Part shown: in pieces, positions 1 to 64,000 of the stretch | Position numbering within the stretch: position 1 is the first letter of the stretch | How the letters are laid out: each line of letters begins with the position of its first letter | NCBI RefSeq assembly: GCF_001466665.1 | Contig: NZ_KQ758903.1 | Coordinates: 1,113,684-1,177,683, forward strand | Length of the DNA: 64,000 bases | DNA from: Dehalogenimonas alkenigignens | GTDB lineage: Bacteria > Chloroflexota > Dehalococcoidia > Dehalococcoidales > Dehalococcoidaceae | Direction of reading: 5' to 3' | Program-made: the position numbers and the translations under genes | The notes under the pieces: model-generated | The model's input: only the letters and a program-made list of their open reading frames with translations | The model's database searches: none | What the model was told of the DNA's origin: nothing

Positions 1-1
1 G

Positions 2-877
2 GCCTGGAATACCTTTGTCTCCTGCACCGAAGTGGCTAAAAGACTGAAGCTCTATGGCGCCGGCCAGGACCTGCTGGCCGATGCTTTCTCCGGCAATATC
101 AAGGGTATGGGACCCGGTGCCGCGGAGATGGAATTTGAAGAACGCATTTCAGAGCCGGTCGTCATCTTCATGGCCGATAAGACCTCGTCCGGTGCCTGGA
201 ATATGCCTCTGTACAAGATGTTCGCCGATCCCTTCAACACCATCGGTCTGGTTATCGCCGAGAATATGCATCAGGGTTTTAAGTTCGAGGTGCATGACGT
301 CAAAGATTCAAAGAAGATCATTTTCTCCACCCCGGAGGAGATCTATGACATGCTGGTTTTCATTGGCGCTCCCAACCGGTACCCAGTTAAAGCGGTCTAC
401 ACCAGGAACGGCGAGATCGCTGCCTCCTCATCCACCCAGAAGTTGGCTTTCATAGCCGGTCGCTACGTCGGCAAGGATGATCCGGTGTGCATCGTTCGCT
501 GCCAGGGTGCCTTCCCGGCCGTCGGTGAGGTGCTGGAACCGTTTGCCACGCCGTATCTTGTCGAGGGCTGGATGCGCGGTTCCCACTGGGGACCGATTAT
601 GCCTACCGGCGTCGCCGACAGCCTGCCGACCCGCTTCGACGGCCCGCCGCGGGTTATCGCTCAGGGTTTCCAGCTGTCGCAAGGCAAGCTTGTTGGACCG
701 AGGGATTTCTTCGCTGATGTATCTTATGATCAAGCCCGGGAGATGGCTAACAAGATGGCTTACATGATGCGCCAGCACGGTCCCTTCGAACCGCATCGCC
801 TGCCGCTGGACGAGATGGAATACACCACCATGCCGCAGGTTTCCCGAAAACTGGCCGAACGTTTCAAGCCGCTCTAA
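2..877 (+). CDS. Fructose-1,6-bisphosphate aldolase/phosphatase, 3' part (type V FBPase)
   Basis: The gene is cut by the left edge; the frame is open from base 2 and 291 residues remain. The text has the signature of the type V bifunctional enzyme: LYGAGQDLLADAFSGN, KGMGPGAAEMEFEER, a central ADKTSSGAWNMPLYKMFADP and a C-terminal TTMPQVSRKL. Family members convert triose phosphates to fructose 1,6-bisphosphate and then to fructose 6-phosphate in one polypeptide, a one-way gluconeogenic step typical of archaea and deep-branching autotrophic bacteria. The catalytic metal-binding N-terminus lies outside the window. A strong hairpin follows 17 bases after the stop. The family assignment is firm; only the 5' end is unseen. 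Confidence 0.95.
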   Translation, partial: AWNTFVSCTEVAKRLKLYGAGQDLLADAFSGNIKGMGPGAAEMEFEERISEPVVIFMADKTSSGAWNMPLYKMFADPFNTIGLVIAENMHQGFKFEVHDVKDSKKIIFSTPEEIYDMLVFIGAPNRYPVKAVYTRNGEIAASSSTQKLAFIAGRYVGKDDPVCIVRCQGAFPAVGEVLEPFATPYLVEGWMRGSHWGPIMPTGVADSLPTRFDGPPRVIAQGFQLSQGKLVGPRDFFADVSYDQAREMANKMAYMMRQHGPFEPHRLPLDEMEYTTMPQVSRKLAERFKPL

Positions 878-894
878 TAGTGCGATGGATATGA

Positions 895-931
895 TAAGCA
901 GGGACACGGCCGCACGCCGTGTCCCTGCTTA
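895..931 (+). terminator. Strong hairpin after the FBP aldolase/phosphatase gene
   Basis: A perfect 16-bp stem (895-910 with 916-931) closes a 5-base loop, followed by a short T-rich stretch (TTATTTCTG). The arm AGCAGGGACACGGC recurs, with one compensated base-pair change, at 8464-8493. It may be a Rho-independent terminator or a member of a small dispersed hairpin family. Confidence 0.7.
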
Positions 932-962
932 TTTCTGCTGGTATTGAAAGAGAGCAATGTGA

Positions 963-1583
963 GTGACTATGGCTGAACTGTTGCTCGCGACCAACAACCA
1001 GGGTAAGATCCGGGAGTACCGGGAACTACTATCTGGTTGCGGGTTTGAACTGGTCACTCCCGCCGGGAGAGGCATCGATATCGCAATTGCCGAGACCGGC
1101 GACACTTTCGCCGAGAATGCGGCCATCAAAGCTCGGGCATTCGCTGCCGCCTCCGGACTGGTGACTCTGGCCGATGATTCCGGCCTGGAGGTTGATGCCC
1201 TTTGCGGCGCGCCGGGGGTACGCTCAGCCCGTTATGCCGGCGAGGGCGCTTCGGACATCGAACGGAATGCCCTTCTGCTTGAAAACCTGCGGCACGTACC
1301 GTTGCCGCTGCGGACCGCCCGGTTCCGCTGTGTTATTGCTATCGCTGAACCATCTGGCGGCATGCACCTTGCTGACGGCGTCATTGAAGGCCTGATTGCT
1401 GTTACGCCGCGGGGAACTTCTGGTTTCGGTTATGATCCGATCTTTTATTTGCCTGAGCGCCATCTGACAATCGCAGAGTTGGAGCCAGTTGAAAAAAATC
1501 GGATCAGCCACCGCGCCGCCGCCGCGGCGAAGGCCTGTGCCATACTCCGCTGCTTATTCCCAGAGAGTAATAAAGTTAGTTAG
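963..1583 (+). CDS. rdgB: RdgB/HAM1-type XTP/dITP diphosphatase
   Basis: The enzyme hydrolyses non-canonical purine nucleotides (XTP, dITP, ITP) to monophosphates and so cleans the nucleotide pool. The 206-residue product has the usual length and motifs: LLATNNQGKIREY at the N-terminus, ADDSGLEVDAL near residue 72, SGFGYDPIFY near 155 and EKNRISHRAAAA near 180. The GTG at 963 lies 8 bases after a GAAAGAGAG purine run; an ATG two codons later (969) is the alternative start. It stands alone between the FBPase hairpin and the next gene. Confidence 0.93.
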   Translation: MTMAELLLATNNQGKIREYRELLSGCGFELVTPAGRGIDIAIAETGDTFAENAAIKARAFAAASGLVTLADDSGLEVDALCGAPGVRSARYAGEGASDIERNALLLENLRHVPLPLRTARFRCVIAIAEPSGGMHLADGVIEGLIAVTPRGTSGFGYDPIFYLPERHLTIAELEPVEKNRISHRAAAAAKACAILRCLFPESNKVS

Positions 1584-1723
1584 AATACCAGAATGGATTG
1601 TATTGACCAGGTCTTAGCCTGGACTTGATTTAGTGGTACTAGTTCCGTTAAGATTAACATCACTCCTGCAGGTTTGATCAATCCCGCCCAACCGACATTG
1701 AAAGCGAGTGCCGGTATTTTTTT

Positions 1724-2812
1724 ATGAAAGCCCTGATTCTCGTAGGCGGCCTCGGCACCCGGCTGAGGCCTTTGACAATCAACACCCCCAAAGCGATGTT
1801 ACCGGTACTGAACCGTCCCTTCATGGCGCATGTTGTTGAAAATCTGACGCAGCATGGCATCACTGAAATCATATTCACCCGCGGTCATTTAGCCGGGCAG
1901 ATGGAATCGTATTTCAATGAGAGTTATTCTTCCGGCATAGAATTCGCTTTTGTTGATGAGGCGCAACCACTGGGAACCGCCGGTGGCATTAAGAATTGCC
2001 AGTCTTATCTTGGTAACGAAGCATTCTTTGTCCTGAACGGTGACGTTTACGCCAATATTGATCTCACATCAATGCTGCGTTTTCATAAAGAGAAGGGTGC
2101 CTTGGCCACTATCGCCCTGACGCCGGTGGCTAATCCTTCCGCATTCGGGCTGGTAGAGACTGAAACAGACGGCCGTATCCGGCGTTTCGTGGAAAAGCCG
2201 CTGCCTGAAGAAGTCACCACCGATATGATCAACGCTGGTTGTTACATCCTCGAACCAGAAGTGCTCGAGTTCATCAAGCCTGCGACCAACGTCAGTATCG
2301 AAAAAGAGACCTTCCAATTATTCCTCAAAGACAAGCAGCCGTTTTTCGGCTGGAGCGACCGGACTTCTTATTGGATCGACATAGGTTCCTGCGATAAATA
2401 TATCCAATTGGTTGCGGATATGCTGTCCGGGCGCTGCACCTGTTCCACCGCGCCGCCGCCCGGGGTACACCTCGGCGAAGGTACGGTGGTTGAACCTTCC
2501 GCCCGCATTGAGGGTCATGTTGTTATTGGGCGTCACTGCCGCATCGGTGCCGGGGCAGAAATCACCGGGCCGGCGGTCATCGGGGATAACTGCCTGACTG
2601 GAGACGGGGCTGTTATTTCAGCTTCTATCCTCTGGGACGGCTGCCAGGTGGCCGGCGGGTCGAGCGTCCTTGACTCTGTGGTAGCCGAAAAATGCTGTTT
2701 ATCGCCGGGAAGCCGTGTATCAGGTTCCATCCTGGCAGATGGAGTGTACGTTCCCTCAGGAGCGTTCCTGGGAAATTGCCGGATTTGGCCGGGTACTATC
2801 ATCACGAATTAA
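1724..2812 (+). CDS. NDP-sugar pyrophosphorylase with left-handed beta-helix (mannose-1-phosphate guanylyltransferase-like)
   Basis: A nucleotidyltransferase forming an NDP-sugar from a sugar 1-phosphate. Residues 1-235 are the catalytic Rossmann-like domain, with GGLGTRLRPLT at 8-18, FFVLNGDVYA near 100 and FVEKP near 150. Residues 250-362 carry hexapeptide repeats of the left-handed beta-helix type (VVIGRHCRIGAGAEI, AVIGDNCLTGDGAVI). This layout is common in GDP-mannose and dTDP-glucose pyrophosphorylases, and substrate cannot be fixed from sequence. GDP-mannose would feed the mannosylglycerate synthase at 50.7-52.8 kb, which makes that option attractive. The upstream 140 bases hold only a weak CCAGG/CCTGG hairpin near 1605. 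acs follows after 17 bases, so the two are probably co-transcribed. Confidence 0.85.
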   Translation: MKALILVGGLGTRLRPLTINTPKAMLPVLNRPFMAHVVENLTQHGITEIIFTRGHLAGQMESYFNESYSSGIEFAFVDEAQPLGTAGGIKNCQSYLGNEAFFVLNGDVYANIDLTSMLRFHKEKGALATIALTPVANPSAFGLVETETDGRIRRFVEKPLPEEVTTDMINAGCYILEPEVLEFIKPATNVSIEKETFQLFLKDKQPFFGWSDRTSYWIDIGSCDKYIQLVADMLSGRCTCSTAPPPGVHLGEGTVVEPSARIEGHVVIGRHCRIGAGAEITGPAVIGDNCLTGDGAVISASILWDGCQVAGGSSVLDSVVAEKCCLSPGSRVSGSILADGVYVPSGAFLGNCRIWPGTIITN

Positions 2813-2829
2813 TAGAAAGGAAGGAAGAA

Positions 2830-4815
2830 ATGACTCAAGCCGATTCTCGTGTCGCCCATTTACCCACCACCAGCTATTACTGCCCGTCCGGGAAATATGA
2901 TGAACTCTGGCGCCGCGCCGATGAAGACCCAGAAGGGTTCTGGGCGGAGCAGGCGCTGGAACTGGACTGGTTCAAGCGCTGGGACAAGGTCCTGGACTGG
3001 AAAGCGCCCTATGCCCGCTGGTTTGTCGGCGGCAAGCTCAACCTGTCAGTGCAATGCCTTGATCGGCACATGAAGACCGACGTCCGCAACAAAGTCGCCT
3101 TCTACTGGGAGGGCGAGTTGGGTGATTCTCAGGTGCTGACCTACGGCGAAATGTACCGCCAGGTCAACAATACCGCCGGCGCCCTCAAGAGGCTGGGCGT
3201 CAAGCGAGGCGACCGTGTAGCCATATATTTGCCGATGATACCGGCATTGCCGGTGGTCATGCTGGCCTGCGCCCGCATCGGCGCGCCGTTTACCGTCGTC
3301 TTTTCAGCCTTTTCCGGACAGGCGCTGGCCGACCGGGTTGAGGATACCGGTGCCAAAGTAATCGTCACCGCTTCCGGCATGCACCGCCGCGGCAAGATCC
3401 TGCCGCTGAAGGAAAATGCCGTCGAAGCTGCGGCCAGGTGCGCCTGTGTTGAAAAAATCGTCGTCGTCAAGCATACCCACCATCAGGTAGAAATGGATCC
3501 CAACCGTGATGTCTGGCTGTCGGATATCCTTTCCGGCTGCGACGAATATGTCGCCCCGGAAGACATGGATTCCAACGACCCGCTCTTCATCCTTTATACC
3601 TCAGGCTCGACGGGCAAGCCAAAGGGCATCCTGCACGGTACCGGAGGGTACTCGCTGTGGATCGCAAAGACCATGCAGTGGGCTTTCGATACCGATGCCC
3701 AGACCGTCTGGTGGTGCACCGCGGACGTCGGCTGGATTACCGGCCACTCTTATGTCGTTTTTGCCCCGATGATCCTCGGCTTAACCTCTGTTATGTATGA
3801 AGGCGCCCCGGACTACCCTGCGCTGGATCGATGGTGGGCCATCATCGCCAAATACGGCGTTACCGCCTTCTACACATCGCCCACCGCCATCCGGATGTTC
3901 ATGCGCCATGGCGAGGAATGGCTGTCCAGGCACGATCTTTCCTGTTTGAAGATACTTGGTTCGGTCGGAGAACCGATCAATCCGGAAGCCTGGCTGTGGT
4001 ATTACCGAAATGTCGGCAAGGAGCGAATCGGCATCTCCGACACGTGGTGGCAGACAGAAACCGGCGGTTTCATGATTTCACCCACGCCCGGCATTCAAAT
4101 GCACGCCTTAAAGCCGGGTTCAGCCACCAAACCCATGCCCGGTGTGGTGCCGGCGGTGGTTGACGCCGATGGCAAGGAACTGCCTAACGGGGAGACCGGG
4201 TTCATCGTCATCAAGAAACCCTGGCCTGGGATGCTGCTGGACATTTACCGCAATCCGGATCTGTACCATAAGACCTACTGGTCGCGCTTCCCCGGCTATT
4301 ATCTGCCGGGTGACTACTGCATGAAGGACCAGGATAACTTCTTGTGGCTGCTGGGCCGCGCCGACGAAGTCATAAAAGTGGCTGGCCACCGTATATCCAC
4401 CGCCGAGCTTGAATCGGCCATTGTCGGTCATTCTGCTGTGGCTGAAGCCGCCGCCACCTCCCGACCGGATGAGATCAAAGGCGAGGCCATCATCCTGTTC
4501 GTCACCCTGCGTAAGGGTACGCCGCCTTCTGTGGAAATCAAGAACGAACTTACCCGGCATCTCCGGGCCACCATCGGCACCCTGGCCACTCCCGAAGAGA
4601 TTTTCTTCGTGAACCTTTTACCCAAAACCCGCTCCGGTAAGATCATGCGCCGTCTGCTGAAAGCTGTGGCTACCGGCGCCGCCGTCGGCGATACCACCAC
4701 TCTTGACGACGGGGCTTCGGTGGATGAAGCAAAAGCCGCATTCGCGGAGTTAACTGAAAGTTCTCACCATTACAAGTCAGCTGAAAAGAAACCTGAGACG
4801 AAGCCGCTGCCTTAA
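2830..4815 (+). CDS. acs: Acetyl-CoA synthetase (AMP-forming)
   Basis: Activates acetate to acetyl-CoA via acetyl-AMP. The 661-residue product shows the ANL-superfamily motifs: LYTSGSTGKPKG near residue 255, DTWWQTETGG near 405, the GRADEVIKVAGHRIST hinge near 515, and PKTRSGKIMRR whose lysine (about K604) is the residue acetylated by Pat-type enzymes in the family. The frame is open further upstream into the previous gene, but the ATG at 2830, preceded by AAGGAAGG, gives the normal family N-terminus. It likely shares a transcript with the pyrophosphorylase gene and ends at the hairpin at 4836-4871. With the bifunctional FBP enzyme it fits acetate assimilation. Confidence 0.95.
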   Translation: MTQADSRVAHLPTTSYYCPSGKYDELWRRADEDPEGFWAEQALELDWFKRWDKVLDWKAPYARWFVGGKLNLSVQCLDRHMKTDVRNKVAFYWEGELGDSQVLTYGEMYRQVNNTAGALKRLGVKRGDRVAIYLPMIPALPVVMLACARIGAPFTVVFSAFSGQALADRVEDTGAKVIVTASGMHRRGKILPLKENAVEAAARCACVEKIVVVKHTHHQVEMDPNRDVWLSDILSGCDEYVAPEDMDSNDPLFILYTSGSTGKPKGILHGTGGYSLWIAKTMQWAFDTDAQTVWWCTADVGWITGHSYVVFAPMILGLTSVMYEGAPDYPALDRWWAIIAKYGVTAFYTSPTAIRMFMRHGEEWLSRHDLSCLKILGSVGEPINPEAWLWYYRNVGKERIGISDTWWQTETGGFMISPTPGIQMHALKPGSATKPMPGVVPAVVDADGKELPNGETGFIVIKKPWPGMLLDIYRNPDLYHKTYWSRFPGYYLPGDYCMKDQDNFLWLLGRADEVIKVAGHRISTAELESAIVGHSAVAEAAATSRPDEIKGEAIILFVTLRKGTPPSVEIKNELTRHLRATIGTLATPEEIFFVNLLPKTRSGKIMRRLLKAVATGAAVGDTTTLDDGASVDEAKAAFAELTESSHHYKSAEKKPETKPLP

Positions 4816-4835
4816 ACCTTTTTCTGGGCTGAAAT

Positions 4836-4871
4836 AACAGGAGGGCGGGTTGGAAAACCCGCCCTCCTGTT
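4836..4871 (+). terminator. Intrinsic terminator between acs and the convergent GNAT gene
   Basis: A perfect 16-bp stem (arms 4836-4851 and 4856-4871, containing GGAGGGCGGGTT) with a GGAA loop and T residues on the plus side. It lies between convergent genes and may serve both strands. Confidence 0.9.
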
Positions 4872-4895
4872 TACATAATCCGGTTAGCATGCCCG

Positions 4896-5564
4896 TCAGG
4901 GGGAGTGGATGAGCCGCTCCTGCGCTGTTCTTTTCGGCTGGCGTGACATCAGGTATAACTTGAGATCTGAACCCGGCATCGATTCTTCCCTGAGCAGTTC
5001 GAAACCCCATCTCCGATACATTTCTACGTTGCGGGGAGTTTGGGTTTCCAGATAGGCCAGTAATTGACGATCGTCAAGGTGGCCCAGCATGGGCCGCATC
5101 AATTTGGATGCGAAACCCTGCCCGTGGTATTCGGGATCTACCGCCAGGACCGCCAGGTACATGTGGCGTGTCGGAACCAGTTCCTTTCGCAGGCGGCTAA
5201 AGTGCAGGTCCAAAGCCGCTTCACGGAACAGGTACCGCCAGCCGCAGCGCAGCGGCAGAAACGGGAAACCAGCGCGAAGGTGGTTAAAAAAGTTGTCTTT
5301 TCGCTCGGAATCAATCCACATCGCAAGCCCTTCGCATTTCTCCGAGGTGACGAAGGTGCCGCCGCCAGAAATCAGTGAAAGTCTCAAATAGTATTCCTCG
5401 GCGAATCGCAGGTTTGCCCGCTTGTTCGCGTCAGGGATCAGGTAATCAGTCGTCGGGTCATCGGCGAAAGCCCTGGCGCAAGCGACCGATGCCGGCAGTA
5501 CCAGCTCAGGCTTCAGCGGCATCAGGCCGCCTAAAGCGCGAGGTAGAAACGGCTGTTCAACCAT
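4896..5564 (-). CDS. GNAT-family N-acetyltransferase
   Basis: A 222-residue acetyltransferase-fold protein. The acetyl-CoA-binding signature LAVDPEYHGQGFASKLM (V-x-P-x-x-x-x-G-x-G-x-A) sits near residues 140-156, followed by YLETQTPRNVEMYRRWGFE, the usual beta5/alpha4 segment. It begins 3 bases after the dapA stop and is the last gene of the asd-dapA unit, so it is probably translated by coupling. No strong ribosome-binding site is visible; a second ATG 14 codons in is possible. The substrate is unknown. It does not resemble the tetrahydrodipicolinate acetyltransferases (left-handed beta-helix proteins), so a direct role in lysine synthesis is not shown. Confidence 0.82.
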   Translation of the reverse strand: MVEQPFLPRALGGLMPLKPELVLPASVACARAFADDPTTDYLIPDANKRANLRFAEEYYLRLSLISGGGTFVTSEKCEGLAMWIDSERKDNFFNHLRAGFPFLPLRCGWRYLFREAALDLHFSRLRKELVPTRHMYLAVLAVDPEYHGQGFASKLMRPMLGHLDDRQLLAYLETQTPRNVEMYRRWGFELLREESMPGSDLKLYLMSRQPKRTAQERLIHSP

Positions 5565-5567
5565 TGA

Positions 5568-6470
5568 TCAATTCAAAGGCAGGTCGATGCGGTAACCCTT
5601 GAGGGTCTCCCGGATGAAAGCCGCTGTCTTCTCATCCGGTTCGACCAGCGGTAATCGCGGCGCCCCGACGCGGAAACCGATGTAATTCAAAGCATATTTC
5701 ACGGGTATCGGGTTCGCCACCACGAACAGGTTGTTGAAGATAGGCGTCAGGTGGCGATGCAGCGCCGCCGCCTCATCCAGTTTGCCGGCGGCGAAACTTT
5801 CCATCATCTGCTTGATCTGCAGCCCGACAAGGTGAGAGGCCACCGATATGACGCCGTGAGCGCCTATAGCCATCATCGGCAGGGTATCCGAGTCATTGCC
5901 GCTCCAAACGGTGAAATCAGGCCTCATCTTCTGGGTTTCATCGATAATCCGGGCGATCTCGCCCAGGTTGCCGGAAGCCTCTTTGGTGCCGACGATATTG
6001 GGAATTTTTGATAACCGCACTGTCGTTTCGGCAGATAACGAGGTGATGGTGCGTGAGGGCACATTGTAAAGGATGATGGGCATGGTGGTGGCGTCAGCCA
6101 CTGCCTTGAAATGGCGGTACAACCCCTCCTGAGTGGGCTTGTTATAGTAGGGCACTACCAGGAGGGCGGCGTCAACCCCCAGCTTTTCGGCTTTAATCGT
6201 GTTCTCGACAGCCTCGGCGGTGGAATTGGAGCCGGTGCCGGCAATAATCCTGGCTTTGTTGCCGACAGCCTCTTTGACGGCTTTGAACAGGGCATGTTCT
6301 TCTTCCCAGGTAACGGTGGGTGATTCGCCGGTGGTTCCAGCGACAACGATGCCGTCGCTGCCGGAGGCCACCAGCGCCTTGGCCAGCCTTTTCGTCTGCT
6401 CGAAATCGATGCTGCCGTCGTCTTTGAACGGTGTCACCATCGCGGTAATAAGGCGCCCCAGTTCTTTCAC
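5568..6470 (-). CDS. dapA: 4-hydroxy-tetrahydrodipicolinate synthase
   Basis: Condenses aspartate semialdehyde with pyruvate, the first committed step of lysine synthesis. The 300-residue TIM barrel has GTTGESPT at 45-52, the active-site tyrosine in LYNVPSRT (Y136) and the Schiff-base lysine in GTKEASG (K163). The frame is open 14 codons further upstream, inside asd, but the GTG at 6470 lies 1 base past the asd stop behind GGGAGGG and gives the family N-terminus (VKELGRLITAMVTPF). asd, dapA and the GNAT gene form a tightly packed minus-strand unit. Confidence 0.95.
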   Translation of the reverse strand: MKELGRLITAMVTPFKDDGSIDFEQTKRLAKALVASGSDGIVVAGTTGESPTVTWEEEHALFKAVKEAVGNKARIIAGTGSNSTAEAVENTIKAEKLGVDAALLVVPYYNKPTQEGLYRHFKAVADATTMPIILYNVPSRTITSLSAETTVRLSKIPNIVGTKEASGNLGEIARIIDETQKMRPDFTVWSGNDSDTLPMMAIGAHGVISVASHLVGLQIKQMMESFAAGKLDEAAALHRHLTPIFNNLFVVANPIPVKYALNYIGFRVGAPRLPLVEPDEKTAAFIRETLKGYRIDLPLN

Positions 6471-6471
6471 G

Positions 6472-7491
6472 CTACCCTCCCAGCCAGCCTCTCTTAAGCA
6501 TTTCCTCGGCAATCTGGACTGCGTTTAGTGCAGCTCCCTTGCGGACGTTGTCGGCTACAATCCACATCACCAGCCCGCCGGGGTGCGAGGAGTCCTCCCG
6601 AATGCGCCCGACGAAAGTTTCATCAGTGCCGGCAGCCATCCACGGGTGGGGATAGAGGTTGACTGTTGGGTCATCCAGGACCCGTACCCCGGGGGCCTGG
6701 ACAAGAATTGCGCGGGCTTCGGTCGGGGGGAACGGCCGCTCAAACTCGACGTTCACCGCCTCGGAATGGCCGATGTACACCGGAACTCGGACGCAGGTGG
6801 CGGATAAGGCTATGGCCGGAGCATGCATTATTTTGCGCGTCTCAACCAGCATTTTCCATTCTTCTTTGGTATAGCCGGTGTCGAAAAAGACGTCGATTTC
6901 GGGTATCAGGTTGAAAGCTATCTGGTGAGGATAGATATGAGGTGTCACCGGCTCGCCGGCCAGCACCGTCTTGGCTTGGGCGGTGAGCACCTCCATGGCG
7001 GCGCTGCCGGTGCCGGATACCGCTTGATATGTCGAAACGACAATTCGTTTGATAGGATTGACCTTGTGCAGAGGGTAAAGCGCGGTCACCATCTGGATGG
7101 TTGAGCAGTTGGGATTGGCGATGATGCCCTTATGGTTTTTTGCATCCTCGATGTTGACCTCAGGTACCACCAGCGGTACATCGGCCTCATACCGGAAGGC
7201 GGCGGAGTTGTCGATGACCACCACGCCTTTCTGAGCGGCGATGGGCGAAAAATGCCGGGAGATGTCGGCTCCGGCTGAGAAGAGCGCCAGGTCGATGTCG
7301 TTAAAGCTGTCAGGAGAAGTTTCTTTGACTTCGATCTCCTCGCCTTTGAACATCACCTTCTTGCCGGCGCTGCGGTCCGAAGCCAACAAAGTCAGTGATT
7401 TCAGCGGGAAATTGCGCTGGGTCAGGATCTTGACGAATTCCTGTCCCACCATACCGGTGGCCCCGACGATGGCGACTCTAAGACCGTTCAA
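6472..7491 (-). CDS. asd: Aspartate-semialdehyde dehydrogenase
   Basis: Reduces aspartyl phosphate to aspartate semialdehyde, the branch point to lysine (dapA, dapB here) and threonine (hom, thrC at 22-24.5 kb). The 339-residue product has the NADP-binding IVGATGMVGQEF near residues 8-19, the nucleophile in NPNCSTIQ (C129) and the catalytic histidine in GHSEAVN (H242). The frame extends 14 codons further upstream, but the TTG at 7491 has GGGAG six bases before it and gives the standard N-terminus. No promoter is obvious in the 130 bases separating it from dapB. Confidence 0.94.
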   Translation of the reverse strand: MNGLRVAIVGATGMVGQEFVKILTQRNFPLKSLTLLASDRSAGKKVMFKGEEIEVKETSPDSFNDIDLALFSAGADISRHFSPIAAQKGVVVIDNSAAFRYEADVPLVVPEVNIEDAKNHKGIIANPNCSTIQMVTALYPLHKVNPIKRIVVSTYQAVSGTGSAAMEVLTAQAKTVLAGEPVTPHIYPHQIAFNLIPEIDVFFDTGYTKEEWKMLVETRKIMHAPAIALSATCVRVPVYIGHSEAVNVEFERPFPPTEARAILVQAPGVRVLDDPTVNLYPHPWMAAGTDETFVGRIREDSSHPGGLVMWIVADNVRKGAALNAVQIAEEMLKRGWLGG

Positions 7492-7621
7492 ATCGATCTC
7501 CCGCTGGGACACAGCAACTCGTGTCCTTTTCAAAAATTTGGCATCAATTCTAAAGCATCAAAGGGTAAAAATCCAAAGAGCGAACCGATAATAGCTAACA
7601 GACGCAATGATTATTGCCCGG

Positions 7622-8407
7622 TCAGAATCCCAGTAGCTTATTCAGCCCGAAGATGAACTGGCCGCGGCGTTTGGCTATTTCACGTACCGCTAACAGCACT
7701 CCGGGCATGAAGCTGTCACGGCTGATCGAATCGTGTCGAATAGACAATGTCTGGCCCACGGTGCCGAAAATGACTTCCTGGTGGGCTACCAGGCCGGGCA
7801 GCCGGACGCTGTGGATGGGTACGCCGTAAAATTCCTCGCCGCGGCTTTTGTGCTCAGTTTCGTCTTTCGGTGATTCAAACGGCGTTTCCCGGGCTGCCTG
7901 CATCATCCTTGCCGTGGCTATGGCTGTACCGGACGGCGCGTCGGCCTTCTTCTCATGATGCAGTTCAATGATTTCCGCCCAGTCGAGGTATTTAGCCGCC
8001 GTGCGCGCCAGTTCCATCATCAACACCGCCCCCAGAGCAAAATTAGGGGCGACCACGATGCCAATATTGAACTCGCGGGTCAGTGTTTCGAGCCGCGCCA
8101 ATACCTGTGGGGTGAGACCGGTTGTGCCTATCACCAGAGAAACGCCGGCCCGCGCCGCTGTCTCCGCCGTCTGCGGCACCGCTGAGGCCAGGCTGAAATC
8201 GACAACGACGTCCGGTTTGGTTTTAACGAGGCACTTATTTACGTCAGCAGTGATGAACAACTCGACTCCGTCGAAGGACATGGTGTTTTCTGGAGCTCTG
8301 GCGTCGCAGCCGCCGGTCAGGGTCATGTCTGGTGCCGCGGCTACCGCCTTGATAACTTCCCGGCCCATCTGGCCAAGCGCTCCCTGCACAGCGACTCTGA
8401 TGCTCAT
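7622..8407 (-). CDS. dapB: 4-hydroxy-tetrahydrodipicolinate reductase
   Basis: Reduces the DapA product with NAD(P)H in lysine synthesis. The 261-residue protein shows the nucleotide-binding VAVQGALGQMGREV at the N-terminus, IGTTGLTPQ near 93 and the family signature ELHHEKKADAPSGTA near 147-161, with the catalytic histidine pair and lysine. The ATG is preceded by GGAGAAGAG. It lies upstream of asd-dapA on the same strand and is separated from pnp by a strong hairpin. Confidence 0.95.
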   Translation of the reverse strand: MSIRVAVQGALGQMGREVIKAVAAAPDMTLTGGCDARAPENTMSFDGVELFITADVNKCLVKTKPDVVVDFSLASAVPQTAETAARAGVSLVIGTTGLTPQVLARLETLTREFNIGIVVAPNFALGAVLMMELARTAAKYLDWAEIIELHHEKKADAPSGTAIATARMMQAARETPFESPKDETEHKSRGEEFYGVPIHSVRLPGLVAHQEVIFGTVGQTLSIRHDSISRDSFMPGVLLAVREIAKRRGQFIFGLNKLLGF

Positions 8408-8463
8408 TTCTCTTCTCCTCCGCGCGATGGTATTTACGATAACCGAACGCCCCGCCTAAATCA

Positions 8464-8493
8464 AGCAGGGACACAGCTTGCTGTGTCCCTGCT
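8464..8493 (-). terminator. Hairpin between pnp and dapB
   Basis: The 14-base arms (8464-8477 and 8480-8493) are perfectly complementary. They match the arm of the 895-931 hairpin except for one base pair that is changed on both sides (ACGGC/GCCGT there, ACAGC/GCTGT here). It could end the rpsO-pnp transcript, but only a short T-rich tract (TTGATTT) follows on the minus strand. Confidence 0.6.
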
Positions 8494-8564
8494 ATCAATT
8501 TTGATATCTCAGTATTCGGTTATTAGGCTATGCCGAGGATTTTGGGTTACCGCCCTTGAGAGAT

Positions 8565-10760
8565 CTAACGCCGGAAAGGCGGTCGGCCGCCGTGATCCAT
8601 TGGCGCGCCGGGACCGGAACGGCGGAAACCGCCTGGCGCTGCCTGGCGCATTGCCTCGGCCTCTTCCGGCGTCGGCGGCGCCAACAGGGCGCGGCGGGAA
8701 AGGTTGATCCGCCCCTGGGAGTCGATTTCAGCCACCTTGACCTGCACCATGTCGCCGATCTTGACGACATCTTCGACGCGGTCAACGCGGCGGTTGGCCA
8801 GTTCAGAGATATGTACCATGCCTTCCTTGCCGGGCAGTATCTCGACAAAAGCCCCGAAACTCATGATGCGCGTCACCTTGCCGGTATACACGGTACCGGG
8901 TTCGATATCCTTTGTCATGCCCTCGATGATGGCAATCGCCCGGTTGGCTGAATCGGCGTCGGTGGCGCCGATGATCACTGTACCGTCGTCTTCGATGTCG
9001 ATGGTCGTTTTAGTTTCCTCGATGATGCCGCGGATAACCCGGCCGCCGGGACCGATAACGGTGCCGATCTTGCCCGGGTCGATCTTCAGCTTGTACATCC
9101 GCGGCGCGTAAGGAGAAAGTTCGGCTCGGTTGCGGGAAATGGCCCTGTCCATCACCTCAAGGATGATGCCCCGGGCCTCTTTGGCCTGCTTCAACGTCTG
9201 CTCGATGATGGCGAAGCTGATGCCTTTGAGTTTGATATCCAGCTGGATGGCGGTGATGCCGTCGCGGGTGCCGGCCACCTTGAAGTCCATGTCGCCGTAA
9301 TTGTCTTCCAAACCTTCGATGTCGGTCAGGGTGACAAACTTGTCGATGTTGTCATCTTCAGTTACCAGGCCGATGCTGATGCCGGCCACCGCTCTCTTAA
9401 TGGGCACGCCGGCGTCCATCAGCGACAGGCTCGAGGCGCAGGTGGAAGCCATGGAGGTGGAGCCGTTAGATGACACGGCTTCGGAGACCAGCCGGATGGC
9501 GTAGGGGAACTCGGCCTCACTGGGGATTACCGGCAGAAGCGCCCGTTCCGCCAGAGCGCCGTGCCCAATCTCGCGCCGGCCGGTCCCGCCGACACGCTTG
9601 ACTTCGCCGGTGGAATAAGGCGGGAAGTTGTAATGGTGGATGTATCGTTTCGATAACTCGGGTGAAATGTTGTCAAGCTTTTGCTCCATCTGTAGCGAAC
9701 CCAGGGTGGTGATATTGAGGATCTGGGTCATGCCCCGGGAAAACAGGGCGGAACCGTGGACTCTGGGCAGGATACCGACCTCGGCAGACAGCTCGCGGAT
9801 TTCGTTAATGCCGCGGCCGGAAACACGCTCGCCTTTATCAAGAATGCTGGAGCGGACCAGCTTTCGAATCTTCTTATCGTACGCGGCTATGACGGCACCG
9901 GCTTCATATTCACCGGCCAGGCCATCCATGAGTTCCTGCAGGATGGCGTCGAGATTGGCGGCGCGCTGGGTTTTATCGGCCTGGAAGAAAGCGGCGGGCA
10001 GCTTGTGGTCAATGGCTGCGGCCACCTTAGCCCACAGGCCTTCGTCAACGGCCGGCGGGTCGACATGCCATTTAGCCTTGCCGACAGCGGCGATAACCTC
10101 TTCCTGTAAAGCGATGATCTCCTGATTAGCGGCGTGGCCGAATTTGATAGCCTCCATCATCAGGGCCTCGTCGGCCTCGTGGGCGCCGGCTTCGAGCATG
10201 GTCACCGCCTTTTTGGTGCTGGCGACCACCACGTCTAACTTGCTTTCAGGCATCTGAGAGAAAGTCGGGTTGATGACGAACTCGCCGTTGATATAGCCGA
10301 CGTGAACCGCTGAAACCGGTCCCTCGAAAGGCATCTCGGAGATGCCCAGGGCGCACGAAGCGCCGATAACCCCCAGAACGTCCGGGTCGTTCTCCTGATC
10401 AGCAGCAAAAACAGTTACTATGACCTGAATCTCTCTGCGCCAGTGTTTGGGCAGCAGCGGGCGGATCGGCCGGTCAGCCAGGCGAGAGGCCAAAGTTGCC
10501 GCTTCGGTGGGCCGTCCCTCGCGGCGGATGAACCCCCCGGGGATCTTACCTGCGGCATACATCCTTTCCTCGACGTCAATGGTCAAGGGCAGGAAATCCA
10601 CCCCCGGTCTAGCCTCTTTGGCGATAACCGCGGTGGCTAAAATCTGGGTATCGCCGTAGCGCAGGGTGACGGCGCCGTTGGCTTGCCAGGCAAGTTTGCC
10701 GTGTTCGATGACAAGCTTGCGCCCGCCGATTGTGCGTTCAAATGTGCGTATCGATGCCAA
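8565..10760 (-). CDS. pnp: Polyribonucleotide nucleotidyltransferase (PNPase)
   Basis: Phosphorolytic 3'-5' exoribonuclease of RNA turnover. The 731-residue product carries two RNase PH domains (about 1-230 and 310-540), a KH domain (PGKIGTVIGPGGRVIRGI, about 570-590) and an S1 domain (GTVYTGKVTRIMSFGAFVEILPGKEGMVHISEL, about 635-670), then a short Gly/Arg/Pro-rich tail. The TTG start follows AAGGAG by six bases. It lies 73 bases downstream of rpsO, the conserved rpsO-pnp order in which PNPase expression is commonly controlled from the rpsO promoter. Confidence 0.97.
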   Translation of the reverse strand: MASIRTFERTIGGRKLVIEHGKLAWQANGAVTLRYGDTQILATAVIAKEARPGVDFLPLTIDVEERMYAAGKIPGGFIRREGRPTEAATLASRLADRPIRPLLPKHWRREIQVIVTVFAADQENDPDVLGVIGASCALGISEMPFEGPVSAVHVGYINGEFVINPTFSQMPESKLDVVVASTKKAVTMLEAGAHEADEALMMEAIKFGHAANQEIIALQEEVIAAVGKAKWHVDPPAVDEGLWAKVAAAIDHKLPAAFFQADKTQRAANLDAILQELMDGLAGEYEAGAVIAAYDKKIRKLVRSSILDKGERVSGRGINEIRELSAEVGILPRVHGSALFSRGMTQILNITTLGSLQMEQKLDNISPELSKRYIHHYNFPPYSTGEVKRVGGTGRREIGHGALAERALLPVIPSEAEFPYAIRLVSEAVSSNGSTSMASTCASSLSLMDAGVPIKRAVAGISIGLVTEDDNIDKFVTLTDIEGLEDNYGDMDFKVAGTRDGITAIQLDIKLKGISFAIIEQTLKQAKEARGIILEVMDRAISRNRAELSPYAPRMYKLKIDPGKIGTVIGPGGRVIRGIIEETKTTIDIEDDGTVIIGATDADSANRAIAIIEGMTKDIEPGTVYTGKVTRIMSFGAFVEILPGKEGMVHISELANRRVDRVEDVVKIGDMVQVKVAEIDSQGRINLSRRALLAPPTPEEAEAMRQAAPGGFRRSGPGAPMDHGGRPPFRR

Positions 10761-10833
10761 TGGATTCTCCTTAAGCAGTTATTGGGGTTCAACCAGAGAG
10801 GTCGACCCGTGAAGACGCCGTTGAGTCGGTGGG

Positions 10834-11097
10834 TTACTTGCGCAGACCGATCTTGGCGATAAGGTCCTGGTATCGGGTCGCGTCCTCGCGCCGCAGATAA
10901 GCCAGCATCCGGCGGCGCTGGCCGACCAGCCGCAGCAAGTTGCGTTTGGTATGGGCGTCCTGCTTGTTGGCAGCCAGGTGAGTGGTCAATTGGTTGATCC
11001 GGGCTGAAAGGATGGCCACCTGGACTTCGGCGGAACCGGTGTCCTTGGCATGCCGCTTGAAGGCATCGATGACGTTGATCTTGTCCTGTTTTTCCAA
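10834..11097 (-). CDS. rpsO: 30S ribosomal protein S15
   Basis: Binds the central domain of 16S rRNA and is an early 30S assembly protein. The 87-residue product matches the family from end to end (KDTGSAEVQVAILSARINQL, then RRRMLAYLRREDATRYQDLI). The frame is open 36 codons upstream, but the first family residues LEKQDKINVIDAF begin at a TTG preceded by AGAGGAAG nine bases away, which sets the start. A sigma70-type promoter lies just upstream (11133-11160). Confidence 0.96.
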   Translation of the reverse strand: MEKQDKINVIDAFKRHAKDTGSAEVQVAILSARINQLTTHLAANKQDAHTKRNLLRLVGQRRRMLAYLRREDATRYQDLIAKIGLRK

Positions 11098-11132
11098 GTT
11101 CTCGTTCTTCCTCTTTCTTTTATCAAAGGTGA

Positions 11133-11160
11133 AGTATATCACAACCTGCTGTCTTGTAAA
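11133..11160 (-). promoter_or_regulatory. rpsO promoter
   Basis: Read on the minus strand: TTTACA (11155-11160), 16-base spacer, TATACT (11133-11138). The start would fall about 30 bases before the rpsO TTG codon. Confidence 0.7.
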
Positions 11161-11299
11161 AGACTCATCCCCTCCGTCTTTGCGGGGAGCGCCGCGACGC
11201 CGCAATCTCTTGTGCGGTCTTTTCTCACTTTCAATAAGAGAGAATTAAAGGGCGGATTCGGGCCGGGTCTGAGACACACCCGCCCCCGTGGTTGTGTCG

Positions 11300-11317
11300 T
11301 TCCGGCGAAAGCCGGAA
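11300..11317. repeat. Short GC hairpin of a widespread repeat type
   Basis: TTCCGGC, loop GAAA, GCCGGAA, followed by TCCATCG. This resembles the dispersed TTCC(G/C)GCGAAAGC(G/C)GGAATCCA repeats seen in many bacterial genomes. A second ATCCATCG lies at 11391-11398. Only one clear copy occurs in this window. Confidence 0.5.
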
Positions 11318-11498
11318 TCCATCGGGGGAGTAACCTGGTTGGTGGGAAATGATATCTAAAGGAAAGTTCCCCATCCCAACTGGCAGGGGGATCCATCGTA
11401 GGGGCTTCCTTCCGCTGAACGACGCCTTGCCAGCCGGGGTGGCTAATCGCTGATTGCTGAAAGTTAAAAAATATCGCACCAAAAACGACAAAACTCGC

Positions 11499-11558
11499 TT
11501 GACAATCACTGGGAACCCCTGTGCTATAATAATCGCATGATTATTAGCACATATGTAC
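11499..11558 (+). promoter_or_regulatory. Promoter and operator-like palindrome of intergenic element A
   Basis: TTGACA (11499-11504) and TATAAT (11525-11530) are separated by an unusual 20 bases, with a TG extension before the -10 (TGCTATAAT). An inverted repeat (GTGCTATAATAAT at 11521-11533 against ATTATTAGCAC at 11540-11550) and the quasi-palindrome GCACATATGTAC (11547-11558) follow. The promoter at 19458-19489 has the same hexamers, the same 20-base spacer and an operator differing at one of 12 positions. Confidence 0.55.
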
Positions 11559-11863
11559 CTTTTTTCTTGGCCTCCCGCGCTCTTCATCATTGTTTGGCGG
11601 CGTCGGCCACCCCGGTATTCCCGAAATCAGCGTTTCGGGCTCTGAAAAGCTGGCTGAGGCTGTATCTGTTTCCAAACCTGACGAAAGCCGTTCCCCACTC
11701 CTGGCCGATCGCGGCTTTTTGGTATCGTTTCACCAAAAAGGACTCTTTTCGCAGATGAACAAAAACAACCCTCTTCTCCCGGCTCTGGCGGCGAGTCGTT
11801 TCAGTCGTTTTTCAACACGCCCCACGACACCGGAACCCGCGACTCTGGAGAGTCTTGAAATCG

Positions 11864-11892
11864 TTGAACTATCATTCAAAAAGTGCTATAAA
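11864..11892 (+). promoter_or_regulatory. fabF promoter
   Basis: TTGAAC (11864-11869), 17-base spacer, TATAAA (11887-11892). Transcription would start about 30 bases before the fabF ATG. Confidence 0.6.
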
Positions 11893-11928
11893 TAGGCCAG
11901 TTTGGCTATTGAGGTGAACGTAAACACG

Positions 11929-13194
11929 ATGATGGACACCCGTTTCAAACCTGATTATTCCCGCCGCGTGGTCATTACCGGCATCGGAATGGTCAGCCCC
12001 CTCGGCCTTGACACTCCGACCACCTGGGACGGTTTGATAAACGGCCGCAACGGCATCGAGATGCTGACCCTGTTCGACGCCTCACCCCTGGAAACCCGTT
12101 TCGGCGGAGAATGCAAGGGATTTGATCCGGCCAACTACATCAACAAGAAAGACATCAGGCGGATGGACCGCTTCGCCCAACTGGCGGTAGCCGCCGCGCG
12201 CATGGCCGTCGAAGAGTCCAAATTGGATATCGCCGACGGCAAGGGCGACGACATCGGCGTCATTGTCGGCTCCGGTATCGGCGGCCTGACCACCCTGTTT
12301 GACCAAGCTAGAGTCTGCATCGAAAAAGGGCCGTCTAAAGTCACCCCTTTCCTCATCCCGATGATGATCTCGGACATCGCCGCTGCCCAGATCGCTATCG
12401 CCATGGGCTTAAAAGGACCCAACTTCTGCACCACCTCCGCTTGTTCTTCGGGCTCCGATGCCATCGGCACCGCCTATGAGGCAATCCGTGAAGGCCGCGC
12501 CGATACCATGCTGGCCGGCGGCACTGAGAGCGGCATGAATGTCCTGGCGTTCGCCGCGTTCAACGCATTAAACGCCTTATCAACTAACAACGACGACCCG
12601 CACCACGCCTCACGGCCTTTCGATGCCGGACGCTCCGGCTTCGTCATGAGCGAGGGTGCCTGCGTCGTTGTCCTGGAGGAGCTCACGGCAGCCCTCAAAC
12701 GGGGCGCTCACATCTACGCCGAAGTTTTGGGCTACGGCAACTCCTGCGATGCCTTCCACATTGTCCAGCCCATCGAGACCGGGGAGGGCGCTGCCCGTGC
12801 CATGAAGATGGCCGTCAAACGAGCCGGGATCGAGCCTGGAGAGATTGACTATATCAACGCCCACGGCACCTCGACCCAGCTCAATGACAAGATGGAAACG
12901 TCAGCTATCAAGCAGGTACTGGGTGATCACGCTTATAAAGTCCCCATCAGTTCGACCAAGTCAATGCTCGGGCATCTCATCGGCGGCGCCGGGGCTATAG
13001 AGTGCGCTATCTGCGCGCTGGTCATTAAAAATGGTATAATCCCGCCGACAATCAACTACACCACGCCGGACTCTGATTGTGACCTTGACTATACACCCAA
13101 TACGGCAAGAATTAAGAAAGTGGCCACTACGCTGTCGAACTCCTTTGGCTTCGGCGGTCATAACTCTGTTATCATCCTGCGTCAGTACGAATAA
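11929..13194 (+). CDS. fabF: 3-oxoacyl-[acyl-carrier-protein] synthase II
   Basis: Condensing enzyme of fatty-acid elongation. The 421-residue product carries the Cys-His-His triad of the family: TTSACSSGSDAIG (C172), NAHGTSTQLND (H312) and KSMLGHLIGGAG (H349), and ends with the usual NSFGFGGHN. The ATG at 11929 has GAGGTG 12 bases before it; a TTG nine codons upstream is the alternative. It is followed by recJ after 9 bases and plsY after that, so lipid synthesis and recJ probably share a transcript. Confidence 0.95.
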   Translation: MMDTRFKPDYSRRVVITGIGMVSPLGLDTPTTWDGLINGRNGIEMLTLFDASPLETRFGGECKGFDPANYINKKDIRRMDRFAQLAVAAARMAVEESKLDIADGKGDDIGVIVGSGIGGLTTLFDQARVCIEKGPSKVTPFLIPMMISDIAAAQIAIAMGLKGPNFCTTSACSSGSDAIGTAYEAIREGRADTMLAGGTESGMNVLAFAAFNALNALSTNNDDPHHASRPFDAGRSGFVMSEGACVVVLEELTAALKRGAHIYAEVLGYGNSCDAFHIVQPIETGEGAARAMKMAVKRAGIEPGEIDYINAHGTSTQLNDKMETSAIKQVLGDHAYKVPISSTKSMLGHLIGGAGAIECAICALVIKNGIIPPTINYTTPDSDCDLDYTPNTARIKKVATTLSNSFGFGGHNSVIILRQYE

Positions 13195-13203
13195 GGCTAA
13201 GGC

Positions 13204-14883
13204 ATGCGCGGCGCCCGCTGGCAGGTAGCCCCGGCTGACATCCCGCCCGGGCTGACCGGAAAATACCCGGTGCTCATGGCTCAAATCCTGGGTAACCGAG
13301 GACTGCGTACCGCAGAAGATGCCGAGCTTTTCCTGTCCGGGGACAACCGTCTGTCGCATGACCCGATGCTCCTGCCGGACATACAACCGGCGATGGCCCG
13401 CATCTACCGGGCGGTCCTTTCCGGCGAGAAATTCGCCGTCTACGGCGACTTCGACACTGACGGGATCACGGCTACCGCGCTCATGGTCACCGGCCTCCGC
13501 CGCCTGGGGGCGGATGTTGTGCCCTACATCCCCCACCGCCTGACCGAAGGCTACGGCCTCAAAACCGAAGCGCTCAGGAAACTGGCCGCCGAGGGTGTAT
13601 CGCTGGTTATCTCCGTTGACTGCGGCGTCACCGCTGTGGCCGAGGTGGCTGCCGCCCGCGGTTTCGGACTGGACATCATCGTCACCGACCATCATCTGCC
13701 GCTCCCTGAGCTTCCGCCAGCGGTGGCAGTGATCGATCCCCGCCGCTATGATTCCGCATATCCCTTCCAGGAACTGGCGGGGGTCGGCGTCGCCTTCAAA
13801 GTAATCGAGGCGCTTTTTTCCGGAACCGCCCGGCCGCTGCCCAAGGAGCATTTTCTGGAACTTGGGGCTATCGGCACGGTGGCCGACATCATGCCCCTTA
13901 CCGGCGAGAACCGCTACCTGGTCAAAGAAGGATTGAAGCATCTAAACGATCACCCCTCTCCGGGACTTCTTGAGATCGTGACCTTGTCGCGTCTGAAACC
14001 CGGCCGGCTCGACGCCGAAAGCATCTCCTGGACGGTGGCGCCGCGTCTTAACGCCGCCGGACGGCTGGAGCATGCTATGGTTGGCTATAACTTGCTCATG
14101 GCTGCCACCGCCGACGAGGCAGCGGCACTGGCATCAGCGCTGGAAAACAGCAACGCCGAGCGCCAGCGCCTGACAGCCAAATACGTCGCCCGGGCCCGCG
14201 AGCAGGTACTGTCCGGACCAATATCACCGCTGCTCTTCGTTGAGGATGAGGAGTGTCCGCCTGGTATCCTTGGGCTGGTAGCCGGGCGTCTGACAGACGA
14301 GTTCTACCGCCCCTCCATCGTCATCCGCCGGGAGAAAAGCGTCTCCACCGCTTCATGCCGCTCCATCCCAGGATTCAACATCACACAGGCAATAGACCGC
14401 TGCGGCCACCTGCTGTGCCACTATGGAGGCCACGCCCAAGCGGCTGGCTTTAGCCTCAAAACAGCCGACCTGCCGGAGATGTCGTCGCTTATCGCCGACA
14501 TCACCGCCCGCGAACTAGCCTCGCTTGACCTCCAACCGGTACTGTCTATCGACGCCGAGGCGCGCTTTCATGAACTTGGCGGCGGTCTTTACGAAATGCT
14601 GAGCCAGCTTGCCCCATTTGGCGAAGGCAACCGGCCTCCTCTTTTCGTCAGCCGTTGCGTCACAGTGTTGGATTACCGGTTCATGGGTACAGCCGAAGAA
14701 CATATGAAACTTAGGTTGACGCAGGGCAATTCGGTTTGGGAAGCCGTCGCTTTCCGTCAAGCGAGCAGCCTTAAAAAAATTCTCCCCGGTCCGCTGGATG
14801 TGGTGTATAATCTTGAACTGGATCGGTACAACGGGCGCGAGACTCTTCGAATGAACATCGTTGATTTTGCACCATCAGTCTGA
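13204..14883 (+). CDS. recJ: Single-stranded-DNA-specific exonuclease RecJ
   Basis: 5'-3' single-strand DNA exonuclease of recombination and repair. The 559-residue product has the DHH-family motifs DFDTDG (82-87), SVDCGV near 138 and TDHHLP (161-166), then the DHHA1 signature YGGHAQAAGFSL near 415. The C-terminal segment (LAPFGEGNRPPLF) matches the RecJ OB-type region. It sits 9 bases after fabF and 8 bases before plsY. Confidence 0.95.
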   Translation: MRGARWQVAPADIPPGLTGKYPVLMAQILGNRGLRTAEDAELFLSGDNRLSHDPMLLPDIQPAMARIYRAVLSGEKFAVYGDFDTDGITATALMVTGLRRLGADVVPYIPHRLTEGYGLKTEALRKLAAEGVSLVISVDCGVTAVAEVAAARGFGLDIIVTDHHLPLPELPPAVAVIDPRRYDSAYPFQELAGVGVAFKVIEALFSGTARPLPKEHFLELGAIGTVADIMPLTGENRYLVKEGLKHLNDHPSPGLLEIVTLSRLKPGRLDAESISWTVAPRLNAAGRLEHAMVGYNLLMAATADEAAALASALENSNAERQRLTAKYVARAREQVLSGPISPLLFVEDEECPPGILGLVAGRLTDEFYRPSIVIRREKSVSTASCRSIPGFNITQAIDRCGHLLCHYGGHAQAAGFSLKTADLPEMSSLIADITARELASLDLQPVLSIDAEARFHELGGGLYEMLSQLAPFGEGNRPPLFVSRCVTVLDYRFMGTAEEHMKLRLTQGNSVWEAVAFRQASSLKKILPGPLDVVYNLELDRYNGRETLRMNIVDFAPSV

Positions 14884-14891
14884 CCATAGAT

Positions 14892-15524
14892 ATGCCTATG
14901 AATGAAACATTATCGATCGTAGCTGCCCTCATCGCTGCATACCTGGTCGGCAGTATTCCCCTGGCTTACCTCATGGGACGCTGGCTGAAAGGGATTGATA
15001 TCCGGCAGGTTGGCACTAAAAACATGGGCACGATGAACACTTTTTATGAGGTGGGATTTTGGCCCGGTATGCTCGTTCTAACGGTAGATATTTCCAAGGG
15101 GGCTGCAGCGGTAGCCGTTGCCCGGGTGCTCGAAACACCTCAAATTATAGAATTCCTGGCCGGGATGGTGGCGGTAATGGGTCACGTTCTCCCGGTCTGG
15201 TTAAAATTCAAAGGGGGCAAAGGCGGCGCGACCTGCATAGGAGTTCTGGCATTCCTGATGCCATGGGGTATTCCCATCTATGCCGCGACTTTCGGCTTGA
15301 TACTCCTGATAACCCGTTTCCCTACTTTCAGCTACAGCGCCGCTTTCATCATCTTCCCCATTATCGGCTGGGTGATATACCATTCTACCGCGTTTATCAT
15401 CTACCCTATGGCGCTGCTGATGATACCGGGTCTGCAGTACATCATGAGAGTCAAGCAAATCGGCGAACGCTCCACCAGCTTCAAGGACGCCGTGTTCCGG
15501 AAAAGTCTGCGGGACAGACGCTAG
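14892..15524 (+). CDS. plsY: Glycerol-3-phosphate acyltransferase PlsY
   Basis: Transfers the acyl group from acyl phosphate to glycerol 3-phosphate, the first step of phospholipid synthesis. The 210-residue membrane protein has several hydrophobic segments and the family motifs GSIPLAYLMGRW, the glycine loop VGTKNMGTMNTFYEVG (a variant of the usual GSxNxGATN) and KFKGGKGGAT. It is the last gene of the fabF-recJ-plsY unit. A small AATGGC/GCCATT hairpin (15534-15550) follows the stop. Confidence 0.93.
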   Translation: MPMNETLSIVAALIAAYLVGSIPLAYLMGRWLKGIDIRQVGTKNMGTMNTFYEVGFWPGMLVLTVDISKGAAAVAVARVLETPQIIEFLAGMVAVMGHVLPVWLKFKGGKGGATCIGVLAFLMPWGIPIYAATFGLILLITRFPTFSYSAAFIIFPIIGWVIYHSTAFIIYPMALLMIPGLQYIMRVKQIGERSTSFKDAVFRKSLRDRR

Positions 15525-15560
15525 ACACATCTCAATGGCTGAACGCCATTCGGCGGACTG

Positions 15561-16286
15561 TTATCCTGCCGGTTTCTTCTTTCCCGGACCGTAATAGCTT
15601 GGATAAAGCTTTTCCAGGCAATCCGGACAGATACCGTGGGTAAATTCGGCTTCGGAGTGGGTACTGATGTACTTTTCGACGCTGCTCCAGTAGCCTTTGT
15701 CGTCCCGGATCTTCTTGCAGTTGGCGCACATCGGGAGCAGACCGGTAAGGGTTTTCACCTGTGCCAGGGCTTCCCGGAGTTCACCTTCGATACGCTTCCT
15801 CTCAATGATATCCCTTTCCAGGGCCAGGTTGGCTCTGGTGAGGTCGACAGTCCGCTCTTTCACCCGGTCCTCCAGGTGACGCTGGTACTCAAGCAGCTTT
15901 TTCTTGCCCTGCTCATAGGCGTTGATGAGACCGACCTCAGCCAAGCCCACCAATCCAATTACGATCATTTCAAGCAGCAAGTTCGGATGCCAGTTAGCGG
16001 TTAGATAGATGGCAGCGTATGGAATGGTCACAGCGCCAAGAGCGCCCCAGAAAAAGAATCCGACGGCGAAGCCGAAACGCCACGTGGCAATGGCAATAAC
16101 CGAAAGGAAGAAGGCTTGCTGCAAGGCGAACAACACGAGCTGGAATTCATCTCCGGACAGTTGCTGTCCTCGCAGAAGATCCGCATAGACGGTGATAACG
16201 AATAGCGCACCGAGGAGTGTAACCACCCAGAACTCCGGGCGGCGGAAAAGCTTCAAGGGTATACCCGAACGGATATAACTCAACAT
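15561..16286 (-). CDS. Membrane protein with coiled coil and C-terminal four-cysteine domain
   Basis: Function unknown. Four hydrophobic segments (about residues 19-38, 48-68, 72-95, 102-122) are followed by a charged helical region (125-180) that looks like a coiled coil, then the domain LLPMCANCKKIRDDKGYW...HSEAEFTHGICPDCLEKLYP. Its cysteines (C187, C190, C220, C223) suggest a metal site. The same domain ends the response regulator at 62679-63314. Such domains are known to me at the C-terminus of PAS kinases and response regulators, so a sensory role is likely. It is a single gene between plsY (convergent) and the helicase operon; no clear promoter was found. Confidence 0.75.
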   Translation of the reverse strand: MLSYIRSGIPLKLFRRPEFWVVTLLGALFVITVYADLLRGQQLSGDEFQLVLFALQQAFFLSVIAIATWRFGFAVGFFFWGALGAVTIPYAAIYLTANWHPNLLLEMIVIGLVGLAEVGLINAYEQGKKKLLEYQRHLEDRVKERTVDLTRANLALERDIIERKRIEGELREALAQVKTLTGLLPMCANCKKIRDDKGYWSSVEKYISTHSEAEFTHGICPDCLEKLYPSYYGPGKKKPAG

Positions 16287-16397
16287 ACAGGGCTCAAATC
16301 AGGTCGTAAATTTACAGTCGGGTACCTGATTAACACCGGCGTGATAACTACGCGTAACTTAATGATTAAAAAGTATATCATCGGGGCTACGTTTTTC

Positions 16398-18704
16398 CTA
16401 ATCCGTTTGTTTTCCGGATACGGTAACACCGAGCAATCCATTCAGAAGCGCAGTTGCCCCGGCCTTATCAAGAGGTTCGTTATTGTTGCCACACTTAGGA
16501 GATTGAACGCAGGCGGGGCATCCAGAATTGCAAGGGCATTCAGTGATAATGCTTAGAGTAGCTTCCCACCAGTCTAAAAGGATCTCATAACCCTTTTCGG
16601 CAATGCCGACGCCTCCCGGGTGGGCGTCATAGATGAAAATGGTAGCCTCACCGGTGTCCGGATGCAGCGGTGTCGAGAGCCCTCCGATATCGTTACGATC
16701 ACACAGGGCGAACAGAGGCAGAACGCCGATGGCGGCGTGTTCAACCGCATGTATGGCACCTGCCAGATCCAGACCGGAAGAAAGTCTATCCGCCAGATGG
16801 GCAGGTATCTCGAACCAAACAGCCACCGTCTCGAAACGCTGGGGCGGCAGCGAAAGCGCTCCTTCTCCCAACACCTCCTCGGTATATTGTGCTTTACGCT
16901 TAAAACCGACGACGGTCACCGAGACTTCCACTTCTCCTAGCTTCACAGCAGTGCCTCGGATGAAAAGCGACTTCAGCACCCGCTGGACTCTAAGTTCGGT
17001 AATGTCTTTGACCTCGGTATAATAACTGCCGTCGAATGGTTCCGCGCGCACGATCCGGGTTTCCAAATCCAAATCGCGGACAATGTAACTCTCACCCTGG
17101 TGCAGATAGACAGCCCCGGGAAACAACTGGAACATGGCGGTAGCAGAGTCTAGCACCTCCAGCAGAACGCCGCTGCCGCCATCAATGACCGTGTACTCCT
17201 TACCGCCGATGCCCCTGATGCTGATCTCCCCGGCCGGGTAAGATATATCTGCCGAAGGATAATAACGACCGAGCCGCTCCTTCAACAGACCGCGGCGAAC
17301 CAGCGAATCCAGATTCACCCTGAAAGAAGGCCCGAACAACTCGAATTCCTTGGGCGAAAGCGGCATTTCCCATGCCGCACAAAGCAGGTGGGCGCCTGAA
17401 ATATATGGATTCTCGGGATTGAGCAAGGCGTATTCAGGCAGCCCTTCAAAGAAAAATTCCGGGTGGCGCATGTAATATTGATCCAACGGGTCATTGCGGG
17501 CAACCAGTACCGACAGCGACCTTTGCCGCCGCCGGCCGCTTCGGCCGGCTTGTTGCCAAACGCTAGCGGATGATCCCGGATAACCGGTTATTAAAGTGGC
17601 ATCCAGCGAACCGATGTCGACGCCAAGTTCCAGCGCCGATGTGGTCACGGCTCCTTCCAGCCTTCCCGCGAACAACTCTTTCTCAATAAGGCGGCGATCT
17701 TCTGCCAGATAGCCTGCTCGGTATGGCTTAATAAGTAAGACTTTTTCGGGTGCTGTTTTCAAGAGACGCTCCCGGGCATGGACGAAGATGACTTCAGCCA
17801 AACGCCGGGACCGGGCGAACGCAAGCGTTCTGATACCATGGGCGATGAGTTCGGCAAAGAGAAAAGTGGCCTCCGCCGAGGCGCTTCGACGAGTAGATTG
17901 GTTCGGGTCGATCAGCGGCGGATTCCAGAAGATGAAATCTTTGCCTCCGTAAGGTGAGCCGTCAGCATCGACGACTGAAAAATCGAGCCCCGTCAGGAGA
18001 GCAGCCAACTCTAAGGGGTTGCCGATGGTCGCTGAGGCCATCAGGAACTGGGGTTTTGCGCCGTAACGGCGGCAGACGCGCCGCAGTCGCCGCAACAAGA
18101 GCGCCAGGTGAGAACCAAAGACGCCGCGGTACAAATGGGCTTCATCAATGATGACGTACTTAAGGTTAGCCAGGAAACGCCGCCAGTTCTGGTGATTGGG
18201 CAGGATACCGACGTGAAGCATGTCCGGATTGGAAAAGATCAGCCTGGCGCTGGCGCGTATGGTTGTCCGGTCGCTTGCCGGCGTATCGCCGTCAAAGGTA
18301 GCGAAATCACCCCGGCCAATGGCTTCCGGGGCGAACAGGTCTTTGACGTGTTTCAACTGATCCTGGGCCAAGGCTTTGGTCGGCGACAGGTACAGGGTGG
18401 TGGCGACGTCATCGGTCAGCAAGGTTTGCATGACCGGGATGTAATAACCCAGGCTCTTGCCTGAGGCAGCCGGTGTAGCGATAAAGACATTATCGCCGCG
18501 CCGGGCGGTGTCAACCGCCTGAGCCTGGTGGCTATAGAGCGGCCACAATCCCTTTGCCCTGAGGCAGCCCTCCAGGCGGGAATCCAGCGGCTGCTCAAGA
18601 TCCGCATAGACCGCTTCTCTCGGCGGGATTTCCTCAAGATGAGCGATCTGGCCGGCCATTTCCGACTTGGTACGAAGATACTCGACGAACTCCCGGACGT
18701 CCAT
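16398..18704 (-). CDS. DEAH-type helicase of the MrfA/YprA family with C-terminal cysteine cluster
   Basis: A superfamily 2 helicase of 768 residues. The Walker A motif is ATPAASGKS (76-84), the Walker B is IIDEAHLYRG (DEAH at 187-190), and VGSLDATLITGYPG and QAGRSGRR in the second RecA domain complete the ATPase. The C-terminus has CPCNSGCPACVQSPKCGN, the four-cysteine zinc cluster of the DUF1998/MrfA family. Bacillus MrfA repairs mitomycin C lesions in DNA; a DNA-repair role is inferred from family. It starts 1 base after the DUF503 stop, so the two genes form one unit. Its stop lies 111 bases upstream of the previous minus-strand gene. Confidence 0.9.
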   Translation of the reverse strand: MDVREFVEYLRTKSEMAGQIAHLEEIPPREAVYADLEQPLDSRLEGCLRAKGLWPLYSHQAQAVDTARRGDNVFIATPAASGKSLGYYIPVMQTLLTDDVATTLYLSPTKALAQDQLKHVKDLFAPEAIGRGDFATFDGDTPASDRTTIRASARLIFSNPDMLHVGILPNHQNWRRFLANLKYVIIDEAHLYRGVFGSHLALLLRRLRRVCRRYGAKPQFLMASATIGNPLELAALLTGLDFSVVDADGSPYGGKDFIFWNPPLIDPNQSTRRSASAEATFLFAELIAHGIRTLAFARSRRLAEVIFVHARERLLKTAPEKVLLIKPYRAGYLAEDRRLIEKELFAGRLEGAVTTSALELGVDIGSLDATLITGYPGSSASVWQQAGRSGRRRQRSLSVLVARNDPLDQYYMRHPEFFFEGLPEYALLNPENPYISGAHLLCAAWEMPLSPKEFELFGPSFRVNLDSLVRRGLLKERLGRYYPSADISYPAGEISIRGIGGKEYTVIDGGSGVLLEVLDSATAMFQLFPGAVYLHQGESYIVRDLDLETRIVRAEPFDGSYYTEVKDITELRVQRVLKSLFIRGTAVKLGEVEVSVTVVGFKRKAQYTEEVLGEGALSLPPQRFETVAVWFEIPAHLADRLSSGLDLAGAIHAVEHAAIGVLPLFALCDRNDIGGLSTPLHPDTGEATIFIYDAHPGGVGIAEKGYEILLDWWEATLSIITECPCNSGCPACVQSPKCGNNNEPLDKAGATALLNGLLGVTVSGKQTD

Positions 18705-18705
18705 G

Positions 18706-18990
18706 TCAGTAGTCGATGATCTCGATGTTGGACTCGAGAAGCTCGAAGTCGTAAGTAGTGGTGAAGGCTAAGGCTTTGGACAGCACCTCGTTGGTGTGCT
18801 TCTTGTCGTTACTGATGCAGGCGACGCCGACGACAGCCGTCTGCCACAGGTCCTGGTCTTCTACCTCCGCCGCCGAGACGTTGAAGCGATTGTGGAGCTG
18901 GGCTACCAGCGACTTGACCACCTGGCGCTTCTCCTTGAGGGAGTGGCTCTCCGGGAGCCGAATGCTGAACTGCAGGACGCCGATATTCAT
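18706..18990 (-). CDS. DUF503 (YlxP-like) family protein
   Basis: The 94-residue product matches the DUF503 family from end to end: MNIGVLQFSIRLPESHSLKEKR, VVKSLVAQLHNRFNVSAAEVE and a C-terminal DFELLESNIEIIDY. The family is widespread, usually near infB-rbfA or truB, and has no settled function. Here it sits immediately upstream of the helicase gene. The ATG is preceded by GATGAGG. A TTGACC-17-TAGAGT promoter lies 24-52 bases upstream, and a second promoter (element B) lies about 470 bases upstream. Confidence 0.88.
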   Translation of the reverse strand: MNIGVLQFSIRLPESHSLKEKRQVVKSLVAQLHNRFNVSAAEVEDQDLWQTAVVGVACISNDKKHTNEVLSKALAFTTTYDFELLESNIEIIDY

Positions 18991-19013
18991 CGCGTTACCT
19001 CATCATCGTGATA

Positions 19014-19042
19014 ACTCTAGGCCAAGACCGGCGGCGGGTCAA
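19014..19042 (-). promoter_or_regulatory. DUF503-helicase promoter
   Basis: Minus strand: TTGACC (19037-19042), 17-base spacer, TAGAGT (19014-19019). It lies just downstream of the shared 21-base motif of element B. Confidence 0.5.
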
Positions 19043-19457
19043 ATAACGTTGTGCGTCCTGGGTCGTGAGTCATATGGAAAACGACTGAAACGACTCGCTC
19101 CCGCCGCGGTTTGTTTTTTGTTTCCCAAGCGCATTCCATTTATATTTGGAACGAACCTTGATTTCCACGATTAAGCCTATTGTAGAATCATTTTGCAAAA
19201 CGAAGGGTTCCCGAAGCTGCCGTTCCGGTAAAAACGAACCAAAAAAAACAACGGGTTTCCCATCGGGGGACGGGCGGACAACGGTTCCGACGACGCCGCG
19301 AAACAAATCCCGGCTGAACGCGGGACATCATTACACTGCAGCTCGGGCAGTGCAAACAATTGGTCAGGCGGTATGAACTCGTGGCGGGAAGCGAGCAGGT
19401 TACAACGAGCCCTGTAAAACGGCAGGCGGCTGGCAAGCAAGTTGACATCAGGCGCGT

Positions 19458-19489
19458 ATTATAGCACATGTGTACGTTAGGGCTGTCAA
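19458..19489 (-). promoter_or_regulatory. Promoter and operator-like site of intergenic element B
   Basis: Minus strand: TTGACA (19484-19489), 20-base spacer, TATAAT (19458-19463). The spacer contains GTACACATGTGC immediately before the -10. Element A has the same hexamers, spacer length and operator. Transcription would run toward DUF503. Confidence 0.55.
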
Positions 19490-19555
19490 ACGATCTTTGT
19501 CATTTTTGGGGAAAAATTATATCGAGTTGACGGCAGCCGGCGGTACCGGCCGGGT

Positions 19556-19816
19556 TCAGCCGCCGATTTTGAATTCAAGCTGGGGATAAACCACGGGCAC
19601 CAGTTTTTTTGTCTCTTCGACGATCTCCTCCAGCCTTTCAGCCAAAAGAACCGACTGCATCTGTCCGTGATGCTTGTTGAAAGCCGAGGGGTCCAGAGCC
19701 ATGCAGTGATACTGGTCGCGCAGAACGTAATATTCTCCGGTCAGCTCGATCAGCCGCGCCTGGGCTGCCTCCCGGAGCATATCCTCAGCCGGCGAAACTT
19801 CAACATCATTTTCCAT
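19556..19816 (-). CDS. Small acidic protein of unknown function
   Basis: An 86-residue product with no domain I recognise. It is rich in Glu and predicted largely helical (AEDMLREAAQARLIELTGEYYVL, then ERLEEIVEETKKLVP). The reading frame is credible because an ATG follows GGAGG by five bases and a GTGACA-17-TATAAT promoter lies 24-52 bases upstream. It is monocistronic and divergent from mobB. Confidence 0.65.
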   Translation of the reverse strand: MENDVEVSPAEDMLREAAQARLIELTGEYYVLRDQYHCMALDPSAFNKHHGQMQSVLLAERLEEIVEETKKLVPVVYPQLEFKIGG

Positions 19817-19839
19817 AAAATCCTCCGCTGTCTTATCGG

Positions 19840-19868
19840 ATTATATGACTGATATGCCGACATGTCAC
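19840..19868 (-). promoter_or_regulatory. Promoter of the 86-residue protein gene
   Basis: Minus strand: GTGACA (19863-19868), 17-base spacer, TATAAT (19840-19845). Confidence 0.6.
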
Positions 19869-19907
19869 CGGTACCTTAGTAAGGGTTCGCTTGAGCCGGG
19901 CCATTCG

Positions 19908-19937
19908 TTGCACAGCACCGATGCAACAACCTATAAT
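19908..19937 (+). promoter_or_regulatory. mobB promoter
   Basis: TTGCAC (19908-19913), 18-base spacer, TATAAT (19932-19937), about 43 bases before the TTG start. Confidence 0.6.
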
Positions 19938-19979
19938 TAAGGCTCACAGAACGACTTGCCTATTATCCGGAGGATGCAG

Positions 19980-20642
19980 TTGACGGCACCCATTATCGCC
20001 TTTGTCGGGCGCTCCGAATCAGGAAAAACAACCTTCATTGAGCGACTGGTGCCGGAACTCAAAGGCCGGGGTTATAAAGTCGCCACCGTCAAGCATGTGC
20101 CGCAGCATTTTCAACCGGCGGCACCGGTCCGAGATACCGAGCGGCATCTGGCCGCCGGAGCCGATGCCACTATCGCGGCGACGCCTGGGGCGTTAATACT
20201 AACAAAGCCGTGCTCATCCGAGAACCCGCTGGATGAGATCGCCCGACTGCTGGGCGACGAATACGACATTATCATTGCCGAGGGATTCAAAAGCTCAGGG
20301 ATACCGAAATTCGAGATCTGGCGCCGCGGTGCCGGGACGCCGCTGGAGGACATTAAAAGCCGGGTAGCCGTTATTACCGACGACGACTACCCCGGTGAAT
20401 CAGCCCGGAGGTTTCGCTTAAGCGAAGTCGGAGAAGTGGCGGACTTGATCGAAAAAGGATATATTCTGCCCAACCTGGAGAGGATCTCGCTCAATATTAA
20501 CGGCGAATCGGTAGCCCTTTCCGCTTTTCCAAGAGAATTTATGACCAATATAGTTAACGCTTTAATCGCCAGCCTTAAAGGCGTGCCGCCGGTGAAGTGG
20601 CTGGAGATCAGATTGCGGCGTGGTGACAACAAATCTGCATAA
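19980..20642 (+). CDS. mobB: MobB-like P-loop GTPase (molybdopterin-guanine dinucleotide synthesis)
   Basis: A 220-residue protein with a Walker A loop GRSESGKTTFIERLV near residue 11 and the MobB pattern KVATVKHVPQHF, then DIIIAEGFKSSGIPKFEI near 95. MobB assists MobA in attaching GMP to molybdopterin. The C-terminal extension (LNINGESVALSAFPREFMTNIVNALIASLKG) is found in many anaerobes' versions of the protein. GGAGG sits six bases before the TTG at 19980, which sets the start; the frame is open a little further upstream. A bis-MGD cofactor would serve molybdo-enzymes such as the reductase-complex oxidoreductases of this lineage. Confidence 0.85.
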   Translation: MTAPIIAFVGRSESGKTTFIERLVPELKGRGYKVATVKHVPQHFQPAAPVRDTERHLAAGADATIAATPGALILTKPCSSENPLDEIARLLGDEYDIIIAEGFKSSGIPKFEIWRRGAGTPLEDIKSRVAVITDDDYPGESARRFRLSEVGEVADLIEKGYILPNLERISLNINGESVALSAFPREFMTNIVNALIASLKGVPPVKWLEIRLRRGDNKSA

Positions 20643-20702
20643 TGCCTTCACATTTTCCTGATAACATGACGAGGACAACTTTAAAGAACGGAGAGTACCT
20701 GA

Positions 20703-21989
20703 TTGGCGAAAAAGAAGCATAAATCACATTCCCACGCGACGCATACGCTTTCGGTCAAAGCTCAATCCAAGTTGGCCGCCCAAAAAAAGCGCCAGAAGAT
20801 AACCCGATGGATCGGCTTTGGCATTATCGGCGCGGTGGCGGCTCTCTTGGCGGTGGGCGGCGTCACCCAGTGGCTGCTGCCGGTCTACCTGCCGCTTCAG
20901 AAGACAGTGCTGACAGTAAACGGCACCAAATTCAACGCCCAGTATATTGCCCGCATGGTGAATTATTACACCGGCGGAGATCCGACCTACTCATACCTTT
21001 TTATCGACCCGGTGATCGATCAAATAACCCAGAACGAACTCATGAAACAGAAAGCCGCCGAACTCGGCATCACCGTAAGTAATGACGAGGTCGCCGAGAC
21101 CATAAAAACGGCCGGCATCAAGAGCAACCCCACCACCCGCGATATCGTTTACAGCTCGCTGCTGGCGGAAAAGCTGACCGAGCAAAAATTCAAGGTGGAA
21201 ATCGGCAGCGCCGGCCCGCAGCGCCAGGTCCTGGCAATGCTTCTTGAGAGCGCGGCTCAAGCCGAGGCGGTCAAGGATCGGCTTGAATCCGGTGAATCGT
21301 TTGCCGATATCACCGTTGAACTGTCGCTGGATTCGACCACCATCACCAATAAAGGCGATATGGGTTTCCACCCGCAGGGTATTCTGGACAGCCTGCTTTT
21401 TGCCGCCGGACTGGATGAAGCGGCATTCAGCGCCGCCGAGGGCGGCATCGGCGTGCTGTACGATCAAGCCAAGAGCAAGCAATTAGGCTACTGGGTAGTT
21501 AAAATTACCGAAAAAACAACGACCGACGAAGCGTCCACGGCCAAGGTTCTGGGCATCCTGGTGCCGACGATAGAGAAGGCTGAAGAAGTTCGGACTAAAC
21601 TGGCGGAAGGCGGCGATTTCGCCGCGCTGGCCGCTGAGTACTCTCAGGACGCAATGACCAAAGATACCGGCGGCGATCTTGGCACTCTGACACTCGGCAC
21701 TTCCACCGGGCCGGTAGCGGTTTACGCCTTTTCCGAAGGGGCGACGGTCAACGAAATCAGCCAGCCGATTCTTACCAAGGACTCCAACACCACCGGCGCC
21801 TACTGGCTGTATCAGGTCAAGGCGGTTGAATCCAGCCGCACCTTTACCGAAGACGACCTGGACAAGCTCGTCAACGCCGCTTTCTCAGAATGGCTGACGG
21901 TCATTAGAGACGACCCGGCAAATGAAATTGATAGAGTGGAATTGACTGACGAGCAGCGCGACCTCATAGCCGAGCAGTCGCTGGCATAA
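20703..21989 (+). CDS. Membrane-anchored parvulin-type peptidyl-prolyl isomerase (PrsA/SurA-like)
   Basis: A foldase-like protein of 428 residues facing the cell exterior. A lysine/histidine-rich N-terminus (MAKKKHKSHSHATHTLS) precedes one transmembrane segment (about 37-60), then a SurA-N-like helical part, followed by two rotamase-like repeats (about 185-275 and 285-385, with FAALAAEYSQDAMTKDTGGDLGTL in the second). The start is TTG at 20703 with GGAGAG about eight bases before it. Such proteins help secreted proteins fold. The terminator at 22012-22047 follows. Confidence 0.85.
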   Translation: MAKKKHKSHSHATHTLSVKAQSKLAAQKKRQKITRWIGFGIIGAVAALLAVGGVTQWLLPVYLPLQKTVLTVNGTKFNAQYIARMVNYYTGGDPTYSYLFIDPVIDQITQNELMKQKAAELGITVSNDEVAETIKTAGIKSNPTTRDIVYSSLLAEKLTEQKFKVEIGSAGPQRQVLAMLLESAAQAEAVKDRLESGESFADITVELSLDSTTITNKGDMGFHPQGILDSLLFAAGLDEAAFSAAEGGIGVLYDQAKSKQLGYWVVKITEKTTTDEASTAKVLGILVPTIEKAEEVRTKLAEGGDFAALAAEYSQDAMTKDTGGDLGTLTLGTSTGPVAVYAFSEGATVNEISQPILTKDSNTTGAYWLYQVKAVESSRTFTEDDLDKLVNAAFSEWLTVIRDDPANEIDRVELTDEQRDLIAEQSLA

Positions 21990-22011
21990 CCGGACCGCGG
22001 GGTTTACCACG

Positions 22012-22047
22012 ATTACCCGCCCCGGGCAGACGCCTCGGGCGGGTAAT
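22012..22047 (+). terminator. Intrinsic terminator after the foldase gene
   Basis: ATTACCCGCCC (22012-22022) pairs with GGGCGGGTAAT (22037-22047), followed by TATTATATAATA. Confidence 0.8.
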
Positions 22048-22100
22048 TATTATATAATAGGGCAGTTGACCAACCGGAACGTCTAGAACAAGGAACAACG

Positions 22101-23402
22101 ATGAGAAAAACCAGCATCGGAATCGGACTTATCGGTATCGGCATTATCGGCGGCGCCGTAGCCCGGGTGCTGCGCGACCGGGCGGACCGGCTGTCAGCTC
22201 AGGTCGGCGTGCCTGTTGAACTGAGGCGGGTGAAAATCGCCGACATCGACCTGACCCGGCCTATCATCGCCGAATTCCCACGGGAGCTATTCACCACCGA
22301 CGAGGTCGACTTCTGGGCCACGCCGGGCATCGACATCGTCGTCGAAGCTATCGGCGGCGAGTTTCCCGCCTTCAACTATCTGGAAAAAGCCCTCCGGAGC
22401 GGTAAACACGTCGTCTCCTCCAACAAAGAGGTCATCGCCAAGCACGCCGCCGAACTACTGGACCTGTCGCGGAAAAACAACGTCGGCCTGCGCTTCGAAG
22501 CCGCGGTCGGCGGCGGCATCCCGCTGCTGCAGCCGTTCCAATACGATCTCTCGGCTAATGAGATTAAAGGCATCTTCGCCATTATCAACGGCACCACCAA
22601 CTACATCCTGACACGGATGGCCCGCGAGGGAATCGAATTTTCCGAGGCTCTGAAACAGGCCCAGTCGCTGGGCTACGCCGAGCGCAACCCGGCAAATGAT
22701 ATCGAGGGTTTCGATTCGGTCTATAAGCTGTCCATCATGTCCATGCTGGCTTTCCAGACCGAGGTGAAGCCGGATGACATTTACCGCGAAGGCATCACCA
22801 AACTCGAAGCGCGCGACTTCAAGTACGCCGAAGAACTTGGCTTTGTCATCAAGCTATTGGCTATCGCCAAGGAGTCGGAGGGGGAGATTGAACTCCGGGT
22901 GCACCCGGTGTTCCTGCCCCGGGACTACTTCCTGGCCAAGGTCGACGGCGTCTTCAACGCCGTGCTGACCACCGGGGATCTGGTGGGCGACGTCATCTTC
23001 TCCGGCCAGGGCGCAGGCCCGGCGCCGACCTCCTCGGCCGTAGTCGCCGACGTACTAGCCTCAGCCCAGGAGGCGGCCTCGGGCGTGGGCAACCGCATGA
23101 GGTGGCGGCTTGACGGAGGCAAGCGGCTGCGGCCGATGGCGGACATTACCACCCGCTACTACTTCCGGCTGAATGTGGCGGATAAACCGGGCGTGCTGGC
23201 CCATATTGCCGGCATTTTCGGCGACAACAACATCAGCATTTCCTCAGTTATCCAGAAAGAAGTTGACGAAACCACCGAATCAGCCGAGGTGGTTATCATG
23301 ACCCATCCAGCCAGAGAATCGGCTGTCCGTCGGGCCGTGGAAGCACTCGACCGTCTGGATACTATCAAGGCGGTCAACAATTTCATTCGCGTAGGAATAT
23401 AA
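22101..23402 (+). CDS. hom: Homoserine dehydrogenase
   Basis: Reduces aspartate semialdehyde to homoserine, on the path to threonine and methionine. The 433-residue product has the nucleotide-binding [13 protein letters not shown] (9-21), [12 protein letters not shown] near 112, the catalytic-domain signature [12 protein letters not shown] and [15 protein letters not shown], and a C-terminal ACT domain ([32 protein letters not shown], about 351-382) that in the family mediates threonine feedback. It forms an operon with thrC, 58 bases downstream. Confidence 0.96.
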
Positions 23403-23460
23403 CCCAATCCGAAATCCGAATGTTGAAAATCAAAGGCAAATTAGAATTCAAAAGGACAGG
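23403..23460. repeat. Hom-thrC spacer with a CGAAATCCGAA repeat motif
   Basis: The spacer is A-rich and contains CGAAATCCGAA (23410-23420) and TTAGAATT. The same motifs occur as an inverted pair at 43911-43921 and 44005-44015. The thrC ribosome-binding site AAAGGACAGG follows. Confidence 0.45.
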
Positions 23461-24522
23461 ATGAATATGGCGAAACCGGGCGTGCTGGCGCAATACGGCA
23501 AATTCCTTCCGGTAACGGACAAGACGCCGCTCATCACCCTGGGCGAGGGCGACACCCCCCTTGTCCGGTCGCCGCGGCTGGAGAAGGAATTCGGCGCCGG
23601 CGAGTTGTACTTCAAGCTGGAAGCCTGCAACCCGACCGGCTCCTTCAAGGACCGCGGCATGGTGATGGCGGTGGCCAAAGCCCTGGAAAACGGTTTCAAG
23701 GCGGTCGCCTGCGCCTCCACCGGCAATACTTCGGCTTCAGCGACAGCCTATGCCGCCGCGGCGGGCATCGAAAGCATCATTGTCATTCCCAAGGGCAAAA
23801 TCGCCCTGGGTAAACTGGCTCAGGCCATCGTCTACGGCGCTAAAATTGTCATGGTAGACGGTAATTTCGACGACGCCCTCCGGATGGTGCGCGAACTTTG
23901 CGACAAGCAGCCGGTGGCCCTGGTCAACTCCGTCAACCCCAACCGCATCGAAGGGCAGAAGACAGCGGCCTTCGAGATCTGCGACAGCCTCGGCGGTGCT
24001 CCGGAGCTGCTGTTCCTGCCGGTGGGCAACGCCGGCAACATCACCGCTTACTGGAAAGGATTCAAGGAGTACCGCGGCCGCGGCATCATCGCCGCGGCGC
24101 CTAAAATGATGGGCTTTCAGGCGGCCGGCGCCGCGCCCATCGTTCTCGGCCACAAGGTAGACAAACCGGAAACCATCGCCACCGCCATCCGTATTGGCAA
24201 CCCGGCTTCCTGGAAACAGGCTGAAGCAGCCCGCGACGAGTCCGGCGGCGTCATCGACATGGTCAGTGATGACGAAATCCTTGAGGCCTACCGCATTATG
24301 GCTGAAAAGGGCGGCATCTTCGGCGAACCAGCCTCCGCGGCATCTTTAGCCGGCCTGATCAAGATGAAGCGCCGGGGTACTGATTTCGGCGGCCAGAAAG
24401 TGGTCTGCGTCGTCACCGGCAGCGGCCTCAAGGATGCCGATACCGCCATCAAGGGCTTCTCAGGCCAATTTATTGAAGTGGCGGCGGAGCTGGCGGCTAT
24501 GGAAAAGGCGCTCGGGTACTAG
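23461..24522 (+). CDS. thrC: Threonine synthase
   Basis: PLP enzyme converting phosphohomoserine to threonine. The 353-residue product has the PLP-lysine motif [12 protein letters not shown] (K63), the SxxNTSA-type loop [15 protein letters not shown], the PLP-phosphate loop [12 protein letters not shown] and the C-terminal GSGLKD. The ATG at 23461 follows AAAGGACAGG; a second ATG at 23467 is equally possible. It is downstream of hom. No homoserine kinase gene is present in this window. Confidence 0.95.
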
Positions 24523-24555
24523 CAACGGGTCAAGGGTCTCGGCTTGAGGCGGCGG

Positions 24556-24564
24556 TGGTATAAT
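24556..24564 (+). promoter_or_regulatory. Extended -10 promoter of the flavin reductase-like gene
   Basis: TGGTATAAT gives an extended -10, with no good -35 upstream, 88 bases before the ATG at 24652. Confidence 0.4.
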
Positions 24565-24651
24565 GAACCCGGGGCAACGAACTAAAGATTGCTTTGTCGT
24601 CTTCCTTGGAATGAGGCCCGGCAGCGGCGGGAAAGAAACGAGGTCGGCAGG

Positions 24652-25215
24652 ATGAAACAGGTATCAGAAAGCGTCGGCGCCTATTACCAGCACTATCCGC
24701 GCATCGCCGTGGTGGTATCGGCCTACCACGACGGCAAGGCTGATGCCATGACCTGCACCTGGCACACACCGCTGTCTTCCAAACCGCCGCTGTTCGGCGT
24801 GATGCTGACGCCGCGGCGTTTCACCTATCAGCTCATAGTTGACAGCAAGGAGTTTGCGGTCAATTTCCTGCCCGCGGAGTCGGCCCGGCTGCTGGCGGCG
24901 GTGGGCGGCAGCAAGGGAGCCACAGTGGACAAGTTCGCCGCCTATAACATCGCCCGCGACATACCGCTGAAAACCAACGCCCCGGTGCTGGCGGACGCCT
25001 ACGCCGCCTACGAGTGCAAACTGGTGGAGGACCGGCCGTACGGCGACCACCAGCTGCTGGTGGGGGAGGTGGTGGCGGCCCACTGGCTGGAAGAAGCCTT
25101 TACCGAAGGCGGATCACTGGACTTAAAGGCAGCGGTCCCGGCGTTTTACCTGGGCAACGATTCTTATGTCACCAGGCTGAAGCCGACGGTGGAGAAGATA
25201 GACCGAGGCCGGTAG
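24652..25215 (+). CDS. Flavin reductase-like FMN-binding protein
   Basis: A 187-residue split-barrel flavoprotein. The motif [31 protein letters not shown] near residues 23-54 and the segment [10 protein letters not shown] match the flavin-reductase-like / flavoredoxin domain. Family members bind FMN and act as flavin reductases or electron carriers. The ATG at 24652 is preceded by GGCAGG; the open frame extends 21 codons upstream without support. It is transcribed in the same direction as folE, about 100 bases away. Confidence 0.82.
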
Positions 25216-25312
25216 CTGTCGTCCAAAACAATCAACCCCTGGTCAAATAAAAATACTAACGGGAGATTTGCTCCATCCCGGCCGCGGCCGGGGTCAAGGA
25301 GCGACGGTGTTT

Positions 25313-25879
25313 ATGATGATCGATGAAGAAGCCATAAAGGCGGCGGTCGAGAGCATATTAAAAGCCATTGGCGACGACCCTGCACGCGAAGGCCTGGCGG
25401 GCACGCCGCGGCGGGTGGCCCAGATGTACTCCGAGATTTTCGGAGGCATGCCGCAAAACCCGGTTGACGAGCTGCAGGTTGGCTATGAACTGGGCCACCG
25501 CGAAATGGTCATTCTTCGCGACATCCCGTTCTATTCCATGTGCGAGCATCACCTGCTGCCGTTCTCAGGCGTGGCGCATATCGGCTACGTGCCGGGCGAG
25601 GACGGCCGGGTTGTCGGCATCTCCAAACTGGCGAGGGTGGTCGACATCATCGCCCGGCGGCCGCAGATCCAGGAGCGCATGGCCACCGAAATTGCCGACG
25701 CTATTATGGAAGGCCTTAAACCCGACGGCGTGGGCGTGGTTATCTCCGCGGAGCATATGTGCATGACCATGCGCGGCATCAAGAAGCCGGGGGCCAGGGT
25801 GGTCACCAGCGCGCTGCGCGGCATCTTTGCCAAGCGCGCGGCGACACGGGCGGAGTTCATGGCACTGATTCAGGATTAA
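25313..25879 (+). CDS. folE: GTP cyclohydrolase I
   Basis: Converts GTP to dihydroneopterin triphosphate, the entry to tetrahydrofolate. The 188-residue product carries the zinc ligands in [12 protein letters not shown] (C77, H80) and EHMCMTMRG (C150), and ends AEFMALI as in the family. AAGGAG (25296-25301) precedes a GTG (25307) and two ATGs (25313, 25316); ATG 25313 is chosen, GTG 25307 is possible. A GC-rich palindrome just upstream (CCCGGCCGCGGCCGGG) could fold over the ribosome-binding region. Confidence 0.95.
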
Positions 25880-25978
25880 CGTTTCCATCAATCGCAAAGG
25901 GTATCGAATACATTTGTAAGACAGGCGTCCAGGCGCCTGAGCATGCCAGGTTCACATTATCCAATCTGGAGGACCGAT

Positions 25979-26401
25979 TTGCGTAAATTCATTGGGGTGA
26001 TAACCGTCATGGCATTAGCGGCGGCGTTCGCCGGGTGTTCGGACGAGCCGTCCGTTACCCTACCGGGGCAGATCATCAAGGAAATCTCAGCCGCCGAGGC
26101 TTACGCCATGGTTCAGCAAAACGCCGGCAAGGCAGATTTCATCATTCTGGACGTAAGAACACCGTCGGAATATACCGGCGGGCACCTGGCCGGGGCACTT
26201 CTGATTGATTTCAATTCCGGCAGTTTCCGCACCGAGGTCGATAAACTGGATAAGAGCAAACGCTACCTGGTTTACTGCCGAACGTCCAACCGCTCTGGGC
26301 AGGCGGTGGCGGTGATGAAGGAACTGGGCTTCAAAGAGGTCTACGATATGGACGGCGGCATTGTGGCGTGGGAAGCGGCGGGCTATCCTACGGTGAAATA
26401 A
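25979..26401 (+). CDS. Rhodanese-domain lipoprotein
   Basis: A 140-residue exported protein. The signal peptide MRKFIGVITVMALAAAFAGC ends in a lipobox with C20, followed by a single rhodanese domain (about 30-140): FIILDVRTPSEYTGGHLAGA, then the active-site cysteine in VYCRTSNRSGQA (C100) and MDGGIVAWEAAGYP. Rhodaneses carry sulfane sulfur; the partner is unknown. GGAGG lies six bases before the TTG at 25979, which sets the start. The 3' side converges on the nitrilase-family gene across a weak hairpin. Confidence 0.9.
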   Translation: MRKFIGVITVMALAAAFAGCSDEPSVTLPGQIIKEISAAEAYAMVQQNAGKADFIILDVRTPSEYTGGHLAGALLIDFNSGSFRTEVDKLDKSKRYLVYCRTSNRSGQAVAVMKELGFKEVYDMDGGIVAWEAAGYPTVK

Positions 26402-26421
26402 CGCGCATAATTATATTCACT

Positions 26422-26445
26422 CTCTCCTGTCGCCTGACGGGAGAG
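26422..26445. terminator. Hairpin between the rhodanese and nitrilase-family genes
   Basis: CTCTCCTGTC (26422-26431), loop GCCT, GACGGGAGAG. The stem is 10 bp with one wobble pair. It lacks a T-run on either strand, so terminator function is uncertain. Confidence 0.4.
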
Positions 26446-26453
26446 GAGATGCG

Positions 26454-27245
26454 TCAGGTCACCGGCACCACTTCGAATTCGGTTTGAAGCGGTGTTTTCT
26501 TTTCCAGGTCCCAGTCGAAGAGCAGGATGACGGAGTCCGGGCCGCAGTGGTTGAGCAGGCGTTTGCCGCCGACGACTACGACCGAGGCGGCATCCTCGAA
26601 ATTGAGGGCGTGTTCAGTGCCGGTGCGGTTGCAGACCCAGACCGGCAGACCTGTTTCCAGGCTGCGCTTTTCCCAGCAACTCTCCGGCGGGCAAGGCGTC
26701 TCGCCCCAGTTGGCGGGCGAGATAATGAGTTCGGCACCTTTTTCGGCCAGTTCTCGGGCGATATGCGGCGGCCAGGAATCGGCGCAGATCATAACGCCAA
26801 GTTTGAACTGGGGCAGGACGATAATGTCGGCGGTTTCGCCTTTGCGGGCCCAGGATTCGGTGGTATGGGACTCGTGGATGTTGACTTTGCGGTATCTGCC
26901 GGCTGTTTTACCCGCACCGGTCAGGGCGAATACGGTGTTATGCAGGTGCCCGGTGGCCTGATCACGCTCGGCGGTCGAGAGCAGCAGGGTCACTCCCAGG
27001 TCAGAGGCGACAGCGGACATATGGTCTATCCAGGCTTTGGACTCCTCGCCGATCCAGCCGGTGCCTATATAGTCTTCGAAGTGATAGCCGCTTTCGGCCA
27101 GTTCTGGGGTGACGATAAAATCCGCTCCCAATGCCGCGGCCCTGCGTACCGACCGTTCAATGAGGGCGCGGTTGGCCTCAAGTTTTCCGGGGCGGGGGTC
27201 AAGGTGGAGCAGGGCGACTCTGAGTACGGGCATCTTTTTATCCAT
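26454..27245 (-). CDS. Nitrilase-superfamily amidohydrolase
   Basis: A 263-residue carbon-nitrogen hydrolase with the catalytic triad Glu-Lys-Cys: TPELAESGY (E48), GRYRKVNIHES (K120) and GVMICADSWPP (C154). Family members cleave amides, N-carbamoyl groups or nitriles. The loop features do not let me choose a substrate. The ATG at 27245 has no strong ribosome-binding site. It is transcribed alone, with the terminator of the upstream two-component pair between. Confidence 0.88.
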   Translation of the reverse strand: MDKKMPVLRVALLHLDPRPGKLEANRALIERSVRRAAALGADFIVTPELAESGYHFEDYIGTGWIGEESKAWIDHMSAVASDLGVTLLLSTAERDQATGHLHNTVFALTGAGKTAGRYRKVNIHESHTTESWARKGETADIIVLPQFKLGVMICADSWPPHIARELAEKGAELIISPANWGETPCPPESCWEKRSLETGLPVWVCNRTGTEHALNFEDAASVVVVGGKRLLNHCGPDSVILLFDWDLEKKTPLQTEFEVVPVT

Positions 27246-27266
27246 TCGAGTTCGATTAACGGCAGT

Positions 27267-27294
27267 AAAAAAGGGCGGGTCAATGACCCGCCCT
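27267..27294 (-). terminator. Terminator of the histidine kinase-response regulator operon
   Basis: Minus strand: AGGGCGGGTC stem with GACCCGCCCT (27285-27294 and 27272-27281), three-base loop, followed by a six-U run (A-tract 27267-27272 on the plus strand). Confidence 0.9.
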
Positions 27295-27310
27295 GCTGGA
27301 CGAGGGTATT

Positions 27311-28012
27311 TTATTCCGGCTTGGCTAACTGATAACCGGCGCCGATGCGGGTGAGCAGCAGTTTGGGGTCGGAGGGGTTATCCTCTATTTTTTCACGCAG
27401 GTGGCGGACATATACCTTCAGGCTTTCCGCGGCGCCGGGATATTCTTCGCCCCACAGCGCTTTCGCCAGGACGGCGTGGCTCACCGGGTGACCGACATGA
27501 CGCATCAATTGCCCGAGGACGATGCCCTCAGTGCGGGTGAGGCTGATGCGCCGGTCTTTAAGTTTAAGATCGCGAATGGAAGGCCCCAGCGTCATTGAGC
27601 CCACGGTCAGCGGCAATTCCTCGGCAGAAGTTTCCTGGCGGCGCATGACCGCCTTGACCCTGGCCAGCAGTTCCATCTGCCGGAACGGTTTGATGATGTA
27701 TTCATCGGCGCCGAGTTCGAGACCGCGGACGATATCGGTTTCGTCTCCCCGGGCGGTCAGCACGATGACCGGAACGTGGCTGAAACGCCTGATGTCCTTG
27801 AGCACATTGAAGCCGCTGGTGTCCGGCAAACCCAGATCAAGAATGACCAGGTCCGGGTTGTTTTTATCCACCAGTTCCACGCCCTCCTGGCCGGAGTTAG
27901 CGGCCAAAAAGGTGGCCTGAGGCCAGCGGATCTTGAATGTGAGGGTTACCGCTTCGACGATTTCAGCGTCATCCTCGATCAGCACCACGGTCAACTCGGG
28001 TTTATTCACCAT
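27311..28012 (-). CDS. OmpR/KdpE-type response regulator
   Basis: A 233-residue two-component regulator. The receiver has the acidic pair in LIEDDAE (D14, D15), the phosphorylation site in VILDLGLPD (D59), the switch T/S in VLTARGD and the lysine in IIKPFR (K108). The winged-helix DNA-binding domain follows (about 135-230: SLTRTEGIVLGQLMRHVGHPVSH, VYVRHLREKIE). It starts 2 bases after the kinase stop behind GGAG, so the kinase and regulator are co-translated. Regulon unknown. Confidence 0.93.
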   Translation of the reverse strand: MVNKPELTVVLIEDDAEIVEAVTLTFKIRWPQATFLAANSGQEGVELVDKNNPDLVILDLGLPDTSGFNVLKDIRRFSHVPVIVLTARGDETDIVRGLELGADEYIIKPFRQMELLARVKAVMRRQETSAEELPLTVGSMTLGPSIRDLKLKDRRISLTRTEGIVLGQLMRHVGHPVSHAVLAKALWGEEYPGAAESLKVYVRHLREKIEDNPSDPKLLLTRIGAGYQLAKPE

Positions 28013-28014
28013 CT

Positions 28015-29205
28015 CTACTCCATTTCAGCCGTCAGCGGCAAGGTAAAATAGAATGTCGTGCCGCAGTCTTTTTCGCTTTCAAACCAGATATCGCCGCCCT
28101 GCAGCGTGACCAGCATTTTACATAACGCCAGGCCAATGCCCATGCCGTCGTTGGGATCGGCATCATCGACGATACGGTAATAGGGCTTGAAAATATGAGC
28201 CTGCTCCTGCAGGGTCATGCCGCGGCCCGTATCGGCGACGCTTAACCGCAGCATTTTACCACTAACCGCCGCGCCGATGGTAATCTGCCCGCCGCGCGGC
28301 GTGAACTTGCCGGCATTGTTGAGCAGGTTAAGCAGGATTTGCCGCAGCCGGTCCTCATCAGCCATAACCAGAGGGATGTCATCGTCGATCTCCAGTTCTA
28401 GAGACTGATTTTTGCGGTCGAATTGGGGCGATACCTGAGCGGCCAGGTCCAGGAGCAGCGGCGCGACATCCAGCGGTTGAGCGCGGACTTTCAGGACGCC
28501 CATTTCGCCGCGGGCGAAGTCCAGAAGGTCGTTGATACGCCGCTCAAGGTTCATGGCGCCGCGGTAAATGTTGCCAGCCAGCCGCAGTTCATCCTCGCCC
28601 TCGAGAATCTCTAGCAGCGCTTCGCCAGAAGCGATGAGGGGCGTCAGCGGTGTCTTAAGTTCATGAACCAAGGAGCGGGTAAAATCCACCCTTTTACTGA
28701 TTTCGGTCTCGAGCGCCTGCCGCAGCGATTTTTCCCGGTTATATGCCTCCGTCAGCGTTGAGGCTTCGGCTTTGCGGGCCGAAATATCCCGGGCAATCGA
28801 CAGCATGAATCGCCTGCCGTCAATGTTGAACGTACTGTAACTGATTTCAACCGGTTCATTCAGGCCTGATTTTGTTCGAAATGCCGATTCCAACACCCCG
28901 AATTGTCCGTCCGACGGTTGTTCGATAACGGCGGTTAATTCAGCCGGCGGCGACGGAAAGATATCGGCGAAAGCCAGGCCTGTCATCGCCTCAGGGGGGT
29001 AACCAAGCCTTTGGGCGGCCAGTAGGTTAGCTTCAGCAAGCACGGGAGTTTTGCCGGAACGGAGCTCCCAGAGGAGCATGGCGTCTGCGGCGGTTTGGAA
29101 TATCAGGCGAAACTTGCCTTCGGCTTTTTGCGGCCCCCGCTGTTTGACGGCGTCGCCGGGGCAGCCTGACTGGGTTTTGCCCGCTGCTTCTATGCTATTA
29201 TTCAT
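28015..29205 (-). CDS. PAS-domain sensor histidine kinase
   Basis: A soluble sensor kinase of 396 residues. A PAS domain (about 30-145, LIFQTAADAMLLWE...SIARDISARKAEA) leads to a coiled segment, the HisKA domain with FTRSLVHELKTPLTPL (H181), and the HATPase domain with NLLNNAGKF (N box), ADTGRGMT (G1) and GMGIGLALCK (G2). No transmembrane segment or signal peptide is visible, so it probably senses a cytoplasmic cue. The -10 at 29222-29227 puts transcription start near 29215, which rules out the open-frame start at 29223 and favours the ATG at 29205. Confidence 0.92.
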   Translation of the reverse strand: MNNSIEAAGKTQSGCPGDAVKQRGPQKAEGKFRLIFQTAADAMLLWELRSGKTPVLAEANLLAAQRLGYPPEAMTGLAFADIFPSPPAELTAVIEQPSDGQFGVLESAFRTKSGLNEPVEISYSTFNIDGRRFMLSIARDISARKAEASTLTEAYNREKSLRQALETEISKRVDFTRSLVHELKTPLTPLIASGEALLEILEGEDELRLAGNIYRGAMNLERRINDLLDFARGEMGVLKVRAQPLDVAPLLLDLAAQVSPQFDRKNQSLELEIDDDIPLVMADEDRLRQILLNLLNNAGKFTPRGGQITIGAAVSGKMLRLSVADTGRGMTLQEQAHIFKPYYRIVDDADPNDGMGIGLALCKMLVTLQGGDIWFESEKDCGTTFYFTLPLTAEME

Positions 29206-29221
29206 ACTTGATATCATTAAC

Positions 29222-29251
29222 ATTATACCGCCGTTGAAATCCTAATGTCAG
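29222..29251 (-). promoter_or_regulatory. Promoter of the kinase-regulator operon
   Basis: Minus strand: CTGACA (29246-29251), 18-base spacer, TATAAT (29222-29227). The implied 5' leader is only about 10 bases. Confidence 0.65.
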
Positions 29252-29267
29252 CAAAGGAAACAATGGA

Positions 29268-29549
29268 TTGGCTATACCGGAAACCGGGCAGGATGAGCCG
29301 CTTGATGAAAAGATGATGGCATGCCGCTGCGGTGAATGCGAGTCCGGGCGGCGCCGAGGCTGCAACAGCAGCCGTTTGAGAGAGCTGGTCGGAGTTTTAT
29401 TCGATGAGAAGCTGCCCGGGCTGTATTGCCGGCGGCCGCCCAAGCCGGCCAAAACCGATGCCGCTACGGTGGCTGAAGAGTGCCTCTGCGAGGGATGCAG
29501 TCTGAATATCGGCAACGCCTTATTCCATTGTAACCGGCGTACCGCCTAG
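29268..29549 (+). CDS. Small cysteine-rich protein, DUF2769-like
   Basis: A 93-residue product divergent from the kinase gene. It has two cysteine clusters, CRCGECESG at residues 19-27 and CLCEGCSLNIGNALFHC at 72-88, the pattern of the DUF2769 family common in methanogens and Dehalococcoidia. The family's function is not known to me; metal binding is likely. A TTG start lies 9 bases after AAGGA. The short length and the lack of a clear promoter keep confidence moderate. Its stop overlaps the end of the convergent GNAT gene by 4 bases. Confidence 0.5.
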   Translation: MAIPETGQDEPLDEKMMACRCGECESGRRRGCNSSRLRELVGVLFDEKLPGLYCRRPPKPAKTDAATVAEECLCEGCSLNIGNALFHCNRRTA

Positions 29550-30022
29550 CCGAGCTTTTTATAGAAGACGACCAGGTCATCGCCGCGGTCGTAAAAGTCC
29601 GGGATTCGGGCTATCTCGGTATACCCGCAGCTGGCGTGAAAACGCCTCGTCCTGGCGTATTGGGGTGTGGAAGATGTTTCAAGGGTGATTTGCCAGCCGC
29701 CGCGCTGCTTGACCGCTGTCTCGCAGCGATTCATCAATTCCCGCCCGATGCCGCGGCCCTGGACTGCCGGGTCCACGGCAGCCCAGTAGATTTCCCAGTT
29801 GCCGCGGGAAAGAGGAGTGTTGCCGTAAGTCGCGTAGCCGACAGGGCTGCCTTCCAACTCGGCGACTACGGTATAGTAACCCGAATCTTTCGGATTTGCC
29901 GCCGAAGCCTCAAGCACTTCATCCGCCACCGGCAACTCATCAGGGGCGAATTCCTGAATCCGGCGCAGTATTGACTTCAGGACGGGCAGATCTCCCGGGA
30001 CGATCTCCCTGTAAACGATCAT
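29546..30022 (-). CDS. GNAT-family acetyltransferase of the kamA operon
   Basis: A 158-residue acetyltransferase with the acetyl-CoA loop AAVDPAVQGRGIGRELMNRCE (about 81-101), and LETSSTPQYARTRRFHASCGYTEIARIPDFYDRGDD in the C-terminal half. Its ATG overlaps the stop of the upstream ATP-grasp gene as ATGA, so the four genes from kamA are translated as a chain. By position it could acetylate beta-lysine or the ligase product; it is much shorter than the known beta-lysine acetyltransferase AblB (about 270 residues). The substrate is therefore inferred only. Confidence 0.88.
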   Translation of the reverse strand: MIVYREIVPGDLPVLKSILRRIQEFAPDELPVADEVLEASAANPKDSGYYTVVAELEGSPVGYATYGNTPLSRGNWEIYWAAVDPAVQGRGIGRELMNRCETAVKQRGGWQITLETSSTPQYARTRRFHASCGYTEIARIPDFYDRGDDLVVFYKKLG

Positions 30023-31032
30023 CTTACCTCCAGAGCGAAGCCGATGATTTTTTCAACCATGCTTTGATACGACAGCCCGGCGGCGCCGGCCTGCCGTGTC
30101 ATTCCGGCGTCGGGGGCTAAGTCCGGATTGGCATTAACCTCAATAACCACCGGACGGCCGGAGGCATCGAGGCGCATATCCACCCGGGCATAACCGCGGC
30201 AGCCGGCAGCGGCACTGGCAGCTAAAGCGGTTTTTCTGAGGGCAGCATCCAGGAGCGGGTCGATCTCCGCCGGGCACTTGACGCTGGTGTTTTGAAAATA
30301 GGCGCTTTGAGGCTCCCATTTGGCGGCGAAGGTCAGAATCGGGGGCAGGCCCTGGGGCAAGGTATAAAGAATTTCCGAAATCGGTAAAACCTCCCGGCTG
30401 GCGGCGCCAAAAACAGTCGCGTTAAATTCCCGGCCCGGTAGGAACTCCTCAACCAGGGCTGGCGAACCGTCGTACCTTTCCACCATCGATTTCACTTCGG
30501 CTTTCAGAGCCGGCAGATCAAATACCACGCTTGTTTCGGACAAGCCATGCGAAGCGTCATCAGAACGCGGCTTGACGATACAGGGAAAATCCAGACTGAA
30601 ATCCGAGAAGTCTGTTCCATCGCACAGTTGCTGGATCGGCGTTGGAACACCGGCCTGGCGCAGGACGGCGGCGGCGTCCGATTTATCGAGCGTCAACGCC
30701 AGGGCGGCTGACGGCGAACCGGTAAATGGTATTATTAAGGCCTCAAGGGAAGCGGCGACCTCCGCTTCCGTCCCAGGCATGCCGGCAAATCCTTCGAACA
30801 GGTTGAAAACGATATCAGCTTCGATTGACGCCAGCGTTTTTCCCGCCCTGCCGACCGGCGGCAATAAAGGGTAACTGATCCAGTCGTGACCGAGACTGGT
30901 TAGCGCCTGTCCGACACAGGCTACGGCATCCATCACCCCGGTTTCAGCCCTTGATTCGCCGCGGGCGTCATAGAGCGAAGGCACCGGCGCGTTGAAGATC
31001 AAGGCTACCCGCAACGGCTTGAAGGGGATCAT
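30019..31032 (-). CDS. ATP-grasp ligase, D-Ala-D-Ala ligase-like (second of the pair)
   Basis: A 337-residue carboxylate-amine ligase fold. FNLFEGFAGMPGTEAEVAASLEALIIPFTG near 76-105 and the ATP-grasp elements CIVKPRSDDASHGLS (about 167), ALVEEFLPGREFNATVFG (about 209) and ARVDMRLDASGRPVVIEVNANPDL (about 295) match the D-alanine-D-alanine ligase family. It overlaps the upstream paralogue as ATGA and the GNAT gene as ATGA. A peptidoglycan role is doubtful: Dehalococcoidia studied so far lack a murein wall, and the genes sit with lysine 2,3-aminomutase. Confidence 0.88.
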   Translation of the reverse strand: MIPFKPLRVALIFNAPVPSLYDARGESRAETGVMDAVACVGQALTSLGHDWISYPLLPPVGRAGKTLASIEADIVFNLFEGFAGMPGTEAEVAASLEALIIPFTGSPSAALALTLDKSDAAAVLRQAGVPTPIQQLCDGTDFSDFSLDFPCIVKPRSDDASHGLSETSVVFDLPALKAEVKSMVERYDGSPALVEEFLPGREFNATVFGAASREVLPISEILYTLPQGLPPILTFAAKWEPQSAYFQNTSVKCPAEIDPLLDAALRKTALAASAAAGCRGYARVDMRLDASGRPVVIEVNANPDLAPDAGMTRQAGAAGLSYQSMVEKIIGFALEVR

Positions 31033-32036
31033 CGGAGCCCGGGATACCGGCTGATTGCGGCGGTAAGGATGGACCGGATCATCATGGCGTGACTCCAGCC
31101 CATCGCCGTGGCAATGATAAAAAGGTCGCTGTCGAGCGATAGACCCGGCAGAGGGTTGACCTCCAAAAAATACGGAGTGCCGTCAGCGGCGACGCGGAAA
31201 TCCATGCGGGTGAAATCACGGCAGCCGAGCGTGCCGAAAACAGCCAGCGCCTGTGACTTGATGCGGTCGATAACCTCCGCCGGAAGCCTGGCCGGGTATT
31301 CGTAATCGACCAGGTTCTTGTAGTCACGTTTGACTTCCAGCGAATAGATGAACGGACCGGCTTTTTGCCGGGGTACGATCCGCATCGGCATTACCAGCGG
31401 CGGGGCGGCGGCACCAATGTTGCCGATGATGCCGCAGGTCACCTCGTCGCCGTCAATGAATTCCTCAGCGATGACCGGAGAGCCATAGTTCTTGAACAAT
31501 GCCTCGGCGTGGTCGGCGACCTCGGCCGGGTTGGTGGCCAGCGAGGTCAGACGGATACCCTTGCTCGATCCTTCGAAGGCGGGCTTGACGAAGGCCGGGA
31601 ATCGGAAGCCGTGCCAATCAGCCGAACGGGCTTGACCCGGGGCATCGAAAAAGCGCCAACCGGGCGTGGTCACGCCGGCAGCCTGGACGATTTGTTTGGT
31701 CAACGGCTTATCAAGGGCGATTGAAAGCGTCTGAGGATCGGCGCCGGTATAAGGAATACCGAGCATCTCCAGCACCGACGGAACCTGCGCTTCACGCGAA
31801 CGATAGGCACCTCTGCCTTCGGCGATGTTGAAGACGAAGTCTATCGGTTCACGGAGCACGCTCAACAGGAACTGTTTGCCGCCGCCAAGCAGTATCGGAG
31901 TATGACCCGATCCTTCAATAGCCGCCGAGATGAGACTCACCGTTTCGGCGGAGTCATATTCCTCAAGGGCATCGGCGGGTGCATCGGGGCCGGCGATGAC
32001 GGATTGTTTAAGGTCGTATGCCAGCCCTATCTTCAT
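31029..32036 (-). CDS. ATP-grasp ligase, D-Ala-D-Ala ligase-like (first of the pair)
   Basis: A 335-residue relative of the following gene, but diverged. It has FVFNIAEGRGAYRSREAQVPSVLEMLGIPYTG near 67-98, FVKPAFEGSSKGI near 146, VIAEEFIDGDEVTCG near 187 and TRMDFRVAADGTPYFLEVNPLPGLSLDSD near 273. GAGGTAA precedes the ATG at 32036, which lies 29 bases inside the end of kamA. Two unlike ligases in a row suggest two successive amide bonds or two substrates. The N-terminal YDLKQS and substrate loops differ from canonical Ddl. Confidence 0.88.
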   Translation of the reverse strand: MKIGLAYDLKQSVIAGPDAPADALEEYDSAETVSLISAAIEGSGHTPILLGGGKQFLLSVLREPIDFVFNIAEGRGAYRSREAQVPSVLEMLGIPYTGADPQTLSIALDKPLTKQIVQAAGVTTPGWRFFDAPGQARSADWHGFRFPAFVKPAFEGSSKGIRLTSLATNPAEVADHAEALFKNYGSPVIAEEFIDGDEVTCGIIGNIGAAAPPLVMPMRIVPRQKAGPFIYSLEVKRDYKNLVDYEYPARLPAEVIDRIKSQALAVFGTLGCRDFTRMDFRVAADGTPYFLEVNPLPGLSLDSDLFIIATAMGWSHAMMIRSILTAAISRYPGLR

Positions 32037-33306
32037 TCTTTACCTCAGTGACGGTCCAGCCAAACGGAAGCTGCGGCGGCGCCGTAACTCCAACTTTCGG
32101 TTTGCGGGGTAGGGGCGCAGATTTAGGGTTGGTGAAGTGACTGATATGCCCTTCATAGTTGCGTACCACCAGCTCGTGGTCGGTACGGGTGAGGACATAG
32201 TTCGGCGTCAGGGGGATTTTACCCCGGCCGTCCGGCAGGTCGATGACATAATTGGGGATGGCCAGGCCGGAGGTATGGCCGCGCATGCCTTCGATGATAC
32301 GCAAACCGACTTCCACTGGCGTCCAGAAGTATTCAGTGCCCTGGACCTGGTCGCACTGGAAGAGGTAGTAGGGGCGGACCTTGGCCCTGAGCAAGCCGTG
32401 GCAAAGCTTTAACTGGGTATCTACGGTATCGTTGACGCCGCGCAGGAGGACGCTCTGGTTATTGACCTGGACGCCGGCGCGCAGCAGTCGGTCGCAGGCT
32501 CCGGCAGCCTCGGGCGTAATTTCGTTGGGGTGGTTGAAATGGGTGTTGAGCCAGATGGGGCCGTATTTGGACAGCATGGCGCAAAGCTCTTCGTCGATGC
32601 GCTGCGGCAGCACCACCGGGAAGCGGGTGCCGATACGGATGATCTCGACGTGCGGGATCTGCCGCAAAGCGGACAGGACTTTTTCTAGCTGCGGCGTGGA
32701 CAGGGTCAGCGGGTCGCCGCCGGAGATGATGACGTCGCGCACCTGAGGGGTTCTGCGGATGTAGTCCAGCATCCGTTCGATCTCGGCCGGGGTGTGGATC
32801 CAGCCGCCGTGGTGCCATTCGCGCTTGCGGGTGCAGTGGCGGCAGAGCATGGCGCAGATATCGGTCAAGACCATAAGTACCCGGTCCGGATAGCGGTGCA
32901 CCAGGCCGGGCACCACCGAGTCGCGCTCTTCAGCCAGTGGATCCTCGTGCCCGGCGCCGGCGGCTACTTCCAAGCTGCTTGGCACCGCCTGGAGGCGAAC
33001 CGGATCGCATGGATCGTCCAGGTCCATCAGCGACAGGTAGTAGGGGGTGACGGCCAGCGGGAAACGCGCGGAAACCAGCTTGAGCCTGGTGCGTTCCTTG
33101 ACGGTAAGAGGGATAAAGCGGGAAAGGTCTTCTACGGAGGTGATGCGGTTCCGGAAGTGCCAGCGCCAGTCGTTCCACTGGGCATCGCTGACATCGGGGT
33201 AGAACTTACGGCGGAAAACGGACGGACTAAGGGGAGGTTCGTCAGCTTCGGGCGAGCACGAGGGGGGTTCGGCCTTGTCTTCGGCAATCAGAGATTCTTC
33301 GGTCAC
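32008..33306 (-). CDS. kamA: Lysine 2,3-aminomutase (radical SAM, PLP)
   Basis: Interconverts L-lysine and L-beta-lysine. The radical SAM motif CAMLCRHC supplies C158, C162 and C165 (numbering from the upstream ATG). The two aspartates that hold the epsilon-amino group of lysine in the Clostridium enzyme are matched by D326 (QCDQVQG) and D363 (YVIDLPDGRGK), and the PLP lysine by K370. Glutamate 2,3-aminomutases lack these aspartates, so lysine is the likely substrate. AAGGAG stands nine bases before the GTG at 33306; the ATG at 33327 is the alternative and has no ribosome-binding site. A promoter lies at 33341-33368. Confidence 0.92.
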   Translation of the reverse strand: MTEESLIAEDKAEPPSCSPEADEPPLSPSVFRRKFYPDVSDAQWNDWRWHFRNRITSVEDLSRFIPLTVKERTRLKLVSARFPLAVTPYYLSLMDLDDPCDPVRLQAVPSSLEVAAGAGHEDPLAEERDSVVPGLVHRYPDRVLMVLTDICAMLCRHCTRKREWHHGGWIHTPAEIERMLDYIRRTPQVRDVIISGGDPLTLSTPQLEKVLSALRQIPHVEIIRIGTRFPVVLPQRIDEELCAMLSKYGPIWLNTHFNHPNEITPEAAGACDRLLRAGVQVNNQSVLLRGVNDTVDTQLKLCHGLLRAKVRPYYLFQCDQVQGTEYFWTPVEVGLRIIEGMRGHTSGLAIPNYVIDLPDGRGKIPLTPNYVLTRTDHELVVRNYEGHISHFTNPKSAPLPRKPKVGVTAPPQLPFGWTVTEVKNEDRAGIRP

Positions 33307-33340
33307 CTGTTTATTCTCCTTGGGCATCTAAGTGCTATTA

Positions 33341-33368
33341 ATTGTAGCAAACCTGCAAACGGCGTCAA
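33341..33368 (-). promoter_or_regulatory. Promoter of the kamA operon
   Basis: Minus strand: TTGACG (33363-33368), 16-base spacer, TACAAT (33341-33346). It shows that kamA can be expressed separately from the upstream transporter genes. Confidence 0.65.
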
Positions 33369-33409
33369 TATTCATGTAGCTTTGACCCAGCTATAAAATA
33401 AAAATATTT

Positions 33410-34837
33410 TTAAGGCGGCCACGGCGGGTAGGGCTCCGGCGGCCGCTTGACCTCCAATGGAAGAACGGCGGCAGCTGTCAAGATACCGGCGGCAGCCGGC
33501 TGAAACGGCGCCGCCGTCTCGATCAGCCGCAGCTCAACCGGCGACGGCACCAGTCTTGCCGGGAGCGGCGAAAACTGAGGAGAAGACGGCGAAAGCTTGA
33601 GATCGGCGGCTTTGGCGTCGTCCACTCGCGGCAGGAGCAGCGCCGAAGCCAGCGCCCGGGCAAGGCCGGAGAGCAGGAACAGCGTCAGAAAGCCGTGGCC
33701 GAAAAAATCCGGCATCCGCGGGGCGATGAGGCCTCCCAGCAGCGCGCCCGTACAGATAGCCAGACCGGAGGCGGCGTTATAGATAGCGATAGCCCGGGTC
33801 CGGCGCTCCGGCGCCGCTGCTTCGAACAGGAAGTTGGGCGCGGCCAGGTTAAAACCGCTCCAGGAAAAACCAGAGAAGACTTGGATAACCAGCAGATAGG
33901 GCAGCGAATGCCCGCCCAGCCACAGGATAGGGTTCAGGGGCACCAGCCACGCGGTTAAGCGCACTATCTTGATGTGACCGATCCGGTCGGCCAGGCGGCC
34001 CCAGAATCCAATGAACAGAAAATTGGCCACCGCCGCGGCCGCGGTGACGACCACGAATGTCCAGTAGCTGAAACCCAGCTCCCGCAGCATGTAAACGGCG
34101 AAGAACGGTCCCGCCAGGTGGGTGGACAGCATCATGGCGGCAACGAACAGGCTGAAGCGGCCGGCCCGCGTGCCGGAGATGTTTTTAATTTCGCGCAGCG
34201 GCTGCCACGGCTCGGCGCAGCGGCGCGGCGGCGGCTCCTGCATGCGGGAAAGGAAGAAAGCCGAGGCCAGCCGGAAGATGGCGGCGGCGCCGAAGAGCAG
34301 CCCGAAACCGAAGAACACGTGGCTGCTGGAAAGCTGTAAGGATGCCCCGCCCAGGATGAAACAGGCCAGAAGGGTCATGCCGCCGATCTTGTTGCGCCAG
34401 CCGAAGTAACGCCCGCGCAGGCCGGCGGGCACCAGGTCGGCCATCATGCCGCCCCAGGCTGGATTACCGAGCGCCCCAAGGACGCTGCCTATTGTGAACA
34501 AGCCGATGAGCCACCACACTGCGGCCCCATGGAAGAGCTGCGGCATCAGAAAAAGCGGCAGCCACAGCACCGCCTGGGCTAAGGCCAAAGGCACCAGCAG
34601 GCTCTTACGACTGCGCAGCCGTTCGGAGATGAACGGAGCGCCAAGCTGCGACAGCGCCAGCGCCAGGTTGGGCAGGCTGGAGAGAAGGCCGATCTGGGCG
34701 GTGGATGCCTTGAGCGCCAGGGCGAAGGGCGCCATGAAGTCCTGGGTGAGCCCCAGCATGGCGTTGTAAGAGGCGCCGTCAAGTACGGAATAGCGAAGGC
34801 TTTTGTTAACGGCGGGGTCCGGCGAATACTGTTTCAT
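33410..34837 (-). CDS. MFS transporter
   Basis: A 475-residue membrane protein of about 12 hydrophobic segments with major-facilitator features: a conserved loop with SERLRSRKSLL between segments 2 and 3, LRGRYFGWRNKIGG between 4 and 5, and GRLADRIGHIK in the second half. A proline-rich cytoplasmic tail (PPEPYPPWPP) ends the protein. The substrate is unknown. It starts 1 base after the stop of the ArsB-type permease gene and ends 82 bases before the kamA start, so export of a kamA-operon product is conceivable but unproven. Confidence 0.88.
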   Translation of the reverse strand: MKQYSPDPAVNKSLRYSVLDGASYNAMLGLTQDFMAPFALALKASTAQIGLLSSLPNLALALSQLGAPFISERLRSRKSLLVPLALAQAVLWLPLFLMPQLFHGAAVWWLIGLFTIGSVLGALGNPAWGGMMADLVPAGLRGRYFGWRNKIGGMTLLACFILGGASLQLSSSHVFFGFGLLFGAAAIFRLASAFFLSRMQEPPPRRCAEPWQPLREIKNISGTRAGRFSLFVAAMMLSTHLAGPFFAVYMLRELGFSYWTFVVVTAAAAVANFLFIGFWGRLADRIGHIKIVRLTAWLVPLNPILWLGGHSLPYLLVIQVFSGFSWSGFNLAAPNFLFEAAAPERRTRAIAIYNAASGLAICTGALLGGLIAPRMPDFFGHGFLTLFLLSGLARALASALLLPRVDDAKAADLKLSPSSPQFSPLPARLVPSPVELRLIETAAPFQPAAAGILTAAAVLPLEVKRPPEPYPPWPP

Positions 34838-34838
34838 A

Positions 34839-36092
34839 TTAAGACAAGAGGTATAACGTCAAACTGCCCAAAAGGAGAGCCGCCGGGGTGACCAGCATCC
34901 CCAGCCTGAAAAAGGCCCCGGCACTGACAAAAAGGCCGCGGCGGCGCAGCAGCACCAGCCACAGCATGGAAGACAGCGAGCCCATAACGGCGATGTTGGG
35001 TCCCAGGGCGGCGCCGAGGATAGCCTGGTAGGGCAGGCCGGGGTTCTGGGCCACGGCCTCCGGGGCGCCGGAAAGGGTGGTCACCGAGACCATCATCGCC
35101 GGCCAGTTGTTCATAACGTTGGAAGCGGCGGCGGTGGAAAAAGAGGTCGCCAGGCCGGCTGCCAGCCCGCCGTTGCCCAGAAGTCCATCGTAAAGGCCGG
35201 CTAACGCCGCAGTAGCGCCGCCGGCTTCCAGTCCCTTGACCAGCACCGCCAGGGCGGCGACGAAGGGTAAGATCGACCACGAGACCGAGCGCGCCAGCTC
35301 CGGCCATTTGAGGCGGCTGCCCATCGATCCCATGGTCAGCAGCACAGCGGCGCCGGCCAGCACCGGCAGCGACAACGGCCAGCCGTTTAAAGAGAAGATG
35401 ACGTAGCCGGCAACAATGCCGAACAATACCACGATAACAAGCCGCAGCATCGGACGGCCGGGCGGAGGCGGGGCGGGGACGGCAAACGTCCGGCCGGTCT
35501 CGCGGCGGAAGATGAACAGGAATATTGCGGCGGTCGCGCCGATGACCACCAGACCCGGCAGCAGCAGGTGGACGAGATAGTCGCCGAGACGCAGGTCGAA
35601 AGCGTCAACGGCCAGCAGGTTTACCGGATTAGCCACTGGCAGCAGGAAAGATGCGGCGTTAGCGATAAAAGCGCAGGCAAATACATAGGGCAGCGGGTCG
35701 AGGCTCAAGCGCCGGGCCAGCAGGAAGACCACCGGCGTCAGCATCAGCGCTGTGGCGTCATTGGATAACAGGCTGGTAGTGACCACGCCAACGCCGAACA
35801 CGATGAGCAACAGTCGCCGCCCGCTGCCGCCGGACCAGGCCGCCGCCCGTTGAGTGACGGCTTCCACCAGGCCGGCGGATTCGGCTACGGCAGCCACCAC
35901 CATCAGGCCGAGGAAGAAACCCAGGACGTTAAGGCTGCCGGAGAGGGCAACGGCTGCGTCGCTGAGAGTGATTATGCCTAGAACGACCATGGCCGCAGCG
36001 CCGAGGCAGGCCATGAAAGCCTCCGAGCGGCGGAAGGGTCGGAAGATGATTCCGGCAATAGTAAGGCCGAATACGACCAGGCTGGGGAGCAT
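34839..36092 (-). CDS. ArsB/NhaD-superfamily (ion transporter) permease
   Basis: A 417-residue polytopic membrane protein of the ion transporter superfamily. The conserved segment SLLSNDATALMLTPVVFLLARR (about 107-128) and FIANAASFLLPVANPVNLL (about 142-160) are the family's re-entrant loop signatures, and TSFSTAAASNVMNNWPAMM (about 315) is the second repeat. Arsenite efflux is the best-known activity, but sodium/proton or dicarboxylate transport is equally compatible. No arsR or arsC neighbours are present. It precedes the MFS gene with a 1-base gap. Confidence 0.85.
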   Translation of the reverse strand: MLPSLVVFGLTIAGIIFRPFRRSEAFMACLGAAAMVVLGIITLSDAAVALSGSLNVLGFFLGLMVVAAVAESAGLVEAVTQRAAAWSGGSGRRLLLIVFGVGVVTTSLLSNDATALMLTPVVFLLARRLSLDPLPYVFACAFIANAASFLLPVANPVNLLAVDAFDLRLGDYLVHLLLPGLVVIGATAAIFLFIFRRETGRTFAVPAPPPPGRPMLRLVIVVLFGIVAGYVIFSLNGWPLSLPVLAGAAVLLTMGSMGSRLKWPELARSVSWSILPFVAALAVLVKGLEAGGATAALAGLYDGLLGNGGLAAGLATSFSTAAASNVMNNWPAMMVSVTTLSGAPEAVAQNPGLPYQAILGAALGPNIAVMGSLSSMLWLVLLRRRGLFVSAGAFFRLGMLVTPAALLLGSLTLYLLS

Positions 36093-36401
36093 AAAAGATC
36101 GGCGTCGGGATGAGAAGGCAGCCCGGGGCGTCTTCTCAATAGCGGGACCTGCTATGGCGTCTGCGGCTTAGCGCCGATGGGGCAGTATGTCGGCGGAGGG
36201 AGTCCGGTTGCTGCTTACCACGGGGGGCAAGTGCGCGAGGCGTTTATCCTTTTGGCCTTAACTCCTCGATTACCACAGAACCTGTCACCCCCGGCAGCCG
36301 GGGGCCTCCTCCGACAGATGGGAAGGATATTAGCACTATTCATGTGCCCTTGCAATAGGGATTTGAGCGCCTGCCGAAGGGTCTGTTACACTGGTGAATC
36401 T
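36093..36401. other. 309-base region upstream of mntP, possible leader RNA
   Basis: The region separates the minus-strand permease gene from mntP. It contains CGCCGA/TCGGCG flanking GGGGCAGTATG (36173-36194), GGGGGGCAAGTGCGCGAGGCG (36223-36243), a CCCCCGG/CCGGGGG hairpin (36288-36304), and a TTGAGC-18-TACACT promoter (36363-36392). The first two elements loosely recall the yybP-ykoY manganese riboswitch (GGGGAGUA at the 5' side, GCAAG at the 3' side), which often precedes mntP; I could not verify the fold. Confidence 0.35.
36363..36392 (+). promoter_or_regulatory. Proximal mntP promoter candidate
   Basis: TTGAGC (36363-36368), 18-base spacer, TACACT (36387-36392). Start would fall near 36399, making the transcript almost leaderless. 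It excludes the riboswitch-like sequence further upstream. Confidence 0.4.
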
Positions 36402-36962
36402 ATGGATTTCCTTGCCGTTTTTCTAATCGCCCTTGGACTGTCCGCCGACTGTTTTGCCGTGTCAGTATGCGGCAGCATCAGTATGGGCGCCGCCCTCGAC
36501 CGGATCAAGGCACTCAAGGTAGCCGTATCCTTCGGTTTTTTCCAGGCAGGTATGATCCTGGCCGGGTTCTTGGCCGGCAACACCGTGGTTGAACTTATCG
36601 AGAACTTCGACCATTGGCTGGCTTTCGGCCTGCTGGCTTTCATCGGCGTCCGGATGATCAAGGAATCCTTCGAGAAAGAAGCCGAATGCGAGGTGGTAGA
36701 TATCTCCCGCGGCAAAGCCCTCCTCAGTCTATCGGTGGCCACCAGTATCGACTCGCTGGCGGCCGGGCTGACTTTCGCTATCGTTGAGACCGGCATTCTC
36801 GGACCTGCCGTCGTGGTCGGTATGACCGCCTTCGTTGTTACTCTAATAGGCATCGCAATCGGCCGCCGGGTGGGCGACCTCGCCGGCAAACGCGCCGAGC
36901 TTTTCGGCGGGCTGGTGCTTATCGGCATCGGCGTCAAGGTACTGCTCGAAGGCCTATTTTAA
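36402..36962 (+). CDS. mntP: Manganese exporter MntP
   Basis: A 186-residue membrane protein of six hydrophobic segments with the duplicated MntP pattern: ALGLSADCFAVSVCGSISMG in the first half and SVATSIDSLAAGLTFAIV in the second, each with the intramembrane aspartate. MntP exports Mn2+ when the metal is in excess. The frame is open upstream, but the ATG at 36402 is the family start, with GGTGA five bases before it. Regulation may involve the 300-base upstream region. Confidence 0.93.
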   Translation: MDFLAVFLIALGLSADCFAVSVCGSISMGAALDRIKALKVAVSFGFFQAGMILAGFLAGNTVVELIENFDHWLAFGLLAFIGVRMIKESFEKEAECEVVDISRGKALLSLSVATSIDSLAAGLTFAIVETGILGPAVVVGMTAFVVTLIGIAIGRRVGDLAGKRAELFGGLVLIGIGVKVLLEGLF

Positions 36963-37056
36963 AATATAGAAAACAAAAGATGTCCCAAATCCCACTCGAG
37001 GGCTGTTCGGCAAATTAACATAACGCTCCGGTACCAGGCACGCATCTTTCATTAAT

Positions 37057-37092
37057 TAATACGGCATAATAACTAATGCCAATGCCGTATTA
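37057..37092. repeat. Perfect 11-bp inverted repeat
   Basis: TAATACGGCAT and ATGCCGTATTA around a 14-base spacer. There is no T-run, so it is a possible operator or weak terminator of mntP rather than a clear terminator. Confidence 0.5.
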
Positions 37093-37152
37093 CAGCACCA
37101 TCAGGCCATCTCCCGGATGATCCGCTTCACAATATCCACGCCTGTAAAACGG

Positions 37153-37190
37153 GAAACAAGTTTGAAACATTAGCGTTGACAGGCTATAAT
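37153..37190 (+). promoter_or_regulatory. Glutamate synthase operon promoter with GlnR-like site
   Basis: TTGAAA (37162-37167), 17-base spacer, TATAAT (37185-37190). GAAAC-N6-GAAAC (37153-37168) overlaps the -35 and resembles the sites before amt1, amt2 and glnA1. Confidence 0.6.
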
Positions 37191-37258
37191 ATCTTTGATA
37201 TCATCCTTAATTACCTTTTGGTAAATGACTGCCGTATTTTCGGCACCGCAGGTGGAAC

Positions 37259-37723
37259 GTGAAGAAGCTTCAGATCAAGAAAGAAATCTGCATCGGATGC
37301 GGACTGTGCCGCGTCTACTGCGCCACCCAGCACTCCAATTCAAAGGATATACTGAAGGCCTTCCGCAAGGAAGCTACCAAGCCGGTACCGCGCCTCAAGG
37401 TAGAGCGTCAGAACGAGACCAGCTTCTCCGTGCCTTGCCGCCACTGCGACGAACCGTGGTGCGTCTATTCCTGCCTGACCGGTGCCATGACCAAAGACCC
37501 GGTCACCGGCGTAGTCACTTCCGACCCGGATAAGTGCATCGGCTGCTGGACCTGCGTCGTTTCCTGCCCAAACAGCGCCCTGGTCAAGGACAAGACGACC
37601 AAGGTGGTCAAGAAGTGCGACTTCTGCCCCGGTCTCGAGACCCCGGCCTGCGTGGCCAATTGCCCCAATGAGGCCATAGTCCTTATCGAAGTTCAGGGCC
37701 AAACGGCGGCCACCGAGAAGTAA
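37259..37723 (+). CDS. Four-cluster ferredoxin-type iron-sulfur protein (glutamate synthase electron-transfer subunit)
   Basis: A 154-residue protein with 16 cysteines in four sets: CIGCGLCRVYC (from C11), CRHCDEPWCVYSC, CIGCWTCVVSCP and CDFCPGLETPACVANCP. This is the pattern of HycB/DmsB/CooF-type electron-transfer subunits binding four [4Fe-4S] clusters. As the first gene of the split glutamate synthase operon it probably carries electrons between the FAD oxidoreductase and GltB2. GTG start at 37259 follows AGGTGGAAC. hisH follows after 7 bases. Confidence 0.88.
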   Translation: MKKLQIKKEICIGCGLCRVYCATQHSNSKDILKAFRKEATKPVPRLKVERQNETSFSVPCRHCDEPWCVYSCLTGAMTKDPVTGVVTSDPDKCIGCWTCVVSCPNSALVKDKTTKVVKKCDFCPGLETPACVANCPNEAIVLIEVQGQTAATEK

Positions 37724-37730
37724 CAAAACC

Positions 37731-38345
37731 ATGATCGCCATTATCGATTACGGTGCCGGCAACCTGCGCTCGGTGGCTAACGCCGTCGCCTTATTGGGTT
37801 ACGACGGCAGAGTTACGAGTTCGCCTCGCGATGTCATGTCAGCCCAATCGGTTATCCTGCCCGGCGTCGGAGCAGCCGCCGATACGGTGGTCTCGCTCAA
37901 GTCCCACGGGCTTGACCAAGCAATTAAGGAAATCATCAGCAAGGGCACGCCGTTCTTGGCCGTATGCGTCGGGCTGCAGGTACTGTTTGAGGAAACACAA
38001 GAGGGCGGCGGCTGCCAATGCCTGGGGCTGCTGCCGGGCAAGGTTAAAAAGCTGCCATCCAGTGTCAAGGTGCCGCACATAGGCTGGAACAACGTCCGCC
38101 AGGCCAATCCGCACTACCTCTTCGACGGCATCGCCGACGGTGCCTTTTTCTATTTTGTCCACAGCTATTACGCCGAACCTGCATCCGATGGCAACGTTAT
38201 CGGCGCCACCGATTACGGTCTGAATTTTGCCAGCGCCGTGGCCTTCGGCAATACCGTGGCAACCCAATTCCATCCGGAAAAATCCGGCGCCGCAGGCCTA
38301 AAAATGTATGACAATTTCCTGAAAAGAGCGATTAGGGGAAACTGA
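37731..38345 (+). CDS. hisH: Imidazole glycerol phosphate synthase, glutaminase subunit
   Basis: Class I glutamine amidotransferase that feeds ammonia to HisF in histidine synthesis. The 204-residue product has the triad C79 (FLAVCVGLQ), H181 and E183 (TQFHPEKSG), with the start MIAIIDYGAGNLRSV typical of HisH. Its partner hisF is encoded 3 genes downstream in the same operon. It overlaps the oxidoreductase gene by one base (TGATG). Confidence 0.93.
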   Translation: MIAIIDYGAGNLRSVANAVALLGYDGRVTSSPRDVMSAQSVILPGVGAAADTVVSLKSHGLDQAIKEIISKGTPFLAVCVGLQVLFEETQEGGGCQCLGLLPGKVKKLPSSVKVPHIGWNNVRQANPHYLFDGIADGAFFYFVHSYYAEPASDGNVIGATDYGLNFASAVAFGNTVATQFHPEKSGAAGLKMYDNFLKRAIRGN

Positions 38346-39637
38346 TGAAAACGAAGTATCTCATCATCGGCAACTCGGCCGGGGGCATCGGCGCCGCCGA
38401 AGCCATCCGCGAGGTGGACAAGGAAGGCATCATTACCATCGTCGGCGAAGAGCCCTATCCGGCTTACTCCAGACCGCTTATCTCCAAGTTCGTCTCCGGC
38501 GAGCATACCCCGGAAACCATGGGCATCCGCTCGGCCAGTTTCTACGAAAATAACCAGATTGATGTCGTTCTGGGCCATAAAGCCTACAAGATGGATACCG
38601 CCGCGAAAACGGTAACGCTTGACGACGGCACCGAGATTGGATATGCCAGGCTGCTGCTGGCCACCGGCGGCAAACCCATAGTACCCAAGATGGAGGGTAT
38701 GGGCAAGGCCGGCATTTTCAACTTCATCAACCTGGCCGACGCCAAGAAGGTCGAGGAGTACCTGCCCAATGTCCGCCGCGCCGTGGTCATCGGCGGCGGC
38801 TTGATCGGAATTTCAGCCACCGAAGCGCTGGTCAAGCGCGGCGTCAAGGTCACTGTCGTCGAAATGAAATCATACCCCTTAAACACCATCCTCGACGAAC
38901 CGGCCGGGCGTATCGCCGAGTATGCCATCAAAAAATACGGCGTCAACATGATGACCGGCCGCACCGTGGCTAAGATACTGGGCGAAGATCGGGTAACCGG
39001 CGTGGTTTACGACGACGGCCACGAGATGGTCTGCGATATGGTCGTCGTCGCCGTCGGCGTTTTCCCCAGGGTTGAACTGGCCCAGGGGGCCGGCATCACC
39101 GTCAACCGCGGCATTGTCGTTGACAATCACATGATGACCAGCGTGCCGGATGTCTACGCCTGCGGCGATGCCTCGGAAGCTTTCGACTACGTATACGGCG
39201 CGGGCAGGCTGTCGCCGGTTTGGCCTAACGCTTATATCGGCGGCCGGGTTGCCGGCTACAACATGGCCGGATTACCAACCCGCTATCGCGGCGGCACCGC
39301 CATGAACTCCTTAAATTACTTCGGCCTGGAGATGGCCACCGCCGGCATGGCTTCGCCGCCGTCGCCGGAGGGTTACGAGGTCCTGGTCAAGAAGAGCGAG
39401 GACACCTACCGCAAGCTGGTGATTAACGCCGAGGACAAACTGGTGGGCATGATCTTCCTGGGGGATATCGACAAAGCGGGCGTCTATTTCGGGCTGATGC
39501 GCGACCGCATCCAGGTCACCGCTTTCAAGAAAAAACTCCTGGCCGAAGACTTTGGCCTGGCCCTCCTGCCCAAGGAAGTCATCGAGGAGCGCCTGACCGG
39601 CGCCACCGCCGGGCGGGTCAAGGTCGGCGAAGCCTAA
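38345..39637 (+). CDS. FAD-dependent pyridine nucleotide-disulfide oxidoreductase (glutamate synthase operon)
   Basis: A 430-residue flavoprotein. The FAD-binding motif LIIGNSAGGIGAAEAIRE is near residues 6-23, the NAD(P)H-binding VVIGGGLIGISATEALVKRG near 146-165 and the FAD-closing VPDVYACGDASEAF near 264-277. It lacks the CxxxxC redox disulfide of glutathione reductase-type enzymes, so it belongs with NADH oxidase/rubredoxin reductase-like proteins. In the operon it probably supplies NAD(P)H electrons to the glutamate synthase subunits. Confidence 0.88.
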   Translation: MKTKYLIIGNSAGGIGAAEAIREVDKEGIITIVGEEPYPAYSRPLISKFVSGEHTPETMGIRSASFYENNQIDVVLGHKAYKMDTAAKTVTLDDGTEIGYARLLLATGGKPIVPKMEGMGKAGIFNFINLADAKKVEEYLPNVRRAVVIGGGLIGISATEALVKRGVKVTVVEMKSYPLNTILDEPAGRIAEYAIKKYGVNMMTGRTVAKILGEDRVTGVVYDDGHEMVCDMVVVAVGVFPRVELAQGAGITVNRGIVVDNHMMTSVPDVYACGDASEAFDYVYGAGRLSPVWPNAYIGGRVAGYNMAGLPTRYRGGTAMNSLNYFGLEMATAGMASPPSPEGYEVLVKKSEDTYRKLVINAEDKLVGMIFLGDIDKAGVYFGLMRDRIQVTAFKKKLLAEDFGLALLPKEVIEERLTGATAGRVKVGEA

Positions 39638-39706
39638 ACCTTTGGCTGAGACACGGGTTGCAAATAACCAAACGGCGCTGACGGCTAAATATCGGAGACT
39701 TCGAAA

Positions 39707-40849
39707 ATGAAAAATTTAACCAAGGTTAGCAATTACTTCGGGGACGGCAAGGTCATTGACGCCTGCTCCATCTTCGGCATGATGGACACGTCAGGAAAAT
39801 GCTTCTCCGGGCGGGACATAACCCGGGCTATCGCCAACATGCACGACCGCGGCAACGGCCTGGGCGGCGGCTTCGCCGTCTACGGCCTGTATCCGCAGTA
39901 TCCGGATTATTACGCCTTTCATATCATGTACGACTCCAAGGAAGGCAAGAACTGCACCGAAGCTTTCCTCAACGAGAATTTCAACGTCCACCATTCCGAG
40001 GAAGTGCCCACCCGGCCGGTCGCCGCCATCAAGAACCCGCCGATGGTCTGGCGCTACTTCCTGGACGCCGACCGCAGCCTGCGGGAGGGGAAACTGTCCC
40101 GGGACGATTACGTGGTCGAAAAAGTCATGTACATCAATTCCGTTATCGAAGACTCTTACGTCTTTTCCTCCGGCAAGAACATGGCCGCCTTCAAAGGCGT
40201 AGGCTATCCCGAGGAGATCTCCGAGTATTTCTGCCTGGAAAACTACAACGGCTATCTCTGGACAGCCCATGGCCGTTTCCCGACTAATACCAAGGGCTGG
40301 TGGGGCGGCGCCCATCCGTTCAACATTCTTGACTGGACAGTGGTTCACAACGGCGAAATCTCCTCTTACGGCATCAACCGCCGCTACCTGGAGCAGTTCG
40401 GCTATCACTGTACCCTGCAGACCGACACCGAAGTGGTGGCCTATGCCGTCGATTTACTCGTCCGTAAACATAACCTGCCAATTGAACTGGTGGCCGAGAT
40501 CTTTGCCCCGCCGCTGTGGAGCGAGATCGAGCGCCGCCCCGCCAGGGAACAAGAGCTTTTAAGGGCACTGCGCCAGGTCTATGGATCATTACTTATGAAC
40601 GGCCCGTTCACCATCATCCTGGCCCACGAGGGCGAGATGATCGGACTGACCGACCGTATTCGGCTGCGGCCGCTGACCGTCGGCGAGAAGGGCAGCATGC
40701 TGTATCTGTCTTCCGAGGAAGCGGCCATCCGCCTCATCTGCCCGGATCTGGACCGTGCCTGGATACCGATGGGTGGCGAACCAGTCATCGGTTCGCTCAA
40801 GCATCCGCTCGGCACCGCTAAAGAAGCCGTCGCCGGAGGGGTGGCTTAA
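39707..40849 (+). CDS. Glutamate synthase, glutaminase domain protein (GltB1-type)
   Basis: A stand-alone class II glutamine amidotransferase of 380 residues that would release ammonia from glutamine for GltB2. [10 protein letters not shown] places the nucleophile at C20; the family needs an N-terminal cysteine, so the first 19 residues (ending GKVIDA) look like a propeptide to be removed. [20 protein letters not shown] (about 185-204) and [11 protein letters not shown] (about 211-221) are the glutamine-binding and oxyanion motifs. hisF starts 1 base after its stop. Confidence 0.92.
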
Positions 40850-40850
40850 G

Positions 40851-41609
40851 GTGCTTACCCGCCGCATCATACCCTGCCTGGACGTCACGGGCGGGCGGGT
40901 GGTCAAGGGACAGAGCTTCCTCAACCTGCGCGACGCCGGCGACCCGGTGGCCCTGGCCAAATATTACTACGAACAGGGAGCTGACGAGCTGGCTTTCCTT
41001 GACATCACGGCAACTGTAGAAAGCCGGAAAACGATGGCCGGGATCATCGCCGAGTTGTCTAAACACGTCTTCATGCCGCTGACTGTCGGCGGCGGAATAC
41101 GCACTATCGCCGATATGCGGGAGATGCTGCTGTCCGGCGCGGATAAGGTTGCCATCAACACCGCCGCGGTAGCCCGGCCGGAACTGATCACCGAGGGGGC
41201 GCTAAAATTCGGCAGTCAGTGTATTGTGGTAGCCATCGATGCCAAGCGGGCCGGCGCCGGCAAGTGGGTGGTGCGCACCCATTCCGCCACCCAGGCCTCC
41301 GGGCTGGACGCCGTTGCCTGGGCCAGAAAGGCGGCGGAGATGGGCGCCGGCGAACTGCTGGTTACCAGCATTGACAGCGACGGGCAGAAAACGGGCTACG
41401 ACAACGAACTCAACCGGGCTATTTCGGAATCAGTGCCGGTTCCGCTAATCGCCTCCGGCGGCGCCGGGACGCTGGAACATATTTTTGACGCCTTCGATTC
41501 CGGCCGGGCTGATGCCGCCCTGGCCGCCAGCATCTTCCACTACGGGACTTATTCCATATCACAGGTCAAAGACTATCTCGCCCAGAAGGGCATTGCCGTC
41601 AGGCGCTGA
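40851..41609 (+). CDS. hisF: Imidazole glycerol phosphate synthase, cyclase subunit
   Basis: The (beta-alpha)8 barrel cyclase of histidine synthesis. The 252-residue product has the catalytic aspartates in [11 protein letters not shown] (D11) and [10 protein letters not shown] (about D130), the phosphate-binding loops TVGGGIRT and ASGGAGT. The GTG at 40851 ([12 protein letters not shown]) is the family start; the frame is open upstream inside gltB1. It lies in the glutamate synthase operon with hisH. Confidence 0.94.
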
Positions 41610-41619
41610 GGAGACAATT

Positions 41620-43125
41620 ATGAGAACGTTAGTACCCGCCAGGTTTATTGTCGAGCGCGACGCCAGCAAATGCATCAAGTGCCAGGTATGCGTCAACCAG
41701 TGCAGTTTCGACAGTCACTACTGGGACGCCGAAGACGACGAGGTCAAGGTTCGCCCGGGCAAATGCGTCGGCTGCCACCGCTGCGTTATGTTCTGCCCAA
41801 CAGGAGCCATCAATATACGCCGCAGCCCGCTGGAATATCGGGAGAACTACAGCTGGGCGCCGGAATATATTGAGGACATCCAGAAACAAGCCGAACAAGG
41901 CGGCATGCTGCTCACCGGCATGGGCACCGACAAACCTCACCGCATCTACTGGGATCACCTGGTGCTGAATGCTTCCCAGGTGACCAACCCGTCCATTGAC
42001 CCGCTGCGCGAGCCGATGGAGCTCACGACCTATCTGGGCAGCAAGCCTGACAGGATTGAAATCGATCCTTCAACCGGCAACCTGGCGACGCGACTGGCGC
42101 CCCAGGTTAAGCTCAACGTGCCGGTGATGTTTTCAGCCATGAGCTACGGCGCCGTGTCCCTGAACGTCCAGCAATCGCTGGCCCGCGCCGCCGCCGAGAT
42201 CGGCACCATGTGGAACACCGGCGAAGGCGGCCTGCACCCCAGCCTGGTCAAGTATGCCAATAACACCACTGTTCAGGTGGCCTCCGGCCGCTTTGGCGTC
42301 TATTCAGAATACTTGAAAACCGGCCGCATCGTTGAGATCAAGATCGGCCAGGGGGCCAAGCCGGGCATCGGCGGCCATCTTCCGGGTGAGAAAGTGTCGG
42401 CCGAAGTGTCCTTAACCCGCATGATCCCCCAGGGTACCGACGCCCTGTCGCCGGCGCCCCAGCACGATATCTACTCCATCGAGGACCTGTCCCAGCTTAT
42501 CTATGCCCTTAAGGAAGCGACCAATTACCAGAAGCCCATTTCGGTCAAGATCGCCGCGGTCCATAACTCGGCAGCCATCGCCTCCGGCATGGTCCGGGCC
42601 GGCGCCGATATCATCGTCCTGGACGGCATCCGGGGCTCCACCGGCGCTGCGCCTAAAGCGATCCGCGACAATGTCGGCATCCCCATCGAGCTGGCTCTGG
42701 CCTCAGTTGATACCCGTCTTCGGGCCGAGGGTATCCGCAACCAGGCTTCGCTGGTCATTTCCGGCGGCATCCGCTCCTCCGGCGACGTGGCAAAGGCCAT
42801 CGCTTTGGGCGCCGACGCGGTCAACATCGGTACCGCTGCGCTGGTGGCTCTGGGCTGCCGCGTCTGCCAGCAGTGCTACACCGGCAAATGCGCCTGGGGC
42901 ATCTGTACCTCGGACCTGAAACTGACCAAGCGTGTCAACCCGGAACTCGGGGCGCGGCGGCTGGTCAATATGCTGCGGGGTTGGGCGTTGGAGATTGACG
43001 ATATGCTGGGCGGCATGGGTGTCAATGCCATCGAAAGCCTGCGCGGCAACCGGCTGCATCTCCGCGGCATCGGCCTCAATGAAAAAGAACTTGAGATTCT
43101 CGGCGTAAGGATGGCAGGTGACTAG
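41620..43125 (+). CDS. Glutamate synthase, FMN-binding synthase domain with N-terminal ferredoxin (GltB2-type)
   Basis: The catalytic subunit of a split archaeal-type glutamate synthase: 501 residues. The N-terminus has two [4Fe-4S] motifs, CIKCQVCVNQC (about 18-28) and CVGCHRCVMFCP (about 46-57). The FMN synthase domain contains FSAMSYGAVSLNVQQSLARAA, MWNTGEGGLHP, IKIGQGAKPGIGGHLPG and IVLDGIRGSTGAAP, and near the C-terminus CRVCQQCYTGKCAWGIC holds the 3Fe-4S ligands. It makes glutamate from 2-oxoglutarate and ammonia. GAGGAGAC precedes the ATG at 41620. Confidence 0.93.
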   Translation: MRTLVPARFIVERDASKCIKCQVCVNQCSFDSHYWDAEDDEVKVRPGKCVGCHRCVMFCPTGAINIRRSPLEYRENYSWAPEYIEDIQKQAEQGGMLLTGMGTDKPHRIYWDHLVLNASQVTNPSIDPLREPMELTTYLGSKPDRIEIDPSTGNLATRLAPQVKLNVPVMFSAMSYGAVSLNVQQSLARAAAEIGTMWNTGEGGLHPSLVKYANNTTVQVASGRFGVYSEYLKTGRIVEIKIGQGAKPGIGGHLPGEKVSAEVSLTRMIPQGTDALSPAPQHDIYSIEDLSQLIYALKEATNYQKPISVKIAAVHNSAAIASGMVRAGADIIVLDGIRGSTGAAPKAIRDNVGIPIELALASVDTRLRAEGIRNQASLVISGGIRSSGDVAKAIALGADAVNIGTAALVALGCRVCQQCYTGKCAWGICTSDLKLTKRVNPELGARRLVNMLRGWALEIDDMLGGMGVNAIESLRGNRLHLRGIGLNEKELEILGVRMAGD

Positions 43126-43126
43126 C

Positions 43127-43891
43127 ATGACCGAAACCATTGCGACCCCCAAGATTGTAAAGATTGACACCGCCGGCATCTACTACCGCGATTTGAACGC
43201 CCGGCTGCGTAAATTGGTCGACGAAGGCGTGGAACAGATCGTGCTGCAAAATGTCTGCGGCCAGCGCTATATCGCCTCCGACCTGTCGCGGCCGGTTGAC
43301 ATTAAGATCTACGGCACCCCTGGCAACGACCTGGGCGCCTTCATGAACGGCTCGCGAATCGAGGTGTTCGGAAACGCCCAGGACTGTATGGCCAACACCA
43401 TGAACGCCGGTGAGATCATCATCCACGGCCACGCCGGGGATATCTGCGGCATGGCTGCCCGCGGGGGAAAAATCTTCATTCGGGACTATGTCGGCTATCG
43501 TGCCGGCATCCACATGAAGGAGTACCAGGACAAAAAGCCGGTTATGGTCGTCGGCGACACCGGTCAGGACTTTATGGGCGAATACATGGCCGGCGGCGTG
43601 CTGGTGGTCCTGGGCCTGGGTCTTAAAGATGGCGAAAAACACAGGGCCAACTTTATTGGTACCGGCATCCACGGAGGCGTCATTTACATATCGGGCGAGG
43701 TAGAGCAGCACCAGCTTGGCAAAGAAGTCGGCGTGGCGGAACTCGACGAGCATGACCGGGAGATTCTCGGCGGACTGGTGGTCGAATATTGCGAACATTT
43801 CAAGCGCGACGCTGCGGCCATCATGCGGCGGCCGTTCCAGAAACTCTATCCCAAATACCTGCGGCCCTACGGCCGGATGTACTCCTACTAA
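43127..43891 (+). CDS. Glutamate synthase, GXGXG-motif domain protein (GltB3-type)
   Basis: A 254-residue stand-alone version of the C-terminal beta-helix of glutamate synthase. Repeats such as GDLGAFMNGSRIEVFGNAQD, GEIIIHGHAGDICGMAARGGKIFIRD and GGVLVVLGLG show the G-x-x-G-x-x-x-G pattern. AGGTGA precedes the ATG at 43127, which lies 1 base after the gltB2 stop. It ends the operon. After it comes a repeat-rich spacer and the orphan regulator gene. Confidence 0.9.
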   Translation: MTETIATPKIVKIDTAGIYYRDLNARLRKLVDEGVEQIVLQNVCGQRYIASDLSRPVDIKIYGTPGNDLGAFMNGSRIEVFGNAQDCMANTMNAGEIIIHGHAGDICGMAARGGKIFIRDYVGYRAGIHMKEYQDKKPVMVVGDTGQDFMGEYMAGGVLVVLGLGLKDGEKHRANFIGTGIHGGVIYISGEVEQHQLGKEVGVAELDEHDREILGGLVVEYCEHFKRDAAAIMRRPFQKLYPKYLRPYGRMYSY

Positions 43892-44018
43892 CAGCCCGAG
43901 GCACGAAATACGAAATCCGAAAAATAGGATTGAGAGTATCAAAAGCACTAAGATAAATTGACCGCTAGAATTTTGGTGATTAGAATTTGCTTCGTGTTAC
44001 GATATTCGGATTTCGATC
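43892..44018. repeat. A/T-rich spacer with inverted CGAAATCCGAA repeats
   Basis: CGAAATCCGAA (43911-43921) and its complement TTCGGATTTCG (44005-44015) bracket about 83 bases including TAGAATT. The left motif also occurs at 23410-23420. The promoter of the next gene lies inside. Confidence 0.5.
43958..43986 (+). promoter_or_regulatory. Promoter of the orphan regulator gene
   Basis: TTGACC (43958-43963), 17-base spacer, TAGAAT (43981-43986), about 33 bases before the TTG start. Confidence 0.55.
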
Positions 44019-44681
44019 TTGTTTAACATCCTGATACTGGCCGAGGAGAACGACAAGACCCGGGAAATCAAGAACCGGCTGTCCCGTGAGGGTTATGTTT
44101 GCCTGCTGATGCCTCCCGGCGAAGAGCCGGAGAAGCTGGCCGCCCAACACACGGCGCGGTTGGTAGTCGTCGACGTAAGTGCCGAAGATGATATCCCGAC
44201 CCTGGACACCGCCGGCGAAGGCAAGGGGCCGATGCTGGTAGCCGCCGTTTTTCGCCAGCGTATGGCAGAGCTTGGCGCCCGGGATGACGTCGACGACTTC
44301 GTGTTGAAGCCCTTCGACGTTGATGAACTCTTGACCCGCATCCGAAAACTTGCCGCCCGGGCCAAAGCCACGCCGCCGTCTGATATCATCGTCGCCGGCG
44401 ATCTCATTATCGATACCGCCCGCTGCGAGGTCTCTTTAGCCGGCGCCCCCATAGAACTGACTTTCCGAGAATATGAGCTGTTAAAATTTCTTGCCACCAA
44501 CCGGGGCCGAGTTTTTTCCCGTGAAGTGCTCCTCAACAAAGTCTGGGGGTACGAGTACTTTGGCGGCGACCGGACAGTGGACGTCCATGTCCGCCGCCTC
44601 CGTTCCAAGATCGAGGAATTCGGCCAGGTGTACGTAGAAACCGTAAGGAACATCGGATACCGCTTTAAACGGAATTTGTAA
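44019..44681 (+). CDS. Orphan OmpR-type regulator with degenerate receiver, GlnR-like candidate
   Basis: A 220-residue winged-helix regulator. The receiver keeps D52 (VVVDVSAEDD) and K97 (FVLKPFD), but the acidic pair is Glu-Glu (E9, E10) and the switch Ser/Thr position reads VAAV, so phosphorylation is doubtful. The DNA-binding domain (about 120-220) has ELTFREYELLKFLATNRGRVFSREVLL and TVDVHVRRLRSKIE. No kinase gene is adjacent. Its place between glutamate synthase and amt1 and the boxes before nitrogen genes suggest a GlnR-like nitrogen regulator; this is inference. The start is TTG with no ribosome-binding site seen. Confidence 0.82.
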   Translation: MFNILILAEENDKTREIKNRLSREGYVCLLMPPGEEPEKLAAQHTARLVVVDVSAEDDIPTLDTAGEGKGPMLVAAVFRQRMAELGARDDVDDFVLKPFDVDELLTRIRKLAARAKATPPSDIIVAGDLIIDTARCEVSLAGAPIELTFREYELLKFLATNRGRVFSREVLLNKVWGYEYFGGDRTVDVHVRRLRSKIEEFGQVYVETVRNIGYRFKRNL

Positions 44682-44728
44682 TTATCCCCGTCCAAGCATC
44701 CGCAGTCCCCTTTCGTTAATTCCAAACT

Positions 44729-44744
44729 TTTAGCGAACGCTAAA
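44729..44744. promoter_or_regulatory. Short palindrome downstream of the regulator gene
   Basis: TTTAGCG-AA-CGCTAAA. It may be a weak terminator or an operator; it is 30 bases before the repeated sites of the amt1 promoter. Confidence 0.35.
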
Positions 44745-44777
44745 TCAGCCGGAACTCGTGTCAAACCCGATCTTTCT

Positions 44778-44837
44778 GAAACATATCCGAAATATACTGT
44801 TAATCCCTTCGTAATAACATCGAAATCAGCACTTAAT
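44778..44837 (+). promoter_or_regulatory. Six 11-base-spaced GAAAT-like sites before amt1 (GlnR-like boxes)
   Basis: GAAAC (44778), GAAAT (44789), TTAAT (44800), GTAAT (44811), GAAAT (44822) and TTAAT (44833) follow each other at exactly 11-base steps. The GTAAT-N6-GAAAT core (44811-44826) recurs before amt2 and glnA1. OmpR-family regulators bind direct repeats of this period. Confidence 0.6.
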
Positions 44838-44878
44838 ACTGCGCTGGTAGACTGGTAGTAATAAACGAAGGGAGGTAC

Positions 44879-46090
44879 ATGTCCTTGAACTCAGGTGATA
44901 CAGCCTGGATTCTGGTTTCAACAGCCCTGGTGATGCTTATGACCCCCGGGGTAGCCCTGTTCTACGGCGGGATGGTGCGGAAAAAGAACCTCATCTCAAC
45001 GCTGATGATGAGCTTCGCCGTGCTGGCACTGGTTTCCATCCTGTGGGTCGTCTTCGGTTACACCCTGGCCTTCGGCCCGGATATCGCTGGATTTGTCGGC
45101 GGCCTGGACTTTCTGGGGCTTAAAGACGTCGGTATGGAAGCTACCAGTTACTCCATCCCCGATTTGCTCTATATGATGTTCCAGGGCGTTTTCGCCGTAA
45201 TTACCGTAGCCCTCATCACCGGCGCGGTAGTGGAGCGGATCAAGTTCTCAACCTTGATGGTTTTTGCCGTCGCCTGGCTGGCGCTCATTTACGGGCCGGT
45301 AGCTCACTGGGTCTGGGGCGGCGGCTGGCTGGCGCAGCTCGGTGCTCTGGATTTCGCCGGCGGCACAGTGGTTCACATCAACGCTGGAGTTTCAGCGGCG
45401 GCCCTGGTGGTCCTGCTCGGAGCCCGCAAAGGTCTCGGCAAGGAACCCATGGAACCAAACAATATTCCCATGGTCATGCTTGGCGCCGCCTTGCTGTGGT
45501 TCGGCTGGTTCGGCTTTAATGCCGGCAGCTCTTTGGGAGCTAACGGCGGAGCGGCCAACGCTTTCGTCACCACCAACACCGCGGCGGCCGCGGCGGCCCT
45601 GGTCTGGATCATGCTGTCATGGCGCACCCGGAAACCCACCCTGCTTGGCGCGGTGACCGGCGCCGTGGCCGGTCTGGTGGCGATCACCCCGGCCGCCGGG
45701 TTCGTTTCGCCCATGGCGGCTATCGCCATCGGCGCGGTGGCCGCAGGCGTCTGCTACTTCGCCATGAACTTCAAAGCCAAGATTGGTTTCGATGACTCCC
45801 TCGATGTCATGTCGGTGCACGGCGTGGGCGGCATCTGGGGCGCTCTGGCCACCGGCATTTTCGCCACCGCGGCTATCGGCGGCGTGGACGGAGCCTTATC
45901 CGGCAACCTGGGGCAACTCTGGAACCAGATTATCGCCGTCGGGGCTGTTATGGCCTACTCTTTCATAGGTACGCTGGTCATCGGCAAAATCCTGGATAAG
46001 ACCATGGGCTTACGGGTCAAGGAACTTGAAGAGGTTGTCGGTCTTGACCTTTCACAGCACGGCGAGCGCGCTTACGGGGGGATTAAATAA
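44879..46090 (+). CDS. amt: Ammonium transporter Amt (first copy)
   Basis: A 403-residue ammonium channel with about 11 transmembrane segments. WILVSTALVMLMTPGVALFYGGMVRKKN (10-37) is the family N-terminus, IVWH-equivalent features are HWVWGGGWL and VVHINAGVSAAALVVLLGAR (about 161-180), and the second pore histidine is in DVMSVHGVGGIWG (about 306). The C-terminal [13 protein letters not shown] is the segment that meets GlnK. GGGAGG precedes the ATG. The glnK gene starts immediately after its stop, and the promoter carries the GlnR-like array. Confidence 0.95.
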   Translation: MSLNSGDTAWILVSTALVMLMTPGVALFYGGMVRKKNLISTLMMSFAVLALVSILWVVFGYTLAFGPDIAGFVGGLDFLGLKDVGMEATSYSIPDLLYMMFQGVFAVITVALITGAVVERIKFSTLMVFAVAWLALIYGPVAHWVWGGGWLAQLGALDFAGGTVVHINAGVSAAALVVLLGARKGLGKEPMEPNNIPMVMLGAALLWFGWFGFNAGSSLGANGGAANAFVTTNTAAAAAALVWIMLSWRTRKPTLLGAVTGAVAGLVAITPAAGFVSPMAAIAIGAVAAGVCYFAMNFKAKIGFDDSLDVMSVHGVGGIWGALATGIFATAAIGGVDGALSGNLGQLWNQIIAVGAVMAYSFIGTLVIGKILDKTMGLRVKELEEVVGLDLSQHGERAYGGIK

Positions 46091-46429
46091 ATGAAAAAGA
46101 TTGAAGCCATCATCCGTGAAGAACGACTGGACGCCGTCAAGAAGGCACTGGAAGAAATGGGCCTCATCGGCATGACGGTTACCGAGGTATCGGGCCGAGG
46201 CCAGCAAAAAGGCATACCGCTTCAGTGGCGGGTCGGTGAATACCGGGTGGATTTCCTGCCCAAGCTCAAGGTAGAGATCGTCTGTCATGGCGATGACTGC
46301 GGCGCCGCCGTCGAGGCCATCATGAAAGCGGCAAAGACCGGACGTATCGGCGACGGAAAGATCTTCGTCCTGCCAGTGGAATCCGCCCACCGCATCCGGA
46401 CCGGCGAGACAGGTCAAGCAGTAATATGA
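46091..46429 (+). CDS. glnK: PII signal protein GlnK (first copy)
   Basis: A 112-residue PII protein that binds 2-oxoglutarate and ATP/ADP and blocks Amt when nitrogen is plentiful. The T-loop [21 protein letters not shown] (about 38-58) keeps Y51, the residue uridylylated in enteric PII. The C-terminal [14 protein letters not shown] forms the nucleotide pocket. Its ATG abuts the amt stop. No uridylyltransferase (glnD) gene is in the window. Confidence 0.95.
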   Translation: MKKIEAIIREERLDAVKKALEEMGLIGMTVTEVSGRGQQKGIPLQWRVGEYRVDFLPKLKVEIVCHGDDCGAAVEAIMKAAKTGRIGDGKIFVLPVESAHRIRTGETGQAVI

Positions 46430-46461
46430 CCGCTTAGTGCTGTCCGGGTAGAGAAATGTTA

Positions 46462-46498
46462 TGGATGGCTCGGGTGTTAGCCCGAGCCATCCACTTTT
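46462..46498 (+). terminator. Terminator between amt1-glnK1 and the convergent protease gene
   Basis: A 13-bp stem (46462-46474 with 46481-46493; TGGATGGCTCGGG), loop TGTTAG, then CTTTTT. It may serve both convergent genes. Confidence 0.9.
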
Positions 46499-47376
46499 TA
46501 TTTTTTCGAATTACCTTCCTGGTGCAACAGGGTTGCTTGTTCGTCACCTTCAGCCGCCAGGTCCAACAAATTTTCCAGCGCCACCGGTACCGCCGGTGTG
46601 AGGCGAGCCTGATGGTAAAGCGCCAGCAGCGTACCCAGGCTTAGAATGCCAACGGTTATCATTCCAGTGTAGGTCAGTGCGTCGGGCAGCCGGAAGAGGC
46701 TGAAAGCATTCCAGGCTGTATGTAGAACGACTGCCAGTACAAAGGCACCCAAAACCCTGGCATTAATTGTAACGCGGCGGAATTTGACTCTTTCGCCCCA
46801 CAGCACGGCGCAAACAATACCTGTCCAGGCGGCATGACCCGCCGGAGACAGTAAACCGCGGATAAGTAAAACTTGTTCCACCGCCGCCGGATCTCCCTGG
46901 CTTTCGATCAGGGCGGCCAGACCGTAGCCCATTGTTTCTAAAGCCGCAAAACCCATGCCAGCCGAGATACCGAAGAGAAGGCCGTCAGCCTGGTGGTGAA
47001 AACGCCAGGCGAGAAACAGCAATATGGGCAGAATCAGTTTTGAGGACTCTTCAATGATTCCTATCTTCAGCAAGCCGAGCAGGTCAGCTTCCCGGAGAAC
47101 GGCGTAATGCAGAAAGCCGGCGGCAATAATTCCCAGCGCCCCGCCGACCAGGAAACAAACCCCCAGGAGAAGAACCGGTATATTCCGATCCCGAACATGC
47201 TCGTAAAAGAAGACCACGTATGCCAGGGGGACGATAAAAGCGCCGAGCATGATGACGGTCGGGAAAAAATTCGGGTTCCCCGTCCAGCGCAACGCAGCGT
47301 TGGCGCCGAAGAAGAGCAATACGCCTACCAGCAGGATCCAAATCCAGGCCTTACGGAAAATATACGAACTTATCAA
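46498..47376 (-). CDS. PrsW-family intramembrane metalloprotease
   Basis: A 292-residue polytopic membrane protein. The catalytic motifs IGIIEESSKL (EExxK-like), GFAALETMGYG and LLSPAGHAAWTG with LHTAWNAF (metal-binding histidines) match the PrsW family, which cuts regulatory membrane proteins; the best-known substrate is the RsiW anti-sigma factor of Bacillus. No anti-sigma gene is nearby. GGAGG lies five bases before the TTG at 47376; the frame is open 78 codons upstream. It is inserted between the two amt-glnK cassettes on the opposite strand. Confidence 0.82.
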   Translation of the reverse strand: MISSYIFRKAWIWILLVGVLLFFGANAALRWTGNPNFFPTVIMLGAFIVPLAYVVFFYEHVRDRNIPVLLLGVCFLVGGALGIIAAGFLHYAVLREADLLGLLKIGIIEESSKLILPILLFLAWRFHHQADGLLFGISAGMGFAALETMGYGLAALIESQGDPAAVEQVLLIRGLLSPAGHAAWTGIVCAVLWGERVKFRRVTINARVLGAFVLAVVLHTAWNAFSLFRLPDALTYTGMITVGILSLGTLLALYHQARLTPAVPVALENLLDLAAEGDEQATLLHQEGNSKK

Positions 47377-47483
47377 AGCGTCCTCCGGGCGACAATTATA
47401 CAGGGTTAATCTTGAACCAAAAACCCGCAGCAAGTCGTTTATGAATAGGCAAGCGGGGATTCTTTCGACCGGGGAAATCATGT

Positions 47484-47515
47484 GTAATCTGTTTGAAACA
47501 CTTCCGCAGTAAAAT
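47484..47515 (+). promoter_or_regulatory. amt2 promoter with GlnR-like site
   Basis: GTAAT-N6-GAAAC (47484-47499) lies 26 bases (start to start) before a -10-like TAAAAT (47510-47515), the same spacing as in front of glnA1. No good -35 is visible, as expected for an activator-dependent promoter. Confidence 0.6.
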
Positions 47516-47546
47516 CCAGCGCATATTGTTGCAGGGAGGTTTCGAT

Positions 47547-49114
<1,568 letters not shown>

Positions 49115-49145
49115 CAGCGGGTTGAATCTTAAAACCGGCAGGCGT

Positions 49146-49177
49146 GTAATCCTTTGGAAATATACCGCCGGTAGAAT
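49146..49177 (+). promoter_or_regulatory. glnA1 promoter with GlnR-like site
   Basis: GTAAT-N6-GAAAT (49146-49161) lies 26 bases (start to start) before TAGAAT (49172-49177). The geometry is identical to that at amt2. Confidence 0.6.
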
Positions 49178-49221
49178 GATCTAAAATAATCCGGCGAGAG
49201 CGCTGGAATGGAAGGAGATTT

Positions 49222-50658
49222 ATGAATCCGAAAGAAGTGCTCAAGTATTGTCAGGACAACAGCATCCAAATTGTGGACTTCAAATTCAACGACCTTCCCG
49301 GTCTGTGGCAGCATTTTTCAATACCGGTGAGCGAACTTGATGAAGATATCTGGAAAGAAGGAATCGGGTTTGACGGCTCCTCCATCCGGGGTTTTCAGGC
49401 GATTAACGAGAGCGATATGCTGCTGATGCCGGATGCCGGCACCGCCATCCTGGATCCGATGCTCGAGGTGCCTACGCTGTCTATAATTTGTGACATTTAT
49501 GACCCGACTTCGGGGAAGCCCTATACCCGCGACCCGCGTTTTATCGCACGGAAAGCAGAAGCGTATCTGAAGACCACCGGCATCGCCGACACCAGTTACT
49601 GGGGTCCGGAAATGGAGTTCTTTATCTTCGACAACGTCCAGTTCGAGCAGAACGAACACACTGCCTTCTATAACGTCGATTCAGTTGAAGGTTCATGGAA
49701 CACCGCCCGGGCGGAAAATATTGACAGCGACGGCAATCCTCATAACCTGGGGTACAAACCCCGCTACAAAGAGGGCTACTTTCCGGTTCCGCCCCATGAT
49801 TCTTTGCAGGATCTGCGCAGCAGGATCATCCTTAAGATGATGGAAACCGGCATTCCAATCGAGGTCCATCACCATGAGGTTGCCACTGCGGGCCAGTGCG
49901 AGATTGATATGCGCTTCAGTACCATGGTCAAGATGGGTGACCAAATGCAGTGGTACAAATATATCGTTAAAAATATGTGCCGGAAAGACGGCAAAGTCGC
50001 TACTTTCATGCCTAAACCGCTTTTCAAAGACAATGGCTCCGGTATGCACGTCCACCAGTCTTTGTGGAAGGATGGCGTGAACCAGTTCTTTGATAAAGAC
50101 GGCTACGCTCTTTTATCACAGACTGCCACGTACTATATCGGCGGTTTATTGAAGCACGCCGACGCCCTGATGGCTATCTGCGCCCCGACAACCAACTCCT
50201 ACAAACGACTGGTGCCGGGTTATGAAGCCCCGGTCAACCTGGTGTACTCTGCTCGCAACCGGTCAGCGTCGGTGCGCATCCCCATGTATAACGCTAACCC
50301 GAAATCCAAGCGTTTGGAGTTCAGATGCCCGGATAATACCGCAAACGGCTACTTATGCCTGGCGGCGATGATGATGGCAGGACTGGACGGCATTCAAAAC
50401 AGGGTTGACCCGGGCAAGCCCCATGACATGAACCTGTATGAATTGCCCAAGACCGAAGCTAAAAAGATCCGCACCGTGCCGTCGTCGCTGGACGCCGCGC
50501 TTGATGCCCTTGAAAAAGACCACGATTTCCTGCTGCAAGGAGGCGTGTTCACCAAGGATGTCATTGAGGTCTGGTTGGACTATAAACGTACCCAGGAAGT
50601 GGATGCCATCCGGCTGCGGCCGCACCCCTGGGAGTTTCATTTATATTTCGACATCTAG
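49222..50658 (+). CDS. glnA: Glutamine synthetase type I (beta-type)
   Basis: Makes glutamine from glutamate, ammonia and ATP. The 478-residue product has [17 protein letters not shown] (about 50-66), [21 protein letters not shown] (about 255-275) and [25 protein letters not shown] near residue 400 contains the tyrosine that is adenylylated in enteric GSI-beta enzymes. The segment [10 protein letters not shown], with Ala in place of Arg, also marks the beta type and distinguishes it from glnA2. GGAG precedes the ATG; the terminator at 50672-50701 follows. Confidence 0.95.
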
Positions 50659-50671
50659 GTCGTGCTTAATG

Positions 50672-50701
50672 AATAAGCCCTCTCGAAAGAGAGGGCTTAT
50701 T
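50672..50701 (+). terminator. Intrinsic terminator of glnA1
   Basis: AATAAGCCCTCTC (50672-50684), loop GAAA, GAGAGGGCTTATT, followed by TTAT. A perfect 13-bp stem. Confidence 0.9.
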
Positions 50702-50741
50702 TTATGCCTGGGATGTTTATAGAAGCGCGAACAAATAGTAA

Positions 50742-52805
50742 CTATGTTGCCAGATCGGCCAGGGCTCGGCTCCAGCCCTCGGGGCCGACCCCTTTGGCAA
50801 ATACCAGATTGGCCAGCTTTACTTTTGCCCAGCGCAGAGATTGGTTCTGAACCAGAACCGGGCGATCAACAGCAGCCAGCATCGACACATCATTGTCGGA
50901 GTCACCGACGCCGGTAGTGATGACCGCCCCGTAATTCAGCTTAAACAGTTCAGTCAACAGTTTCACCGCCTTGCCTTTTTCGTTGCCGCCGGAGACGGTG
51001 TAAAAGCGGCCCCCGAAAGCATGCGACAAGCCCGCTTTCTTAAGTTCGGCGAGCAAGAATTCGATAGCCTGGCGTCCCCCGTGCAGCTTCATAGTCTCTG
51101 TGTATTCGCGGTGCTTCGCCGCCTCGGCTGCTTTCAAACCGAGGCCGGTTTCCCGGGCGATATCTTCAACGGTCAGATCGCCAAAGCAGGCGATGTCAAG
51201 CGTTCCCATCCAGGCGTTTTTCGTGAGTCTGGCCTTGACGTTTTCGATCACATGATTCAATTTTAATTTCAGTTCCTGATAAGGCACTCCCATTTCAATG
51301 ACCAGATAATCGTCGCATACCCGATCGTACGAAAACGGTAAGCGGAAATATGACTTGGGGATAAAAACCGCCGATCCGTTTTCGACGATAAATGGGTCAG
51401 TAATCCCAAGCTCCTGCCGCAACGCGACCTGCTCTTCACGGGTTTTGGAAGAGCAGAAAACAATAGGGATATCTCTGGCTTGCAGCCGGCGAAGCGTAGT
51501 CAAAGCAGGAGCGTAGGAGTAAGAAGTGGGATGCAGGAGAGTTCCGTCAAGGTCTGAAAAGACCACCAGCCGCGCCGCTACGTTAGGCCCTCGCCCGCCG
51601 ATTATCGGCAGCGGCTGACCTTCGGGCACGAACAACCGGGGATATTCCTGGGATAGAGATGCCGAAAATTTGGACAGATCCGCTTTTTGGGGCGGCGGCA
51701 TCAAGCGCACCTTCGTCGGTTCTTCATCCGGTTTAATGATTCCCGCTTCCACAAGCTCAGTAAGGATTGCCTTTTTAGTTTTTTCCTGGCACAGCGGACT
51801 ATGATAGATTACCGACAGACTTGGCAACATCATCTCCAGCACCACATGCTCATCCCCTTTGTCAGCGTGAAGGTGCGGGTTGACTGTCTCGGTTTGAAAG
51901 ACTTCAACACCTTTCTCAGACACTTCTTTGTCGGTGATGGGCAAAAGCCCGCTGAACAGTTCGAAAATGGAGATCAGCTCCTGAGTTTCTACGGCATAAC
52001 CTGTACCGTAGGTAAGCCGATCAGCTAACGCGACGCTCATTGCGTGCTCTCCGGCGTTGCCGGTTTTAATCACTTCGGTCTCAAAACGTCCCATCGCTGA
52101 GACAAGATTGTTCAAATGCTTGTTGGTGATCTCAGATACCCGGCCCCATTTTTTAAAATACAGCTCTCCCATTATCTTGGGTTTGTAACGCCATTGAATC
52201 CGCGTCATGGCGTAGGGTGATTTAGCCAGGCTGAAAGCCGCAGCATAGTGTTTGACGTATTCCAGGGCTGATCCGGGTATGTAATTGTCGGTGTCAATGA
52301 ATCCGATATACTCCTTGCCCAGAAGTTTAGCCAGCAGGATACCAAGAATCATGCCCTCACTCTTACCATTCCGGATCAACTTATCGTCTCCCAGAATGTG
52401 ATGATAACCAGCATCGGCTAATGCCCTGGCTACAGAAGGATCTTTCTGGTGCACTATCATTGCCTGGCGGCGAGTCACCTGGCAAAAACGGTTCAGGATT
52501 TCGTGCTCAATCCTGAAGGTATCTATCTCGCCTCGCTGAGAGTTGGATAGAACGATGATAAACGAGTCATGAGGGATAGCCGAGAGCACACCTTCGAAGA
52601 CTTTCAGGTCTTCGTTTTTTATAGGTAGAACTATAGCCAGCTTCTTTTCGATTTCATCGATAGATTCTCGCTCGATCTTCTGGACCTCGGCGGCTTCGTT
52701 GATCTGAGGGTTTTTAACGCCTGAATCCAGTTCGAGCACTCGGCGGACGCCGTACAAGGAAATCGAACCCATGTGTTCAGTCTGACGGGTGCGTTCTAAA
52801 CGCAT
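50742..52805 (-). CDS. mgsD: Bifunctional mannosyl-3-phosphoglycerate synthase/phosphatase
   Basis: Makes the compatible solute mannosylglycerate from GDP-mannose and 3-phosphoglycerate. Residues about 50-400 are the glycosyltransferase part, with LPIKNEDLKVFEGVL near 60, GYHHILGDDKLIRNGKSEG near 133 and the metal-binding IGFIDTDNYIPGSALEY (about 167-183). Residues 410-687 are an HAD phosphatase (VVFSDLDGTLLHP, DLDGT 418-422; VGDSDND near the end). The fused form is known from Dehalococcoides, which supports the taxonomic reading. GGAGG lies seven bases before the ATG. The product contains no nitrogen, which suits its place between two glutamine synthetase genes. Confidence 0.93.
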   Translation of the reverse strand: MRLERTRQTEHMGSISLYGVRRVLELDSGVKNPQINEAAEVQKIERESIDEIEKKLAIVLPIKNEDLKVFEGVLSAIPHDSFIIVLSNSQRGEIDTFRIEHEILNRFCQVTRRQAMIVHQKDPSVARALADAGYHHILGDDKLIRNGKSEGMILGILLAKLLGKEYIGFIDTDNYIPGSALEYVKHYAAAFSLAKSPYAMTRIQWRYKPKIMGELYFKKWGRVSEITNKHLNNLVSAMGRFETEVIKTGNAGEHAMSVALADRLTYGTGYAVETQELISIFELFSGLLPITDKEVSEKGVEVFQTETVNPHLHADKGDEHVVLEMMLPSLSVIYHSPLCQEKTKKAILTELVEAGIIKPDEEPTKVRLMPPPQKADLSKFSASLSQEYPRLFVPEGQPLPIIGGRGPNVAARLVVFSDLDGTLLHPTSYSYAPALTTLRRLQARDIPIVFCSSKTREEQVALRQELGITDPFIVENGSAVFIPKSYFRLPFSYDRVCDDYLVIEMGVPYQELKLKLNHVIENVKARLTKNAWMGTLDIACFGDLTVEDIARETGLGLKAAEAAKHREYTETMKLHGGRQAIEFLLAELKKAGLSHAFGGRFYTVSGGNEKGKAVKLLTELFKLNYGAVITTGVGDSDNDVSMLAAVDRPVLVQNQSLRWAKVKLANLVFAKGVGPEGWSRALADLAT

Positions 52806-52904
52806 TGCGATACCTCCGGTTGGTTGATTGAACAGGCCGGCTGATCAGGAGCCGGATTAGACGAAAGGAGGAAAGGAACGTTGATCCTGATTTTTGAACT
52901 CCCA

Positions 52905-52933
52905 ATTATAACACCGGGGTGAACGATGGTAAA
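52905..52933 (-). promoter_or_regulatory. mgsD promoter
   Basis: Minus strand: TTTACC (52928-52933), 17-base spacer, TATAAT (52905-52910). The leader would be about 95 bases. Confidence 0.6.
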
Positions 52934-52960
52934 CCAGTTGCCGAATAAAGATGCCCAAGT

Positions 52961-52988
52961 TTGTTTTAAGACGCCAGGTTGTTATAAT
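52961..52988 (+). promoter_or_regulatory. glnA2 promoter
   Basis: TTGTTT (52961-52966), 16-base spacer, TATAAT (52983-52988). It is about 28 bases from, and divergent to, the mgsD promoter. No GlnR-like site was found here. Confidence 0.6.
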
Positions 52989-53016
52989 CGGCGTGAAGAA
53001 CTCAGGAGGGGTGTCA

Positions 53017-54369
53017 ATGGTAAAATCGCGCAGCGATTCCGTCGAATATGTCCTGAAACGCGTCAAAGAGGATAAAGTCAAATTTATCCGTTTGTGGTTC
53101 ACCGATATCCTTGGGCAGCTTAAAAGCTTCGCCATCACGGTTGGAGAGCTTGAGGGAGCTCTGGAAGAGGGCATGGGGTTTGACGGGTCGTCTATCGAGG
53201 GTTATGCCCGTATTGACGAAAGCGACATGATCGCCTTGCCGGACCCGGATACATACAAGCCGCTGCCCTGGAGACCTAAAGACGAGGCGGCGGTGGCCCG
53301 CATGTTCTGCGATATCAAGAAACCAGGCGGCGAACAATTCGAGGGGGACCCCCGCTACGTCCTCAAGCGGATGCTTAAACGCGCCGCTGAGGCCGGCTAT
53401 GTTTACTACGTCGGGCCGGAACTGGAATATTTTTACTTTAAAGACGAGAACCGCGACCAGAAAAGTACCGAGTTTCTAGACCAGGGCGGGTATTTTGACT
53501 TAACACCGCTGGACGTAGCCACCGACCTGCGCCGCCAGACAGTCCTGACTCTGGAGAAGATGGGTATCGCCGTGGAGTACTCTCACCACGAGGTCGCCCC
53601 ATCCCAGCATGAAATCGATATACAATACACCGACGCCTTGACCATGGCTGACAATGTCATGACCTACCGGTTGGTGGTAAAGGAAATCGCCAGGCAGAAC
53701 GGCGTCTACGCCTCATTCATGCCTAAACCGGTCTTTGGCGTCAACGGCAGCGGCATGCACTGCCACCAGTCGTTATTCAAAGGAGAGAACAACGCATTTT
53801 TCGATTCCACCGATCCCTATCACCTCTCGGCGACAGCCCGCCACTATATCGCTGGTATTTTGAAACACGCTCCGGAATTTTGCGCCGTAACCAACCAGTG
53901 GATCAACTCTTACAAAAGGTTGGTTCCTGGCTATGAAGCTCCGGTCTATCTCTCCTGGGCCCGCCGTAATCGTTCCGATCTGGTTCGAGTACCGGAATAC
54001 CGCCCCGGAAAAGAGAAATCAACCCGCATCGAATTACGCTCGCCTGACCCGGCATGCAATCCGTATTTGGCTTTCGCAGTAATGCTGGCCGCCGGCCTGG
54101 AGGGCATCGAGAAGAAGTACGAAGCGCCTCAACCGGTGGAGGAGAATGTCTACGAGATGACCGACCAGGAGCGACGTGAGCGCGGCATCGCAACGTTGCC
54201 TGGCAGCCTCGACGCGGCGGTCTGCCTTCTGGAGAACAGCGATTTGATGCGCCAGACTCTCGGCGATCATGTCTTCAATGCGTTTATTGAAAACAAACGC
54301 ATTGAATGCGACAAATACCGCATCCACGTTACCGACTGGGAGCGCGAACGGTACCTGCCGATACTCTAG
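53017..54369 (+). CDS. glnA: Glutamine synthetase type I (alpha-type)
   Basis: A second glutamine synthetase, 450 residues. FDGSSIEGYARIDESDM (about 50-66) keeps the arginine that in Bacillus GSI-alpha mediates feedback inhibition by glutamine; the first copy has alanine there. [36 protein letters not shown] and ERERYLPIL complete the family match. A tyrosine in NVYEMTDQE is at the adenylylation position but the surrounding sequence is not the adenylylated consensus. AGGAGGGG precedes the ATG at 53017. The copy lacks the GlnR-like site and has a better -10, so it may be expressed constitutively. Confidence 0.94.
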   Translation: MVKSRSDSVEYVLKRVKEDKVKFIRLWFTDILGQLKSFAITVGELEGALEEGMGFDGSSIEGYARIDESDMIALPDPDTYKPLPWRPKDEAAVARMFCDIKKPGGEQFEGDPRYVLKRMLKRAAEAGYVYYVGPELEYFYFKDENRDQKSTEFLDQGGYFDLTPLDVATDLRRQTVLTLEKMGIAVEYSHHEVAPSQHEIDIQYTDALTMADNVMTYRLVVKEIARQNGVYASFMPKPVFGVNGSGMHCHQSLFKGENNAFFDSTDPYHLSATARHYIAGILKHAPEFCAVTNQWINSYKRLVPGYEAPVYLSWARRNRSDLVRVPEYRPGKEKSTRIELRSPDPACNPYLAFAVMLAAGLEGIEKKYEAPQPVEENVYEMTDQERRERGIATLPGSLDAAVCLLENSDLMRQTLGDHVFNAFIENKRIECDKYRIHVTDWERERYLPIL

Positions 54370-54380
54370 GACCCGGAGAG

Positions 54381-54420
54381 AATTAAAGGGGACAGCCAGA
54401 GCGGTCGTCCCCTTAATTTT
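54381..54420 (+). terminator. Terminator of glnA2
   Basis: AATTAAAGGGGAC (54381-54393) pairs with GTCCCCTTAATT (54407-54418) with one bulged A, then TT. Confidence 0.7.
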
Positions 54421-54532
54421 AGCTTTGGCAGCGGTCGCAAACAGCCGCCAAATTTTTGAGAATACTTTCCGGTTACAGCGTTTAACTGGAAGAAGGGTAT
54501 AATGGGGCTGGTGCGTGCCGGAAGCAAGGCCA

Positions 54533-55432
54533 ATGAAAAGAACTCTCCTAGTCGCGTTAACCGCAATCCTTATGACGGGCGCTGCGTCATGCGCCGACCC
54601 TCCGCCTTCTCCAACGACTTTAACGCCTACTGAACTCCGCTACCGACTACTGGACGCGTTTCCCGACTTTTTCTGGTGCGACCCTGATTTCTTTCCCATC
54701 GGCAGCTTGGAAAGAGAACTGCAAAACGCCCTCAACCAGTTCGAAGGTATTCGTTCCAACGCCGAAGAATTCGATGCTATCGTCAAGCGCATCGGGCTGA
54801 AACAAAAGCTCAATTACACCAGTGAGGAGCAGCTGTTGGTCTACCGACAGCACAAACTGCTGAATCTGGCTATTGTTGAATTTCTGCCAGCAAGCCACGG
54901 TTTTAATTTCGTTATTCTGGTTGGGCAGGAAGGACAAGGCGAGCGAATATCCGGCATTATTGCCACTGACGGCCGGACCAGTGTGACACGGCGAGAACCG
55001 AGTTACAATACCTGCCCAATTTGTCTCGCTCAAGGTACACTTGTTGGCACACCCAATGGTTTGGTGGCGGTCGAAGACCTCGCGGTTGGCATGGAGGTCT
55101 GGACGCTGGGCGATAATAACCAGAGGGTGGCCGCGCCAATTCTGGAAATCGGGATGACGCCGGCTCCGGCGTTCTTCAAATTGCTGAAATTCACCCTTGC
55201 CGATGGCCGCAGCCTGACTGTTTCGGCGGGCCACCCGGCAATTAACGGCGACGTACTGGGAGAGTTTGACGACGGCGACGTTTTAGATGGATCGGTCATC
55301 GTTGGCATTCAGGTCATTTCTTATCACGGCAAAACCTACGACATACTACCCGCCGGTACAACGGGTTATTACTGGGCTGACGGGATACTTCTGGCCTCCA
55401 CTCTAAAAGATCAAACTCCTCCTGTCTCTTGA
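54533..55432 (+). CDS. Lipoprotein with C-terminal Hint (hedgehog/intein-type) domain
   Basis: A 299-residue exported protein of unknown role. The lipobox ends at C20 (LMTGAASC). Residues about 30-155 have no family I recognise. From C164 (CLAQGTLVGTPNGLVAVEDLAVGMEVWTL) a Hint domain follows, with the block-B-like SAGHPAING (H234) and the C-terminal GTTGYYWADGILLAST. Hint domains can cleave or rearrange the peptide bond at the first cysteine, but no C-extein follows, so autoproteolysis would release or modify the N-terminal part. Start at ATG 54533; a GTG at 54515 is the alternative. The adjoining TATAAT (54499-54504) is its likely -10. Confidence 0.8.
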   Translation: MKRTLLVALTAILMTGAASCADPPPSPTTLTPTELRYRLLDAFPDFFWCDPDFFPIGSLERELQNALNQFEGIRSNAEEFDAIVKRIGLKQKLNYTSEEQLLVYRQHKLLNLAIVEFLPASHGFNFVILVGQEGQGERISGIIATDGRTSVTRREPSYNTCPICLAQGTLVGTPNGLVAVEDLAVGMEVWTLGDNNQRVAAPILEIGMTPAPAFFKLLKFTLADGRSLTVSAGHPAINGDVLGEFDDGDVLDGSVIVGIQVISYHGKTYDILPAGTTGYYWADGILLASTLKDQTPPVS

Positions 55433-55457
55433 CAACCGTTCTGGAGCCTCATACGAT
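55429..55457 (+). promoter_or_regulatory. nadE promoter; probably leaderless transcript
   Basis: TTGACA (55429-55434), 17-base spacer, TACGAT (55452-55457). The predicted start (55464-55465) is at the ATG (55466), and no ribosome-binding site lies before it. Confidence 0.6.
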
Positions 55458-55465
55458 AGCTGTAT

Positions 55466-57232
55466 ATGAGACAGCTACGAATCGCACTCGCCCAGATTAA
55501 CTCCACCGTCGGTGATTTCAAGGGGAACGTCCGGCTGATAGTAGATAATATCGAAAAAGCTCGGGCTGCCGGCGCCGATCTTGTTGCCTTCCCGGAGCTG
55601 GCCGTACCCGGTTATCCGCCTGAGGACCTGCTGCTCAAACCCAGTTTCATTCAGGCTAATATCAAGGCGCTGGACCAAGTCATAGCCGCAACCCGCGGCA
55701 TTACCGCCGTTGTCGGCTTCGTCGACCGCAAATCGGATTTGTATAACGCAGCTGCCATCATCCATGACGGGCGGCTTGTCGCTATCTATCATAAAGTTCA
55801 CCTGCCCAACTACGGGGTCTTCGACGAACAGCGCTACTTCAACGCCGGGAAAGCCTGCCCGGTATTCGGGGTGGCTGGCGTAGGGGTAGGTTTTAACGTC
55901 TGTGAAGACATCTGGTTCGAAACCGGACCGGCTACCGCCCAGGCAAGCGCCGGCGCCGAGGTTATTTTAAATATCTCGGCCTCGCCTTACCACCACGGCA
56001 AGCATCATTTCCGGGAGCGCATGCTCAGCGCCCGCGCCATTGATAACGCGGCTATCGTGGCTTTTTGCAACATGGTCGGCGGCCAGGATGAACTGGTTTT
56101 CGATGGCGCAAGTGTCATTTTCGACGTGCGCGGCAACACCATCGCCCGGGCACGCCAGTTCGAAGAAGAGTTGCTGGTAGCTGACCTCGATGTTGACGGT
56201 GTGCTCAATAAACGGCGGCAAGATCCGGTGCCGCCTAAAAAGAATAGAGAATTAAGTTGCGACTGCATCGAGAAGCGTATCGAAATAGTTGGGTCAAAAG
56301 CGAGTGCCGGGCGCACGGCGCTGGAAAAACAGGTTTCGGTATTACTCGAACCCGAGGCTGAAGTGTACAAAGCCCTGGTGCTCGGCACCCGGGATTATAT
56401 ACATAAAAACGGGTTCAAAGGTGTCATCATCGGGCTATCCGGGGGCGTCGATTCATCGATCGTTGCTACCATCGCCGTCGATGCCCTCGGGCATGACGCC
56501 GTCCATGGGCTGATTATGCCCTCGCGTTTCTCGTCGCCCCTTTCCGCTGAGTACGCTGAACAACTGGCGGCAAATTTGGGTGTGGAAACCCAAACAATAT
56601 CCATCGAACAGGCTTATCAGGCCTACCTCGACAGTCTTTCAGGGGTCTTTTCCGGCGTCAAGCCGGATGTCACTGAGGAGAACATACAGGCCCGTATCCG
56701 CGGCAACCTGCTGATGGCATTGTCCAACAAATTTGGATGGCTGGTACTTAACACCGGCAATAAGAGTGAAGTCGCCACGGGCTACACGACTCTTTACGGC
56801 GATATGGCTGGAGGCTTCGCTATTATCAAAGATGTACCCAAAACCCTGGTTTACCGGCTTTGCCAATATCGCAACCGTTCGGCCGGATTCGATCTGGTAC
56901 CTCAAGGCGTGCTGAAACGCGTCCCGTCAGCCGAGCTGCGGCCGGAGCAAACCGACCATGACTCTTTGCCGCCCTATGACCTGCTGGACCCGATACTCCT
57001 GGCCTATGTCGAGGAGGACAAGAGCGTGGAGCAGATTGCCGCCCAGGGGTACGACGAGAAAACAGTCAAAAAGGTTGCCAGGCTTGTTGACGGCAGCGAG
57101 TATAAACGGCGGCAGGCGCCACCGGGAATAAAGATCACTCCCAAGGCATTCGGCCGCGACAGGCGGCTGCCCATCACCAACAAATTTAGGGAATGGGGAG
57201 ACTTAGATGAGAATCCAGAGTATTGGTATTAA
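55466..57232 (+). CDS. nadE: Glutamine-dependent NAD+ synthase
   Basis: Amidates deamido-NAD to NAD with glutamine as nitrogen donor. The N-terminal glutaminase is a nitrilase fold with the triad E44 (FPELAVPGY), K110 (YHKVHLPNYG) and C146 (FNVCEDIWF). The synthetase half has the PP-loop GLSGGVDSS (323-331) and NTGNKSEVATGYTTLYGDMAGGFA. The 588-residue length fits the fused type. The last 26 bases overlap the next small gene. Confidence 0.96.
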   Translation: MRQLRIALAQINSTVGDFKGNVRLIVDNIEKARAAGADLVAFPELAVPGYPPEDLLLKPSFIQANIKALDQVIAATRGITAVVGFVDRKSDLYNAAAIIHDGRLVAIYHKVHLPNYGVFDEQRYFNAGKACPVFGVAGVGVGFNVCEDIWFETGPATAQASAGAEVILNISASPYHHGKHHFRERMLSARAIDNAAIVAFCNMVGGQDELVFDGASVIFDVRGNTIARARQFEEELLVADLDVDGVLNKRRQDPVPPKKNRELSCDCIEKRIEIVGSKASAGRTALEKQVSVLLEPEAEVYKALVLGTRDYIHKNGFKGVIIGLSGGVDSSIVATIAVDALGHDAVHGLIMPSRFSSPLSAEYAEQLAANLGVETQTISIEQAYQAYLDSLSGVFSGVKPDVTEENIQARIRGNLLMALSNKFGWLVLNTGNKSEVATGYTTLYGDMAGGFAIIKDVPKTLVYRLCQYRNRSAGFDLVPQGVLKRVPSAELRPEQTDHDSLPPYDLLDPILLAYVEEDKSVEQIAAQGYDEKTVKKVARLVDGSEYKRRQAPPGIKITPKAFGRDRRLPITNKFREWGDLDENPEYWY

Positions 57233-57413
57233 ACGGGCTCTTTGGTTACGGTTAGCTATTATAGTGATAGGCATTATCTTCTCAGGTTTAGCGCTTATGA
57301 TTTTGGATCATAGCGAAATACTTGCTTTATTTTTCGGGCTCGCAGGTTTTATTTTGACTTGCGCTGGAGTAGTACTTTCTTTTTCGTGGCTGTGGCGGAA
57401 TGATGAAAAATAA
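57207..57413 (+). CDS. Small membrane protein (first of a tandem pair)
   Basis: A 68-residue protein with two hydrophobic segments (about 13-33 and 38-62). Its start (ATG 57207) lies within the end of nadE behind GGGGAG, six bases away, which supports real translation by coupling. The sequence IKRALWLRLAIIVIGIIFSG resembles IKPGLWLRLGVIWIGALVFS of the next gene, so the two are paralogues. I recognise no family. Confidence 0.65.
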   Translation: MRIQSIGIKRALWLRLAIIVIGIIFSGLALMILDHSEILALFFGLAGFILTCAGVVLSFSWLWRNDEK

Positions 57414-57488
57414 TAGCAGGCGCGACTGTCTGTTCGGAAGTGCCGAAGTGCAAGATTATTGGCAGGTCTGCCGAAAGCTCGATTAATC

Positions 57489-57698
57489 ATGATCAAGCCA
57501 GGTTTATGGCTAAGACTGGGTGTAATATGGATCGGCGCTCTCGTCTTCAGCGCCTCTTCAACAATGGTGGTATCAGATTTCGACAAAGCGTTGAGGGTAG
57601 CATTCGTCGGTTTCGTCACGATGGGATTCGGATCAATCAGCGCCTTTTTTTGGATGCTTGATCATGACGGAGAAGAAGCGCCGAAACGTCGGGATTAA
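57489..57698 (+). CDS. Small membrane protein (second of a tandem pair)
   Basis: A 69-residue paralogue of the preceding protein with the same two-segment topology and a charged C-terminus (DHDGEEAPKRRD). The ATG at 57489 gives a length and N-terminus matching its neighbour; ten upstream codons are open with a TTG alternative. There is no strong ribosome-binding site. Function unknown. Confidence 0.55.
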   Translation: MIKPGLWLRLGVIWIGALVFSASSTMVVSDFDKALRVAFVGFVTMGFGSISAFFWMLDHDGEEAPKRRD

Positions 57699-57720
57699 AG
57701 TATTGCCAACGGAGAAACAA

Positions 57721-58746
57721 GTGGCATTATGGCGCGTTAAAGTCAAAGCCGGGTCTCTTGCCTGGCTCCTCGAACCGGACGCCGAGAACCCCGCAGTCAG
57801 ATACCTGGCACTTCGTGACCTGACGGGGTTGTCGTGTACCCATCCTGAACTGGTGAAAGCAAAGGAAAACGGATTTGCCACCGGACCCATTGCCAGGGTG
57901 CTTGAGGCTCAGCGGCCGGCTGGCTACTGGGTGAAACCAGGTGCAGGATACAGTCCAAAATACACCGGCACAGTCTGGTCGCTGGCTCTTTTAGCGCAAT
58001 TGGGAGCCGATGTGTCCGAACCCCGGGTGTTGCGGGCGGCAGAATATGTTTTGGAAAAAACGGTGGCTCCGGTCGGCTGGTTCAGCTACAACGGGACCAA
58101 TTCAGGAGTAATACACTGCCATGCCGGCTATCTTGGCGAATCTATGCACATGCTTGGGCTCGGGGATGATCCCAGGGTGAATAAAGCGATCGAACTTCAA
58201 GCCCGCTTGATTACGGGTGAAGGTATTGCCGAGGGCGGGAGTGATAACCCGCTCAGGTATTACCGCTATACATTCGGGTCAAATTTTATTTGCGGTGCCA
58301 ACGGGGGCAAACCCTGCGCCTGGGGCGCAGCGAAAGCAATGAAAGCCATGACCGCGGTCCCGGAGCACAAACGAACCCCGATAATGGTTGAGGCTATAAA
58401 CAAAGGAACCGCCTTCTTTTTGGGAACAGATCTGACAAAGTGCAATTTTCCGTACCGGGAAGGAGGAAAAGTCAGCGCAAACTGGTTGAAATTCGGCTTT
58501 CCGAACTTTTATATCTCCGATATGCTCGAGGTGCTTGAAATTTTATCCCGTTTTGGCCGGGGCGGTGATCCTCGGCTTGAGAACGCCTGGCAACTGGTAA
58601 TGGATAAACAGGATGCCGCCGGACGCTGGCCTATGGAGTACTCTTACAACGGCAAGATATGGTCGAACATAGAGGCGAAGGGCAAACCCAGTAAATGGGT
58701 GACGCTGCGGGTGTTGAGGACTTTGAAGGCGGCTTTTCCCGGTTAG
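57721..58746 (+). CDS. Terpenoid cyclase/prenyltransferase-like alpha/alpha-toroid protein
   Basis: A 341-residue protein with repeats typical of alpha/alpha-toroids (squalene cyclase/prenyltransferase type): AARYLALRDLTG-like NPAVRYLALRDL, TGTVWSLALLAQLGADVSEPRVLRAAEYVLE, ISDMLEVLEILSRFGRGGDPRLENAWQLVMDKQDAAGRWPMEYSYNGKIW. The QDAAGRW element matches the QW-like motif. No catalytic DxDD or zinc ligands of the classic enzymes are obvious, so a binding or structural role is possible. GTG 57721 with GGAG six bases before is chosen because it avoids overlap with the preceding gene. Confidence 0.7.
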   Translation: MALWRVKVKAGSLAWLLEPDAENPAVRYLALRDLTGLSCTHPELVKAKENGFATGPIARVLEAQRPAGYWVKPGAGYSPKYTGTVWSLALLAQLGADVSEPRVLRAAEYVLEKTVAPVGWFSYNGTNSGVIHCHAGYLGESMHMLGLGDDPRVNKAIELQARLITGEGIAEGGSDNPLRYYRYTFGSNFICGANGGKPCAWGAAKAMKAMTAVPEHKRTPIMVEAINKGTAFFLGTDLTKCNFPYREGGKVSANWLKFGFPNFYISDMLEVLEILSRFGRGGDPRLENAWQLVMDKQDAAGRWPMEYSYNGKIWSNIEAKGKPSKWVTLRVLRTLKAAFPG

Positions 58747-60581
58747 GCGCACTGCCACTTCCGGCAATCGGGGCAGTTTCCGTCGGGCCGCCAATTCGTT
58801 GAGATAGTCGGGTGTACGCCGAGCTTGAGAAGAAGTCCCTGCATCAGGCAAACAGGCAAGCCGACAACGTTTAAATAACAACCTTTGATATGGGAAACAG
58901 GATTAAAGCCTTTATCCTGAATACCGTAAGCCCCGGCCTTGTCCAGCGGACTGCCAGTCTTTACATAATGCTCTAGCTCTTGATCCGTGTAGTGCCTCAT
59001 TGTGACCAGGGTGGTGCTTGAATCGGCTATCGTTTCCCCGGTCGCCGCGTCGGTGACGGCGACACCGCTGACGACGCGATGAGTTTTCCCGCGGAGCTTC
59101 CGCAGCATTGCCGTCGCTTCTTCCGCCGAAGCTGGTTTGCCAAGAATTTCATCGCCCGAGACGACGATAGTGTCCGCGGCGATGATGGTGCCGGCACCAT
59201 ACCGTTCGGCGACGGCCGCGGCTTTGTTTATAGCATGAGCCTTTGCCTGCTCCTCCGGCGACAAGCCTTCGGTCAGCGCCTCGGCGATTTCAGACGCGGC
59301 CGCCTCAAATTTAAGCCCCATCGCTGTCAATACTTCACTGCGCCGCGGCGAGGCTGAAGCGAGCACCAGTTTCTGTCGGGCGAGAAAATTCTTTTCTTTA
59401 TTCTCGGCGAATGTCAGCGTCGCCACCGTTTCCACGTGGTAGGTCTGGGGAAACAGGTCGACCGGAGATATGTCTTTTACGGCATAAGGTCCGCGTGTCA
59501 GCACCCGCAGGTCGCGGGCCAGGGCTTCCGGGTTGCAGGAGACATACACCAGACGCTTTGGCGGGTAGAAGCTAAGGGTTTTCAGGGCGGCCGGATGACA
59601 GCCGGTGCGTGACGGGTCGATGATGACGGCATCAGCCAGCCGGCCGAGGTGAGGCAGCACTGATTCGGTTTTAGCTTCCAATAGTTCGATATTTGGGATG
59701 TCGCGAACATTGACCCGAGCGTCCTTGACCGCTGCTCCGGACTCCTCGATAGCGATGACCTTCTTAACGTAGGGCGCCAGCAGAGCGGCGAAAGTGCCGA
59801 CGCCGGCGTAAGCGTCAATAATCGTCTCGCTGCCGGACAGTTCCAGCCTGGCGCGGATGAGGTCAGCCAGTCTTTCTGCCTGGGGAGTGTTGACCTGAAA
59901 GAAGGCGGGTGAAGACACCCGGAATTTACGTCCGCCCATAACATCAAAGTAGTAAGGCTGACCGGTGATCACTGTAATCTCCGGGTTCAGCATCCGCGGC
60001 TGGATAAGATAGTCGTCGGTGTTGACGCCGTAGCGGATGGAGAACTGGGTGGTCTCCGCGCAGCGGCCGGAAAGAGCAGCCATCAGGCTGTCGATCCCTT
60101 CAGCCATGATGGGGCACTGGTCGATCGGCACAAAACGGTGGGTGACCCGGTTGATAAAACCGAATTGGTTGATACGGCGGCGTACCGTTAACCGGGCGTG
60201 GTTGCGGTAGCCGAACTCATCAGGAGAAGCCAACACCGGTTGGACGCTTGCGGAGTCCAGCCCTTCCGACTCAAGCGCCCGGCGGACCTGTTCTTGCTTG
60301 AGTTCAAGCTGGTGGGAATACCTGATGTGCTGCCACTGACAGCCGGAGCATTCGCCGAATTTATTACAGACCGCGGACCGCCGGTGGGGTGAGGCTTCGA
60401 TGACGTTTTCTACGATAGCATCGAGTCCATCGTGGCTGATGCGGATGACCCTTGCTTCGACCGTTTCACCAGGGATACCGCCGAAAACCGAGACCCGGAG
60501 CCCCTGGTATTCCGAAGCAGCATCGCCGAATTCTCCAATACCTTCGAGTTTGACCTTAATGATATCGAATTGTTCGACCAT
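58743..60581 (-). CDS. Fusion of TrmA/RlmD-type RNA uracil-5-methyltransferase and Maf nucleotide pyrophosphatase
   Basis: A single 612-residue frame. Residues 1-395 are an RlmD-type methyltransferase: N-terminal TRAM-like beta barrel, Fe-S cysteines C72, C78, C81 and C156 (CNKFGECSGCQWQH), the SAM loop DAYAGVGTFAALLAPYVKKVIAIE, and catalytic C349 in VYVSCNP. Residues about 405-605 are a complete Maf/YhdE-type pyrophosphatase (LVLASASPRRSEVL, IIAADTIVV, GAYGIQDKG). No stop or start separates the parts. A short cysteine-rich tail (CPDCRKWQCA) ends the protein. It lies 12 bases after typA and converges on the toroid gene with overlapping stops. Confidence 0.9.
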   Translation of the reverse strand: MVEQFDIIKVKLEGIGEFGDAASEYQGLRVSVFGGIPGETVEARVIRISHDGLDAIVENVIEASPHRRSAVCNKFGECSGCQWQHIRYSHQLELKQEQVRRALESEGLDSASVQPVLASPDEFGYRNHARLTVRRRINQFGFINRVTHRFVPIDQCPIMAEGIDSLMAALSGRCAETTQFSIRYGVNTDDYLIQPRMLNPEITVITGQPYYFDVMGGRKFRVSSPAFFQVNTPQAERLADLIRARLELSGSETIIDAYAGVGTFAALLAPYVKKVIAIEESGAAVKDARVNVRDIPNIELLEAKTESVLPHLGRLADAVIIDPSRTGCHPAALKTLSFYPPKRLVYVSCNPEALARDLRVLTRGPYAVKDISPVDLFPQTYHVETVATLTFAENKEKNFLARQKLVLASASPRRSEVLTAMGLKFEAAASEIAEALTEGLSPEEQAKAHAINKAAAVAERYGAGTIIAADTIVVSGDEILGKPASAEEATAMLRKLRGKTHRVVSGVAVTDAATGETIADSSTTLVTMRHYTDQELEHYVKTGSPLDKAGAYGIQDKGFNPVSHIKGCYLNVVGLPVCLMQGLLLKLGVHPTISTNWRPDGNCPDCRKWQCA

Positions 60582-60593
60582 CAGACAGTCATG

Positions 60594-62429
60594 CTACTCG
60601 TCGGCTTCTTCGGGACTGCCGCGGCCGGCTCGCTTGCGGTCATGCGCTGACAGCAACTTCTTGCGCAGGCGGATATTTTTAGGTGTAACTTCAACCAGTT
60701 CGTCATCCTCGATGAAGTCGAGTGATTCCTCCAGCGACATCTTGACCGGGGTGGTTAGTTTCAGGGCGATGTCGGAAGTTGACGACCGGATGTTGGTCAT
60801 TTTCTTTTCTTTACAGACATTGACCACCAGGTCGGAGCCTCTGGCGTGAAGACCGACGATCATCCCTTCGTAAACCTCGGTCATCGGGTCGATGAATGTC
60901 AGTCCTCGGGCCTGGGCGTTGTTCAAACCGTAAGTCACCGCGGTGCCGGCCTGGGCGGCGATGAGCACGCCCGAACGGGTGGTGCCGATCTCGCCCTGCC
61001 ATGGTTCATAGTTAAGAAATAAAGTGTTCATCACGCCCCGGCCGCGGGTGGTGGTCAGGAATCCGCTGCGGAATCCGATGAGGCCGCGGGTGGGTATATG
61101 ATATTCCATGCGCACGTTTCCCATGTCGTCATGGTGCATATTGGTCATCCGGCCTTTGCGCTTGGCTAGCATTTCAGTCAGGTCGCCGATGCACTCCTCG
61201 ACAGTGTCAACGGTCAACGATTCCATCGGCTCCATCACTTTGCCGCCGACCGTTTTGGTTATCGCTTCCGGCTTGGATAGCTCCAACTCATAACCCTCGC
61301 GTCTCATGGTCTCGATGAGGATTGATAAGTGAAGCTCGCCGCGTCCGGAAACCAGGAAGACATCAGGCGAATCCGTATCCTCGACACGAAGCGATATGTT
61401 GGTCTCGAGTTCGCGATACAGACGAGCTCGAAGCTGTCGTGAGGTGCAGTATTTGCCTTCACGGCCGCCGAACGGTGAGGTGTTGACACCAAAGGTCATT
61501 TTCACCGTAGGTTCGCCGATGGTAATGCCGGGCAGGGCTTCCGGCTGCTCCTGGCTGGCAATGGTATCGCCGATGCTGACATCTTCCATACCGGTCACCG
61601 CCACAATATCGCCTGCTTCGGCTCTTTCGACTTCCAGCCGGCCGAGGCCCATGTGAGTGAAGACCTCATTCACGGTGTAGCGATGGTTTACGCCGTGCTT
61701 ATCGATGACCACGACCGAATCCCGGGGAGAGATGCTGCCGCGGTGGATGCGGCCGATGGCGATGCGTCCTTTGTGGGTGGAATAGTCCAGATTGGAAACT
61801 AAAAGCTGCAGCGGGCCTTCCTCGATTTCCGGCGGCGGTATGTTTTTCAGGATACATTCAAAAAGCGGGACCAGGTCGGCGCCTGCGGCATCAGGATCGG
61901 TAGTGGCGTAGCCGCCTCGAGAGGTCGAATAAATGACCGGGTAGTCCAATTGAGAATCCTCGGTCGCCAGTTCCAGGAACAGATCCTGGGTCATCGCCAG
62001 CACTTCCTTGATGCGGCGTGTCGGCCGGTCCATCTTGGTGATGACCACGATGGGTTTTAATTTCTTGTCCAGCGCCTGCTTCAGCACGAAACGCGTCTGG
62101 GGCATCGGCCCGTCGACCGAATCGATAAGCAGAAGGCAGCCCTCGGCCATATTCAAAACGCGCTCCACTTCGCCGGAAAAATCGGCATGGCCGGGAGTGT
62201 CGATGATGTTGATCTTGTGGCCGCGGTATTCCACCGCGGTATTCTTGGCCAGGATGGTGATGCCTTTTTCACGCTCCAGGGCGTTGCGGTCCAGGATAAG
62301 TTCGCCGACCTCCTGGTTCTCGCGGAAAACGTGGCTCTGTTTCAGCAACACGTCGACCAGGCTGGTTTTACCATGGTCGACGTGGGCGATGATGGCTATA
62401 TTACGGATATCGTCGCGGTACTTGGGCAC
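60594..62429 (-). CDS. typA: GTP-binding protein TypA/BipA
   Basis: A ribosome-associated translational GTPase of 611 residues related to EF-G. The G1 loop is AHVDHGKTSLVD (15-26), G2 is REKGITILAKNT, G3 is DTPGHADFSGEVERVL and G4 is ITKMDRP; the C-terminal domain is the BipA-specific region (GLIGFRSGFLTTTRGRGVMN, VYEGMIVGLHARGSDLVVNVC). It acts in assembly of ribosomes and stress adaptation. Its promoter lies about 130 bases upstream, with a leader containing a possible attenuator. Confidence 0.96.
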   Translation of the reverse strand: MPKYRDDIRNIAIIAHVDHGKTSLVDVLLKQSHVFRENQEVGELILDRNALEREKGITILAKNTAVEYRGHKINIIDTPGHADFSGEVERVLNMAEGCLLLIDSVDGPMPQTRFVLKQALDKKLKPIVVITKMDRPTRRIKEVLAMTQDLFLELATEDSQLDYPVIYSTSRGGYATTDPDAAGADLVPLFECILKNIPPPEIEEGPLQLLVSNLDYSTHKGRIAIGRIHRGSISPRDSVVVIDKHGVNHRYTVNEVFTHMGLGRLEVERAEAGDIVAVTGMEDVSIGDTIASQEQPEALPGITIGEPTVKMTFGVNTSPFGGREGKYCTSRQLRARLYRELETNISLRVEDTDSPDVFLVSGRGELHLSILIETMRREGYELELSKPEAITKTVGGKVMEPMESLTVDTVEECIGDLTEMLAKRKGRMTNMHHDDMGNVRMEYHIPTRGLIGFRSGFLTTTRGRGVMNTLFLNYEPWQGEIGTTRSGVLIAAQAGTAVTYGLNNAQARGLTFIDPMTEVYEGMIVGLHARGSDLVVNVCKEKKMTNIRSSTSDIALKLTTPVKMSLEESLDFIEDDELVEVTPKNIRLRKKLLSAHDRKRAGRGSPEEADE

Positions 62430-62561
62430 AAAATCTCCTTATAAAACGGCACGGCAGAATACTCGGTGGACGCAAAAAACGACGCCTGTCAAAAGCGTCT
62501 AGAGTCGGAAGCGGCGGCGCCGCAGCGAGGCAACAGACCGAAGCAGGTACATCTAATCTAT
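62430..62561 (-). other. typA 5' leader with attenuator-like hairpin
   Basis: On the minus strand GACGC (from 62497), a 9-base loop and GCGTC are followed at once by TTTTTT (plus-strand A-tract 62474-62479). The stem is only 5 bp, so termination would be partial. AAGGAG-like TAAGGAG precedes the typA ATG. Confidence 0.35.
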
Positions 62562-62590
62562 ATTTTAACGTTTATTAGGCAGGATGACAA
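62562..62590 (-). promoter_or_regulatory. typA promoter
   Basis: Minus strand: TTGTCA (62585-62590), 17-base spacer, TAAAAT (62562-62567). Confidence 0.55.
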
Positions 62591-62678
62591 CCTATCTAAG
62601 TTGACTGCTCTGGTTGCAGTATTAACCGAACCGGTTGTTCGGGATATGTATTTGGCCTCCAGCTTGCGTGTAAATCGA

Positions 62679-63314
62679 TTATTCCGGTGCGCCGCCGCTG
62701 CCTTTCCCATATAATTGATCAAAATATTCCGGATAGAGTTTTTTGGCACAGCTAGGGCAGATGCCATGGGTGAAGTCGGCGCCTGAATGTTCGGATATGT
62801 AATTCTCCACAGATTGCCAGAAACCCTTGTCATTGCGGATTTGCTTACAGCTGGCGCAAATTGGTATCAGACCCGAAAGCACTTTAACCTTATCCAAAGC
62901 CTCCTGAAGCTTACGGATAAGCTCCTGCCTCTCCGCTTCAGCTCCGGCTTTATATAAAGCCATTTCCACTGAAGCCCTCAGGTCAGCTTCGTTGAAGGGC
63001 TTGGTCAGGAATCCCAGAGGCTCGGCGAGTTTTGCTTGAGCGAGGGTTGCCGGGTCGGCATACGCGGTCAAATAGACCGCCGGAACCGAGAACCGGCGGC
63101 GCAGCTCCCCAGCCGTGGCTATGCCGGAATGCCCGCCTTTAAGAACGATATCCATAAGTACCAGATCAGGTTTAAGTTTTTCGGCAATCCGCAGCGCCTC
63201 TTCGCCGGTGGCGGCCACCGCGACCACATCGTACCCCATGCCTTCAAGGCTGCTCCTGATATCCTCCGCGGTGATGGCCTCATCCTCAACCACCATTAAC
63301 CTGGCTTTAGCCAT
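62679..63314 (-). CDS. Response regulator with C-terminal four-cysteine domain
   Basis: A 211-residue regulator. The receiver (1-125) keeps the acidic pair (E10, D11), D55 in LVLMDIVLKG, the T in VYLTAYADP and K105 in FLTKPFNE. A helical linker (125-148) leads to LIPICASCKQIRNDKGFW...HSGADFTHGICPSCAKKLYPEY, whose C153, C156, C186 and C189 probably bind metal. There is no DNA-binding domain, so output is likely by protein contact. The ATG at 63314 follows GGGAGG and lies inside the end of the kinase gene. The same terminal domain is found at 15561-16286. Confidence 0.9.
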   Translation of the reverse strand: MAKARLMVVEDEAITAEDIRSSLEGMGYDVVAVAATGEEALRIAEKLKPDLVLMDIVLKGGHSGIATAGELRRRFSVPAVYLTAYADPATLAQAKLAEPLGFLTKPFNEADLRASVEMALYKAGAEAERQELIRKLQEALDKVKVLSGLIPICASCKQIRNDKGFWQSVENYISEHSGADFTHGICPSCAKKLYPEYFDQLYGKGSGGAPE

Positions 63315-63999
63315 TATTGGGTCCTCCCTGCTCAAACACGAAACTGAATTCGGTGCCTGCGTCCCTCTTAACGGTCATTTTGCCGCCTAGCGGATGCTCG
63401 GCCAGCGCCGTAACCAGTCTCAAGCCTAACGAGCGGCCGCCGCGGGCGTCGAAGCCTTCCGGCAGACCGATCCCGTTATCCTTGACTGAAAGCGAATAGC
63501 GGCCGTTTTCAAGTTTCAGCGATACTATAATTTCCCCCCGGCGGCCGTCCGGGAAGGCGTATTTTAAGGAATTTGTAACCAGTTCATTGATGATCAATCC
63601 AATCGGCACGGCGGTATCAAGGTCGAAAGCCGCTTCGGTAATCTCCGTGGATATCCTGACTATGCCTGGCGACATAGCGTATGCGTGGCTTAGATTGTGG
63701 ACAAGTTCCTGAGCATAGTCCCGGATGTTGATGTGCGCCAGGTCGGCGGATTCATATAGCTTGTTATAGACGAGGGACATGCTCTTGATCCGCTCTTCAC
63801 TCTCGCGCAGCATCTGGCGTGTTGGTTCGTCGGAGACGAAACGGCTTTGCATCTTAAGCAGACTGGAGATCACCTGCATATTGTTCTTGACGCGGTGGTG
63901 GATTTCCTTGAGCAGCAGTTCTTTTTCTTCCAAAGCCCTTTTGATTCTTGCGGCCGCTTTCTTGCTTTCGGTGATGTCGCGGGCGATTGAGGAGAATCC
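63307..63999 (-). CDS. HisKA_2-type sensor histidine kinase, C-terminal part
   Basis: The gene runs off the right edge; the frame is open to 63999 with 230 residues visible. The visible N-terminal text GFSSIARDITESKKAAARIKR is the end of a PAS domain. The phosphoacceptor is in LLLKEIHHRVKNNMQVISSLL, the HisKA_2 signature, followed by the HATPase domain (INELVTNSLKYAFPDGRRGE, VKDNGIGLPEGFD, SLGLRLV). It overlaps the response regulator gene by eight bases and is its likely partner. The sensory domains lie outside the window. Confidence 0.93.
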   Translation of the reverse strand, partial: GFSSIARDITESKKAAARIKRALEEKELLLKEIHHRVKNNMQVISSLLKMQSRFVSDEPTRQMLRESEERIKSMSLVYNKLYESADLAHINIRDYAQELVHNLSHAYAMSPGIVRISTEITEAAFDLDTAVPIGLIINELVTNSLKYAFPDGRRGEIIVSLKLENGRYSLSVKDNGIGLPEGFDARGGRSLGLRLVTALAEHPLGGKMTVKRDAGTEFSFVFEQGGPNNG

Positions 64000-64000
64000 G

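Follow-up and report, generated by a model that had tools for sequence, protein, structure and literature searches.

A candidate beta-lysine peptide operon in Dehalogenimonas alkenigignens that links a lysine-type aminomutase to Ddl-like ATP-grasp ligases

Related systems and the layout of the operon

Several described systems share parts with the operon considered here, which lies in a 64,000-nucleotide stretch of Dehalogenimonas alkenigignens DNA (the window). The AblA-AblB pathway to N-epsilon-acetyl-beta-lysine likewise joins a lysine 2,3-aminomutase to a GNAT acetyltransferase, but the GNAT of this operon is not AblB, and two ATP-grasp ligases are added. The EpmB-EpmA system also makes beta-lysine with a KamA-family aminomutase, and EpmA and an EF-P with Lys34 are present in this genome, but EpmB is absent and the KamA is LAM-like and tied to ATP-grasp ligases. 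Ligases of the bacilysin BacD/BacE type are free-standing ATP-grasp dipeptide ligases with an adjoining carrier gene. Both elements recur here, with two differences: the ligases are Ddl-like, and a beta-amino acid would be delivered to them by an aminomutase. The genes for the osmolyte N-acetylglutaminylglutamine amide, whose ATP-grasp and GNAT enzymes yield an acetylated dipeptide, follow a similar logic, but the present operon lacks their asparagine-synthetase-like amidotransferase and beta-lysine would replace glutamine. Finally, the ligases share with Ddl and VanA, their nearest solved structures, the ATP-grasp fold and the ATP/Mg residues, but not the substrate residues, and the genome lacks the murein pathway that Ddl serves. 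The parts are of known kinds, while their combination appears undescribed in the searchable literature; searches combining aminomutase or beta-lysine with ATP-grasp, and beta-lysine with Dehalococcoides, found no description of the cassette, the 2009 survey of ATP-grasp amidoligases falling outside their scope.

The features are as follows, with ligA and ligB being names given here to the two Ddl-like ATP-grasp genes.

33410-34837, minus strand: MFS transporter gene upstream of kamA, candidate exporter or importer of the product
33341-33368, minus strand: sigma-70-type promoter-like site, TTGACG-16-TACAAT (10/12), with TG before the -10
32008-33327, minus strand: kamA, Radical_SAM plus LAM_C (Pfam), predicted lysine-type 2,3-aminomutase, likely start GTG 33306
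33226-33273, minus strand: acidic-PP motif at the KamA N-terminus (residues 19-34), two copies, AEPPS and DEPPL
31029-32036, minus strand: ligA, predicted Ddl-like ATP-grasp ligase, Dala_Dala_lig_C 105.9 bits (cut-off 24)
30019-31032, minus strand: ligB, second predicted Ddl-like ATP-grasp ligase, Dala_Dala_lig_C 80.7 bits (cut-off 24)
29546-30022, minus strand: GNAT N-acetyltransferase gene, Acetyltransf_1 57 bits

The host genome is a single contig of 1.85 Mb. An earlier, sequence-only reading had described four frames overlapping by 29 (kamA/ligA), 4 (ligA/ligB) and 4 bases (ligB/GNAT), and both the frames, which lie on the minus strand, and the overlaps are as it gave them, with Pfam agreeing on the families. 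That reading also placed one promoter in front of kamA. A promoter-like site does occur there (33368-33341), but as a predicted operon promoter it is suggestive only, because the scan gave 4 sites where chance alone would give 1.6 +/- 1.4. KamA more likely starts at the in-frame GTG 33306 than at ATG 33327, the former having AGGAG nine bases upstream and the same codon at that place in several orthologues, the latter following the -10 box of the promoter-like site at a distance of just some 14 bases. The gene arrangement itself is far beyond chance, since the order recurs across the Dehalococcoidales and the kamA-ligA pair across phyla. On balance we regard it as somewhat probable that the operon encodes a pathway to a beta-lysine peptide, in which kamA-ligA forms the core, ligB, GNAT and transporter are additions, and KamA also feeds EF-P.

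The aminomutase and the two ligases

KamA scores 473.2 bits against TIGR03820, the AblA equivalog model, which is below its cut-off of 525.4, and 328 bits against TIGR00238, above the cut-off of 199; the EpmB model gives only 244 bits. When aligned to the core of the Clostridium subterminale enzyme LAM (PDB 2A5H), Asp326 and Asp363 of KamA fall on Asp293 and Asp330, and KamA also has counterparts of LAM Lys337 and Arg134 and of the three cysteines of the cluster site. KamA has the whole set expected of a LAM, namely CxxxCxxC, the PLP lysine, the carboxylate arginine and the two lysine-reading aspartates. Cys158/162/165, Arg167, Asp326, Asp363 and Lys370 are invariant in all 87 cluster KamAs examined, from every phylum represented, which upholds the earlier claim of lysine-specific aspartates. 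KamA does lack the C-terminal half of LAM_C, and with it the zinc cysteines of LAM. We judge from these residues that KamA is lysine-type, though it falls below the AblA equivalog cut-off. In a midpoint-rooted KamA tree the ligA-linked enzymes are not one clade apart from LAM/AblA, so the link to ligA may have arisen repeatedly, or else the LAM line may have lost ligA.

AlphaFold models of LigA (pLDDT 88) and LigB (pLDDT 91) both have Ddl structures as their top Foldseek matches. The L-amino acid ligase 3VOT is only a distant match. Equivalents of the E. coli DdlB residues K97, K144, E180, R255, D257, E270 and N272 are kept in both, and the ATP and Mg residues are invariant. Neither LigA nor LigB has the full set of Ddl substrate residues (E15, S150, Y216, S281, L282). 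In LigB the changes relative to DdlB are S150A, Y216W, G276D and L282G, invariant in 15 orthologues, with Ala at the E15 position and a variable residue at S281. LigA keeps E15, S150 and S281 but has Asp for L282 and lacks Tyr216; its omega-loop reads K236-R237 against K-Y in Ddl, a pairing made by eye because of alignment gaps in that loop. Both ligases carry Glu at the position of Ddl His63. Against the curated NCBIfam Ddl models they score 152.7 and 128.2 bits, far below the cut-off of 243. With the ATP/Mg residues kept and the substrate residues replaced, the two are best read as Ddl-family ATP-grasp ligases that are unlikely to make D-Ala-D-Ala, which agrees with the divergence from D-Ala-D-Ala ligase proposed before. 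Essentially all of 109 LigA relatives share E26, D28, N70, E73, R81 and E82, and the acidic residues among this signature could read a diamine.

Published genome analyses describe Dehalococcoidia without peptidoglycan synthesis (PMC4959651), and related Chloroflexi likewise (PMC3971608). No PBP transpeptidase was found in this genome or among 31 relatives, by a search that was positive in ten control bacteria, and the genome has a single Mur-ligase domain, the 31 relatives having at most one each; such a lone domain fits folylpolyglutamate synthase or the like. From this gene content, murein synthesis in this bacterium appears very unlikely. Accordingly, we assign an extremely low probability to the possibility that the cluster is left over from a former wall metabolism, its ligases being ordinary D-Ala-D-Ala ligases. 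Pfam and the fold do place the ligases in the Ddl family, and an S66 LD-carboxypeptidase, a GH3/NagZ-like gene or alanine-racemase-like genes lie near some of the loci elsewhere, but the missing transpeptidases, the single Mur-ligase domain, scores far below every Ddl cut-off and the replaced substrate residues all speak against it. The sequence-only reading had likewise held it unlikely that the ligases serve a wall. An annotation as Ddl in these wall-less Dehalococcoidia is misleading.

The leading reading of the product is instead an amide of beta-lysine, because the gene order is conserved, murein is very unlikely, the Ddl residues are lost and the predicted KamA is lysine-type. A lipid or cell-surface conjugate had also been suggested, and nothing in this analysis points to one.

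Conservation of kamA-ligA and the acetyl-beta-lysine route

A LigA query gave strong matches in 31 of 61 relatives within the Dehalococcoidales (a further weak match, in G055, is another protein). Full-length KamA is found in 30 of these 31 genomes, as against one of the 30 that lack LigA. Of 20 loci fetched from the Dehalococcoidales, nearly all have the genes in the order kamA-ligA-ligB-GNAT. Among the exceptions, one has no kamA beside ligA, a second has ligB and GNAT parted by an insertion, and three, from Dehalococcoides-type genomes, have the kamA-ligA pair but neither ligB nor GNAT. The 29-base overlap of kamA and ligA recurs in 12 of the 20 loci, and an overlap of 23 bases in three.

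To look beyond the order, the LigA alignment was run against 84,980 species genomes and gave at least 580 matching stretches. We examined the best 80 loci, 44 of which lie outside the Dehalococcoidales-like set, with LigA as the sole query. Among these best 80 of at least 580, kamA adjoins ligA in 34 of the 44 outside loci, which span about ten phyla and come from Planctomycetota, Acidobacteria, Deltaproteobacteria, Omnitrophota, Margulisiibacteriota, Calditrichaeota, Riflebacteria/Ozemobacter, Hydrothermus, Bacillota, Caldiserica/Cryosericum and Myxococcales. The four-gene order is also found there, with LigB and GNAT fused in loci L092 and L109. Bacillota loci have ligA-kamA alone and some Omnitrophota have ligA-ligA-kamA, while L106 and L111 add an S66 LD-carboxypeptidase and a third protein that has no Pfam match but carries ATP-grasp-like motifs. 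Conservation of the gene order, a point the sequence-only reading had left to be checked, thus holds within the Dehalococcoidales and, for kamA-ligA, across phyla; the operon that it treated as local is present here as it described, but is one instance of a cassette that occurs widely and has kamA-ligA as its minimal core. Some outside loci lie near the S66 LD-carboxypeptidase, GH3/NagZ-like or alanine-racemase-like genes mentioned above. The LigA-LigA fusions of Myxococcales and the LigA of Cryosericum have no neighbouring kamA, and so may use another substrate. An S58 beta-aminopeptidase was considered as a general partner and rejected: in the loci listed it occurs only beside LigA-LigA fusions in three Myxococcaceae, and it is absent from the 61 relatives.

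The MFS gene is more scattered and is not found at every kamA-ligA locus. Its subfamily also adjoins kamA-ligA in five other Dehalogenimonas-type loci and in L056, L067 and L076, and a relative (36% identity over 392 aa) lies beside the Margulisiibacteriota cluster L106. Among solved structures the GNAT is closest to 2R7H (E 1.8e-44), which is a putative D-alanine N-acetyltransferase; the GNAT gives no match to TIGR03827, the AblB model.

The GNAT was tried as an AblB and rejected on that ground, since a true AblB domain elsewhere scores 346 bits. That domain belongs to Dehalococcoides-type genomes, which carry, apart from kamA-ligA, another KamA in fusion with AblB (754 and 346 bits). The presence of the AblA-AblB fusion and of kamA-ligA as two loci in one genome argues that kamA-ligA has a product other than acetyl-beta-lysine, and the earlier view that the operon departs from the archaeal N-epsilon-acetyl-beta-lysine route is strengthened by this separate locus in a sister genus. 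It would be quite improbable, then, that the operon is a variant of that osmolyte route, with KamA and the GNAT making the product and the ligases accessory. An aminomutase and an acetyltransferase do share one operon, but the GNAT is no AblB match, the genomes with the true fusion hold kamA-ligA without ligB and GNAT, and the constant partner of kamA across phyla (in the best 80 of at least 580 loci) is ligA, not the GNAT.

In the proposed beta-lysine peptide pathway, KamA would convert L-lysine to beta-lysine, as its intact active-site residues suggest. LigA would activate a carboxylate as the acyl-phosphate and join beta-lysine to a second amino acid, in either order, a role proposed because of the near-obligatory linkage of kamA and ligA. 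LigB would add a third unit or make a second amide, the GNAT would N-acetylate the product, and the MFS carrier, where present, would transport it. About the putative kamA-ligA core, ligB, GNAT, the third ATP-grasp protein, the S66 peptidase and the MFS carrier would be lineage additions. As to the product, a compatible solute is one possibility and a di- or tripeptide for export another, and it could be sought by mass spectrometry in the organisms where the conserved cassette is now named, including organohalide-respiring Dehalococcoidia, Planctomycetota, Omnitrophota and Bacillota.

EF-P and the N-terminal tail of KamA

The genome encodes an EF-P with an E. coli-type VKPGKG loop and Lys34, and five bases downstream of its gene and about 34 kb from kamA lies that of EpmA, a protein that scores 270 bits, slightly under the curated cut-off of 286.9. 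EpmB is absent from this genome, the operon kamA being the only KamA-family gene over the cut-off and the only full-length copy. Calling EpmA in the 61 relatives at above 250 bits in a frame of 298-362 aa (matches of about 500 aa being lysyl-tRNA synthetase), we find it in 26 of the 31 genomes with kamA-ligA and in none of the 30 without; the association (p 2e-12) is uncorrected for phylogeny and comes from related genomes of varying completeness, and so is indicative only. Within family f17, one genus has both EpmA and the operon and another lacks both. Outside the order, five genomes with EpmA have the ligA-linked KamA as their sole KamA. With EpmA restricted to kamA-ligA genomes, EpmB absent and KamA the sole full copy, KamA probably also supplies beta-lysine for EF-P modification in this bacterium, and in the Dehalococcoidales, judging by gene content, the same KamA would be the only source of beta-lysine for EpmA acting at EF-P Lys34. 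This would explain, in a way open to test, where bacteria that have EpmA and lack EpmB could get the beta-lysine for EF-P. LAM-type enzymes yield (S)-beta-lysine. The main doubt about KamA feeding EF-P is this stereochemistry, the product of EpmB being (R)-beta-lysine and EpmA using mainly (R) (PMC4739656). The earlier reading did not mention a connection between KamA and EF-P.

A stronger form of this idea, in which KamA serves mainly EF-P beta-lysylation and LigA, LigB and GNAT form a separate lysine-peptide pathway that happens to share the operon, seems unlikely to us. The confinement of EpmA to kamA genomes and the absence of EpmB speak for it, but five kamA-ligA genomes of the Dehalococcoidales lack EpmA, as do most outside the order, and the KamA-LigA link is the tighter one. 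Moreover, two deltaproteobacterial genomes have an extra KamA beside EpmA, in an EpmB-like position, and keep the ligA-linked KamA separately.

The N-terminal tail of KamA carries the motif (D/E)EPP(S/G), usually in two copies about 14 residues apart, and one to three copies are found in KamAs of the Dehalococcoidales and of several other phyla, among them Planctomycetota, Omnitrophota and Hydrothermus; none was found in the KamAs of Bacillota or in LAM. Of 1291 genes in the fetched loci, 49 contain the pattern [DE][DE]PP[SG], and all but two of them are KamA (47 of 49). Outside the Dehalococcoidales the motif is present in genomes without EpmA and missing from most genomes with it. Since it does not track EpmA there, our better guess is that the tail serves in docking to a partner enzyme rather than as an EF-P pause site. 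We consider it very improbable that the tail acts as an EF-P-dependent translational sensor that couples the synthesis of KamA to the modification state of EF-P. EF-P does target PP motifs, PPG ranking as a strong pause (PMC4739656), and EpmA and the motif do coexist in the Dehalococcoidales, but they do not co-occur outside that order, and docking fits better. More tentatively, and with the balance of our judgement leaning against it, the cassette could represent a widespread, so far unrecognised class of ATP-grasp beta-lysine peptides, acting as compatible solute or signal in at least ten phyla, whose EPP-docked aminomutase also supplies EF-P without EpmB. At the other end of KamA, a conserved C-terminal DRAxxRP tail was set aside as a functional feature, as its codons fall within the stretch that kamA shares with the start of ligA.

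Genes after the operon and a third ligase-like gene

Downstream of the operon formed by kamA, ligA, ligB and the GNAT gene lie two-component genes, found in this position in all eight of the Dehalogenimonas-type loci, whose products may regulate it:

window 27311-29223: histidine kinase and response regulator genes

A further gene of the ligase type is shared with two close relatives and missing from most of the genus, and its surroundings are without wall genes:

G000:C1:878046-878954 (L160:3936-5045 in the fetched locus): third Ddl-like ATP-grasp gene

Companions in other lineages

The Cryosericum loci L117 and L121 carry one or two alanine-racemase-fold genes downstream of ligA, together with a conserved protein without a Pfam match. 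The LigA-LigA fusions of Myxococcaceae (L125, L133, L134) are adjoined by an S58 (DmpA/BapA-type) aminopeptidase, of a family that has beta-peptide hydrolases among its members. In several phyla, the gene for a conserved protein some 330 aa long stands beside kamA-ligA (L106:9021-10007, L111, L113, L124, L092 and L114); this protein contains ATP-grasp-like motifs and had no match in Pfam or NCBIfam.

Irregular and separate loci

In one relative (L054:9888-11316), ligB and the GNAT gene are separated by an insertion that encodes a nuclease of the REase-ARP type and holds a small RelE-like ORF, and in a Hydrothermus MAG (L100:5430-6783) a frameshift apparently divides kamA. The Dehalococcoidales-like cluster of L073 lies on a contig titled Deltaproteobacteria, probably a binning error. 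Dehalococcoides-type genomes (L151, L152, L154) encode the acetyl-beta-lysine route as an AblA-AblB fusion, apart from kamA-ligA.
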